Shown one piece after another: positions 1 through 33,933 of a stretch of DNA of 33,933 bases (position 1 is its first letter; the number at the start of each line of letters is the position of its first letter). Location: NCBI GenBank assembly GCA_005882255.1, contig VBEZ01000164.1, positions 1 through 33,933 on the forward strand, given 5' to 3'. Both the position numbers and the translations under genes were made by a program. The DNA is from Chloroflexota bacterium. GTDB taxonomy: Bacteria > Chloroflexota > Limnocylindria > P2-11E. Below the pieces are notes generated by a model. It saw only the letters and a program-made list of their open reading frames with translations. It was not told the origin of the DNA and made no database searches.

Positions 1-1011
1 CAGTTCGACCACCGGCGAAGGGGCGAGCTCCGCGACGGCGTCGTAGAGCGCCACGATGCGGGGCCAGTCGGTCTCGGCTGCGGTGGTCGCTCGTGCGTGG
101 CACGCGGCGATCGCCGCCTGAAGCGCATACGGGCCCATCGCGCCCCCGAGCCTTTCGGCGCGCTCGAGCGCCGCGAGGCCGCGACGGATGAGCAGGCGGT
201 CCCACCGCGTCCGGTCCTGATCGAGCAGGAGGACGGGCTCGCCGGACGGTCCGACACGAGCATGCAGACGTGACGCGTGGATCTCCATCAGCGCGACGAG
301 CCCGTGGACTTCCGGCTCGGTCGGTGTGAGCTCGGCCAGGATGCGTCCCAGACGCAGTGCGTCCTCGCACAGCGCCGGGCGGACCCAGTCCTCGCCCGCG
401 GTCGCGGAATAGCCCTCGTTGAAGATCAGGTAGATCACTTCGAGGACGGATGCCAGGCGCGCAACACGCTCAGCGCCGCCCGGGACCTCGAACCTGACGT
501 GCGCCTCGGCGAGGGTCCGCTTCGCGCGCACGATGCGCTGGGCGATGCTCGATACCGGAACGAGGAACCCGCGCGCGATCTCCTCTGTTGTCAGACCGCC
601 GAGCACGCGAAGGGTGAGCGCGACGCGCGCGTCCTTCGAGAGGACGGGATGGCACGCCATGAAGATGAGGCCGAGAAGATCATCCCCGACGTCCTCGTCC
701 AGCGTGGTGTCCAAGTCCGTGCTGTCCTGCTCGCGCTCGACCTCACGTCCGAGCTCCTCGTACTTGCGCTCGAGCGTCTTGCGTCGCCGGATCAGGTCGG
801 TCGCGCGGTGCCTCGCCGTCGCCATCAGCCAGCCGCCAGGCCTCTCCGGCACGCCTGAGGTGGGCCACTGCTCGAGCGCGGCCACGAGTGCGTCCTGCGC
901 GAGCTCCTCGGCCGTGCCGATGTCGCCGACGATGCGAGCCAGCCCGGCGATGAGCCGGGCCGACTCGATCCGCCAGATCGCTTCGATCGCGGGGTGAGCT
1001 CCGGACGCTAT
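1..1011 (-). CDS. ECF42-type RNA polymerase sigma factor, partial at the C-terminus
   Basis: An extracytoplasmic-function sigma factor read on the minus strand and cut by the window start. The N-terminal sigma-2 region reads AIEAIWRIESARLIAGLARI, then AEELAQDALVAALEQWP and WLMATARHRATDLIRRR. The sigma-4 helix-turn-helix (GGLTTEEIARGFLVPVSSIA) follows near residues 130-150. A long C-terminal extension contains VIYLIFNEGYSAT and further helices, typical of the DUF6596/TPR-like tail of the ECF42 group. That tail is known to be needed for activity in this group, in place of an anti-sigma factor. The gene lies 13 bases after a DGPF protein, the classic ECF42 partner. No ATG, GTG or TTG lies between the upstream in-frame stop and the conserved N-terminus. 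The best-placed start is ATA at 1011, eight bases after an AAGGAG. The family assignment is firm; the start is an inference. Confidence 0.85.
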   Translation of the reverse strand, partial: MASGAHPAIEAIWRIESARLIAGLARIVGDIGTAEELAQDALVAALEQWPTSGVPERPGGWLMATARHRATDLIRRRKTLERKYEELGREVEREQDSTDLDTTLDEDVGDDLLGLIFMACHPVLSKDARVALTLRVLGGLTTEEIARGFLVPVSSIAQRIVRAKRTLAEAHVRFEVPGGAERVARLASVLEVIYLIFNEGYSATAGEDWVRPALCEDALRLGRILAELTPTEPEVHGLVALMEIHASRLHARVGPSGEPVLLLDQDRTRWDRLLIRRGLAALERAERLGGAMGPYALQAAIAACHARATTAAETDWPRIVALYDAVAELAPSPVVEL

Positions 1012-1024
1012 CGGGATCGCTCCT

Positions 1025-1372
1025 TCACACGCCCTCGCTCATCGAGATCTCACGGATCTCGAAGGTCCCGCCGTCGTAGGGTGCCCGCTTGAGCCACTCG
1101 AGGGCCTCGTCGATCGAGCGCACCTGCCACAGCCAGTACCCAGCCACGAGCTCCTTGCTCTCCGCGAATGGACCGTCGATGACCGTGCGCTTCTTCCCGT
1201 CGAACCGTACGCGCTTGCCCTCTGAGCTCGGGGAGAGGCGGCCGGCTCCGATCACCACGCCCGCCTTGACGAGCTCTTCGTTGAACCTCTGATACTCGGC
1301 CATCGCCTCCGCCGTCGGCGGGCTCGCGGCCGCGCTCTGATTGCCTTCCTTCGCCAGGATCAGCACACGCAT
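1025..1372 (-). CDS. YCII-related (DGPF domain) protein, ECF42 partner
   Basis: A 115-residue single-domain protein of the YCII/DGPF family. It starts MRVLILAKEGNQSA and carries the diagnostic VIDGPFAESKELVAGYWLW, followed by SIDEALEWLKRAP. Members have a ferredoxin-like fold; their biochemical role is mostly unknown, but they are routinely encoded with ECF42 sigma factors and are regulated by them. I chose the ATG at 1372 over an ATG 30 bases upstream because GAGGAG lies seven bases before it and because the protein then starts at the conserved first beta strand. The sigma gene follows 13 bases downstream, so the two are probably cotranscribed. Confidence 0.85.
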   Translation of the reverse strand: MRVLILAKEGNQSAAASPPTAEAMAEYQRFNEELVKAGVVIGAGRLSPSSEGKRVRFDGKKRTVIDGPFAESKELVAGYWLWQVRSIDEALEWLKRAPYDGGTFEIREISMSEGV

Positions 1373-1440
1373 CTCTATCTCCTCATATTGGACGTAATCC
1401 ATAGCGTCTTCGTTCGGGTTGATCGGGCCTCATCCATATA

Positions 1441-1466
1441 TCGAATGGCACGGAGCCTTTTCGACA
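1441..1466 (-). promoter_or_regulatory. Candidate ECF42-dependent promoter
   Basis: Read on the minus strand, TGTCGA (1466-1461) is followed after 17 bases by CGAT (1443-1440). As I recall the literature, ECF42 promoters carry TGTCGA at -35 and CGA/TC at -10. The element lies about 70 bases upstream of the DGPF gene start, so it would drive the DGPF-sigma operon and make it autoregulated. The -35 match is exact and the -10 match is partial. Confidence 0.55.
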
Positions 1467-1510
1467 GGACCGATCACGTAAGTGTCCAGCGTGCTGTACA
1501 CACCCCTGCC

Positions 1511-1537
1511 GCACTTCAAGTGCACCCTCCCACTTGC
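1511..1537. promoter_or_regulatory. Inverted-repeat operator candidate
   Basis: GCACTT-C-AAGTGC at 1511-1523 is a perfect hexamer inverted repeat. A third related half-site, CACTTGC, lies at 1531-1537. The element sits 26-52 bases before the ATG of a hydrolase fused to a LuxR-type DNA-binding domain, so autoregulation by that protein is possible. No binding site for this protein family is known to me that would confirm it. Confidence 0.35.
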
Positions 1538-1562
1538 GACCGGCCGTACGATTTCGCGTGCG

Positions 1563-2675
1563 ATGGTGGTCCATCCCTCACCGGCCCGGCCTGTCGCGGC
1601 CGCCTTCGAACAGGAGATCAGATTCTGTCGGGGGCAGGACGGCCTGCGTCTGGCGTACGCGATCCACGGCAGCGGCCCGCCGCTGGTCGTCGTCTCGTGC
1701 TGGCTCAGCCACCTCCAACACGACTGGCAGAGCCCGGTCTGGCGACACTTCCTCGACCAGCTTGGCGCGATCGCGACCGTCGTCCGCTACGACGAGCGGG
1801 GCTTCGGCATGTCCGATTGGACCGTCGATGACTTCTCGCTCGAGGCGCGCGTCGGAGATCTCGAGGCAGTGCTCGCCGCGACCGGGCTGGAGCGGTTCGC
1901 GCTGCTCGGGATGTCGGGCGGCTCCGCCGTCGCGATGGCGTACGCGACCCGACACCCGGAGCGTATGAGCCGGCTGATCCTCTATGGCACCGTCTGCGGC
2001 GAGCCCGTCACCTTGTCGCCTGATGAATCGGCCGAAGAGGAGACGTATCGCAGCATGATCCGGGTCGGTTGGGCGAGAGAGGACGCGGACTTCCGGCGCG
2101 TCTTCACGAAGCGCTTCATTCCTGACGCGACCGAGGAGCAGATGCGTTGGTTCGACGATCTCCAGCGGATGTCGACGTCGCCCGCCAACGCCGTGGCCAG
2201 CCGGATCGCCCGCCAGCAAGTGGACATCATCGACGACCTGCCACGCATCGCGGCACCGACCATCGTCCTGCAGGCGGTCGGCGATCGGTCGACGACGTTC
2301 GACAACGCGGTGAGCGTGTCGTCGCGGATCCCCGGAGCGCGCCTCGTCTCGCTCGACAGCCGCAACCACATCCTTCTGGCCGACGAGCCGGCTTGGCGCG
2401 TGTTCATCGACGAGGTGTCGGCGTTCCTCGAGCCCGAGCGTCGGGCCCGCGACGAACGAACGACTGATCGGCCCACCGAGGAGCTCTCACCTCGCGAGCT
2501 CGACATCCTTCGGCTGGCCGCCGAGGGCCGGACGAACGACGAGATCGCCATCGCGCTCACCCTGAGCGTCCGGACAGTGGAGCGTCACCTCTCGAATACC
2601 TACGCGAAGCTCGGGTTGAGCGGCCGCGTCGCGCGCGCCGCCGCTGTCGCGGCGTACCTAAAACATCAGGTCTGA
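1563..2675 (+). CDS. Alpha/beta hydrolase fused to a LuxR-type helix-turn-helix
   Basis: A 370-residue fusion. Residues 15-290 form an alpha/beta-hydrolase fold: an oxyanion-side strand PPLVVVSCWLSH, the YDERGFGMSDW motif, the nucleophile elbow GMSGGS with Ser118, an acid at Asp241 (VGDRS) and the catalytic His269 (SRNHILL). Residues about 300-365 are a LuxR/GerE DNA-binding domain (LSPRELDILRLAAEGRTNDE, then SVRTVERHLSNTYAKLGLSG). Such proteins probably bind or hydrolyse a small molecule and regulate transcription, but neither ligand nor target is known here. The ATG at 1563 is preferred to the upstream GTG at 1482, because the added 27 residues lack conserved features and overlap the operator-like repeat. 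The protein is encoded alone, divergent from the DGPF-sigma operon. Confidence 0.85.
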   Translation: MVVHPSPARPVAAAFEQEIRFCRGQDGLRLAYAIHGSGPPLVVVSCWLSHLQHDWQSPVWRHFLDQLGAIATVVRYDERGFGMSDWTVDDFSLEARVGDLEAVLAATGLERFALLGMSGGSAVAMAYATRHPERMSRLILYGTVCGEPVTLSPDESAEEETYRSMIRVGWAREDADFRRVFTKRFIPDATEEQMRWFDDLQRMSTSPANAVASRIARQQVDIIDDLPRIAAPTIVLQAVGDRSTTFDNAVSVSSRIPGARLVSLDSRNHILLADEPAWRVFIDEVSAFLEPERRARDERTTDRPTEELSPRELDILRLAAEGRTNDEIAIALTLSVRTVERHLSNTYAKLGLSGRVARAAAVAAYLKHQV

Positions 2676-2778
2676 TCGCCGCCTGCGTGTCAGCCGCCAT
2701 CGGCGGCGAAAGTTCGCACGCTCGATTGGGTAGTGGCACGGTTCCGCCGAGCGCGTCGCCTCGCGTACGGTCCGCCCA

Positions 2779-2796
2779 GCTGTCCTGACGGACAGC
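2779..2796 (+). promoter_or_regulatory. Hairpin next to the OsmC ribosome binding site
   Basis: GCTGTCC-TGAC-GGACAGC forms a perfect 7-bp stem with a 4-base loop. It ends two bases before the GGAGG of the downstream OsmC gene. It could affect ribosome access or protect the mRNA 5' end. The role is speculative. Confidence 0.35.
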
Positions 2797-2809
2797 GCGG
2801 AGGTGTGTG

Positions 2810-3313
2810 ATGAACGCAACCGTGCTCGCGGAAACCGAGGCTCGCTTCAAGGCCGATCCGTCAACGGCGCGATCGAAGCCAACGGTAACGGCGTCCCTGG
2901 TGAATGGGCGGGCGTGCCTGTCGGCGGGTCCCTTCAACTGGGACGCCGATCTGCCACTCACCCTTGGCGGTCAGAACCTCGCACCCAGTCCGACGGCGTA
3001 CCTGCTCGGAGCGCTCGCCGGGTGCGCGGTCGCTTTCCTCAACGACACGCTGGCGCCTCAGTTCGAAGTCGACATCGTCGACGTGACCGCCGTTGCGCGA
3101 TGCTCGTCTGACGCGCGCGGCCTGCTGGCGATCGACGGCGTTGCCCCCGATCTCGCGGATCTCGCGCTCGAGATCCGGGTCTCGTCGCCATCGCCTGAGG
3201 ATCGCGTCGCGGCGATGCTCGCCGCGTGGCGCGAGCGCTGCCCGATCTACCTGGCGCTGATGAAGTCGCAGTCCGTCACGTTGACGATCGCCGGCGGTGC
3301 GCCGGCCGGTTGA
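2810..3313 (+). CDS. OsmC family peroxide-reducing protein
   Basis: A 167-residue OsmC/Ohr-fold protein. OsmC proteins are cytoplasmic thiol peroxidases that reduce organic hydroperoxides with two conserved cysteines. Here the first lies in LLGALAGCAVAFLND, at the start of the central helix, and the second in ERCPIYLALMKS, the position of the resolving cysteine. The N-terminal sheet contains NLAPSPTAYL, the usual run into the helix. I chose the ATG at 2810 over the adjacent GTG at 2807; GGAGG lies at suitable spacing. Its partner reductant and the exact substrate cannot be told from the sequence. The gene stands alone between the hydrolase-LuxR gene and the convergent Ku gene. Confidence 0.85.
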   Translation: MNATVLAETEARFKADPSTARSKPTVTASLVNGRACLSAGPFNWDADLPLTLGGQNLAPSPTAYLLGALAGCAVAFLNDTLAPQFEVDIVDVTAVARCSSDARGLLAIDGVAPDLADLALEIRVSSPSPEDRVAAMLAAWRERCPIYLALMKSQSVTLTIAGGAPAG

Positions 3314-3326
3314 GCTCCGGCGCGGG

Positions 3327-4259
3327 CTACCCCGCGCGTTTGGACGATGGCTTCGATCTCTGCCGCTGCTTTGCGGCCTCGACACTGGTGCGGAGCGCGT
3401 CCATCAGATCGCTGATGTCAGAGACGGCAGACGACGGGATGACGGGCGCTGGGGCCGCTGGCGACTTGCTCCGGAGCAATGTCAGGAGCTCTTCGCGGTA
3501 CGCGTCCGCATGGGTCGTGGGCGACCACGCTGTCGCCATCGCGTCGATGAGCTGACGGGCCATCTTCACCTCGCGCTCCGATACCGCGACGTCGGCCGGT
3601 CGCACGCCAAATTCCGCGGGGTTTCGCACCTCGTCGCCGAAGAACAGTGTCTCGAGGGCGAGAGTGGTCTCCAGCGGTCGGATCGCGACGAGGTGCGGCT
3701 TGGTCCGCAGAACGAAGCGTCCGATCCCGACCATGCCCGCGCTCTGCAGAGCCTTGAGCAGGAGGACGTAGGGCTTCTCGGCGCCCATCCTGCGCACGGG
3801 CGCGACGTGATAGCTCTTCTCGTAGAAGACCGGGTCGATCTCGGCCAGCTGCACGAATTCCTCGAGCTCGATCGTGCGGCTCCGCTCGGGCGCGAGTGAG
3901 ACGAATTCCTCGTCAGTGATCGTGACGAGGTCACCTTCAGGGAGCTCGACTCCCCGTACCATTTCATCCGCTTCGATCGGTTGGGCACCTCGTGCAGATT
4001 CACGAACACTCTCACGTGCGGACCTGGTCGCCGGGAGTGACTCGGCTTGGGAATCACCAGAGCGCGGCGCGAACGCCGGATCCGGCGCGAACGTCGCTGC
4101 CTCGTCGGCTCGCGTGACTCGCTCGTAGCGGACACGCTTCCCGGTGCGCCGGTCGTACAGATGGAAACGAACGTCCTTCGGCTGCGTTGCCGGATAGAGC
4201 CTCACTGGGATGTTGACGAGTCCGAAGGTGATGCTCCCAGACCACACCGCTTGACCCAT
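3327..4259 (-). CDS. ku: Ku protein for non-homologous end joining
   Basis: A 310-residue bacterial Ku homologue. Homodimeric Ku rings bind DNA double-strand ends and recruit the ligase LigD. The N-terminus MGQAVWSGSITFGLVNIPVR is diagnostic. The core beta-barrel and bridge follow: PEGDLVTITDEEF, ELEEFVQLAEIDPVFYEKSY, KPYVLLLKALQSAGMVGIGR. The C-terminus is short and basic (KQRQRSKPSSKRAG), like tails that help DNA binding. Residues about 52-93 are an Arg/Ser/Ala-rich insert that I do not recognise from typical Ku proteins. An in-frame GTG at 4271 is an alternative start. No ligD gene lies in the window, so the ligase must be encoded elsewhere. The gene converges on osmC with 13 bases between them. 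Confidence 0.93.
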   Translation of the reverse strand: MGQAVWSGSITFGLVNIPVRLYPATQPKDVRFHLYDRRTGKRVRYERVTRADEAATFAPDPAFAPRSGDSQAESLPATRSARESVRESARGAQPIEADEMVRGVELPEGDLVTITDEEFVSLAPERSRTIELEEFVQLAEIDPVFYEKSYHVAPVRRMGAEKPYVLLLKALQSAGMVGIGRFVLRTKPHLVAIRPLETTLALETLFFGDEVRNPAEFGVRPADVAVSEREVKMARQLIDAMATAWSPTTHADAYREELLTLLRSKSPAAPAPVIPSSAVSDISDLMDALRTSVEAAKQRQRSKPSSKRAG

Positions 4260-4352
4260 ATGGCGCGCCACGCTCCCTTTGAAGTCCGCTGCCTAATTGT
4301 CGCTCACGCACCACGCACGGCCAGCGGCACGGACGCGAGCGAGAATATCGTC

Positions 4353-5369
4353 GTGAAAGTCGAGGCCCGGACCGCGGCGGCGCCGGATTCGTTCGAGAGC
4401 CTCGCCGAGCGGCACCGCCGCGAACTCCAGGTCCACTGCTATCGGATGCTCGGCTCGATCCATGACGCCGAGGACGTCGTCCAAGAGGCGCTACTCCGCG
4501 CGTGGCGCGGGCTCGACGGATTCGAAGGACGCACGTCGTTTCGTGGCTGGCTCTACCGGATCGCGACGAATGCCTGTCTCACCGCGCTCTCGCGTCGCGC
4601 GCATGGACGCGTCCTGCCGGAAGACGAAGGCCCTCCGGTCGCCTTTGCGCCGCTTGGCAGCCCGAGCAGCGACGTCGCGTGGCTCGAACCGTATCCGGAT
4701 TCGGCGCTCGAGGGCATCCCGGATGACGCGCCAGGTCCGGACGCGCGATACGAGATGCGTGAAGCGGTGCAGCTCGCGTTCGTCGCGGCCCTTCAAGAGC
4801 TGCCACCTCGTCAGCGCGCGGCGCTCCTCCTGCGCGACGTATTGGGGCTGTCAGCTGCCGAGGCGAGCGCGACCCTCGATGCGTCGGTCGCGTCGACGAA
4901 CAGCGCGCTGCAGCGCGCACGGGCGACGCTCAAGCAGCGGTCATCGGATCGTCGCGACACGTTGCCCGTTTCCGACGAGCGCCAGCGCAGCCTGCTCGTG
5001 CGCTATGTGAAGACCTGGGAGGAGCGCGATATCGACGGCTTCGTCGCGCTGCTCAAGGAGGACGCGGCCTGGAGCATGCCACCGTGGCGTCAGTGGTATG
5101 TCGGCCGGCCGAACATCCGCGCATTCATGGGATGGGCGTGGAGGAGTCGCCGCCGGCAGCTCCTCCTGCCCATTGCGACGAACGGCCAACACGGCTTCGC
5201 GTACTACCGTGCCGAGGCCGAGGGGTCGGAGTGGCAGGCCTTCGCGATCCAGGTGGTCACGCTTCGGGGCGACGCGATCGCCGCGATCACGAACTTCGTT
5301 GACGCCGACCTCTTCAGGCCGTTCGGTCTCCCGAGGGCGCTCCCGGCCGACTACCGCCCAGACCGATGA
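4353..5369 (+). CDS. ECF-like sigma factor with SnoaL-like C-terminal domain (TIGR02960-type)
   Basis: A 338-residue sigma-70 family factor. Region 2 (residues about 17-85) includes HCYRMLGSIHDAEDVVQEAL and WLYRIATNACLTALSRR. Region 4 (about 145-195) includes LQELPPRQRAALLLRDVLGL and ASVASTNSALQRARATLK. Residues about 205-325 form a SnoaL/NTF2-like domain (YVKTWEERDIDGFVALLKED, then AAWSMPPWRQWYVGR). Such C-terminal domains are thought to replace anti-sigma factors by sensing or self-inhibition. The open frame extends upstream to 4047 through the antisense of ku, but homology starts after the GTG at 4353, so I chose that start. A VOC-domain protein follows 44 bases downstream and may be cotranscribed. 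Target promoters are unknown. Confidence 0.85.
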   Translation: MKVEARTAAAPDSFESLAERHRRELQVHCYRMLGSIHDAEDVVQEALLRAWRGLDGFEGRTSFRGWLYRIATNACLTALSRRAHGRVLPEDEGPPVAFAPLGSPSSDVAWLEPYPDSALEGIPDDAPGPDARYEMREAVQLAFVAALQELPPRQRAALLLRDVLGLSAAEASATLDASVASTNSALQRARATLKQRSSDRRDTLPVSDERQRSLLVRYVKTWEERDIDGFVALLKEDAAWSMPPWRQWYVGRPNIRAFMGWAWRSRRRQLLLPIATNGQHGFAYYRAEAEGSEWQAFAIQVVTLRGDAIAAITNFVDADLFRPFGLPRALPADYRPDR

Positions 5370-5413
5370 GTTTCGACCCGAACGCGGGTCGTTATCGGCA
5401 GGAGGTAGTCCAC

Positions 5414-5821
5414 ATGGCACCAACCGCCGTCACCCCGAGCCCGGGCTTCATCTCGATCCAGGTCAGCGACGTAAAACGCTCGGCCGAGTTCTACGAGCAG
5501 CACCTCGGCGCCGTCCGCGACACCTTCGACTTCGGCCCAGACGCCGTCGCGTACGTCGGCTGGCCGACCTTCGGCCTGAGCGCGGCGCGCCGACCAGGTC
5601 AGTCCGGGCCATCGCCCGACACGACCACCATCCAGCTCTGGTGGCGGGCGAGCGACGCGCAGGCGCTCTTCGACAAGGTGAAGGCCGCTGGCGTCCGCAT
5701 CCACGCTGAGCCGTTCGACGGCCCTTTCGGCCGGACATTCACCATGGCCGACCCCGACGGCTACCGGATCACGGTGTACGAGAAGGACCAGCCGCTGTTC
5801 TGGCCGCCCAAGGCGCGCTGA
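5414..5821 (+). CDS. VOC (glyoxalase/bleomycin resistance) family protein
   Basis: A 135-residue protein with the paired beta-alpha-beta-beta-beta modules of the vicinal oxygen chelate fold. The first module reads PGFISIQVSDVKRSAEFYEQ and then HLGAV; the second ends GRTFTMADPDGYRITVYEKD, where the final Glu is a typical metal ligand. Superfamily members include glyoxalases, dioxygenases and antibiotic-binding proteins, so the substrate cannot be assigned. AGGAGG lies eight bases before the ATG at 5414; the upstream ATG overlapping the sigma stop codon lacks such a site. Its position right behind an ECF sigma factor suggests coregulation. Confidence 0.8.
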   Translation: MAPTAVTPSPGFISIQVSDVKRSAEFYEQHLGAVRDTFDFGPDAVAYVGWPTFGLSAARRPGQSGPSPDTTTIQLWWRASDAQALFDKVKAAGVRIHAEPFDGPFGRTFTMADPDGYRITVYEKDQPLFWPPKAR

Positions 5822-5878
5822 CCGACAGACGCGTCGGGTGTTGTCGTCAGGTCGAGCTGCTTCGTCCGTCTTTTGGTG

Positions 5879-6787
5879 ATGGAGCAGCATGGCGTCGTGG
5901 AACCGCGGGGGCCGACTTTCAATCCTGCGTTCGCCCCGCTCGACCGTGTCGTCGTCGGTTGGGTCATTGGTCTCGTGGCGATCACGGGCCTGGGCATGCT
6001 GCCGCTCTACTTCTATCAGCTGGATCTGAGCACGCTTACTTTTTCGACGCCAGTGCCGATCGTCGTGGGCATTGGGATCGAGCTGACGGCGTACGCGCCG
6101 ACGCTCGCCGCGCTTCTGGCCGTGTGGCTCATCCCCGGCGGCGGTGGCGTGCGCAATCTCTTGCGGCCGATCGCACGCTGGCGCGTCGGCGTTGGCTGGT
6201 ACGTGATCGCTTTGGCCGGCCCCACCGGACTCTTCCTCATCGGCGACCTCACCCGGCTCATCCTCGGCCTTCCGCTGCCCGCGATACCGTTCACGTTTCC
6301 CGAGTTGGCGTCGTTCAGCTTGCTTGTCGGCGCCCTGATCGCGGGATCGTTCGGCGAAGAGGTTGGCTGGCGCGGACTCGGCCAGCCACGCCTTCAGACG
6401 CGCTTCGGCGCGCTCACTGCCGCGGTCATCGTGGGCATCCTCTGGAGCGCGTGGCATCTGTGGCCGGTGCTCGCGCCGGGCGGTCTCGGTTCGACCGAAG
6501 CCTCAGATGTCGTCCTGACCTTTGTCCGGCTCATCGCGATGGCGATCGTGTATGCGTGGCTCTACAACAGCACCGGCGGGAGCCTCCTGATCGTCATGCT
6601 CGCGCACGCCGGGCACAACATCGCGGTGCGACTCGTCCCCCTCGACGCCACGCTGCAGCATGGCGATCCGATCGTGACACTGCTGTACGGCCTGGCCGCG
6701 GCGATCGTTGTCGCACTGACTGGGCCCCGGTGGCTCAGCCGCGACACCCGGGCCTTACTGACCCGCGGACCGTCGAGATTCCGTTGA
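5879..6787 (+). CDS. CPBP family intramembrane metalloprotease
   Basis: A 302-residue polytopic membrane protein with about eight hydrophobic segments. The CAAX-protease/bacteriocin-processing (CPBP, formerly Abi) motifs are all present. They are SFGEEVGWRG (paired glutamates and Arg), GILWSAWHLWPV (metal-binding His) and LAHAGHNIAVR (second His and Asn). Bacterial CPBP proteins cleave within membranes in roles such as bacteriocin self-immunity or peptide maturation; the substrate here is unknown. The ATG at 5879 is preceded by in-frame GTG and TTG codons and has only a weak ribosome site, so the exact start is open. The neighbouring genes give no hint of function. Confidence 0.85.
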   Translation: MEQHGVVEPRGPTFNPAFAPLDRVVVGWVIGLVAITGLGMLPLYFYQLDLSTLTFSTPVPIVVGIGIELTAYAPTLAALLAVWLIPGGGGVRNLLRPIARWRVGVGWYVIALAGPTGLFLIGDLTRLILGLPLPAIPFTFPELASFSLLVGALIAGSFGEEVGWRGLGQPRLQTRFGALTAAVIVGILWSAWHLWPVLAPGGLGSTEASDVVLTFVRLIAMAIVYAWLYNSTGGSLLIVMLAHAGHNIAVRLVPLDATLQHGDPIVTLLYGLAAAIVVALTGPRWLSRDTRALLTRGPSRFR

Positions 6788-6791
6788 TCGA

Positions 6792-7273
6792 CTAGAGGCG
6801 AGGCGGGTTATCGCTGTGGATAAGGACGCCGTCCGGCTTGAGAACGCGGCGCTCCTGGCGCGCGATCTCCGCTCGCACTCGATCGTGATCGCGCCGCCGT
6901 GGATACGCCTTGCGGAACTCGGGCGACCCGAAGAGGCGACTGTCCTGAACGCCGTCGAACGAAGCGTCGGCGAGGAAGTCGAGCGCGCCGGGCTGACCGA
7001 GATCGACGCGATGGTGCTCGAAGCGCTCGTCCTCGAGATCGCCGCTGTCGACGGCGACCGGCTCGGCGCCCAGCTCGAGCGCGAGGCGTGCGAACCATGG
7101 CTCGAAGAGCGCGGTACGCTTTCCCGTCGTCGGCGATCGAGGATCCCTTCGAGCTCGGGCTCGCTTTCCATTTTGCGCGCGAGCGCGTAGCCCTCGTCCA
7201 GGCGCGCGAGCGCATGCGCGAGGAGCGCTCGCTCCGCACGAGCTCGTGGCAGACGTCCCAGACGGTCGAACAT
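6792..7273 (-). pseudogene. SAM-dependent methyltransferase-like gene, frame broken
   Basis: Two coding-like halves lie in different minus-strand frames. The 5' half starts at the ATG at 7273 (MFDRLGRLPRARAERALLAH) and runs to PELEGILDR near 7133. The 3' half reads on from TTGKRTALFEPWFARLALEL near 7130. It continues through GAEPVAVDSGDLEDE (the beta-2 acidic loop), SFDGVQDSRLFGSPEF and ERRVLKPDGVLIHSD (post-core strand), ending at 6792. Together they resemble a class I methyltransferase of about 160 residues. The join falls where the glycine-rich SAM-binding motif I should be, so either an indel or a larger deletion has destroyed it, or the sequence contains an error. The start is 24 bases from the divergent CoA-binding gene. 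Confidence 0.6.
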
Positions 7274-7297
7274 CGTGTCGTCCACTACCGTGAGTCC

Positions 7298-7753
7298 GTG
7301 CCGGATTCTCCCGCGAAGGGCCCGTCCCACGAGGAGCTGGTGCGCATTTACGCACAGCCGAAGACGATCGCGGTGGTCGGCGCCTCGAGCACGGTCGGCA
7401 AGCCCGCGCACGACAAGCCGCGCTACCTCCAGTCGCAGGGATATCGGATCGTTCCGGTGAATCCGCACGGCGGCGAGATCCTCGGCGAGCATGTGTTCGC
7501 ATCGCTGCGCGATGTGAACATGCCGATCGACATCGTCGACGTGTTCCGTCCCCCTGCCGAGGCCGAGGCCGTCGCGCGCGATGCGGTCGCAGTCGGCGCG
7601 AAGGTCGTCTGGTTCCAACCGGGAACGGACACGGACGTGGCGGCGGCCGTGGCGACGAAAGGGGGCCTCACGGTCATCAGGCGTCGCTGCATGGCTGTCA
7701 CGCACGGCCTCCTCGGCCTCGGGCCTGGACCACATGCGCGGGTGAAGAGCTAG
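7298..7753 (+). CDS. CoA-binding domain protein (YccU-like)
   Basis: A 151-residue single-domain protein with a Rossmann-like CoA-binding fold. The motif KTIAVVGASSTVGKPAHDKP is the nucleotide-binding loop, followed by YLQSQGYRIVPVNPHGGEIL and VDVFRPPAEAEAVARDA. This matches the small stand-alone family related to the N-terminal domain of succinyl-CoA synthetase alpha subunits. The conserved end (LTVIRRRCMAVTHGLLG) carries the usual late Cys. Its physiological role is not established. The GTG at 7298 is the only plausible start before the conserved domain. The 3' end overlaps the convergent FHA gene by 56 bases. Confidence 0.8.
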   Translation: MPDSPAKGPSHEELVRIYAQPKTIAVVGASSTVGKPAHDKPRYLQSQGYRIVPVNPHGGEILGEHVFASLRDVNMPIDIVDVFRPPAEAEAVARDAVAVGAKVVWFQPGTDTDVAAAVATKGGLTVIRRRCMAVTHGLLGLGPGPHARVKS

Positions 7754-8387
7754 CGCCGGTGAAGCTGACCGTCAGTCGGCAGAGACCGATGTCGATCACC
7801 TCACCGGCGGCGATCCGTTTGGGTGCGTTGAGTCTCGTTCCATCGACCCAGGTGCCGCCCATGCTCCCGAGATCGCTCAGCCAGTAGCCGCCCTGCCGGT
7901 ACGCGATGCGTGCGTGGCGGCGCGACACCGAAAGATCGTCCAACCGGATCGTGTTCTCCTGACCGCGCCCGATGGTGGCCGACGCCTTCGCGACCGCGAA
8001 CGTCGCCGCCGATGTGGCCAACGTAAGGACCAGCGCATCCCCGATGCGATCGGGTGCGGGGTTCGGGGGGACATCGGGCACCGGTGCGGTCGACGGCTCA
8101 GGGAGAGTTGCTGGCTGCTCGGGAGGCGAAGCTGCGATTTCGGGAGTCCGAGGTGGAGCTGACGCTTCGGGTTCCCCAGCTCTGACCGGAGCCTCGGCGA
8201 CGGCCTCGAGGAGCGCTCGGATCTCCGCGACTTCGTCCGGGGCAGGAGTGGCCTCAACTGACGCGGGTTCGCGGGAAGGCGCCGTTTCCAGAGGTGGTGG
8301 CCGGTCTGCGGTCGGTTGCCGGGTGGTCTCCGCCGGCGCCTGCGTGCTCGGTCCGAGCAGCCGCTTCAGATTCTCGAAGAACTTCAT
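7698..8387 (-). CDS. FHA domain protein with a Pro/Ala-rich linker
   Basis: A 229-residue protein that probably binds phosphothreonine peptides. An N-terminal basic, hydrophobic helix (MKFFENLKRLLG) is followed by a disordered Pro/Ala/Glu-rich linker (residues 13-115). The forkhead-associated domain fills residues about 118-212. The key FHA residues are visible: Gly140-Arg141 (TIGRGQENTIRLDD), Ser155-Arg156 and His158 (SVSRRHARI), and LGSMGGTWVDG, where the usual Asn is replaced by Gly177. Its start overlaps the stop of the upstream dehydrogenase gene by four bases (ATGA), so the two are translationally coupled. No Ser/Thr kinase gene is in the window. Confidence 0.85.
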   Translation of the reverse strand: MKFFENLKRLLGPSTQAPAETTRQPTADRPPPLETAPSREPASVEATPAPDEVAEIRALLEAVAEAPVRAGEPEASAPPRTPEIAASPPEQPATLPEPSTAPVPDVPPNPAPDRIGDALVLTLATSAATFAVAKASATIGRGQENTIRLDDLSVSRRHARIAYRQGGYWLSDLGSMGGTWVDGTRLNAPKRIAAGEVIDIGLCRLTVSFTGASSSPAHVVQARGRGGRA

Positions 8388-9271
8388 TTCGTCGCCACCT
8401 TCTCGCTCGCGCGCGCGAGCACGTCGATGGTCCCGTCGACGCCGCGGAAGCGATCGACCGTCTCCGGCCGCTCGCCACCGATCTCGGAGCGCGCGGTGAG
8501 GCGGTACATCTCCGCCGCGCCCTGGAAGATGAGCGGCGTGAGCCCGACATCCTCGAAGGTGCGCGCGATCTCCTCCATCTCGGCGATCCACCGGTGCGCT
8601 TTGCCGGACATCGCGGGAACGGCATCGGCCATGCGTTTCGCCTGCGTCGCCTGGCTGTCGCGCAGCTCGGCGACGAGCGTGTCGTACACGCCGAGCTTGC
8701 GCGCCGCGACGAGCAGCTCCGTCGCGATCGCGGTCGTTCCCTTCGTGAGTGCGGCGTAGCACATCTTCACCGCCGAGGCCTCACCGACGTCGTCACCGAG
8801 GAGCCGCACGTCGAGGCCCGCATCCCCGAGCGCGCCGAAAAGGGCGCGATCGGGACCGGACGCGTAGACGCGTGGGCTCGGCGCGTCGCGCGGTGGGCCT
8901 CCGACGATGCCCGCGTCGACGAAGCCGCTGCCCGTGGGCGTGATGACCGCCGCGACCTCGCGCGCCGTGCGCGGCGCGATCGCATTGCAGTCGACATAGG
9001 TGAGGCGCGCGCGTGTCGCGCGCAACGCGGCGGCGACGTCGCGCGCCACCGGGAGCGCCTGCGCCGGCGGCACGATCGATAGGAGCAGCTCGGACTCGCG
9101 AACGAGCAAGTCCAGCGTCGGCACGTCGGTGAAGCCCGCCGTGCGGGCGAGCACACGCGTGCGCTCGGAACGTCCCGCAAGGCACGTGAGTACGCGTACA
9201 CCGCCGCTCGCCAGGAGAGCGCCGACCGCCTGCCCCATGTCACCCGGACTGATGAGCGCGACGGACCTCAT
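8384..9271 (-). CDS. NAD(P)-dependent dehydrogenase, 6-phosphogluconate dehydrogenase-like (DUF1932)
   Basis: A 295-residue beta-hydroxyacid dehydrogenase-type protein. The N-terminal Rossmann domain starts SVALISPGDMGQAVGALLAS, where SPGDMG replaces the usual GxGxxG as in other DUF1932 proteins. LLLSIVPPAQALPVA and VDCNAIAPRTAREVA match the strand-turn positions of the family. GFVDAGIVGGPPRDAPSPRV is the substrate-side motif, and SAVKMCYAALTKGTTAIATE carries the catalytic Lys. The C-terminal helical part is the DUF1932 domain. The substrate is unknown. The ATG at 9271 is used; a GTG directly before it is the alternative. It forms an operon with the FHA gene. Confidence 0.85.
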   Translation of the reverse strand: MRSVALISPGDMGQAVGALLASGGVRVLTCLAGRSERTRVLARTAGFTDVPTLDLLVRESELLLSIVPPAQALPVARDVAAALRATRARLTYVDCNAIAPRTAREVAAVITPTGSGFVDAGIVGGPPRDAPSPRVYASGPDRALFGALGDAGLDVRLLGDDVGEASAVKMCYAALTKGTTAIATELLVAARKLGVYDTLVAELRDSQATQAKRMADAVPAMSGKAHRWIAEMEEIARTFEDVGLTPLIFQGAAEMYRLTARSEIGGERPETVDRFRGVDGTIDVLARASEKVATK

Positions 9272-9298
9272 CACGAGAATCCTAGGCGCGGCGCGCCC

Positions 9299-10714
9299 CT
9301 AACGGTCGGCGAGCGACCACGCGACGATGTCGGACAGGCTCGGCTGAAGTCCGTAATACCCGAATCCGAGATCGCCGATGCCCGTCACCAGAGCCTGGGG
9401 CGCCCCGTCGAGCGGCGCGTACCAGACTTCAAGCGCGTGACGATCTACTCCTGGCGCGCGGCAAAGGAGGAGCGCCGCGCGCGCATCCGCCGACCAGCGC
9501 ACACCTTCGGTGATGAGACCAGGGCAAGTGAGGCTCGCACGACCGCTTGGCGACTCGAGTATCGCGACGCGCCGTGCCGCGGGCCCCACGCCGCGGAAGT
9601 AATCGGAGCTCGCCCCGATGCCCTCAGCTGGACCTTCGATCCACGCGAGTCGCGCCGGCGTCCCGAAGATCGGCTGCCACGCGGGCGCGATCGCCGCCCT
9701 CGCGCCGCCTCCGATCTGCCCGAGGTCGCCGGCGACGATACGCCGCGTTCCGTCGCGCTCGAGGACGACGACCTGCTTGTTGCCCCAGGTCTCGCGACCG
9801 CCGCCGCTGACAAAGGCGAGTCTGCCGTCAACGCTCCACTGTGCCCAGTTACGCGACCCCAGTGTCGTTCCAAGATTCACCTTCGCACGCGTATGCACGT
9901 CGACGACATACAGGGTCGTTGCGGCGCCGTCCGCCGCCAGTGAGTTGCTTGTCGTTGCGAGCTCCCAGAACGACACGCGTCCGTCAAATGACCACTTGAG
10001 CCCGTACAGGAACGACAGCGCGTTGCTCGAGTCGAAGATCTTCGTGAGGGCGCCGCGCCGGTCGAGATGCCACAACGTGTTGCGCGTCGACGGTTCGAGC
10101 GCCGGGACGGGACCGGCGCGCGGCTCGTTCCGGACGATCACGAGCTCGAGGCCATCGGGGCTCCAGGCGTAGCTACCCGCGCCCCAGTCGGCGGGAAGCA
10201 GCATCTGCACCCCACTGCTGCCGCGATCGACGTACACCGCATTGTCTCCACCGACACCGGTGAACGCACATGTCCCGCGGATGCTGACCGCCGCGAAGCT
10301 GCCTCCCGGGCACCTTGGCTCGGTCGCGCCATCCCAGTGGAGCAGGGTGATCCCGCCGTGCCGCCCGAGCACGTAGGGTCCATTCGCAGTCTCAATCGAC
10401 AGCGTCGACATTCCCCATACCCGCGCGAGCGCGCCGGTCGCGCCGTCGTAGCGGTAGATCCCGTCGTCGGCGCCCCACACGTACAGCACTCCGGCGTCCG
10501 CGACAGCACCGGCGCTGAGCGGCGCGGGACCCGGCGGCGGCGCGGTCGGTGACACTACCGCTGACGGCGGCGCCGCCGAGACGGCAGGCGAAGGAACCGA
10601 ACGTGTCGACGCGGTCGCGGACGCCGTCGCGGCCACCAGCTCCGCGTGCGATCCCGTGCCGCCGCAGGCCGCGGCCAAAAGGCTGACGACGCAAGCGATC
10701 CGAAGGCCGCGCAT
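9299..10714 (-). CDS. Lipoprotein with a WD40-like beta-propeller
   Basis: A 471-residue secreted protein. The signal peptide MRGLRIACVVSLLAAACGG ends in the lipobox LAAAC with Cys17, so it is probably lipidated by Lgt and anchored outside the membrane. A Thr/Ser/Ala/Pro-rich spacer runs to residue 70. The rest consists of repeated short blades with TolB/PD40-like signatures such as YAWSPDGLELVIVRNE, KWSFDGRVSFWEL and QWSVDGRLAFVSGG. No catalytic motif is visible; binding or scaffolding is likely. An in-frame ATG at 10750 would add 12 residues before the signal peptide. A second protein of this type lies at 21217-22398. Confidence 0.8.
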   Translation of the reverse strand: MRGLRIACVVSLLAAACGGTGSHAELVAATASATASTRSVPSPAVSAAPPSAVVSPTAPPPGPAPLSAGAVADAGVLYVWGADDGIYRYDGATGALARVWGMSTLSIETANGPYVLGRHGGITLLHWDGATEPRCPGGSFAAVSIRGTCAFTGVGGDNAVYVDRGSSGVQMLLPADWGAGSYAWSPDGLELVIVRNEPRAGPVPALEPSTRNTLWHLDRRGALTKIFDSSNALSFLYGLKWSFDGRVSFWELATTSNSLAADGAATTLYVVDVHTRAKVNLGTTLGSRNWAQWSVDGRLAFVSGGGRETWGNKQVVVLERDGTRRIVAGDLGQIGGGARAAIAPAWQPIFGTPARLAWIEGPAEGIGASSDYFRGVGPAARRVAILESPSGRASLTCPGLITEGVRWSADARAALLLCRAPGVDRHALEVWYAPLDGAPQALVTGIGDLGFGYYGLQPSLSDIVAWSLADR

Positions 10715-10818
10715 CCGAGTCAGCGTGCTCTCCGTTAGATCGCTCCGCATCCGAGTTCGCGCGCGCTAACTCGTAGTCGTTCGCTCAACGTGACGCGGCC
10801 GATGAGACCGATGACTCG

Positions 10819-10843
10819 AACATGTGTATGATATGTGCATGTT
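10819..10843 (+). promoter_or_regulatory. vapBC promoter and operator candidate
   Basis: AACATG (10819-10824) and CATGTT (10838-10843) form a perfect 6-bp inverted repeat around a TATGAT box at 10827-10832. The box lies seven bases before the ATG at 10839, so transcription would start at or beside the start codon. The arrangement suits autorepression by a VapB-VapC complex. No convincing -35 hexamer was seen. Confidence 0.45.
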
Positions 10844-11114
10844 GACCGAGCGCCTGCAGGTGCTTCTGAGCCGGGCCCAGCGAACTCGCCTTGAGGCCGA
10901 AGCGAAGCGTCGCCGCACCTCCGTGGGTGCGCTCGTCCGCGAGGCGGTCGATGCTCGTCTCCACAGCGTCCCGTTGGAGAAGCGCCGACGCGCGATCGCA
11001 GAGATCAAGGCGATGAGCGGGGGCCGTTACCTGACCACCGCCACGCTTGAGCGGATCGTCGACGAGGAACGTGAACGGCCGCTTCAACGGATCGGGCGGC
11101 GCGCGCGCCGTTGA
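10839..11114 (+). CDS. vapB: VapB-like ribbon-helix-helix antitoxin
   Basis: A 91-residue protein. Residues 1-45 (MLTERLQVLLSRAQRTRLEA, then RRRTSVGALVREAVDARL) match a ribbon-helix-helix DNA-binding domain: a short beta strand, a basic helix and the TSVGALVREAV helix. The C-terminal half (SGGRYLTTATLERIVDEERE) would wrap the toxin. The 3' end overlaps the PIN-domain toxin gene by four bases (TTGA), typical of toxin-antitoxin operons. Two upstream in-frame starts exist (GTG 10824, ATG 10833), but none of the three has a Shine-Dalgarno sequence. The ATG at 10839 fits a leaderless message from the TATGAT box. Confidence 0.82.
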   Translation: MLTERLQVLLSRAQRTRLEAEAKRRRTSVGALVREAVDARLHSVPLEKRRRAIAEIKAMSGGRYLTTATLERIVDEERERPLQRIGRRARR

Positions 11115-11497
11115 CCTTCCTGATCGATGCGAACGTCATCGTCTACGCCGCCGTGCCATCGAAGTACCGCGACGCCTGCCTCGAGATCCTCGAGGCCGTG
11201 GCGGAGGGCAAAGCCGAGGGGCGGGTTTCGACCGCCATCATCGAGGAGGTCTGGCACATCGAACTCTCTGGGCGTGCGGGCGCGATCGATGGACTCGCGC
11301 GACAAACGTGCTTGGCATTCTCGCCGCTGCTCCCCGTGAACGATCAGATCATCGGAAGGGCCCTCGATCTCGAGGCGCGGCGACTTGGCGCGAACGATCG
11401 CATCCACGTCGCGACCGCTCTCGCCAACGACATCGACACGATCGTTTCAGCCGACGCTGAGCTTCGCCTGAGGTCTTGGTTCAGCGCGCATCCGTGA
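11111..11497 (+). CDS. vapC: VapC-like PIN-domain toxin ribonuclease
   Basis: A 128-residue PIN-domain protein, the RNase toxin of a type II toxin-antitoxin system. The acidic active-site residues are visible: Asp6 in MTFLIDANVIVYA, Glu in STAIIEEVWHIEL, Asp in GANDRIHVATAL and Asp in TIVSADAEL. These would bind Mg2+ for RNA cleavage. Translation starts at a TTG that overlaps the antitoxin stop codon (TTGA), so synthesis is coupled to that of VapB. The target RNA cannot be predicted. The 3' end overlaps the convergent endonuclease III gene by 17 bases. Confidence 0.88.
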   Translation: MTFLIDANVIVYAAVPSKYRDACLEILEAVAEGKAEGRVSTAIIEEVWHIELSGRAGAIDGLARQTCLAFSPLLPVNDQIIGRALDLEARRLGANDRIHVATALANDIDTIVSADAELRLRSWFSAHP

Positions 11498-12314
11498 CCC
11501 CGATGCGTGGGCAGAGCGACGAGAGCACGCACTGCGAGCAGTGGGGCCGTCGCGCGATGCAGACCTCGCGCCCGTGCCGGATCAGATGCATGTGTAACGC
11601 GTACATCGCGCCCGGCGGCACGGACGCCTGCAGCTCCTCTTGCGCGACGACCGCGTCGGCGCGCTCGTCGACGAGGCCGAGCCGACGTGCGACGCGATGC
11701 ACATGCGTATCGACCGGGAAGTACGCACGGTCGAGCGAGAAGAGCAGGACGCACGCGGCGGTCTTCGGCCCGACGCCGGGGAGCGATACGAGCAGATCCC
11801 ACAGCGCCCTCGAACGCATGCGCGAAAGCGCTCGCTCGTCGAGTGCGCCGAGCCGACGTGCGACGCGATGCACATGCGTATCGACCGGGAAGTACGCACG
11901 GTCGAGCGAGAAGAGCAGGACGCACGCGGCGGTCTTCGGCCCGACGCCGGGGAGCGATACGAGCAGATCCCACAGCGCCCTCGAACGCATGCGCGAAAGC
12001 GCTCGCTCGTCGAGTGCGAGGCCGCGCTCGCGAAGCGCGCGAAGGATCCCGCGGATGCGAACGGCCTTCGTCGGTCCGAGACCACCACGGTGTATCGCCC
12101 GCGCGATCGCCGGCAGCGGCGCGTCGGCTACGTCGTCCCACGACGGGAAGCGCGCGCGCAGATCGGCATAAGCGCGGTCGCGGTTCGTGTCACTGGTGTG
12201 CTGCGAGAGCACGGTCAGGATGAGCTCGTCGAGCGGCGGCAGGCGGCGCGGCGCCGGTGGCGCGCCATAGAGCTTGCGCAGACGGAGCGCGATGGCGCGA
12301 AGACGTCGCTGCAC
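11481..12314 (-). CDS. Endonuclease III-like DNA glycosylase with a duplicated catalytic core
   Basis: A 277-residue HhH-GPD base-excision repair glycosylase/AP lyase; relatives are about 210-220 residues. The extra length is a perfect repeat of 57 residues. Each copy holds the helix-hairpin-helix LPGVGPKTAACVLLFSLDRA with the catalytic Lys, and FPVDTHVHRVARRLG with the catalytic Asp. The C-terminus keeps the 4Fe-4S ligands in the standard C-x6-C-x2-C-x5-C spacing (CIARRPHCSQCVLSSLC). The N-terminal part (LDELILTVLSQHTSDTNRDR) is a normal Nth helix. Two consecutive active-site modules in one chain would be unusual; the fold would have to loop one copy out. Because the DNA copies are identical, an assembly artefact is possible. 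The start is a GTG. Confidence 0.85.
   Translation of the reverse strand: MQRRLRAIALRLRKLYGAPPAPRRLPPLDELILTVLSQHTSDTNRDRAYADLRARFPSWDDVADAPLPAIARAIHRGGLGPTKAVRIRGILRALRERGLALDERALSRMRSRALWDLLVSLPGVGPKTAACVLLFSLDRAYFPVDTHVHRVARRLGALDERALSRMRSRALWDLLVSLPGVGPKTAACVLLFSLDRAYFPVDTHVHRVARRLGLVDERADAVVAQEELQASVPPGAMYALHMHLIRHGREVCIARRPHCSQCVLSSLCPRIGVTDAR
11676..12017. repeat. Perfect 171-bp tandem direct repeat
   Basis: Bases 11676-11846 and 11847-12017 are identical over 171 positions, which is 57 codons, so the reading frame of the endonuclease III gene is kept. The identity stops sharply on both sides. A shared nonamer, GCTCGTCGA, precedes each copy at the same offset (11663 and 11834) and recurs at 12005. 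Such short homology is consistent with slippage or unequal recombination. Confidence 0.97.
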
Positions 12315-12326
12315 GTGAACGAGTAT

Positions 12327-13622
12327 CTAGCCCGCAGTCTCCGCAGCGATCAGATCCAGGCTCAGGCACGACCAGCCGAAATCCGTCGCGCCGTAACCCT
12401 CAGCCGTGAACGGGTCGTAGAACTCGCGGATCCCGCCGCGCGCCTGCATCGCGACGGTGCGGCGTGCGAGCTCGCTCGCGATGTCGTCGAAGCCATGCGC
12501 GCGAAGCCCCCAATACAGGTACCAGTTGACGTTCACCCAGGTCGGGCCGCGCCAGGTCGTCTTCGTCTGCCACGCTGGGTCGAAGCTCACTTCGTTCGCG
12601 GCCACGCTCGGCACTGGATACGGAAGCCAGAATTCCCGCTCGTTCAGCAGGTGCTCGTGTACGACGCGCTTCGCGACTCGCGCGTCGAGATCCGGAAGGA
12701 TCAGCGGGAACAGCGACGTGAATGTGAGCACCTTCGCCGGCTCCTCCGCCTTGCCGGAAAGGTCCCAGAACACGCCGGCCTCCTCGTCCCAGCACTTGCT
12801 CATCAGCGCGCCCTGCGTTCGTTTCGACTCGCGCTCGAAACGGTCGGCGTCGGGCGCGCCCACGGCGCGCGAGAGCTTCGCGAGAGCGCGAAGGCCGTCG
12901 GCATAGATCGAGTTCATCATCACGTCCTCGAACAGGAACACGTCGAGGAGCGGCTGCGCCTCCGGGGCGGCGTCCCTGTACGCGTCGAACAGGCGCTTCA
13001 TCGAGCGCCGGAGGGTCGGCAGCGTGTCCGCCGGCGGCTCGTACGGGATGCCCATCGCCTTGTCGTATTTGGGGCTCGCGTCGAGGCCAGACTCGTCGGG
13101 CTGGATGACGGCGACCAGGCCGTCGTTGTCCGGGTCGCGCACGCGGGCGAGCCAGTCGAAGAACCGGACCATGGGCGGGAGCATCTCGCGCACGAAGGCG
13201 GTGTCGCCCGTCGCCTCGAAGATCCGCTCGACCGCGCGCGCGACGACCGGCGGCTGGATCGTCGCCGTGTAATACGGGTGCCCGAGGCGGATCGAGTATT
13301 CCCGCTCCACCCAGTGCGCGTGCGCCTCGCGCTCCCACAGCAGCATGTGCGCGATGAAGCCGTCGGGCTGAGCGCCCTGCATCAGGCAGCGCAGCTCCTG
13401 TTTCGAGAGCTCGGGGTCGACGTGCAGGAGGGCGATGGCGTGGAACGCGCTGTCCCAGAACCACTGGAAGGGGTAATGGGTCGGGGACGGGCATACGAAG
13501 TCGTAACGCATGCCGTCCCAGTCGGAGATGCCGGACTGGCGGTTGCTTCTCAGCACGCGGCGCGCGTCGGCCGCGACCCGCGCCGCCTCAGCCGGGTCGA
13601 TGCCTCTCCCCGTGACGGTCAC
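12327..13622 (-). CDS. MGH1-like (GH63-related) glycoside hydrolase
   Basis: A 431-residue (alpha/alpha)6-barrel enzyme. The motifs are those of trehalase/GH63-like mannosylglycerate or glucosylglycerate hydrolases: YPFQWFWDSAFHAIALLHVD near the N-terminus, IQPDESGLDASPKYDKAMG with the probable catalytic Asp, and TTWRGPTWVNVNWYLYWGL with the loop that closes the active site. YDPFTAEGYGATDFGWSCL ends the barrel. It has no signal peptide and so acts in the cytoplasm. It is divergent from a sugar ABC importer, which suggests that it hydrolyses an imported glycoside. Glucosylglycerate or mannosylglycerate is a reasonable guess, but other alpha-glucosides are possible. The start is GTG, with no clear ribosome site. 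Confidence 0.8.
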   Translation of the reverse strand: MTVTGRGIDPAEAARVAADARRVLRSNRQSGISDWDGMRYDFVCPSPTHYPFQWFWDSAFHAIALLHVDPELSKQELRCLMQGAQPDGFIAHMLLWEREAHAHWVEREYSIRLGHPYYTATIQPPVVARAVERIFEATGDTAFVREMLPPMVRFFDWLARVRDPDNDGLVAVIQPDESGLDASPKYDKAMGIPYEPPADTLPTLRRSMKRLFDAYRDAAPEAQPLLDVFLFEDVMMNSIYADGLRALAKLSRAVGAPDADRFERESKRTQGALMSKCWDEEAGVFWDLSGKAEEPAKVLTFTSLFPLILPDLDARVAKRVVHEHLLNEREFWLPYPVPSVAANEVSFDPAWQTKTTWRGPTWVNVNWYLYWGLRAHGFDDIASELARRTVAMQARGGIREFYDPFTAEGYGATDFGWSCLSLDLIAAETAG

Positions 13623-13731
13623 GGCGGAGCATCAGCGCCAACATTCATCTCGCGTACTGTCGCCCAACTCGCCGCGTCAAGCCAGCGCGCGGCGCGCGAG
13701 GTACTGTACGAGTCCGCATAGGAGGTGTGCC

Positions 13732-15042
13732 ATGGTGCGATTCACGCGGCCGTTAGCCGCGATTGCGTTCGCTTTCTCGATCGTGATTACGGCCTGCGCG
13801 CAAACCGGGGGGACGCCGACGCCGTCGGGGTCAGCGGCAGGGTCAGCGGCAGCCGGCGGCACGATCACCGTTACGTCGCTCTGGGGCGGGAGCGAGCAGG
13901 CATCGTTCCAAAAGGTGCTCGACGCCTTCAAAGCCAAAACCGGAATCACCGCCAACTACGAATCCGTCCGCGATAACTACTCGACGATCCTTCAGACGCG
14001 CATCTCCGGCGGCAATCCGCCGGACGTCGCGATCATGCCGGGCATCGGGTTCCTGCGTCAGTTCGCACGGCAGGGATCCCTCAAGAAGATCGCCGACCTC
14101 GGCATCGACGTGAACGCGCTGAAGGCCAACTACCCGCCGGGCATCCTCGAGATCGGTCAGGTCGATGCGACGCAATACGCGATCATGGTGAAGTTCAACA
14201 GCAAGAGCACCATGTGGTTCCGACCTGACAAGTTCAAGACGCTTGGCGTCACGGCCCCGACCGACTTCGCCGGCTTCACGAAGCTGCTCGCCGACATCAA
14301 GGCCAAGGGCACGACACCGATGGGTCTCGGCGCGGCTGACTCGTGGACGCTGACCGACTGGTTCGAGAACATCTATGCGAAGCAGGCCGGTCCCGACAAA
14401 TACGACCAGCTCTTCAGCGGCAAGCTGCCGTGGACCGACTCGTCCGTCACCGCCGCCGTGGACACGATGAAGTCGGCGATCAAAGACGAGTACGTCGCGG
14501 GCGGCATCACCGCCGCTCTCGGACGCAGCTTCACCGATGCAATCGGCCAGGCCTTCAGTACAACCGGGCAGGCCGTCATCTACTACGAAGGCGGATTCGT
14601 CGGCGGCATCGCGACCGGCCAGACGAATACGGCCCTCAAAGTCGGTGAGACGATCGACTGGTTCGACTTCCCGGCCGTCGGCAGCGGCAAGACCGTGACC
14701 ATCGGCGGCGACGTGATCGCCGCCTTTACGAGCAAGCCGGGCGTGAAAGAGTTCATCAACTACATGACCACGGCCGATTCGGGATCCGTGTGGGCCGGTA
14801 CGGGCGCGATCATCTCGCCCATCAAGGCCGTCCCAGCGACCGCGTATCCGAACGACCTCGCAAAGCGCGAAGCGGCACAGGTCGCAAACGCCAGCGCGGT
14901 CCGTTTCGACGGCTCCGACCTGTTGCCCTCCGGTGGCGGGGACAACCTCGGCGCGGCGCTACAGAACGCGATCCAGGGCAAGACCGTCGACTGGGCGGCG
15001 TTCGAAACGGCGATGGCGGCGAAATGGAAGGCGGAAAAGTAA
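13732..15042 (+). CDS. Sugar ABC transporter substrate-binding lipoprotein
   Basis: A 436-residue extracytoplasmic binding protein of carbohydrate uptake family 1 (MalE/UgpB-like). The signal peptide ends in ITAC with Cys22, followed by a Gly/Ser/Thr-rich linker. The mature part starts ITVTSLWGGSEQASFQKVLD and then AFKAKTGI, the usual first strand and helix. GGNPPDVAIMPGIGFLRQFA is the family hinge motif. AGGAGG lies six bases before the ATG at 13732; the long upstream open frame is not coding. It heads an operon with two permeases, and a strong hairpin follows the stop. A cytoplasmic glycosidase gene is divergent. Confidence 0.88.
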   Translation: MVRFTRPLAAIAFAFSIVITACAQTGGTPTPSGSAAGSAAAGGTITVTSLWGGSEQASFQKVLDAFKAKTGITANYESVRDNYSTILQTRISGGNPPDVAIMPGIGFLRQFARQGSLKKIADLGIDVNALKANYPPGILEIGQVDATQYAIMVKFNSKSTMWFRPDKFKTLGVTAPTDFAGFTKLLADIKAKGTTPMGLGAADSWTLTDWFENIYAKQAGPDKYDQLFSGKLPWTDSSVTAAVDTMKSAIKDEYVAGGITAALGRSFTDAIGQAFSTTGQAVIYYEGGFVGGIATGQTNTALKVGETIDWFDFPAVGSGKTVTIGGDVIAAFTSKPGVKEFINYMTTADSGSVWAGTGAIISPIKAVPATAYPNDLAKREAAQVANASAVRFDGSDLLPSGGGDNLGAALQNAIQGKTVDWAAFETAMAAKWKAEK

Positions 15043-15065
15043 GCAGCGCCTCGAGCTGAATCCAC

Positions 15066-15101
15066 GGAGCGGGCGGGCGCGCAGGACCGCCCGCCCGCTC
15101 C
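15066..15101 (+). terminator. Intra-operon hairpin after the sugar-binding protein gene
   Basis: GGAGCGGGCGGGCG and CGCCCGCCCGCTCC form a perfect 14-bp GC stem with an 8-base loop, between the binding-protein gene and the first permease gene. No T-run follows. It probably acts as an mRNA-stabilising or partial-termination element that raises binding protein over permease levels, as known in maltose-type operons. Confidence 0.75.
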
Positions 15102-15119
15102 ACGAACGAACGGAGACAG

Positions 15120-16100
15120 ATGGGCGTCGCGCCGCAAGGGTTAGAGCTGACTCGCGATTACCGCTCGCTAGCGGGCGGTCGCACGGCCGCGCGCCGCGCG
15201 CGTGGCCCGGAGAGCCCGAGATGGGGCGTAACGCTCCTCTTCCTGGCGCCCGCGGGTCTTCTGCTCCTTGTCTTCCTGGTCTACCCAGCTCTGTATACCG
15301 TCCTGCTCAGCTTCAACCGCGGACGTAATGGCATCTTCGAGAAGTGGGTCGGCCTCGATAACTACACCCGCCTCTTCGCCGACCCGGACTTCATCAACCT
15401 CTCGACGTTCCCGCCGTCGGGAGCGCTCTGGAACAACCTTCTCTGGATCGTCTTCTACGTGAGCATCGTCATCTTCCTCGGCCTCATCATCGCCGTCGTC
15501 GCGGCACGGGTTCGCTATGAGTCGGTCGTCAAGGCGATCGTGTTCATTCCCATGTCGATCGCGGCGACGGCCCTCGCCGTCATCTGGAAGTTCGTCTACT
15601 CACCGGACGCCAATATCGGTCTGCTCAACGCCATCCTCGGCTCTGTCGGCGTCGCCCCTATCTCCTGGCTGGGCGATCCGGGGATCGTCAATTTCGCGCT
15701 CATCGGGGTCGGGATCTGGGGTTCGGTCGGGTTCGCGACGGTCATTCTGTCGGCGGCGGTGAAGAGCATCCCAGCAGAAGTCATCGAGTCGGCCCGCGTC
15801 GAAGGGGCCACCGAGCGGCAGATCTTCTTCCGGATGATCCTGCCGATGGTCAGCCTGCCCATGTCGGTGCTGGCCGTCACGCTCGTCGTCAACGTCATCA
15901 AGCTCTTCGATCTCATCTACGTGATGACTCGCGGCGGGCCCGGCACGTCGAGTCAGGTGATCGCCTTCACGATGTTCATTCAGGCTTTCGAGGCAGGGCA
16001 GTACGGCTACGGGTCAGCGGTCGCGGTCACGATGCTCGTCCTCCTCGTCCCGATCCTTATCTTCAACGTGCGGCGCTTCCGCACCTCGTCCGTCACGTGA
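15120..16100 (+). CDS. Sugar ABC transporter permease (MalF-like)
   Basis: A 326-residue inner-membrane permease with an N-terminal cytoplasmic tail of about 35 residues and six main membrane segments. The coupling-helix EAA loop reads ESARVEGATERQIFFRMILP. YVMTRGGPGTSSQVIAFTMF is the MalF-type segment with RGGP. It should pair with the next gene product to form the translocation channel for a sugar or glycoside. GGAGA lies shortly before the ATG. Its stop overlaps the next start by four bases (GTGA). No ATP-binding subunit gene lies in the operon. Confidence 0.9.
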   Translation: MGVAPQGLELTRDYRSLAGGRTAARRARGPESPRWGVTLLFLAPAGLLLLVFLVYPALYTVLLSFNRGRNGIFEKWVGLDNYTRLFADPDFINLSTFPPSGALWNNLLWIVFYVSIVIFLGLIIAVVAARVRYESVVKAIVFIPMSIAATALAVIWKFVYSPDANIGLLNAILGSVGVAPISWLGDPGIVNFALIGVGIWGSVGFATVILSAAVKSIPAEVIESARVEGATERQIFFRMILPMVSLPMSVLAVTLVVNVIKLFDLIYVMTRGGPGTSSQVIAFTMFIQAFEAGQYGYGSAVAVTMLVLLVPILIFNVRRFRTSSVT

Positions 16101-16990
16101 GCGTCCTGGCCGGGGGCGTGGTCCACGCGAGGCCGACCCCCGCCGGGCGGATCGTCGCGGCGCTCAACCGCACGGTCATCCATGTCGGCCTCGCGCTCAT
16201 CGGCCTCATCTGGCTGGTCCCTACGCTCGGGCTGCTCGTCACCTCCTTCAGGCCGCGGTCGGACATCCAGTCCACAGGTTGGTGGGACATCTTCAACCTG
16301 CACCTCACCGCCGAGAACTACCGACAGGTGCTCGAAGCGCAGGGGATGCTCCAGGCGTTCGCGAACACGGTCTTCATCGCGGTCCCCTCGACCCTGCTCC
16401 CGCTGGGCATCTGCGCGCTCGCCGCCTATGCCTTCTCTTGGATGCGCTTCCCGTTCCGGGACACCCTCTTCCTCATCGTCGTTGGCCTCCTCATGGTGCC
16501 CGTGCAGGTGGCCTTCATTCCGGTGCTCACGGGCTTCCGGGAGCTGGTCCCGGGCCTCGAGCTGACGAAGGGCTACGGCGCGGTGTGGCTCGCGCACACC
16601 GCCTTCGCGCTGCCCTTCGGGATCTTCCTCTTGCGGAACTTCTTCATCACGCTGCCACCCGACATGATCGAAGCGGCGCGGATCGACGGGGCGTCCGATG
16701 CGTGGATCTTCCGAAAGATCGTCGTGCCCGTGTCGGTGCCCGCCATCGCCGCGTACGGCATCTTCCAGTTCCTGTGGGTCTGGAACGATCTGCTCATGGC
16801 GCTCGTGTTCGTGCAGGACGCGAGCAAGTTCCCGATGACCCGCGCGATCCAGAACCTGCTCAGCCAGTACGGCACCGAGTGGCACCTGCTCGCCGCGGGC
16901 GCCTTCCTGCTGATGATCGTTCCCCTGATCGTTTTCTTCAGCCTGCAGCGTTACTTCGTGCAGGGCCTGCTCGCCGGCTCCATCAAGTAA
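16097..16990 (+). CDS. Sugar ABC transporter permease (MalG-like)
   Basis: A 297-residue permease with six membrane segments. MalG-type features are the conserved NTVFIAVPSTLLPLGICALA segment, the EAA loop EAARIDGASDAWIFRKIVVP, and FLWVWNDLLMALVF. The C-terminus (QRYFVQGLLAGSIK) is typical of carbohydrate permeases, with the QGLxAGSIK ending. It starts at a GTG overlapping the stop of the partner permease, so the two are coupled. The transporter needs an MsmX/UgpC-type ATPase encoded elsewhere. Confidence 0.9.
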   Translation: MSVLAGGVVHARPTPAGRIVAALNRTVIHVGLALIGLIWLVPTLGLLVTSFRPRSDIQSTGWWDIFNLHLTAENYRQVLEAQGMLQAFANTVFIAVPSTLLPLGICALAAYAFSWMRFPFRDTLFLIVVGLLMVPVQVAFIPVLTGFRELVPGLELTKGYGAVWLAHTAFALPFGIFLLRNFFITLPPDMIEAARIDGASDAWIFRKIVVPVSVPAIAAYGIFQFLWVWNDLLMALVFVQDASKFPMTRAIQNLLSQYGTEWHLLAAGAFLLMIVPLIVFFSLQRYFVQGLLAGSIK

Positions 16991-17014
16991 AGACCGGCCG
17001 CGCAGCAGGCTCCC

Positions 17015-17908
17015 TTAGGGCCGAGCCTTTCGTCGGATCGTCCGCGTGAGCCGCTTCAGCGGAAGCTCGCTGTGTTCCTGAACGTACTCCTTCACGATCC
17101 CGTCGATGCCGTGTCCCTTGGCCAGACCCGACTCGTGCATGTACCAGTGGTGTTCCGTGATCCACAGGTAGAGATCGGCCTCGGTGCGGTGCGGGAAGTC
17201 CCGCAGCGCGTCCTCGTTCCGGATCGCTTGGACCGTCGGAAGATAGACGCGGTCGTACCAGCTCGCGACAGCCTCGGGGTACGGGATCTCGCGCTTCTGC
17301 TCGACCCCCAGGTACCACTGATGCGTCGCGATGTGCTGGTAGAGCTTCTCGTATTGACCCGCGAGGGTGAGCTCGATGCGCGCGCCGGGTCGCAGCCGGC
17401 TGATCCCCGTTGCCTCGTGGAATCTCACGGCATCCTCGTTGCGGATCCATTCGAAGAGGTCTTCGATCGAGGTGACCGGCGCAGGTGATTCCACCTCGAT
17501 GACGCGCGCGTCGACGAAGACCTGACCTCGCTCCCGCGCCACCGAGACACGGTGGTTGCCGTCCTTCACGAAGTAGGTGTCGCCGATCTTGTACAGCTCG
17601 ATCGGGGGCAGCTCGACATGCGTGAGGTGGGCGGTGTCGATGCTCTCCCACCGTCCTCGCGTGCGGGCCTGACGCGGCAGGAACGCACGGTCGAAGTCGC
17701 GGTAGCGGCCGACGCTACCGACGATCTGGTCGATCTCCACCTCGCGCACGCCAGCGTCGTGCTGGAGGTGGGCGTGGAGCTGTTTCCGCACCTCGTCGAA
17801 CGCGAGCAGGGCGTCGTCCGACCGGAGGAGCCATTTCGCGATACCGCGCCAGAAGGCCTTGCGGCGCACGCGCAGGAAGTCGCTGTGTGCGGTGTTAGCG
17901 ACCTGCAT
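17015..17908 (-). CDS. ParB-like (ParB/Srx fold) domain protein
   Basis: A 297-residue cytoplasmic protein. I read residues 65-135 as a ParB/sulfiredoxin-fold domain: EIDQIVGSVGRYRDFDRAFL, then LPPIELYKIGDTYFVKDGNH and RVSVARERG, where DGNHR matches the GxRR/DGxHR nucleotide-binding patch. The C-terminal half (LYLWITEHHWYMHESGLAKG) has no motif that I can assign; overall it resembles the DUF4032-related group. ParB-fold proteins bind DNA or nucleotides, but function cannot be given. The ATG at 17908 overlaps the phosphoesterase gene by 14 bases, so the two are probably one operon. A GTG 15 bases upstream is an alternative start. Confidence 0.6.
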   Translation of the reverse strand: MQVANTAHSDFLRVRRKAFWRGIAKWLLRSDDALLAFDEVRKQLHAHLQHDAGVREVEIDQIVGSVGRYRDFDRAFLPRQARTRGRWESIDTAHLTHVELPPIELYKIGDTYFVKDGNHRVSVARERGQVFVDARVIEVESPAPVTSIEDLFEWIRNEDAVRFHEATGISRLRPGARIELTLAGQYEKLYQHIATHQWYLGVEQKREIPYPEAVASWYDRVYLPTVQAIRNEDALRDFPHRTEADLYLWITEHHWYMHESGLAKGHGIDGIVKEYVQEHSELPLKRLTRTIRRKARP

Positions 17909-18527
17909 CGAGCTCGATCTCACGGGCGCCGTAGACGTTGATCACCGTCGTGTCGTGATACCGCGTGCGGGTCGTCGTTCTCCGGTCGTACACGTGCGAG
18001 TGGCCGTGCAGGTGGTAGCGCGGCCGGAACATTCGCAGGAACCACCTGAGCGCACCGAATCCGCGGTGCGCGAGGTCAGGCAGATCGTGGATACCGCGTG
18101 GAGGCGCGTGGGTCACGAGCACGTCGAGGTAGCGACCTCGCGCGACCCTGTTCACGATGAGCCTCGGGACCATGCGCAGCAGGGCTGACCATGTCTCACC
18201 CTCGGTGAGCTGGTAGGGCCCGTTGCTGTACCGGCCCGAGCCACCCAGACCGCCGACGAGCAGGCCGCCGATGTCCCGCACCCGGCCGTGCAGGTCGATC
18301 CCGCGCCACCAGACACCGATCTGGGGATCATCCATTTGCTCGGGCGGAATGTCGTGATTCCCGTGCACGGCGAACAGCGGCGCGCCGAGCTGCGTCGCGA
18401 GATAGTCGAGATAGTCGTACGGAAGGTCCCCGCAACCGAGCACCAGGTCGATGTGTCCATAGCGATCGGGTAGCGACGACTGATAGGCCTTCTCGTCCAC
18501 CTCGTCGCTCACCGCCAGCACCCGCAT
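17895..18527 (-). CDS. Calcineurin-like metallophosphoesterase
   Basis: A 210-residue protein with the metallophosphoesterase signature in order: the first strand MRVLAVSDEVDEK (Asp8 metal ligand, with Glu where the usual His stands), LVLGCGDLPYDYLDYLA, VHGNHDIPP with the catalytic His, VLVTHAPPRGIHDLP and LHGHSHVYDRR. Such enzymes use two metal ions to cleave phosphomonoesters or diesters, often nucleotides. The substrate is unknown. It has no signal peptide. It is the first gene of a pair with the ParB-like gene and overlaps it, suggesting a shared function. Confidence 0.88.
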   Translation of the reverse strand: MRVLAVSDEVDEKAYQSSLPDRYGHIDLVLGCGDLPYDYLDYLATQLGAPLFAVHGNHDIPPEQMDDPQIGVWWRGIDLHGRVRDIGGLLVGGLGGSGRYSNGPYQLTEGETWSALLRMVPRLIVNRVARGRYLDVLVTHAPPRGIHDLPDLAHRGFGALRWFLRMFRPRYHLHGHSHVYDRRTTTRTRYHDTTVINVYGAREIELDAGR

Positions 18528-18616
18528 TCCCTGAGTCTCTCACTCGCGACATCGGGGAACGAACGCTCGGCGCTGGTCGACCTCGGGCGGCAGCTGCTCG
18601 GCCGCGCCGTCCGATC

Positions 18617-19057
18617 TCATCCGCGCGCGCGCATCACTCCGAGGAATTTCGGCTGCTCGTTCTCCGAGACGACCTGCACGATCCTCAGCTCGCCGTCGAA
18701 CAGTGCGAGCGTGTAGGTCGCGTCGAACTCGTACAGCGGCCGATCGCCGTCACCGTGCAGGGCCCAGCGCACGCGAGCGACCGCGACCTGGGGTGACACG
18801 CCGCTGACGCGCAGCTCGCGTATCGCCGCGCCGCGAACGTCCATCGCCCGATACATCTCGAGGATGCGCTCGATCACGGCCGTCCACGCCTCACGGGATG
18901 GGACGGCCAGAAGACGGACGCCGCCGTCGTACGTGATCACGTGCGCGGGGTAGCCGTAGCGATCGGCCACCGCGTCCTTGTCCAGACGCTGGAACGCCGA
19001 CGCGTAGCCGTCGAGGAACGCCCTCACCTGCTCCGCATTGATACCCGGTGCCGTCAC
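18617..19057 (-). CDS. SnoaL/NTF2-like protein
   Basis: A 146-residue alpha+beta cone-fold protein. The N-terminal helix FLDGYASAFQRLDKDAVADR and the later strands (VAVARVRWALHG, YTLALFDGELRIVQVVSENE) match the DUF4440/SnoaL layout. Members act as small-ligand binders, isomerases or association domains; there are no clear catalytic residues here. The start is a GTG at 19057, which is the first possible in-frame start and agrees with the domain boundary. It is divergent from the sigma-R-type gene, with 57 bases between them that hold a sigma-R-like promoter reading the other way. Confidence 0.7.
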   Translation of the reverse strand: MTAPGINAEQVRAFLDGYASAFQRLDKDAVADRYGYPAHVITYDGGVRLLAVPSREAWTAVIERILEMYRAMDVRGAAIRELRVSGVSPQVAVARVRWALHGDGDRPLYEFDATYTLALFDGELRIVQVVSENEQPKFLGVMRARG

Positions 19058-19071
19058 GGTCCGAGCCTAGT

Positions 19072-19099
19072 GGGAATGCCCTGGGCCGGTGGGCGCGTT
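19072..19099 (+). promoter_or_regulatory. Sigma-R-like autoregulatory promoter candidate
   Basis: GGGAAT at 19072-19077 is followed after 19 bases by GTT at 19097-19099. This agrees with the SigR/SigH consensus GGGAAT-N18/19-GTT. It lies just upstream of a SigR-like sigma gene, so positive autoregulation is likely. Predicted transcription would start about 10 bases before the GTG. Confidence 0.55.
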
Positions 19100-19114
19100 C
19101 GATAGAGTGAGCAG

Positions 19115-19690
19115 GTGGCAGGCGACGAGTTCGAAGCCGAGGCGCTCCGCCATCTCGACGCGCTCTATCGGACCGCGCTGCGCATGACGCGGTCGGAGGC
19201 CGATGCGGAGGACCTCGTGCAGGAGACCTACATCAGGGCGTTCCGGTTCCGGGAGCAGTTCACGCTCGGCACGAACATGAAGGCCTGGCTCTTTCGCATC
19301 CTCACGAACACGTTCATCAATACCTATCGGCGCAAGGCCGCCCAGCCCGAGGTCACCGACCTCGAGGGCGTCGACGAGTTCTCGCTCTACCGCCGGATGG
19401 CCGACGACCGTGCCGCCTCCTCATCGCCCGATCCCGAGACGGAGCTGCTGAACCGCGTGGTCGATACCGAAGTGACCGACGCGCTCGAGGAGCTGCCGGA
19501 GAAGTTCCGCACCGCCGTCCTGCTCGACGTCGAGGGCTTCTCCTATAAGGAGATCGCGGAGATGCTCAGCATCCCGATCGGGACGGTGATGTCGCGACTG
19601 CATCGAGGTCGGAAGTTCCTCCAGAAGCGGCTGTACGACCTCGCCCGTGAGCGCGGGATCGCTGCCGTGCGGACGCCGCAGAAGGGTTAG
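19115..19690 (+). CDS. ECF RNA polymerase sigma factor, SigR/SigH-like
   Basis: A 191-residue group IV sigma factor. Region 2 (residues 8-75) reads [20 protein letters not shown], then [13 protein letters not shown] and [18 protein letters not shown]. Region 4 (about 120-178) reads [20 protein letters not shown], then [21 protein letters not shown]. Both match the SigR/SigH oxidative-stress branch. The next gene encodes a zinc anti-sigma protein six bases downstream, so release by thiol oxidation is the expected control. The start is GTG at 19115; the upstream promoter candidate suggests that the factor activates its own gene. Regulon members were not identified. Confidence 0.88.
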
Positions 19691-19696
19691 GGGACG

Positions 19697-19936
19697 ATGA
19701 ACTGCAACGACTGCGTGGAGCGGCTCTACGCCTTCCTCGACCTCGAGCTCGACGAGAAGGAGCTCGCTCAGGTGCGCGCGCACGTCGCCGGATGTGACGA
19801 CTGCGGCGATCAGTTGGGCCTCGAGGCGCGGTTCCTCGACCGTCTTCGCGACTGCTGCACCTCCGACGTCGCCCCGACGCTGCTCCGCGAGCGCGTCATC
19901 CTGAAGATCCGAGGCGCGAGTCCGCCGGCGAGCTGA
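19697..19936 (+). CDS. Zinc-binding anti-sigma factor (RsrA-like)
   Basis: A 79-residue protein of the ZAS anti-sigma family. The zinc motif H-x3-C-x2-C is present (HVAGCDDC, residues 29-36), with an additional N-terminal Cys pair (MNCNDCVERLYAFLDLELDE). In RsrA, oxidation of such cysteines ejects zinc and frees the sigma factor. A C-terminal helix (RFLDRLRDCCTS) carries a further CC pair. GGGGA precedes the ATG at short spacing. The gene is cotranscribed with the sigma gene directly upstream, so it should bind that factor in the cytoplasm. Confidence 0.85.
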   Translation: MNCNDCVERLYAFLDLELDEKELAQVRAHVAGCDDCGDQLGLEARFLDRLRDCCTSDVAPTLLRERVILKIRGASPPAS

Positions 19937-19949
19937 GACCACTCATGTG

Positions 19950-19980
19950 TTGACATTTGCGACGTGAATGTGTCTATATA
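19950..19980 (+). promoter_or_regulatory. Housekeeping-type promoter for the lysine-rich peptide
   Basis: TTGACA at 19950-19955 is a perfect -35 box. A TATATA box lies at 19975-19980 after 19 bases, overlapping TATAAC at 19977-19982. The spacing is slightly long. The AT-rich stretch stands out from the GC-rich surroundings and points at the 17-residue peptide gene about 30 bases downstream. Confidence 0.6.
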
Positions 19981-20016
19981 ACGAACAATGCGTGGCCAAG
20001 AGGAGGTGATTCACTA

Positions 20017-20070
20017 ATGCCGGCGAAGAAGAAGGCTGCAAAGAAGTCCAAGAAGAGCAAGAAGAAGTAA
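20017..20070 (+). CDS. 17-residue lysine-rich peptide
   Basis: A very short open frame encoding MPAKKKAAKKSKKSKKK, in which 11 of 17 residues are Lys. The AGGAGGTGAT at 20001-20010 is a near-perfect complement of the 16S rRNA 3' end, six bases before the ATG, so strong translation is expected. A promoter lies upstream and a hairpin terminator starts seven bases after the stop, making an isolated transcription unit. The composition resembles the Lys/Ala tails of histone H1-like and HupB proteins, so nucleic-acid or ribosome binding is a possible role. That is inference; I know of no named family. A leader-peptide or RNA role is also possible. Confidence 0.6.
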   Translation: MPAKKKAAKKSKKSKKK

Positions 20071-20076
20071 GTGTTG

Positions 20077-20107
20077 AGCGCGACGAGCGATCGTCGCGCT
20101 TGTTAAT
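20077..20107 (+). terminator. Terminator after the lysine-rich peptide
   Basis: AGCGCGACGA-GCGA-TCGTCGCGCT forms a perfect 10-bp stem with a GCGA tetraloop, followed by TGTTAATT. It starts seven bases after the peptide stop codon. The T-run is weak, so it may need help or act mainly as a 3' stabiliser. Confidence 0.65.
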
Positions 20108-20134
20108 TCCGATCTGGCACCTTTCGCGAACCCA

Positions 20135-20170
20135 CCGATCCGCGTAGGCCTCGCGGATCGGTTTCTTTTT
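20135..20170 (+). terminator. Strong Rho-independent terminator
   Basis: CCGATCCGCG and CGCGGATCGG form a 10-bp GC-rich stem with a 7-base loop, followed by TTTCTTTTT at 20162-20170. With the flanking A-T pair the stem is 11 bp. It would stop readthrough from the peptide unit into the membrane protein gene. Confidence 0.85.
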
Positions 20171-20215
20171 ACCCGATGCTCACCGTAGAGTCGGGTCATC
20201 GATTCGAAACGTGCG

Positions 20216-20581
20216 ATGCCGCCGCTCCGCTGGCCCGCGATCCTCGCGGGTGTCGCCCTCGCCGTCGTCCTAGCGCTCTTGAGCGCGCTCGCCCTGCCCC
20301 CGATCTCGGCAGCGGCCGCGTCCTTTTTCGGTCTCTTCGTTTCGGGTCTTTTGGCAGGAAAACTGGCCAAAGAAGGCCGGGTCTACCACGGCGCGCTGGT
20401 AGGCGCGGGCTATGTCCTCTGCGAGGCGCTGGGCATCGTGCCCGCCCTCAGCCCGACCGCGGATCCCCTCACCGATACCGTCGCGGTCATCGTGTCCGAC
20501 GCGTTGCTGCTCGCTTCCGCGGCGCTGGGCGGGTGGTGCTCGCGGCTTTGGTCTTCTTCGGATACGGGCACAGCTCGCTGA
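20216..20581 (+). CDS. Small membrane protein of unknown function
   Basis: A 121-residue hydrophobic protein with about four membrane segments: AILAGVALAVVLALLSALAL, ISAAAASFFGLFVSGLLAG, a Gly-rich segment (HGALVGAGYVLCEALGIVPA) and VAVIVSDALLLASAALGG. The pattern resembles TIGR04086/YrzE-like small membrane proteins, but I cannot assign a family. The ATG at 20216 lacks a clear ribosome site. Its last 95 bases overlap the convergent endonuclease III gene, an unusually long overlap; hydrophobic coding continues well into it. Confidence 0.6.
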   Translation: MPPLRWPAILAGVALAVVLALLSALALPPISAAAASFFGLFVSGLLAGKLAKEGRVYHGALVGAGYVLCEALGIVPALSPTADPLTDTVAVIVSDALLLASAALGGWCSRLWSSSDTGTAR

Positions 20582-21209
20582 TCGGGCACACCGGACACTT
20601 CGGCGTCGGGGTGCAGATGCGGCGGCCGTGCAGCACGAGATTCCACGTCGCCTTCACCCAGTCCTTCCTCGGATAGAGCGACCGCAGCTCCTGCTCGATG
20701 CCGTCGGCTCCCTTCCGGGTGAAGCCGAGCCGGGTGGCGACGCGCTCGACGTGGCGGTCGACGGCGATCGCCGGAACCCCAAAGGCGTTCCCGAGGACGA
20801 TCGATGCGGTCTTGCGACCGACGCCTCGGAGCCGCACCAGCGACTCCATGTCGCCCGGGACCTCGCCGCCGAACTCGGCCAGCAGCTGCTCGGAGGACCC
20901 ACGGATCGCCTTCGCCTTCATCCGGAAGAAGCCGGTGGCGTGAACGTCGCGCTCGAGCTCCTCGACCGGCACCTTGAGGTAGTCGGCCGGGCCGCGGTAC
21001 TTCGCGAAGAGAGCCCGCGTCACCTGGTTGATGTGTTCGTCCTGCGCCTGCGCGGCCAGGATCGTCGCGACGAGGAGCTCGAACGGGCTGCTGAACTCGA
21101 GCGTCGGCCCCCAGTCCGGTTGGGCCTTGGCCAAGCGCGTCAACACACCCTGCGCTCGGCGGCGTCGCGCCGCCGGATCCTCGCGACCCCGCGACGCACT
21201 TCGGGCCAC
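20487..21209 (-). CDS. nth: Endonuclease III
   Basis: A 240-residue HhH-GPD DNA glycosylase/AP lyase for oxidised pyrimidines. The N-terminal helix PFELLVATILAAQAQDEHIN is typical. The helix-hairpin-helix LRGVGRKTASIVLGNAFGVP carries the catalytic Lys, and AIAVDRHVERVATRLGF the catalytic Asp. The Fe-S cluster ligands are ICTPTPKCPVCPISELC, where the first spacing is C-x5-C rather than the usual C-x6-C. A basic C-terminal tail follows. The only in-frame ATG (at 21290) lies inside the upstream lipoprotein gene; GTG at 21209, seven bases after that gene's stop, is the best start. GTG at 21146 is a shorter alternative. This is the second Nth-type enzyme in the window. Confidence 0.85.
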   Translation of the reverse strand: MARSASRGREDPAARRRRAQGVLTRLAKAQPDWGPTLEFSSPFELLVATILAAQAQDEHINQVTRALFAKYRGPADYLKVPVEELERDVHATGFFRMKAKAIRGSSEQLLAEFGGEVPGDMESLVRLRGVGRKTASIVLGNAFGVPAIAVDRHVERVATRLGFTRKGADGIEQELRSLYPRKDWVKATWNLVLHGRRICTPTPKCPVCPISELCPYPKKTKAASTTRPAPRKRAATRRTR

Positions 21210-21216
21210 CCGGGCG

Positions 21217-22398
21217 CTAGACGCGCGGGGCACAGCGGCACCACTCCGGTCGCCACCCGCCGGGCGTGACCCGACCGACGGGACCGGCACGGTCGGGTTG
21301 GAAGTACAGCCATTCGTCGCCGTCGTCGACCTGGACGAGAAGGACCGCGCCGTCGGGCGACCAGGTGAAGTCGAGGAAGTGCTTCTGCGAGTCGTACAGC
21401 TCGCGGCGCTGACCGCCGACGGGATCGATGACGCTGAGCCAGTGATGATGCGGCTGCGCGTTGATGATCGAATAGGCGAGCACCGGCGCCGTCGGCGACC
21501 AGCGCAGGTCGGCGACGTGGTGGATCGCGCCGGTCTTCCCGATCACCCACAGCTTCGGCGGCGCCCCGGCCACCGGCTCCTGCGTGTACACGATCTGCTC
21601 CGCCTCGAGGATCGGCCCCTTCTCGATCGCGGCGTAGGCCACGAGCTTCCCGTCCACCGAGAACTGCGGGCCACCGATGAGGCCCATGCCCTTCGGCGCG
21701 ATGTTCGTCGAGTAGCGCGTGAGGTCGGCGAGCGTCACGAGCATCTGCGTCGGGAGCTCCTGTGATGTCCCGGAGGCGAGCGGCCGCAGGTCGGCGAGCG
21801 CGATCGCGCCGGTGATGTGCGCATAGCCCAGGTGCGTGCCGTCGGGTGTGAAGGCCGGATGCGTCCCCGGACCGACGATCAAGTTGACCGCGGCCGTCAC
21901 GTCATAGAGGTGGACGTCGCCGATCGCGCCCGCGAGCGATCCGCCCGCCGCGGCGGTGCCGCCGGAGATGACCTCGCCGTAGGTGAGATAGCGGCCGTCC
22001 GGGGACCACGCATAGCCGTCGAGGAAGGTGTCCGGCTTCGTGAGCCGCACCGGCGCGGCACCGGAGCGGACGAGGAAGAGCGAGCTCCCACCATCGCCCG
22101 GCACCGCGCGCTCCGCCGCGATGAGCGTTCCGTCGGGTGACCACTTACCGCCGAGGTAACCCCCGCCGGTCGCGCCGTCGGCTGTGACGGGGACCCGGCC
22201 GCTGCCATCGGGAGCCGCGGTCCAGAGATCGAGTCCCCCCTTGCTGAAGAGGACCTTGCCCGAGGGAAGGCCCGTCGGCGCATGGTCCGGCGGCGTTGTC
22301 GAGACGGGCGTCGGGCGCGTGACCTGGGGGGACGGGGCCGAGCACGCCGCGACGATGAATAGGAGCACAGCGAGCCCGGTAGCGCTACGACGCGGCAC
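21217..22398 (-). CDS. Lipoprotein with TolB/PD40-like beta-propeller
   Basis: A 393-residue exported protein. The signal peptide MPRRSATGLAVLLFIVAACS ends in the lipobox VAAC (Cys19), so it should be lipid-anchored outside the membrane. A Pro/Thr-rich spacer follows. The body has repeated PD40 blades: LDLWTAAPDGSGRVPV, GKWSPDGTLIAAE, YAWSPDGRYLTYGE, PAFTPDGTHLGYAH and DFTWSPDGAVLLVQV. No enzyme motif is visible. It resembles the protein at 9299-10714 in design, although the sequences differ. It starts at a GTG and is divergent from the amino-acid importer operon. Confidence 0.8.
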   Translation of the reverse strand: MPRRSATGLAVLLFIVAACSAPSPQVTRPTPVSTTPPDHAPTGLPSGKVLFSKGGLDLWTAAPDGSGRVPVTADGATGGGYLGGKWSPDGTLIAAERAVPGDGGSSLFLVRSGAAPVRLTKPDTFLDGYAWSPDGRYLTYGEVISGGTAAAGGSLAGAIGDVHLYDVTAAVNLIVGPGTHPAFTPDGTHLGYAHITGAIALADLRPLASGTSQELPTQMLVTLADLTRYSTNIAPKGMGLIGGPQFSVDGKLVAYAAIEKGPILEAEQIVYTQEPVAGAPPKLWVIGKTGAIHHVADLRWSPTAPVLAYSIINAQPHHHWLSVIDPVGGQRRELYDSQKHFLDFTWSPDGAVLLVQVDDGDEWLYFQPDRAGPVGRVTPGGWRPEWCRCAPRV

Positions 22399-22448
22399 CA
22401 GCCGAGCCTAGCAAGGGTGGTCGCCTGTCCTTCGTTGACGCACGGGCC

Positions 22449-22515
22449 GCTCGACCCCAGACTTGCCCGATCACGCGGCAGTCGGCGCAAGGGAGGCGGC
22501 CCGCCAGGGTCGAGC
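22449..22515 (+). promoter_or_regulatory. Structured leader upstream of the amino-acid importer
   Basis: GCTCGACCC (22449-22457) pairs perfectly with GGGTCGAGC (22507-22515). Inside it, CTTGC (22462-22466) pairs with GCAAG (22489-22493), giving nested stems. The element ends 33 bases before the binding-protein ATG. It could be a 5' leader that controls the operon, or an operator. It matches no riboswitch that I know. Confidence 0.4.
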
Positions 22516-22548
22516 CAGTATCCGATTAGACCGCTAGGGAGGGTTCGC

Positions 22549-23778
22549 ATGCAGAGACGTTGGACAGCGGCCGCCGCGGCCATCACCGCTCTCGCGCTCG
22601 TCATGGGCGCGTGTGGCGGTGCCGGTACGGGCGGAACAGGTGCGTCGACCGCCAAGACGGTCAAGATCATCTCCAGCCTGCCCATGACCGGGGCGTCGCG
22701 CACACAGACCGTCGAGATCGTGAACTCGATCAAGATGGCGATCGACGAGACCAAGATCACGAACGTGACCGTGCTCTATGACGCTCTCGACGACGCAACG
22801 GCGGCGAAGGGCTCGTGGGACGCGGCGCAGGAGGCGGAGAACGCCCGCAAGGCCATCAACGACAAGCAGGTCGTGGCCTACATCGGGACGTACAACTCCG
22901 GCGCGGCGAAGGTCTCGATCCCGCTCCTCAACCAGGCGGGCATGGTCATGGTCTCGCCGGCCAACACGTACCCGGGTCTGACCAAGGGCCCCGAGCGGGG
23001 CGCTGAGGCGGACGAGCCGGGCAAGTACTACCCGAACGGCAAGCGCAACTACGCGCGCGTCGTTCCCGCCGACGACATCCAGGGCGCCGTGGGCGCGACC
23101 TGGGCGCAGGAGCTCGGCGCGAAGAAGGTCTACATCGTCCACGACACCGAGCTCTACGGAAAGGGCATCGCCGACGTCTTCCGCGCGAAGGCGAAGGCGC
23201 TGGGCCTGACCGAGGCCGGCTACGAAGGTGCACAGAAGGCCGATAACTACCGCGCGCTTGCCAACAAGATCAAGGACAGCGGCGCGGACTTCGTCTACTA
23301 CGGCGGCATCGTCGACAACAACCCCGCGGTGCTGGTCAAGGACCTGAAGGCGGTCGCGCCGACGGTGAAGTTCATGGGACCGGACGGCATCAACTGCTCC
23401 GAGTTCCTGAAGCAGGCTGGCCCCGCTGGTGAGGGCGTCTACTCCACCTTCGGCGGCGTGCCGCCGGAGAAGTACACCGGCAAGGCCTCCGAGTGGCTGA
23501 AGAACTACAACACCAAGTTCAACAACAACAACCCGAACCCGTACGCGATCTACGGCTACGAGGCGGGCAAGGTCGTCCTCGCGGCGATCGCCAAGGCGGG
23601 CGACAAGGCCGATGACCGCGCGACGGTCATGGCCAACGTCATGGGCACCAAGGACTACGACGGCGTTCTCGGCAAGTGGTCGTTCGACGCGAACGGCGAC
23701 ACCACGCTGACGCAGTTCTCAGGCTCCACCGCGAAGAGCGGCGCCTGGTCGTTCGTCAAGGAGCTCGCGGCCAAGTAG
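22549..23778 (+). CDS. livK: Branched-chain amino-acid ABC transporter binding lipoprotein
   Basis: A 409-residue periplasmic-type binding protein (type I fold, LivJ/LivK family) tethered as a lipoprotein: the signal peptide ends in VMGAC with Cys22. The mature part starts VKIISSLPMTGASRTQTVEI. VVAYIGTYNSGAAKVSIPLL and VMVSPANTYPGL match the ligand-pocket region. The C-terminus includes PYAIYGYEAGKVVLAAI, as in Leu/Ile/Val receptors. The real ligand could be another amino acid or amide. GGGAGG precedes the ATG at 22549. It heads a complete five-gene import operon. Confidence 0.88.
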   Translation: MQRRWTAAAAAITALALVMGACGGAGTGGTGASTAKTVKIISSLPMTGASRTQTVEIVNSIKMAIDETKITNVTVLYDALDDATAAKGSWDAAQEAENARKAINDKQVVAYIGTYNSGAAKVSIPLLNQAGMVMVSPANTYPGLTKGPERGAEADEPGKYYPNGKRNYARVVPADDIQGAVGATWAQELGAKKVYIVHDTELYGKGIADVFRAKAKALGLTEAGYEGAQKADNYRALANKIKDSGADFVYYGGIVDNNPAVLVKDLKAVAPTVKFMGPDGINCSEFLKQAGPAGEGVYSTFGGVPPEKYTGKASEWLKNYNTKFNNNNPNPYAIYGYEAGKVVLAAIAKAGDKADDRATVMANVMGTKDYDGVLGKWSFDANGDTTLTQFSGSTAKSGAWSFVKELAAK

Positions 23779-23802
23779 CGGTCTAGACGTAGTGACAGAA
23801 TC

Positions 23803-23838
23803 GGGGCGGGAAGCCGGAGCGATCCGGTCTCCCGCCCC
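23803..23838 (+). terminator. Intra-operon hairpin after the amino-acid-binding protein gene
   Basis: GGGGCGGGA pairs with TCCCGCCCC, with an inner CCGGA-GCGA-TCCGG stem closed by a GNRA-type tetraloop. GTTCTCGTT follows. It lies between the binding-protein and permease genes, as in the sugar operon at 15066. It probably partly terminates or stabilises the upstream mRNA, giving more receptor than permease. Confidence 0.75.
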
Positions 23839-23863
23839 GTTCTCGTTGTAGGGAGGGAGCGCG

Positions 23864-24796
23864 ATAGACCTCTTCCTGGCCGCGGTCATGATCGGCATCA
23901 CCAATGGCGCGTTCATCGCGCTCATCGCTCTCGGCTACACGCTGGTCTACGGGATCATCGAGCTGATCAACTTCGCGCACGGCGATCTCTTCATGCTCGG
24001 CACCTTCGTCTGCCTCAGCACCCTCACGCTGCTGGGCTTCAGCACCGAGGTCGGCACGACCGGCACGCCGTGGTTCGCGCTGCTGCTCGCGATGATCGCG
24101 GCGATGATCTTCTGCGGCGTGCTCAACGTGCTCGCCGAGCGCATCGCGTACCGCCCGCTGCGCCGCGCGCCGCGGCTCGCGCCGCTGATCTCGGCCATCG
24201 GCGTCTCGTTCGTCTTCGTGAACATCGGCCTGTTCTGGCAGGGCCCGACGCCACAGCGCTTCCCGGACCTGCTCCCGCAGTACGACTTCGTCAGTCAACT
24301 GTTCGGCTTCACGACCCTCATTCGCTTCACGTTCAAGGACCTCTTCGTCCTGTCGCTCGCGATCCCGCTCATGCTCGGCCTCGCGTGGGTCATCCGGAGC
24401 ACGCGTATGGGCAAGGCGATGCGCGCGGTGGCTCAGGACAGTGAGATGGCACAGCAGATGGGCATCGACGTGAACCGCGTCATCGCCTTCACCTTCCTGC
24501 TCGGCGGCGTGCTCGCCGGCGCGGCTTCGCTCATGTACGGCCTGTACAACAACAACACCGTGTTCACACTCGGCTTCACCGCCGGACTGAAGGCGTTCAC
24601 CGCCGCGGTCCTCGGCGGGATCGGGAACGTGAACGGCGCCGCGCTGGGAGGCTTCGTACTCGGCCTGCTGGCCGCGCTCACCGTGACGTACGCCGGTGGT
24701 CAGTGGGAGAACGTCGGCGTGTTCTCGCTCCTGGTGATCATCCTGGTGTTCAAGCCGACCGGTCTCTTGGGTCAGGAGACCGGGGAGAAGGCATGA
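23864..24796 (+). CDS. livH: Branched-chain amino-acid ABC transporter permease LivH, apparent ATA start
   Basis: A 310-residue permease with about eight membrane helices. The family signature GYTLVYGIIELINFAHGDLF is at the N-terminus. The EAA-like coupling region is TRMGKAMRAVAQDSEMAQQM. In related LivH proteins the N-terminus is M-D-L-F-L followed by about 19 residues to the ALIALGY motif. Here that spacing is met only if translation starts at ATA 23864 (reading IDLFLAAVMIG). That codon has GGGAGG seven bases upstream, while the first ATG, at 23888, has no ribosome site. No ATG, GTG or TTG lies between the in-frame stop at 23849 and that ATG. The stop overlaps the livM start (ATGA). Confidence 0.88.
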   Translation: MDLFLAAVMIGITNGAFIALIALGYTLVYGIIELINFAHGDLFMLGTFVCLSTLTLLGFSTEVGTTGTPWFALLLAMIAAMIFCGVLNVLAERIAYRPLRRAPRLAPLISAIGVSFVFVNIGLFWQGPTPQRFPDLLPQYDFVSQLFGFTTLIRFTFKDLFVLSLAIPLMLGLAWVIRSTRMGKAMRAVAQDSEMAQQMGIDVNRVIAFTFLLGGVLAGAASLMYGLYNNNTVFTLGFTAGLKAFTAAVLGGIGNVNGAALGGFVLGLLAALTVTYAGGQWENVGVFSLLVIILVFKPTGLLGQETGEKA

Positions 24797-26019
24797 AGCC
24801 AAACCCACCGAAACCAAAGCCGAATCCGCCCGCGCGCGGCCGCTCGACGCTGGGCTGGTGGTACACCGCGACCGGCAAGGCGCGCGAACGCAAGCTTTGG
24901 GGAACGGCCATCGGCATCGGCGCCGCGCTGCTGTTCCCGCTCGTCAACAGCGCCCTTGGCCTCGGGTGGGAAGCGAAGTCGATCCCGATCACGCTGTTCA
25001 TCGTTCTCGCGCTGGGCCTCAACGTCGTCGTCGGCTTTGCGGGCCTGCTGGACCTCGGCTACGCGGCGTTCTTCGCGATCGGCGCCTACACCATGGCCTT
25101 CCTCACGTCGACGGTGAGTCCGATCGGATTCGTCCGCGAGGGCAATCACGTGAATTTCTTCCTGGCGATGTTCGTCAGCGCGGGGGTGGCGGCGGTGTTC
25201 GGTGTGCTCCTCGGCGCGCCGACGCTACGACTCCGTGGCGACTATCTCGCGATCGTGACCCTGGGGTTCGGCGAGATCGTGCCGCTGGTGATCAAGAACA
25301 CGCCCGAGATCACCAAAGGTACGCAGGGCATGAATCCGATCGGCTATCCGGAAGTTCCCGGGTTCGCGAACGACATCGTGGCCCAGGTGACGGGCGCCCC
25401 GATCCGCTTCGCGATCGACCCGATCCCCTGGTACTACCTGATCGTCGCGGTCCTCATGCTGTCGGTGCTCATCACGGCGCGACTCCGAACGTCGCGCGTC
25501 GGTCGCGCGTGGGCGGCCATGCGCGAGGACGAGGTCGCCGCGGCCTCGATGGGCATCAATCTCGTGAGCACGAAGCTGTTCGCCTTCGCGCTCGGCGCGA
25601 GCTTCTCCGGTTTCGCGGGGTCGGTCTGGGCCAGCTACCTGCAGGTCATCGCACCGGAGCAGTTCGACTTCTCGGTCTCGATCTTCGTCCTTTGCATGAT
25701 CATCCTGGGCGGCCTTGGCAACATCGGCGGCGTGATCGCTGGCGGCCTCCTGCTCGGCTTCGTCGACCGCGTGCTCTTCGATTGGATCAACGGTTTCGTG
25801 CACGGCATCGGCAGCGCGATCGGCAATGAGGACCTGCGGCTGATGGACGTGAGCCGCTCGCGCCAGCTCATCTTCGGCATCGCACTGGTGGCGATGATGC
25901 TGCTACGGCCTGAAGGGCTGTTCCCGAGCGCTCGCGTGCGAGCCGAGCTGCACGCCGCGGAGGAGGACGAGGGCGCCGTCGAGCAGGAGCGGGCCGTCCT
26001 GGTGGACATCGAGCGATGA
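24793..26019 (+). CDS. livM: Branched-chain amino-acid ABC transporter permease LivM
   Basis: A 408-residue permease of the LivM type, the second half of the membrane channel. It has about ten hydrophobic segments. LGLNVVVGFAGLLDLGYAAF is the family signature, followed by PTLRLRGDYLAIVTLGFGEI. The coupling loop is RTSRVGRAWAAMREDEVAAA. The N-terminal tail MKPNPPKPKPNPPARGR is rich in Pro and Lys, which is unusual. The C-terminus is a charged tail (EEDEGAVEQERAV). The ATG overlaps the livH stop and the stop overlaps livG, so the three genes are translationally coupled. Confidence 0.92.
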   Translation: MKPNPPKPKPNPPARGRSTLGWWYTATGKARERKLWGTAIGIGAALLFPLVNSALGLGWEAKSIPITLFIVLALGLNVVVGFAGLLDLGYAAFFAIGAYTMAFLTSTVSPIGFVREGNHVNFFLAMFVSAGVAAVFGVLLGAPTLRLRGDYLAIVTLGFGEIVPLVIKNTPEITKGTQGMNPIGYPEVPGFANDIVAQVTGAPIRFAIDPIPWYYLIVAVLMLSVLITARLRTSRVGRAWAAMREDEVAAASMGINLVSTKLFAFALGASFSGFAGSVWASYLQVIAPEQFDFSVSIFVLCMIILGGLGNIGGVIAGGLLLGFVDRVLFDWINGFVHGIGSAIGNEDLRLMDVSRSRQLIFGIALVAMMLLRPEGLFPSARVRAELHAAEEDEGAVEQERAVLVDIER

Positions 26020-26795
26020 TGAGCGGGAACGTCCTCGAAGCGCGCGCGGTGACGAAGCAGTTCGGCGGGCTTGTCGCCGTCTCCAACATCGACTTCGTCA
26101 TCCCGCAGGGATCGATCGTGAGCCTCATCGGTCCGAATGGCGCCGGCAAGACGACCTTCTTCAACATCATCGCCGGTCTATACCGCCCGACGAGCGGAAC
26201 GATCACCTTCGACGGCCGCAACATCTCGGGCCAACCGCCGCACCGGATCACGCGGCTCGGCATCGCCCGAACGTTCCAGAACATCCGACTCTTTCACAAC
26301 ATGAGCGCGCTGGAGAACGTCATGGTCGGCCGTCACTCGCGCATGAAGGCCACGCCATTCGAGGCGATCCTTCGAATGCCGCGCGAGCGGCGCGAAGAGC
26401 GCGAGACGGCCGAGCTGTGCCGCGAGCTCCTGAAGTACGTCGGCCTCGAGGGCCGCGACAACGTCACCGCGAAGAACCTGCCCTATGGCGACCAGCGCCG
26501 GCTCGAGATGGCCCGCGCGCTCGCGACCGAGCCGAAGCTGCTGCTGCTCGACGAGCCGACGGCCGGAATGGATCCCAACGAGACCGGGCGCATGACGCAC
26601 TTCATTCGTCGTCTGCGCGACGAGCGCAAGATCACGATCCTGCTCATCGAGCATGACATGAAGGTCGTGATGGGCATCTCGGAGCGTGTGACCGTGCTCG
26701 ACCACGGCACGAAGATCGCGGAGGGCGCGCCCGACGCCGTGCAACGCGATCCGCGCGTCATCGAGGCGTATCTGGGGAAGGCGAAGGTCGCATAG
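26016..26795 (+). CDS. livG: Branched-chain amino-acid ABC transporter ATPase LivG
   Basis: A 259-residue ATP-binding subunit. Walker A is GPNGAGKTTFFNIIAG. The LivG-specific segment GIARTFQNIRLFHNMSALEN contains the Q-loop. The ABC signature region is NLPYGDQRRLEMARALATEP, where YGDQRR replaces LSGGQ as usual in LivG. Walker B is LLLLDEPTAGMDP, and the H-loop His is in ILLIEHDMKVV. ATP hydrolysis in the LivG-LivF dimer powers uptake through LivHM. It overlaps the livM stop (ATGA). Confidence 0.95.
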   Translation: MMSGNVLEARAVTKQFGGLVAVSNIDFVIPQGSIVSLIGPNGAGKTTFFNIIAGLYRPTSGTITFDGRNISGQPPHRITRLGIARTFQNIRLFHNMSALENVMVGRHSRMKATPFEAILRMPRERREERETAELCRELLKYVGLEGRDNVTAKNLPYGDQRRLEMARALATEPKLLLLDEPTAGMDPNETGRMTHFIRRLRDERKITILLIEHDMKVVMGISERVTVLDHGTKIAEGAPDAVQRDPRVIEAYLGKAKVA

Positions 26796-26811
26796 TGGAC
26801 CAGGTCGCCTG

Positions 26812-27528
26812 ATGCCGCTCCTCGAGGTCCAGCAGGTCCACACCTACTACGGCAACATCCAGGCGCTGAAGGGCATCTCGCTCACGGTGGAGAAGGGCGA
26901 GATCGTGACGCTCATCGGCAGCAACGGCGCCGGGAAGACGACGACGCTGCGAACGATCGCCGGTGTCCTGCGCCCGCGGAAGGGCACCGTCCGGATGGGC
27001 GACCGCGACCTCACGAAGGTGCCGGCGAACGAGATCGTCCGCCTCGGCCTCGCGCACTCGCCCGAGGGCCGGAGGATCTTCTCGCGTATGTCGGTGAAAG
27101 AGAACCTCGAGATGGGCGCCTATGCGCGGAGCGATCCCCCAGCGGAGATCGCGAAGGACTTCGAGCGCGTCTACGAGCTCTTCCCACGCCTCAAGGAGCG
27201 CCTCACGCAGCGCGCCGGCACGCTGTCTGGCGGCGAGCAGCAGATGCTCGCGATCGGACGCGCGCTCATGGCGCGACCGATCGTGCTGCTGCTCGACGAG
27301 CCGTCGATGGGGCTCGCCCCGGTGCTCGTCGAGCTCGTCTTCAAGACGATCCAGGACATCAACAAGCAGGGCATGACGGTGCTGCTCGTCGAGCAGAACG
27401 CGCACATGGCGCTCTCGATCGCGCATCGGGGCTATGTCCTGCAGACAGGGCGCATCGTCCTCTCCGACAGCGCGAAGAACCTCGCGGAGAACGAGATGGT
27501 GCGAAAGGCCTATCTAGGCGAGGAGTAG
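26812..27528 (+). CDS. livF: Branched-chain amino-acid ABC transporter ATPase LivF
   Basis: A 238-residue ATP-binding subunit, partner of LivG. Walker A is GSNGAGKTTTLRTIAG; the Q-loop region is LAHSPEGRRIFSRMSVKENL; the signature is LSGGEQQMLAIGRALM; Walker B is VLLLLDEPSMGLAPVLV; the switch region is VLLVEQNAHMALSIAHRGYV, where Gln replaces the usual His as normal in LivF. It follows livG after 16 bases. Its last 15 bases overlap the convergent nucleotidyltransferase gene. Confidence 0.95.
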   Translation: MPLLEVQQVHTYYGNIQALKGISLTVEKGEIVTLIGSNGAGKTTTLRTIAGVLRPRKGTVRMGDRDLTKVPANEIVRLGLAHSPEGRRIFSRMSVKENLEMGAYARSDPPAEIAKDFERVYELFPRLKERLTQRAGTLSGGEQQMLAIGRALMARPIVLLLDEPSMGLAPVLVELVFKTIQDINKQGMTVLLVEQNAHMALSIAHRGYVLQTGRIVLSDSAKNLAENEMVRKAYLGEE

Positions 27529-28236
27529 CTCGGCGCGCATGTCGGCGAGCGCGCGCCGGAGGGTCGCTTCGTTCTCGATCGGCGTCGCGCCACGGCGGAT
27601 CTCATCGGCGCGCAGCACGGAGGCGTGCCAGCGGGACGCCACATGTTCCAGCGCCCAGCGCACACCCTCCGACTTCGAGGTCGGGAGACCCGTCTCGACC
27701 GCGCAAAGCCCACGCACCAGGTCGAGGATCTCCGCTGCCGCGGCGCGCTCCGTTGCGGCGGCCGGCGCGTCATGGAGCATCGCGCGAACTGCCTCCCGCA
27801 CCGCTTCGGCCGTGACCTCCGGAAGCAGCTCTGCCGGGCGCGGGCCGAACACCGCGATCCCGTCCTGGCGCATGTTCGCCATGTTGTCGGCAGACAACAT
27901 CAGCGCGGGGCGCGGCTCCAATCTTCCCCTGCGAAAGTACGGCACCGCTCGTAGTGAACCCGTGGGCCGCAGCCACTCACGCGGGACGTAATCGCCCTCG
28001 AGTTGCGCGGCCTCGGGCTGCTCCGCCAACAAAGTTTCGTGCAACACTGCGAGCCGCTTCAGCTCCACAGGCGAAAGCTCGCCGGATACGACGACGAGCA
28101 GGTCGAGGTCGCTCCGGCCCTCGACGAAGTCACCCATGCTCCACGATCCACCAAGGACCACGGCCACGAGACGCTCCGCCAACAGATCCTCCAACCGTTC
28201 GGCCAAGGCCACGACGATGGGCGGCTTAGCAGGCAC
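27514..28236 (-). CDS. Nucleotidyltransferase-domain protein (DUF4111/aminoglycoside adenylyltransferase-like)
   Basis: A 240-residue protein with an N-terminal polymerase-beta-type nucleotidyltransferase motif, VVLGGSWSMGDFVEGRSDLD followed by LLVV, which supplies GS and the paired Asp metal ligands. The C-terminal part is helical (AEILDLVRGLCAVETGLPTS, then KSEGVRWALEHV), in the style of AadA-like enzymes and the DUF4111 family. Such proteins transfer nucleotides to small molecules or to proteins. An antibiotic target cannot be claimed from this sequence alone. The start ATG at 28236 lies 35 bases from the divergent CCA-enzyme start. Confidence 0.75.
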   Translation of the reverse strand: MPAKPPIVVALAERLEDLLAERLVAVVLGGSWSMGDFVEGRSDLDLLVVVSGELSPVELKRLAVLHETLLAEQPEAAQLEGDYVPREWLRPTGSLRAVPYFRRGRLEPRPALMLSADNMANMRQDGIAVFGPRPAELLPEVTAEAVREAVRAMLHDAPAAATERAAAAEILDLVRGLCAVETGLPTSKSEGVRWALEHVASRWHASVLRADEIRRGATPIENEATLRRALADMRAELLLA

Positions 28237-28271
28237 GAGATCGATTCTCGCGCCTCCATAGACTCCACCGG

Positions 28272-29615
28272 GTGACGATCACGCAGCTCCAGGTCCCGAA
28301 GGACGTCCAGCGCGTCGTCGAAAAGCTGACCGCGGCCGGCCACGACGCGTACGTGGTCGGTGGATGCGTGCGCGATGCGATCCGCGGTGTCGATCCGCAG
28401 GACTGGGATATCGCGACCGACGCGACGCCGGACGAGATCCAGAAGCTCTTCGCGCGCTCGCTGTACACGAACCGCTTCGGCACCGTGGTGGTGCGGTCGG
28501 GCGAGCACGAGGTCGAGGTCACGACGTACCGAACCGAGGCTGGGTACACCGACCACCGTCGTCCCGATCACGTCGCCTTCACCGACTCGCTGCGCGACGA
28601 TCTCTCGCGCCGCGACTTCACGATGAACGCGATGGCCTGGCGGCCGGGCCAGAACGGCACGACGGGCGAGCTCGTGGATCCGTTCGGTGGCCAGCGCGAC
28701 CTGGACGCGCGCTTGCTGCGAGCGGTCGGCGAGCCGGACGAGCGCTTCCACGAGGATGCACTCCGGATGCTGCGCGCCGTGCGCTTCGCGACGCTCCTCG
28801 ACATGCGGATCGACGAACGGACGATCATCGCGATCCGCCGGAACGCGCATCTCGCGGCCACGCTGTCCGGCGAGCGCCTCAACCAGGAGCTCACGAAGAT
28901 CCTCGGCGCGCCGCGTCCCTCGGTGGCGTTTCGGATGCTCTCGGATGTCGGGCTGCTCGAGGTGATCTGCCCCGAGCTAGAGGAATGCAAGAAGACGCCG
29001 CAGGACAAGGTCGCGGCGCAGGACGTCTTCGAACACTCGCTGGCGACCGTCGACGCGACGCCGGCGAGCGATCTCGTCCTCCGATTGGCCGGCCTCTTCC
29101 ACGACATCGGGAAGCCGGACACCTTCGCCGACGGGCATTTCCATCAGCACGAGTTCGTCGGCGAGTTCAAGGCGCGTCAGATCCTGCGGCGCTGGAAGTT
29201 CGACAAGGAGACGGTCGCCGAGGTCACGCACCTCATCCGCCATCACATGTTCTGGTATGAGACCCACTGGACCGACTCGGCCGTGCGTCGCTTCATCCGG
29301 ACCATCGGTCTCGACTACATCCCCGCGCTCTTCGCGCTGCGGCGCGCCGACAACATCGGCAGCGGTGCGCGCTCGCCGCGCATGTACGCGCTCGAGGCGC
29401 TGTGGCAGCGCGTCCAGGAGCAGATCGCCGCCGCGAACGCGTTCTCCCAGCGCGATCTCGCGATCGACGGCAACGATGTCATGCGCGAGCTCGCGATCCC
29501 ATCTGGGCCGGAGGTCGGCCGCATCCTGGGCGCGCTCTTCGAGCGTGTGCTCGACGAGCCCGCGCTGAACACGCGCGAGAAGCTCATCGAGCTCGCGAAA
29601 GCGATGCGGCCCTAG
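28272..29615 (+). CDS. cca: CCA tRNA nucleotidyltransferase with HD domain
   Basis: A 447-residue class II nucleotidyltransferase that adds or repairs the CCA end of tRNA. The head domain reads HDAYVVGGCVRDAIRGVDPQ and then DWDIATDATPDEI, with GG and the DxD metal ligands. VTTYRTEAGYTDHRRPDHVAF and LSRRDFTMNAMAW are the template-side motifs. EDALRMLRAVRFATLLDMRI begins the neck. An HD phosphohydrolase domain follows (LAGLFHDIGKPDTFADGHFH, then RHHMFWYETHW), as in many bacterial CCA enzymes. A poly(A) polymerase role cannot be excluded. It starts at GTG and leads an operon with the DUF6624 gene seven bases on. Confidence 0.9.
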   Translation: MTITQLQVPKDVQRVVEKLTAAGHDAYVVGGCVRDAIRGVDPQDWDIATDATPDEIQKLFARSLYTNRFGTVVVRSGEHEVEVTTYRTEAGYTDHRRPDHVAFTDSLRDDLSRRDFTMNAMAWRPGQNGTTGELVDPFGGQRDLDARLLRAVGEPDERFHEDALRMLRAVRFATLLDMRIDERTIIAIRRNAHLAATLSGERLNQELTKILGAPRPSVAFRMLSDVGLLEVICPELEECKKTPQDKVAAQDVFEHSLATVDATPASDLVLRLAGLFHDIGKPDTFADGHFHQHEFVGEFKARQILRRWKFDKETVAEVTHLIRHHMFWYETHWTDSAVRRFIRTIGLDYIPALFALRRADNIGSGARSPRMYALEALWQRVQEQIAAANAFSQRDLAIDGNDVMRELAIPSGPEVGRILGALFERVLDEPALNTREKLIELAKAMRP

Positions 29616-29622
29616 CTCACCC

Positions 29623-30108
29623 GTGGCCAAAGAGGCGATCGCGGCGGAGATCCTGGCCATGGCCGAAGCGGACCAGAAGATGCGACACGAGGTCTCGACG
29701 GATCAGCGGTCCTGGGACCGGTCAGTCGACGAGCGCAACGCGGCTCGCATGCGTGCCATCGTCAGTCAGATGGGTTGGCCGACCACCTCCAAAGTCGGCG
29801 CTCAGGCCGAGCACATGGCGTGGCTGCTCGTCCAGCACGCCGAGCTCGAGTTCCAGAAGGAGTGCTTTGCCTTGATGGCGCGCGAACCGGCGGACGAGGT
29901 CTGCCCGCGACATCTCGCATACCTCGAGGACCGCATCCGCGTGAGGGAGGGTCTCCCCCAGCGCTATGGGACTCAGCTGCAGAAGAGCGGTGAGGGTTGG
30001 CAGCCGCTGCCGACCGAAGAACCGGACTCTTTGGACGCGCGCCGGCAAGCTGTCGGTCTCGAGCCGATCAGCGAATACCTGGAAGGGGCGCGCCGAACGC
30101 TCGGCTAG
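29623..30108 (+). CDS. DUF6624-like protein
   Basis: A 161-residue protein that I associate with DUF6624 by its pattern: DERNAARMRAIVSQMGWPTT, then SKVGAQAEHMAWLLVQHAEL and AYLEDRIRVREGLPQRYGTQ, with the GWPT, VG, AWLLVQHA, EDR and QRYGTQ motifs. No enzyme activity is known for the family as far as I recall. It has no signal peptide or membrane segment. It starts at GTG seven bases after cca, so it is probably cotranscribed. The stop overlaps the convergent YtxH-like gene by four bases. Confidence 0.75.
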   Translation: MAKEAIAAEILAMAEADQKMRHEVSTDQRSWDRSVDERNAARMRAIVSQMGWPTTSKVGAQAEHMAWLLVQHAELEFQKECFALMAREPADEVCPRHLAYLEDRIRVREGLPQRYGTQLQKSGEGWQPLPTEEPDSLDARRQAVGLEPISEYLEGARRTLG

Positions 30109-30485
30109 CGTTCGTACGCGGGGGTCGGTGTCGGATAGGCCGGCGTGCCGCCGTTACCGCTTCCGCTCTTCGCGGCGTGGATCTGCTCGATCCCCTCGTC
30201 GCCCGGGCGCTTCATCTTGTCGACCTGCTTCCCGAGGCGCCGCCGTGTCTCTTCCCCCGGAAACGGTGCCGCGATGAGCGCGATGGCCACGCCGATGATC
30301 GCGCCGAGCACCAGACCCACGCCGAGCCACACGATCCCCGGCGGCTCGCTGCGCCGACCGAAGTCCGACAGCTTCATCTTTCCGATGTCCCGCACCTTCG
30401 CGTCGCTCGCGAAATCAGATGCCCGCTTGCCCGCTTCGCTGCGGATTTCCTCGAATAGGTCCCGCAGATCTTTCGCGCTGACCAT
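30105..30485 (-). CDS. YtxH-like single-membrane-span protein
   Basis: A 126-residue protein. The N-terminal 50 residues are charged and helical (MVSAKDLRDLFEEIRSEAGK). A single membrane segment follows (IVWLGVGLVLGAIIGVAIAL), then IAAPFPGEETRRRLGKQVDK, which resembles the YtxH motif APxxGxETRxxL. The tail is Gly/Pro/Thr-rich (TPAYPTPTPAYER). YtxH-like proteins are small stress-associated membrane proteins of unclear function. GGAGG lies seven bases before the ATG. It follows prfB after 43 bases on the same strand, so it may be cotranscribed. Confidence 0.7.
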   Translation of the reverse strand: MVSAKDLRDLFEEIRSEAGKRASDFASDAKVRDIGKMKLSDFGRRSEPPGIVWLGVGLVLGAIIGVAIALIAAPFPGEETRRRLGKQVDKMKRPGDEGIEQIHAAKSGSGNGGTPAYPTPTPAYER

Positions 30486-30528
30486 AGAACGACCTCCACG
30501 CAGGTACGCCCGCCCGGCGCCCATGAGG

Positions 30529-31642
30529 TTACGGTCCGCTCCGAGCAGTCGGTGTGCCACCGGTCGGCTTTGAGAGCGCCGCCTCGATGAACACGTCGAT
30601 ATCGCCGTCGAGCACGCGCGTGGGGTCCCCGACCTCGACACCCGTCCGATGGTCCTTCACCAGGGTGTACGGGTGGAGGACGTAGGAGCGGATCTGGCTG
30701 CCCCAGTCGGCCGAGCGCATCTCGCCGCGCTCGCGTGCCTGTTCGGCCTCCTGTTCGAGCACGCGCTTCTCGAGAAGCCGTGCCTTCAGGATGCGCATCG
30801 CGGTCTCCCGGTTCTGTAGCTGCGAGCGCTCGTTCTGGCACGAGACGACGATGCCGCTCGGCAGGTGCGTGATGCGCACCGCGGTCTCGGTCTTGTTCAC
30901 GTTCTGACCGCCGGCGCCGGTCGCGCGATACGTGTCGATCTTCAGCTCCTCGGGCCGGATCTCGATCTCGGCGTCGTCCTGGACCTGGGGAGTCGGGTCG
31001 ACAAGTGCGAACGAGGTCTGCCGGCGCTTTTGGAAGTCGAACGGCGAGATCCGCACCAGACGGTGGGTGCCACGCTCGGTCTTGAGATACCCGTATGCGT
31101 ACGGGCCCTCGACGGTGAGGGTCGCGCTGCGGATGCCCGCCTCTTCGCCGGGAGTCGACTCGACGATCTCCGCCTTGAAGCCGCGCCGTTCGGCCCAGCG
31201 CAGATACATCCGCACGAGCATCTGCGCCCAGTCGGCAGCATCCGTTCCGCCCACGCCCGCGGAGATCGCGACGACGGCATCGCGTTCGTCGTACGGGCCG
31301 CCGAGCTGCGCCTCGAGGCTTGCCTTGTCGACCTCAGCCGCAAGTTGCTGCAGCTCGCGCTCGAGATCGGCGCTCAGCGCAGGATCCTCGGCCATCGACG
31401 CGAGCTCGGCGAGGTCGGCCGCGCGCTGACGGAAGGAGTCCCAACGGTCGACGCGTGAGCGGACGAGGCCCAGCCGCTTCATGACCTGCTGCGCGCGTTG
31501 ACGGTCGTTCCAGAGATCGGGCGCGGAGGACTCGGCCTCTAGACGCGCGACCTCGCCGCGTAGAGAAGGAAGGTCAAAGGAACACCGCCATGCGGTCGAT
31601 GCGCTCGCGCAGAGCGGCGAGCGCCGCCGGGTCCAGCGTCAC
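30529..31642 (-). CDS. prfB: Peptide chain release factor 2, with programmed +1 frameshift
   Basis: A 370-residue release factor that terminates translation at UGA and UAA. It is read in two parts: 22 codons from the GTG at 31642 to CTT, then an in-frame TGA (31576-31574), then 348 codons in the +1 frame from GAC at 31575. The codon-recognition tripeptide SPF is in HRLVRISPFD. The catalytic GGQ loop is in TGAGGQNVNKTETAVRITH. Low release-factor levels favour shifting at CTT-TGA-C, the classic autoregulation of RF2. The gene is the end of a secA-lgt-lgt-Cys-rich-prfB cluster, starting six bases after the Cys-rich gene. Confidence 0.95.
31573..31589 (-). promoter_or_regulatory. prfB programmed frameshift site
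   Basis: On the minus strand the site reads GGCGGTG-TTC-CTT-TGA-C. CTTTGAC is the canonical slippery stop. The internal Shine-Dalgarno element of other prfB genes (AGGGGG or GGAGG, three bases before CTT) is here GGCGGTG, one mismatch from GGAGGTG but at exactly the right distance. Confidence 0.9.
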
Positions 31643-31648
31643 GATGCT

Positions 31649-31846
31649 TCAGCGCTTGCGGGGTCGTTCGAAGGAGGTCGTGACGGGCTGCGCGACGGGT
31701 GCCAGCTTGCCCGCGGCGAAGCTGACGAACGTCACACAGGGGCAGTAGGTGTTACGCGGACAGCGCGGGCAGTCCCCATCGCAGTCGAGGGTGGCGCCGT
31801 AGGAACACTTGAGGCAGTTGTCCTCGCAGACGATCCACTCTTTCAT
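31649..31846 (-). CDS. Small eight-cysteine protein, probable metal binder
   Basis: A 65-residue protein. The first 37 residues contain eight cysteines in the order C-x3-C-x2-C-x7-C-x3-C-x2-C-x5-C-x-C. CEDNCLKC and CDGDCPRC are two repeats of C-x3-C-x2-C. This could bind zinc or Fe-S clusters. The rest (TFVSFAAGKLAPVAQPVTTS) is uncharacterised and ends in a basic tail. GGGGAG lies five bases before the ATG. It sits between the second lgt and prfB, six bases from the latter, so it is cotranscribed with translation and export genes. I do not recognise a family and assign no function. Confidence 0.75.
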   Translation of the reverse strand: MKEWIVCEDNCLKCSYGATLDCDGDCPRCPRNTYCPCVTFVSFAAGKLAPVAQPVTTSFERPRKR

Positions 31847-31887
31847 GACGCTCCCCAGGCGGCATGTGCCGCTTTCCGTACGCGAGT

Positions 31888-32724
31888 TTACCGGTCTGAC
31901 ACCGGCTTGAGAAGGGGTTTTTCCCCATTTCGTGCTCGGGAAGTGCTCGCCAGCCGGGCTGCTCGGCGCACCAACACAGGCAAACTGACCGCTCCAACGC
32001 CCAAATACAGCAGGCCCAGCACCTGGGCCTGCTGGAGTCCGCCGAGGAACAGCGGGTCCGTCCGAAGGAAGGAAAGGAGGAACCGGCCGGCGCCCAGGAG
32101 GAGGAGGTAGGCGAGCCAGACGCGGCCCTCGGGCGGGTGCCCCCGGACACGGCGCCAGTACAGGTACAGCACGACGAAGATCGCCAGCATCAGCAGGCCG
32201 TCGTAGGCGCCGGTCGGGTGGACGGAGGTGCTCTGTCCGAGCGTGCTGGGATGCGTGTAGCGAACGCACCAAGGGAGGTCCGCGCACGGGACGGAGTGGT
32301 GCTCGCCGTTGACGATGTCGCCGATCCGCCCGATGGCCTCACCGACGGCGATCCCGATGACGCTGATGTCGAACATGAAACCGACGGGCAGACGCAGCCG
32401 GCGCGCGGCGAGGTAGCCGGCGATGGTCGAGCCGATCGGCGCGCCCATGGTGCCGATGCCGCCGCTCCAGAACTGAAGCGCCCGCAGTGGGTCGTTCGCG
32501 TACAGGGCCCAGTTGTCGGTGACGTGCGCGATGCGCGCGCCGACGAGCCCACCGATGACGACGGCGATCGCGAAGGGGTAGATCCGCTCGTCGCGCACCA
32601 GGTAACGAGCACAGCGGATCGATACGAACGCTCCGGCGAGCATTCCGATGAACGCGAAGATCGAGTGCCACGCGACCCGGAATGACCCGATCATCACATC
32701 CGGGTCGAACGGGAGCTCGATCAG
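31888..32724 (-). CDS. Prolipoprotein diacylglyceryl transferase paralogue, apparent CTG start
   Basis: A 278-residue polytopic membrane protein of the Lgt family. The Lgt signature is EAIGRIGDIVNGEHHSVPC, and GAGRFLLSFLRTDPLFLGGL supplies the late Arg motif. It aligns from its first residues with the upstream paralogue: LIELPFDPDVMIGSFRVAWHS here and IQIPFDPNIHIGPLAIAWHG there. That N-terminus can be made only from the CTG at 32724, which overlaps the upstream stop (CTGA). The first ATG would cut the conserved PFDP motif. The loop that is WTGGIAIWGG in the paralogue is WSGGIGTMGA here. It may be a second Lgt or a diverged enzyme. Confidence 0.82.
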   Translation of the reverse strand: MIELPFDPDVMIGSFRVAWHSIFAFIGMLAGAFVSIRCARYLVRDERIYPFAIAVVIGGLVGARIAHVTDNWALYANDPLRALQFWSGGIGTMGAPIGSTIAGYLAARRLRLPVGFMFDISVIGIAVGEAIGRIGDIVNGEHHSVPCADLPWCVRYTHPSTLGQSTSVHPTGAYDGLLMLAIFVVLYLYWRRVRGHPPEGRVWLAYLLLLGAGRFLLSFLRTDPLFLGGLQQAQVLGLLYLGVGAVSLPVLVRRAARLASTSRARNGEKPLLKPVSDR

Positions 32725-33521
32725 GTCGTGCTCATACCGGGCTCCGGCGCGCGGCCCGACCGAGTCAGCCGGATGATCATCGGTAGCGCGGCCCCTAGCA
32801 CGAAGATCGCGAGCACCTGGTCCTGGCGCAGCCCGAACGCATACGTCGGGTCGTTGATCCGGAGGAAGCCGAGCAGCAGCCGGCCCACGCCGTACCAGGC
32901 CGCGCCGAGCCAGAAGATGAGGCCGTCGGGAAGGCCGCGACCGCGGAGGGCGAGCGCGCCCGCCACCCCGAGCAGATTCCAGATCAGGTCATAGCCCACG
33001 GCCAGGTGCACCGGCCCCGGTTGACCGAGGTACCCAGGACCGTCGTAGGTGTACCCGACGCAGATGCCGAGCGGCGGCTCGCACGGAATGGCGTGGTGCT
33101 CGCCGTTGATGATGTCGCCGATCCGTCCGATCGCGAACCCCAGGAGGATTCCCGGTAGCGCTGCGTCGGCGCCGAAGCCGACCGGCAGGTGCCGGCGAAC
33201 GCCGACGAACAGTCCGGCGAGCACACCGCCGACGGCGCCGCCCCAGATCGCGATGCCGCCGGTCCAGATCACGAGGATCTGTATCGGATCCGCGAGATAG
33301 AACTGCCAGCGATCGATGATGGCCACGATCCGCGCCCCGATGATGCCGCCGACCACACCCCACGTCGCGACGGCGGTCGCGTCTTCTTCCGAGATGCGCG
33401 GACCGATCAGACGGAAGGGCAGCCACGCGCCGAACAGGATGCCGACCGCGGTGAAGATGCCGTGCCATGCGATCGCGAGCGGACCAATGTGGATGTTGGG
33501 ATCGAATGGGATCTGTATCAC
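32721..33521 (-). CDS. lgt: Prolipoprotein diacylglyceryl transferase
   Basis: A 266-residue membrane enzyme with about seven membrane helices. Lgt transfers diacylglyceryl from phosphatidylglycerol to the lipobox cysteine of exported prolipoproteins; four such proteins are encoded in this window. The signature is GFAIGRIGDIINGEHHAIPC, and ILVIWTGGIAIWGGAVGG is the loop that carries the essential His in E. coli Lgt, here in the IWGG form seen in Gram-positive relatives. YGVGRLLLGFLRINDP keeps the late Arg pair. The start is GTG at 33521. It is the first of two tandem lgt genes downstream of secA. Confidence 0.88.
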   Translation of the reverse strand: MIQIPFDPNIHIGPLAIAWHGIFTAVGILFGAWLPFRLIGPRISEEDATAVATWGVVGGIIGARIVAIIDRWQFYLADPIQILVIWTGGIAIWGGAVGGVLAGLFVGVRRHLPVGFGADAALPGILLGFAIGRIGDIINGEHHAIPCEPPLGICVGYTYDGPGYLGQPGPVHLAVGYDLIWNLLGVAGALALRGRGLPDGLIFWLGAAWYGVGRLLLGFLRINDPTYAFGLRQDQVLAIFVLGAALPMIIRLTRSGRAPEPGMSTT

Positions 33522-33535
33522 GGAACGCTTGCGAT

Positions 33536-33685
33536 GAGGCGACGCCGCGGGTCCTGCCGCGGCTCGGGGTCCTCGCTCGCTCGAAACTCGCCCGCTCGGC
33601 CCCCTTCTAAGTCGTCCCCCTGTATCGCGGGCTCAACTCTCGCTCGCGAGGACCCAACTCGCCGCGTCACCCGCGGCATCGCCTC
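33536..33685. repeat. 150-bp imperfect palindrome in the secA-lgt gap
   Basis: The gap is almost filled by nested inverted repeats. Outer arms GAGGCGACGCCGCGGGT (33536-33552) and its complement at 33669-33685 match at 16 of 17 positions. Inner arms GGGTCCTCGC (33567-33576) and GCGAGGACCC (33646-33655) match perfectly. It may be a terminator-like RNA structure after secA or a repetitive extragenic element. Confidence 0.75.
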
Positions 33686-33686
33686 G

Positions 33687-33933
33687 CTAGCGTCCATGAC
33701 ACTTCTTGAATTTTTTCCCTGATCCGCACCAACACGGATCGTTACGGCCCAGCTTTGCTTCTCCCGTCGATGTCGTCGGCGTCTGTTCGTCGCGATTCGT
33801 TTTCAGATCGGTGCGGGTAGTCGAGGTTGTCCCATTCCCGGAGGTTGCCGTTTGCTGTGGCGCGGCGCCCTGCTGCTGCTCGGTCTGCTCGGCTTGCTCG
33901 GCTGTTCGCACCGACACGCGTAGCACCGTCTGG
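33687..33933 (-). CDS. secA: Protein translocase subunit SecA, C-terminal end only
   Basis: The last 81 residues of SecA; the rest lies beyond the window. The segment begins QTVLRVSVR, which matches the end of the SecA helical scaffold. A Gln/Thr/Ser-rich linker follows, and the C-terminal SEC-C zinc motif [20 protein letters not shown] closes the protein with C-x-C-x8-C-H. SecA is the ATPase that drives export through SecYEG; the zinc tail binds SecB or ribosomes in species that keep it. Stop codon TAG. It is followed by lgt, which acts on exported proteins, and by prfB, its common neighbour. Confidence 0.9.

Follow-up and report, generated by a model that had tools for sequence, protein, structure and literature searches.

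Within a 33,933-nt stretch of DNA from a soil bacterium of the Chloroflexota (the whole of which is called the window here), a frame of only 17 residues, mostly lysine, lies behind an extended Shine-Dalgarno (SD) sequence. The first-pass annotation had proposed that this is an isolated transcription unit for a real peptide, one that gene callers would miss. The locus thus raises the questions of whether the frame is a gene, where its transcript ends, and what so simple a polycation might do. The features discussed below are collected in Table 1. A 26-nt element antisense to the rplL 3' UTR, a second copy of the unit in most genomes, and micropeptides of this type in other phyla all lie beyond what that annotation had described.

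Table 1. Features of the micropeptide unit and its neighbourhood (window coordinates)
Feature	Position	Strand	Basis or remark
ECF sigma factor, upstream neighbour outside the unit	19115-19690	+	Pfam; syntenic
zf-HC2 anti-sigma, upstream neighbour outside the unit	19697-19936	+	Pfam; syntenic
Promoter, TTGACA -35 and TATATA-like -10	19950-19980	+	block TTGACAT-N-TGTGTCTATATA conserved in locus-A orthologues
5' UTR with conserved GTGGCCARGAGGAGGTGAT	19988-20016	+	27-unit alignment
Extended Shine-Dalgarno AGGAGGTGAT	20001-20010	+	window-unique; long 16S-tail complement
Micropeptide ORF MPAKKKAAKKSKKSKKK	20017-20070	+	17 residues, mostly lysine
Hairpin 1, 11-bp stem, GAGC loop region	20076-20101	+	predicted in 27/27 locus-A units
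26-nt 3' element TGGCACCTTTCGCGAACCCACCGATC	20115-20140	+	antisense to rplL 3' UTR
Hairpin 2 (loop TAGGCCT) and U-tract, likely terminator	20134-20171	+	terminator score; covariation
DUF3792-like membrane protein, downstream neighbour outside the unit	20216-20581	+	Pfam; syntenic
nth, downstream neighbour outside the unit	20487-21290	-	Pfam; syntenic

Conservation of the frame and its ribosome site

Searching for homologues by peptide sequence alone is of no use, returning no match even in its own genome. When the 163-nt unit was searched in 101 genomes, 28 matched: 27 of the 28 members of this family and the only genome from a sister family; a backwards control pattern had no match in 177 genomes. 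Most matching genomes contain two matches at fixed and distinct genomic places: a long one that takes in the promoter (locus A) and a shorter one covering the SD and the ORF (locus B). At the syntenic locus A, the frame is intact in 27 genomes of one Chloroflexota order, and the gene order is kept in every locus-A contig of sufficient length. Locus B follows a uracil-DNA-glycosylase gene, often an HTH_17 gene, and precedes a gene that is SCP/CAP-like or of another kind. Taking the two loci together (27 A and 22 B), an open lysine-rich frame behind a strong SD was present in all 49 units read. The search of relatives for the same peptide with the same ribosome site, which the first-pass annotation had suggested, thus bears out its claim of a real peptide that gene callers miss.

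DNA-repair genes often adjoin the micropeptide loci, with nth at A and uracil-DNA-glycosylase at B (a small sample); by eye, neighbours of this type are also seen elsewhere (UvrA-like in L112, MutS-like in L109, RecD-like in L081, UvrD-like in L093). Elsewhere in the window, an HhH/Nth-like ORF (11481-12314, minus strand) appears to contain a stretch of about 50 residues repeated exactly in tandem (SRMRSRALWDLLVSLPGVGPKTAACVLLFSLDRAYFPVDTHVHRVARRLG twice), either a real repeat or an assembly artefact.

Across the A and B loci, the peptide varies from 12 to 20 residues, and the changes in length are always in frame. The codons for Pro2 (CCG 20, CCA 20, CCC 7) and for Ala3, which uses all four, reveal synonymous third-position change. 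The 49 peptides form a lysine- and alanine-rich low-complexity segment (of about 796 residues, 447 are Lys and 154 Ala), and almost no residues other than K, A, S, T, G, H, M and P occur. Lysine is encoded by AAG in 443 of 447 cases, compared with 179 of 196 in window genes (p 2e-6), a preference that is compatible with strong expression or with the avoidance of runs of A. In addition, the A and B peptides of a genome resemble each other. Their mean edit distance is 3.2 versus 5.4 with shuffled partners, or 2.2 versus 4.4 when genus g5 is left out (0/5000 shuffles in each case); in three genomes the two do not differ at all, and in 21 of 23 genomes they end in the same residue (K or H). Part of this co-variation stems from shared ancestry; the switches seen within genera would be accounted for by gene conversion or by a selective demand common to both copies.

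The ribosome site is exceptional among window genes. AGGAGGTGAT occurs once in the window and the shorter GGAGGTGA twice, counting both strands. In 42 of the 49 orthologues and paralogues, the longest run exactly complementary to the 16S tail has 10-13 nt, whereas in 20 window genes taken for comparison only 3-6 nt are complementary. The near-perfect ribosome site of the first-pass annotation is thus found in the relatives as well. Taken together, the comparison of genomes gives good support to the reading that this is a real, conserved gene for a 17-residue lysine-rich peptide.

Promoter, hairpins and the end of the transcript

The perfect -35 hexamer noted earlier, TTGACA at 19950-19955, falls within a block that is conserved in relatives, and a search with this promoter block gave a single match per genome, at locus A, in each of six genomes tested. 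The AT-rich -10 is also present (TATATA, 19975-19980), but it lies 19 nt away, so the promoter is no textbook sigma-70 match; a sigma-70 scan with 16-18 nt spacing found no promoter at the unit. Judging from the position of the promoter, transcription would start near 19988. A mini-ORF, MRGQEEVIH (19988-20017, plus strand), begins at this point, and its stop overlaps the micropeptide start (TAATG/TGATG). It was considered as a functional part and set aside: it is kept in two genera only and is probably incidental to the transcription start.

Control of the unit by the neighbouring ECF sigma factor, whose orthologue at E 1e-30 is restricted to those 27 genomes of the order, was likewise set aside as unlikely, since the promoter is TTGACA-type and does not resemble the GGGAAT-GTT motif recognised by eye in front of the sigma gene. 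The latter (GGGAAT...GTT, SigR/SigH-like by eye, window 19074-19105) precedes the sigma gene itself, for which autoregulation is possible.

It had been proposed that the hairpin at 20076-20101 is the terminator of the unit and that the transcript is about 130 nt long. The stem itself is real, being predicted in all locus-A units; it is retained while its sequence differs between genera, with a C-G pair replaced by U-A on both arms between L001 and L003. However, a U-run follows it only in some genera, and the genome of the window has no proper U-tract there; consequently, the RNA probably continues beyond this hairpin. A second hairpin (20134-20162, followed by TTTCTTTTT) scores as a terminator. 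Its stem is paired in 225 of 225 cells, with two of nine pairs altered on both sides, and the GGCC of its loop is invariant. Given this score, the unit would extend over about 19950-20171 and yield an RNA of about 180 nt, not 130, that probably ends at hairpin 2 rather than hairpin 1. The predicted fold of the presumed 126-nt transcript was no more stable than its shuffles (z -0.5), and Rfam covariance models had no match at the micropeptide locus or at the rplL element described below.

At locus B (L031 and L041, for example), a different hairpin, GGCGCCGC-GGGCGG-GCGGCGCC, follows the second copy in 22 of 22 loci; its loop is invariant, one pair is switched on both sides, and it is without a U-tract.

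Complementarity between the 3' element and the rplL mRNA

The most conserved non-coding stretch of the unit, YGRCACCTTTCGCGANCYCRCCGAYC (20115-20140), lies between the two hairpins, just before the terminator. A covariance model of the unit's 3' end recovered locus A and, in most genomes of the order, a weaker second match on the opposite strand, downstream of the stop codon of rplL, which encodes ribosomal protein L7/L12. Wherever rplL lies on the stretch (19 of 19 cases), this site is 112-234 nt past the stop, and the rplL terminator follows directly. Because the polarity of the site past rplL is inverse, the rplL mRNA bears the reverse complement of the 3' element of the micropeptide mRNA.

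In 20 genomes, 499 of 520 cells between the element and the rplL site can pair (475 Watson-Crick and 24 G-U). Nearly all of the 21 mismatched cells are at position 16 or 17, and when 16 is paired, 17 is usually unpaired. At position 20, both partners have A in genus g1 and G in all other cases; at position 3, both have A in G004 and G028, but G013 and G025 show this A only at locus A. Among the one-sided changes, five are of the G-U type. The energy of the duplex, computed for five pairs, is -48 to -51 kcal/mol, compared with a shuffled mean of about -17 to -18. When partners were permuted among the 10 distinct pairs, relatedness not being removed, the observed pairing was reached in 37 and the Watson-Crick count in 12 of 10,000 permutations.

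The element had no match at 0-1 mismatch in 148 genomes of the other families of the class. Within the order, the rplL site is present in genera g7 and g8 (G014, G011) and in many g5 genomes, and it was not found in 7 of the 27 locus-A genomes (G006, G007, G009, G010, G012, G019 and G023). These seven include all four genomes of genera g3, g4 and g6; the assemblies are incomplete, so that gaps or loss could account for them. Locus B is without the 3' element; consequently, the pairing is not essential to the role of the peptide. Taking these results together, the case for RNA pairing between the 3' ends of the micropeptide and rplL mRNAs, as judged from the complementarity, has moderate support.

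Two other functions for the element were rejected. Sequestration of the SD in cis by its CACCUUU is matched by chance, as 39 to 248 of 300 shuffled elements pair equally well, and an anti-SD regulation of many mRNAs would meet window genes that hardly use the SD.

The peptide type in other phyla and its possible role

Micropeptides of this kind were sought in one genome per species (84,980 species) with a pattern consisting of GGAGGTGA, 3-12 nt, and codons for M-P-A-K-K-K. Of the 61 matching stretches, 59 hold a closed ORF 12-50 residues long; the Chloroflexota type accounts for 38, and the remaining 21 come from about ten other phylum-level groups, named in the records of the metagenome-assembled genomes as Acidobacteria, Zixibacteria, Eisenbacteria, Latescibacteria, Edwardsbacteria, UBP2, Verrucomicrobia, Lentisphaerae, Nitrospirae and Woesearchaeota, together with one unplaced bacterium. 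Since the pattern itself requires a strong SD, the association of SD and peptide is not demonstrable from it alone. With a relaxed GGAGG pattern in 24 genomes or records, all of the pure lysine-rich micropeptides had GGAGGTGA; where it was lacking, the ORF coded for a longer or a different protein. Some flanks are conserved inside each clade and different between clades, and in Zixibacteria, similar lysine repeats form the tail of SWIB-like and zinc-ribbon-like proteins (domains assigned by eye). Common descent across phyla is not demonstrable in such simple sequence, and convergence is possible.

Several of these relatives have features of their own. In Acidobacteria (L087, L093, L104, L139), a long, strongly conserved ORF-free 5' region of about 110 nt precedes the micropeptide ORF and ends in GGCAGAT...ATCTGCC right before the SD; it has the look of a structured leader and no Rfam match. 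Lysine-rich micropeptide ORFs occur as tandem pairs in L085 (Nitrospirae), L111 and L138, with a strong SD on each in L085, and on two viral contigs (L142, L143) a small MPAKKK protein, 34 and 81 aa long respectively, is encoded behind GGAGGTGA.

Within the reach of the searches, the micropeptide is new, with no relative in Pfam, Rfam or the PDB. Pfam had no match for the 20-aa form, and its HC2 model met a 49-aa Zixibacterial peptide at E 0.38 and 11.2 bits, below the cut-off of 40; among solved PDB chains no relative was found, a weak test with a low-complexity 20-mer. In the literature, coverage of which is partial, the MPAKKK string appeared in no relevant paper and nothing was found on such lysine-rich small proteins. 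The likeness to histone tails noted at first holds in composition: AAKK, KKS and KKT, together with the charge, recall the tails of HupB-type HU, Hc1/Hc2 and SWIB-linked proteins, unlike which the micropeptide has no attached globular domain. HU (PF00216) is present in 25 of 29 genomes of the order (G000-G028), where it is without a long lysine tail, and in none of 22 genomes sampled from the rest of the class; as a single phylogenetic contrast, this is weak support for a tail-like role.

In its layout, the unit is like VcdRP of Vibrio cholerae (PMC8672173), SgrS/SgrT and SR1/SR1P, each a short transcript with a promoter, a terminator, a small ORF and a pairing segment. It carries a promoter and terminator of its own at the sequence level (the TTGACAT block, and hairpin 2 with its U-tract) and a conserved, translated-looking small ORF, with intact frames and synonymous change. 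It differs from them in that 26 nt would pair with the 3' end of a ribosomal-protein mRNA instead of a short seed at a ribosome site, that the peptide is a lysine polycation, and that regulation is predicted from sequence. Because the base pairing is seen on these grounds only, membership among dual-function RNAs is not claimed. The 5'-3' UTR pairing of icaR in Staphylococcus aureus (PMC3868564) is another case of a 3' UTR that works by base pairing, but within one mRNA, whereas here two different mRNAs would meet 3' end to 3' end.

Given all of these findings, a model can be put forward, to which a probability of about one half is assigned, in which a dual-function mRNA encodes a histone-tail-like lysine polycation and is coupled to ribosome synthesis through 3'-3' RNA pairing. 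In this model, a short mRNA (about 19988-20171) would have two working parts. The 5' part would specify the disordered 17-aa micropeptide, made in quantity through the extended SD; its abundance is argued from the promoter and from this SD in a genome whose genes mostly lack one. The peptide, whose biochemical role would be read from its composition only, may act as a free-standing polycation like the tails of histone H1 or HU on nucleic acid (DNA or rRNA). The 26-nt segment before the terminator would base-pair with the complementary segment before the rplL terminator, and the paired mRNAs would stabilise or destroy each other, in either direction, tying peptide output to ribosomal-protein synthesis. 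The comparison of genomes establishes the frame, the ribosome site, the second copy, and the 3' complementarity with its covariation at the level of sequence; from these we infer the level of expression, the pairing in the cell, the direction of regulation, and the binding partner of the peptide.

Other explanations accept part of this evidence. The 26-nt element might be a DNA site, with TCGCGA as its core, for a sequence-specific protein at both terminators, the abundant peptide being real and no RNA-RNA pairing taking place. The core is nearly invariant in both copies, its palindrome tolerates either orientation, and both copies are beside terminators; however, the complementary stretch is 26 nt long and not palindromic, most one-sided changes are of the G-U type, the single mismatch shifts between positions 16 and 17, and at every locus the element faces the two terminators with opposite polarity, as an antisense relation demands. 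A DNA site is thus doubtful, while deserving serious weight. At the other extreme, the RNA alone might matter, as an sRNA or a ribosome-binding decoy, with the peptide as a by-product. The strong conservation of the UTR and the 3' element and the keeping of the RNA stems would fit this, but it is quite improbable, considering that residues are constant while third codon positions vary, that indels come in multiples of three, that locus B retains the peptide without the 3' element, and that other phyla retain the peptide type amid different flanks.

A leader-peptide attenuator has also been considered, in which ribosomes stalling at lysine codons would set termination at hairpin 2 before the DUF3792-like gene. 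Although the order of the parts is suggestive (a lysine-codon-rich ORF, two hairpins, and then a gene on the same strand), the arms of hairpins 1 and 2 are not mutually complementary, so that mutually exclusive folds are lacking; in addition, locus B and the copies in other phyla precede unrelated genes, and it is the amino-acid pattern, beyond the lysine count, that is kept. This is the least probable of the alternatives. Finally, the peptide could be a short ribosomal protein or a ribosome-bound factor, like bTHX, bS22 or bL37, co-regulated through rplL, which would agree with its small size, its very basic nature, its strong SD and the tie to a ribosomal-protein mRNA. Its range of length (12-50 aa) and its sequence drift, however, go far beyond what is expected of a specifically docked ribosomal protein, and no relative turned up among solved chains, a weak test for so short and simple a query; such a role is unlikely.

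In the preferred reading, that of a polycation coupled to ribosome synthesis, the 3' pairing, if real, would mean that two mRNAs meet end to end before their terminators, an unusual coordination of a ribosomal-protein operon with a nucleic-acid-binding peptide. A wider version can be advanced only tentatively: free-standing lysine "tail" micropeptides of 12-50 residues with an extended SD would be found in many phyla, and the Chloroflexota order would have added the rplL 3'-3' antisense coupling. As gene callers skip ORFs this short, an abundant class of cationic peptides could be unannotated in about ten phyla. In the order studied here, the rplL-antisense tail of the mRNA suggests that production of the peptide is wired to the production of ribosomes.
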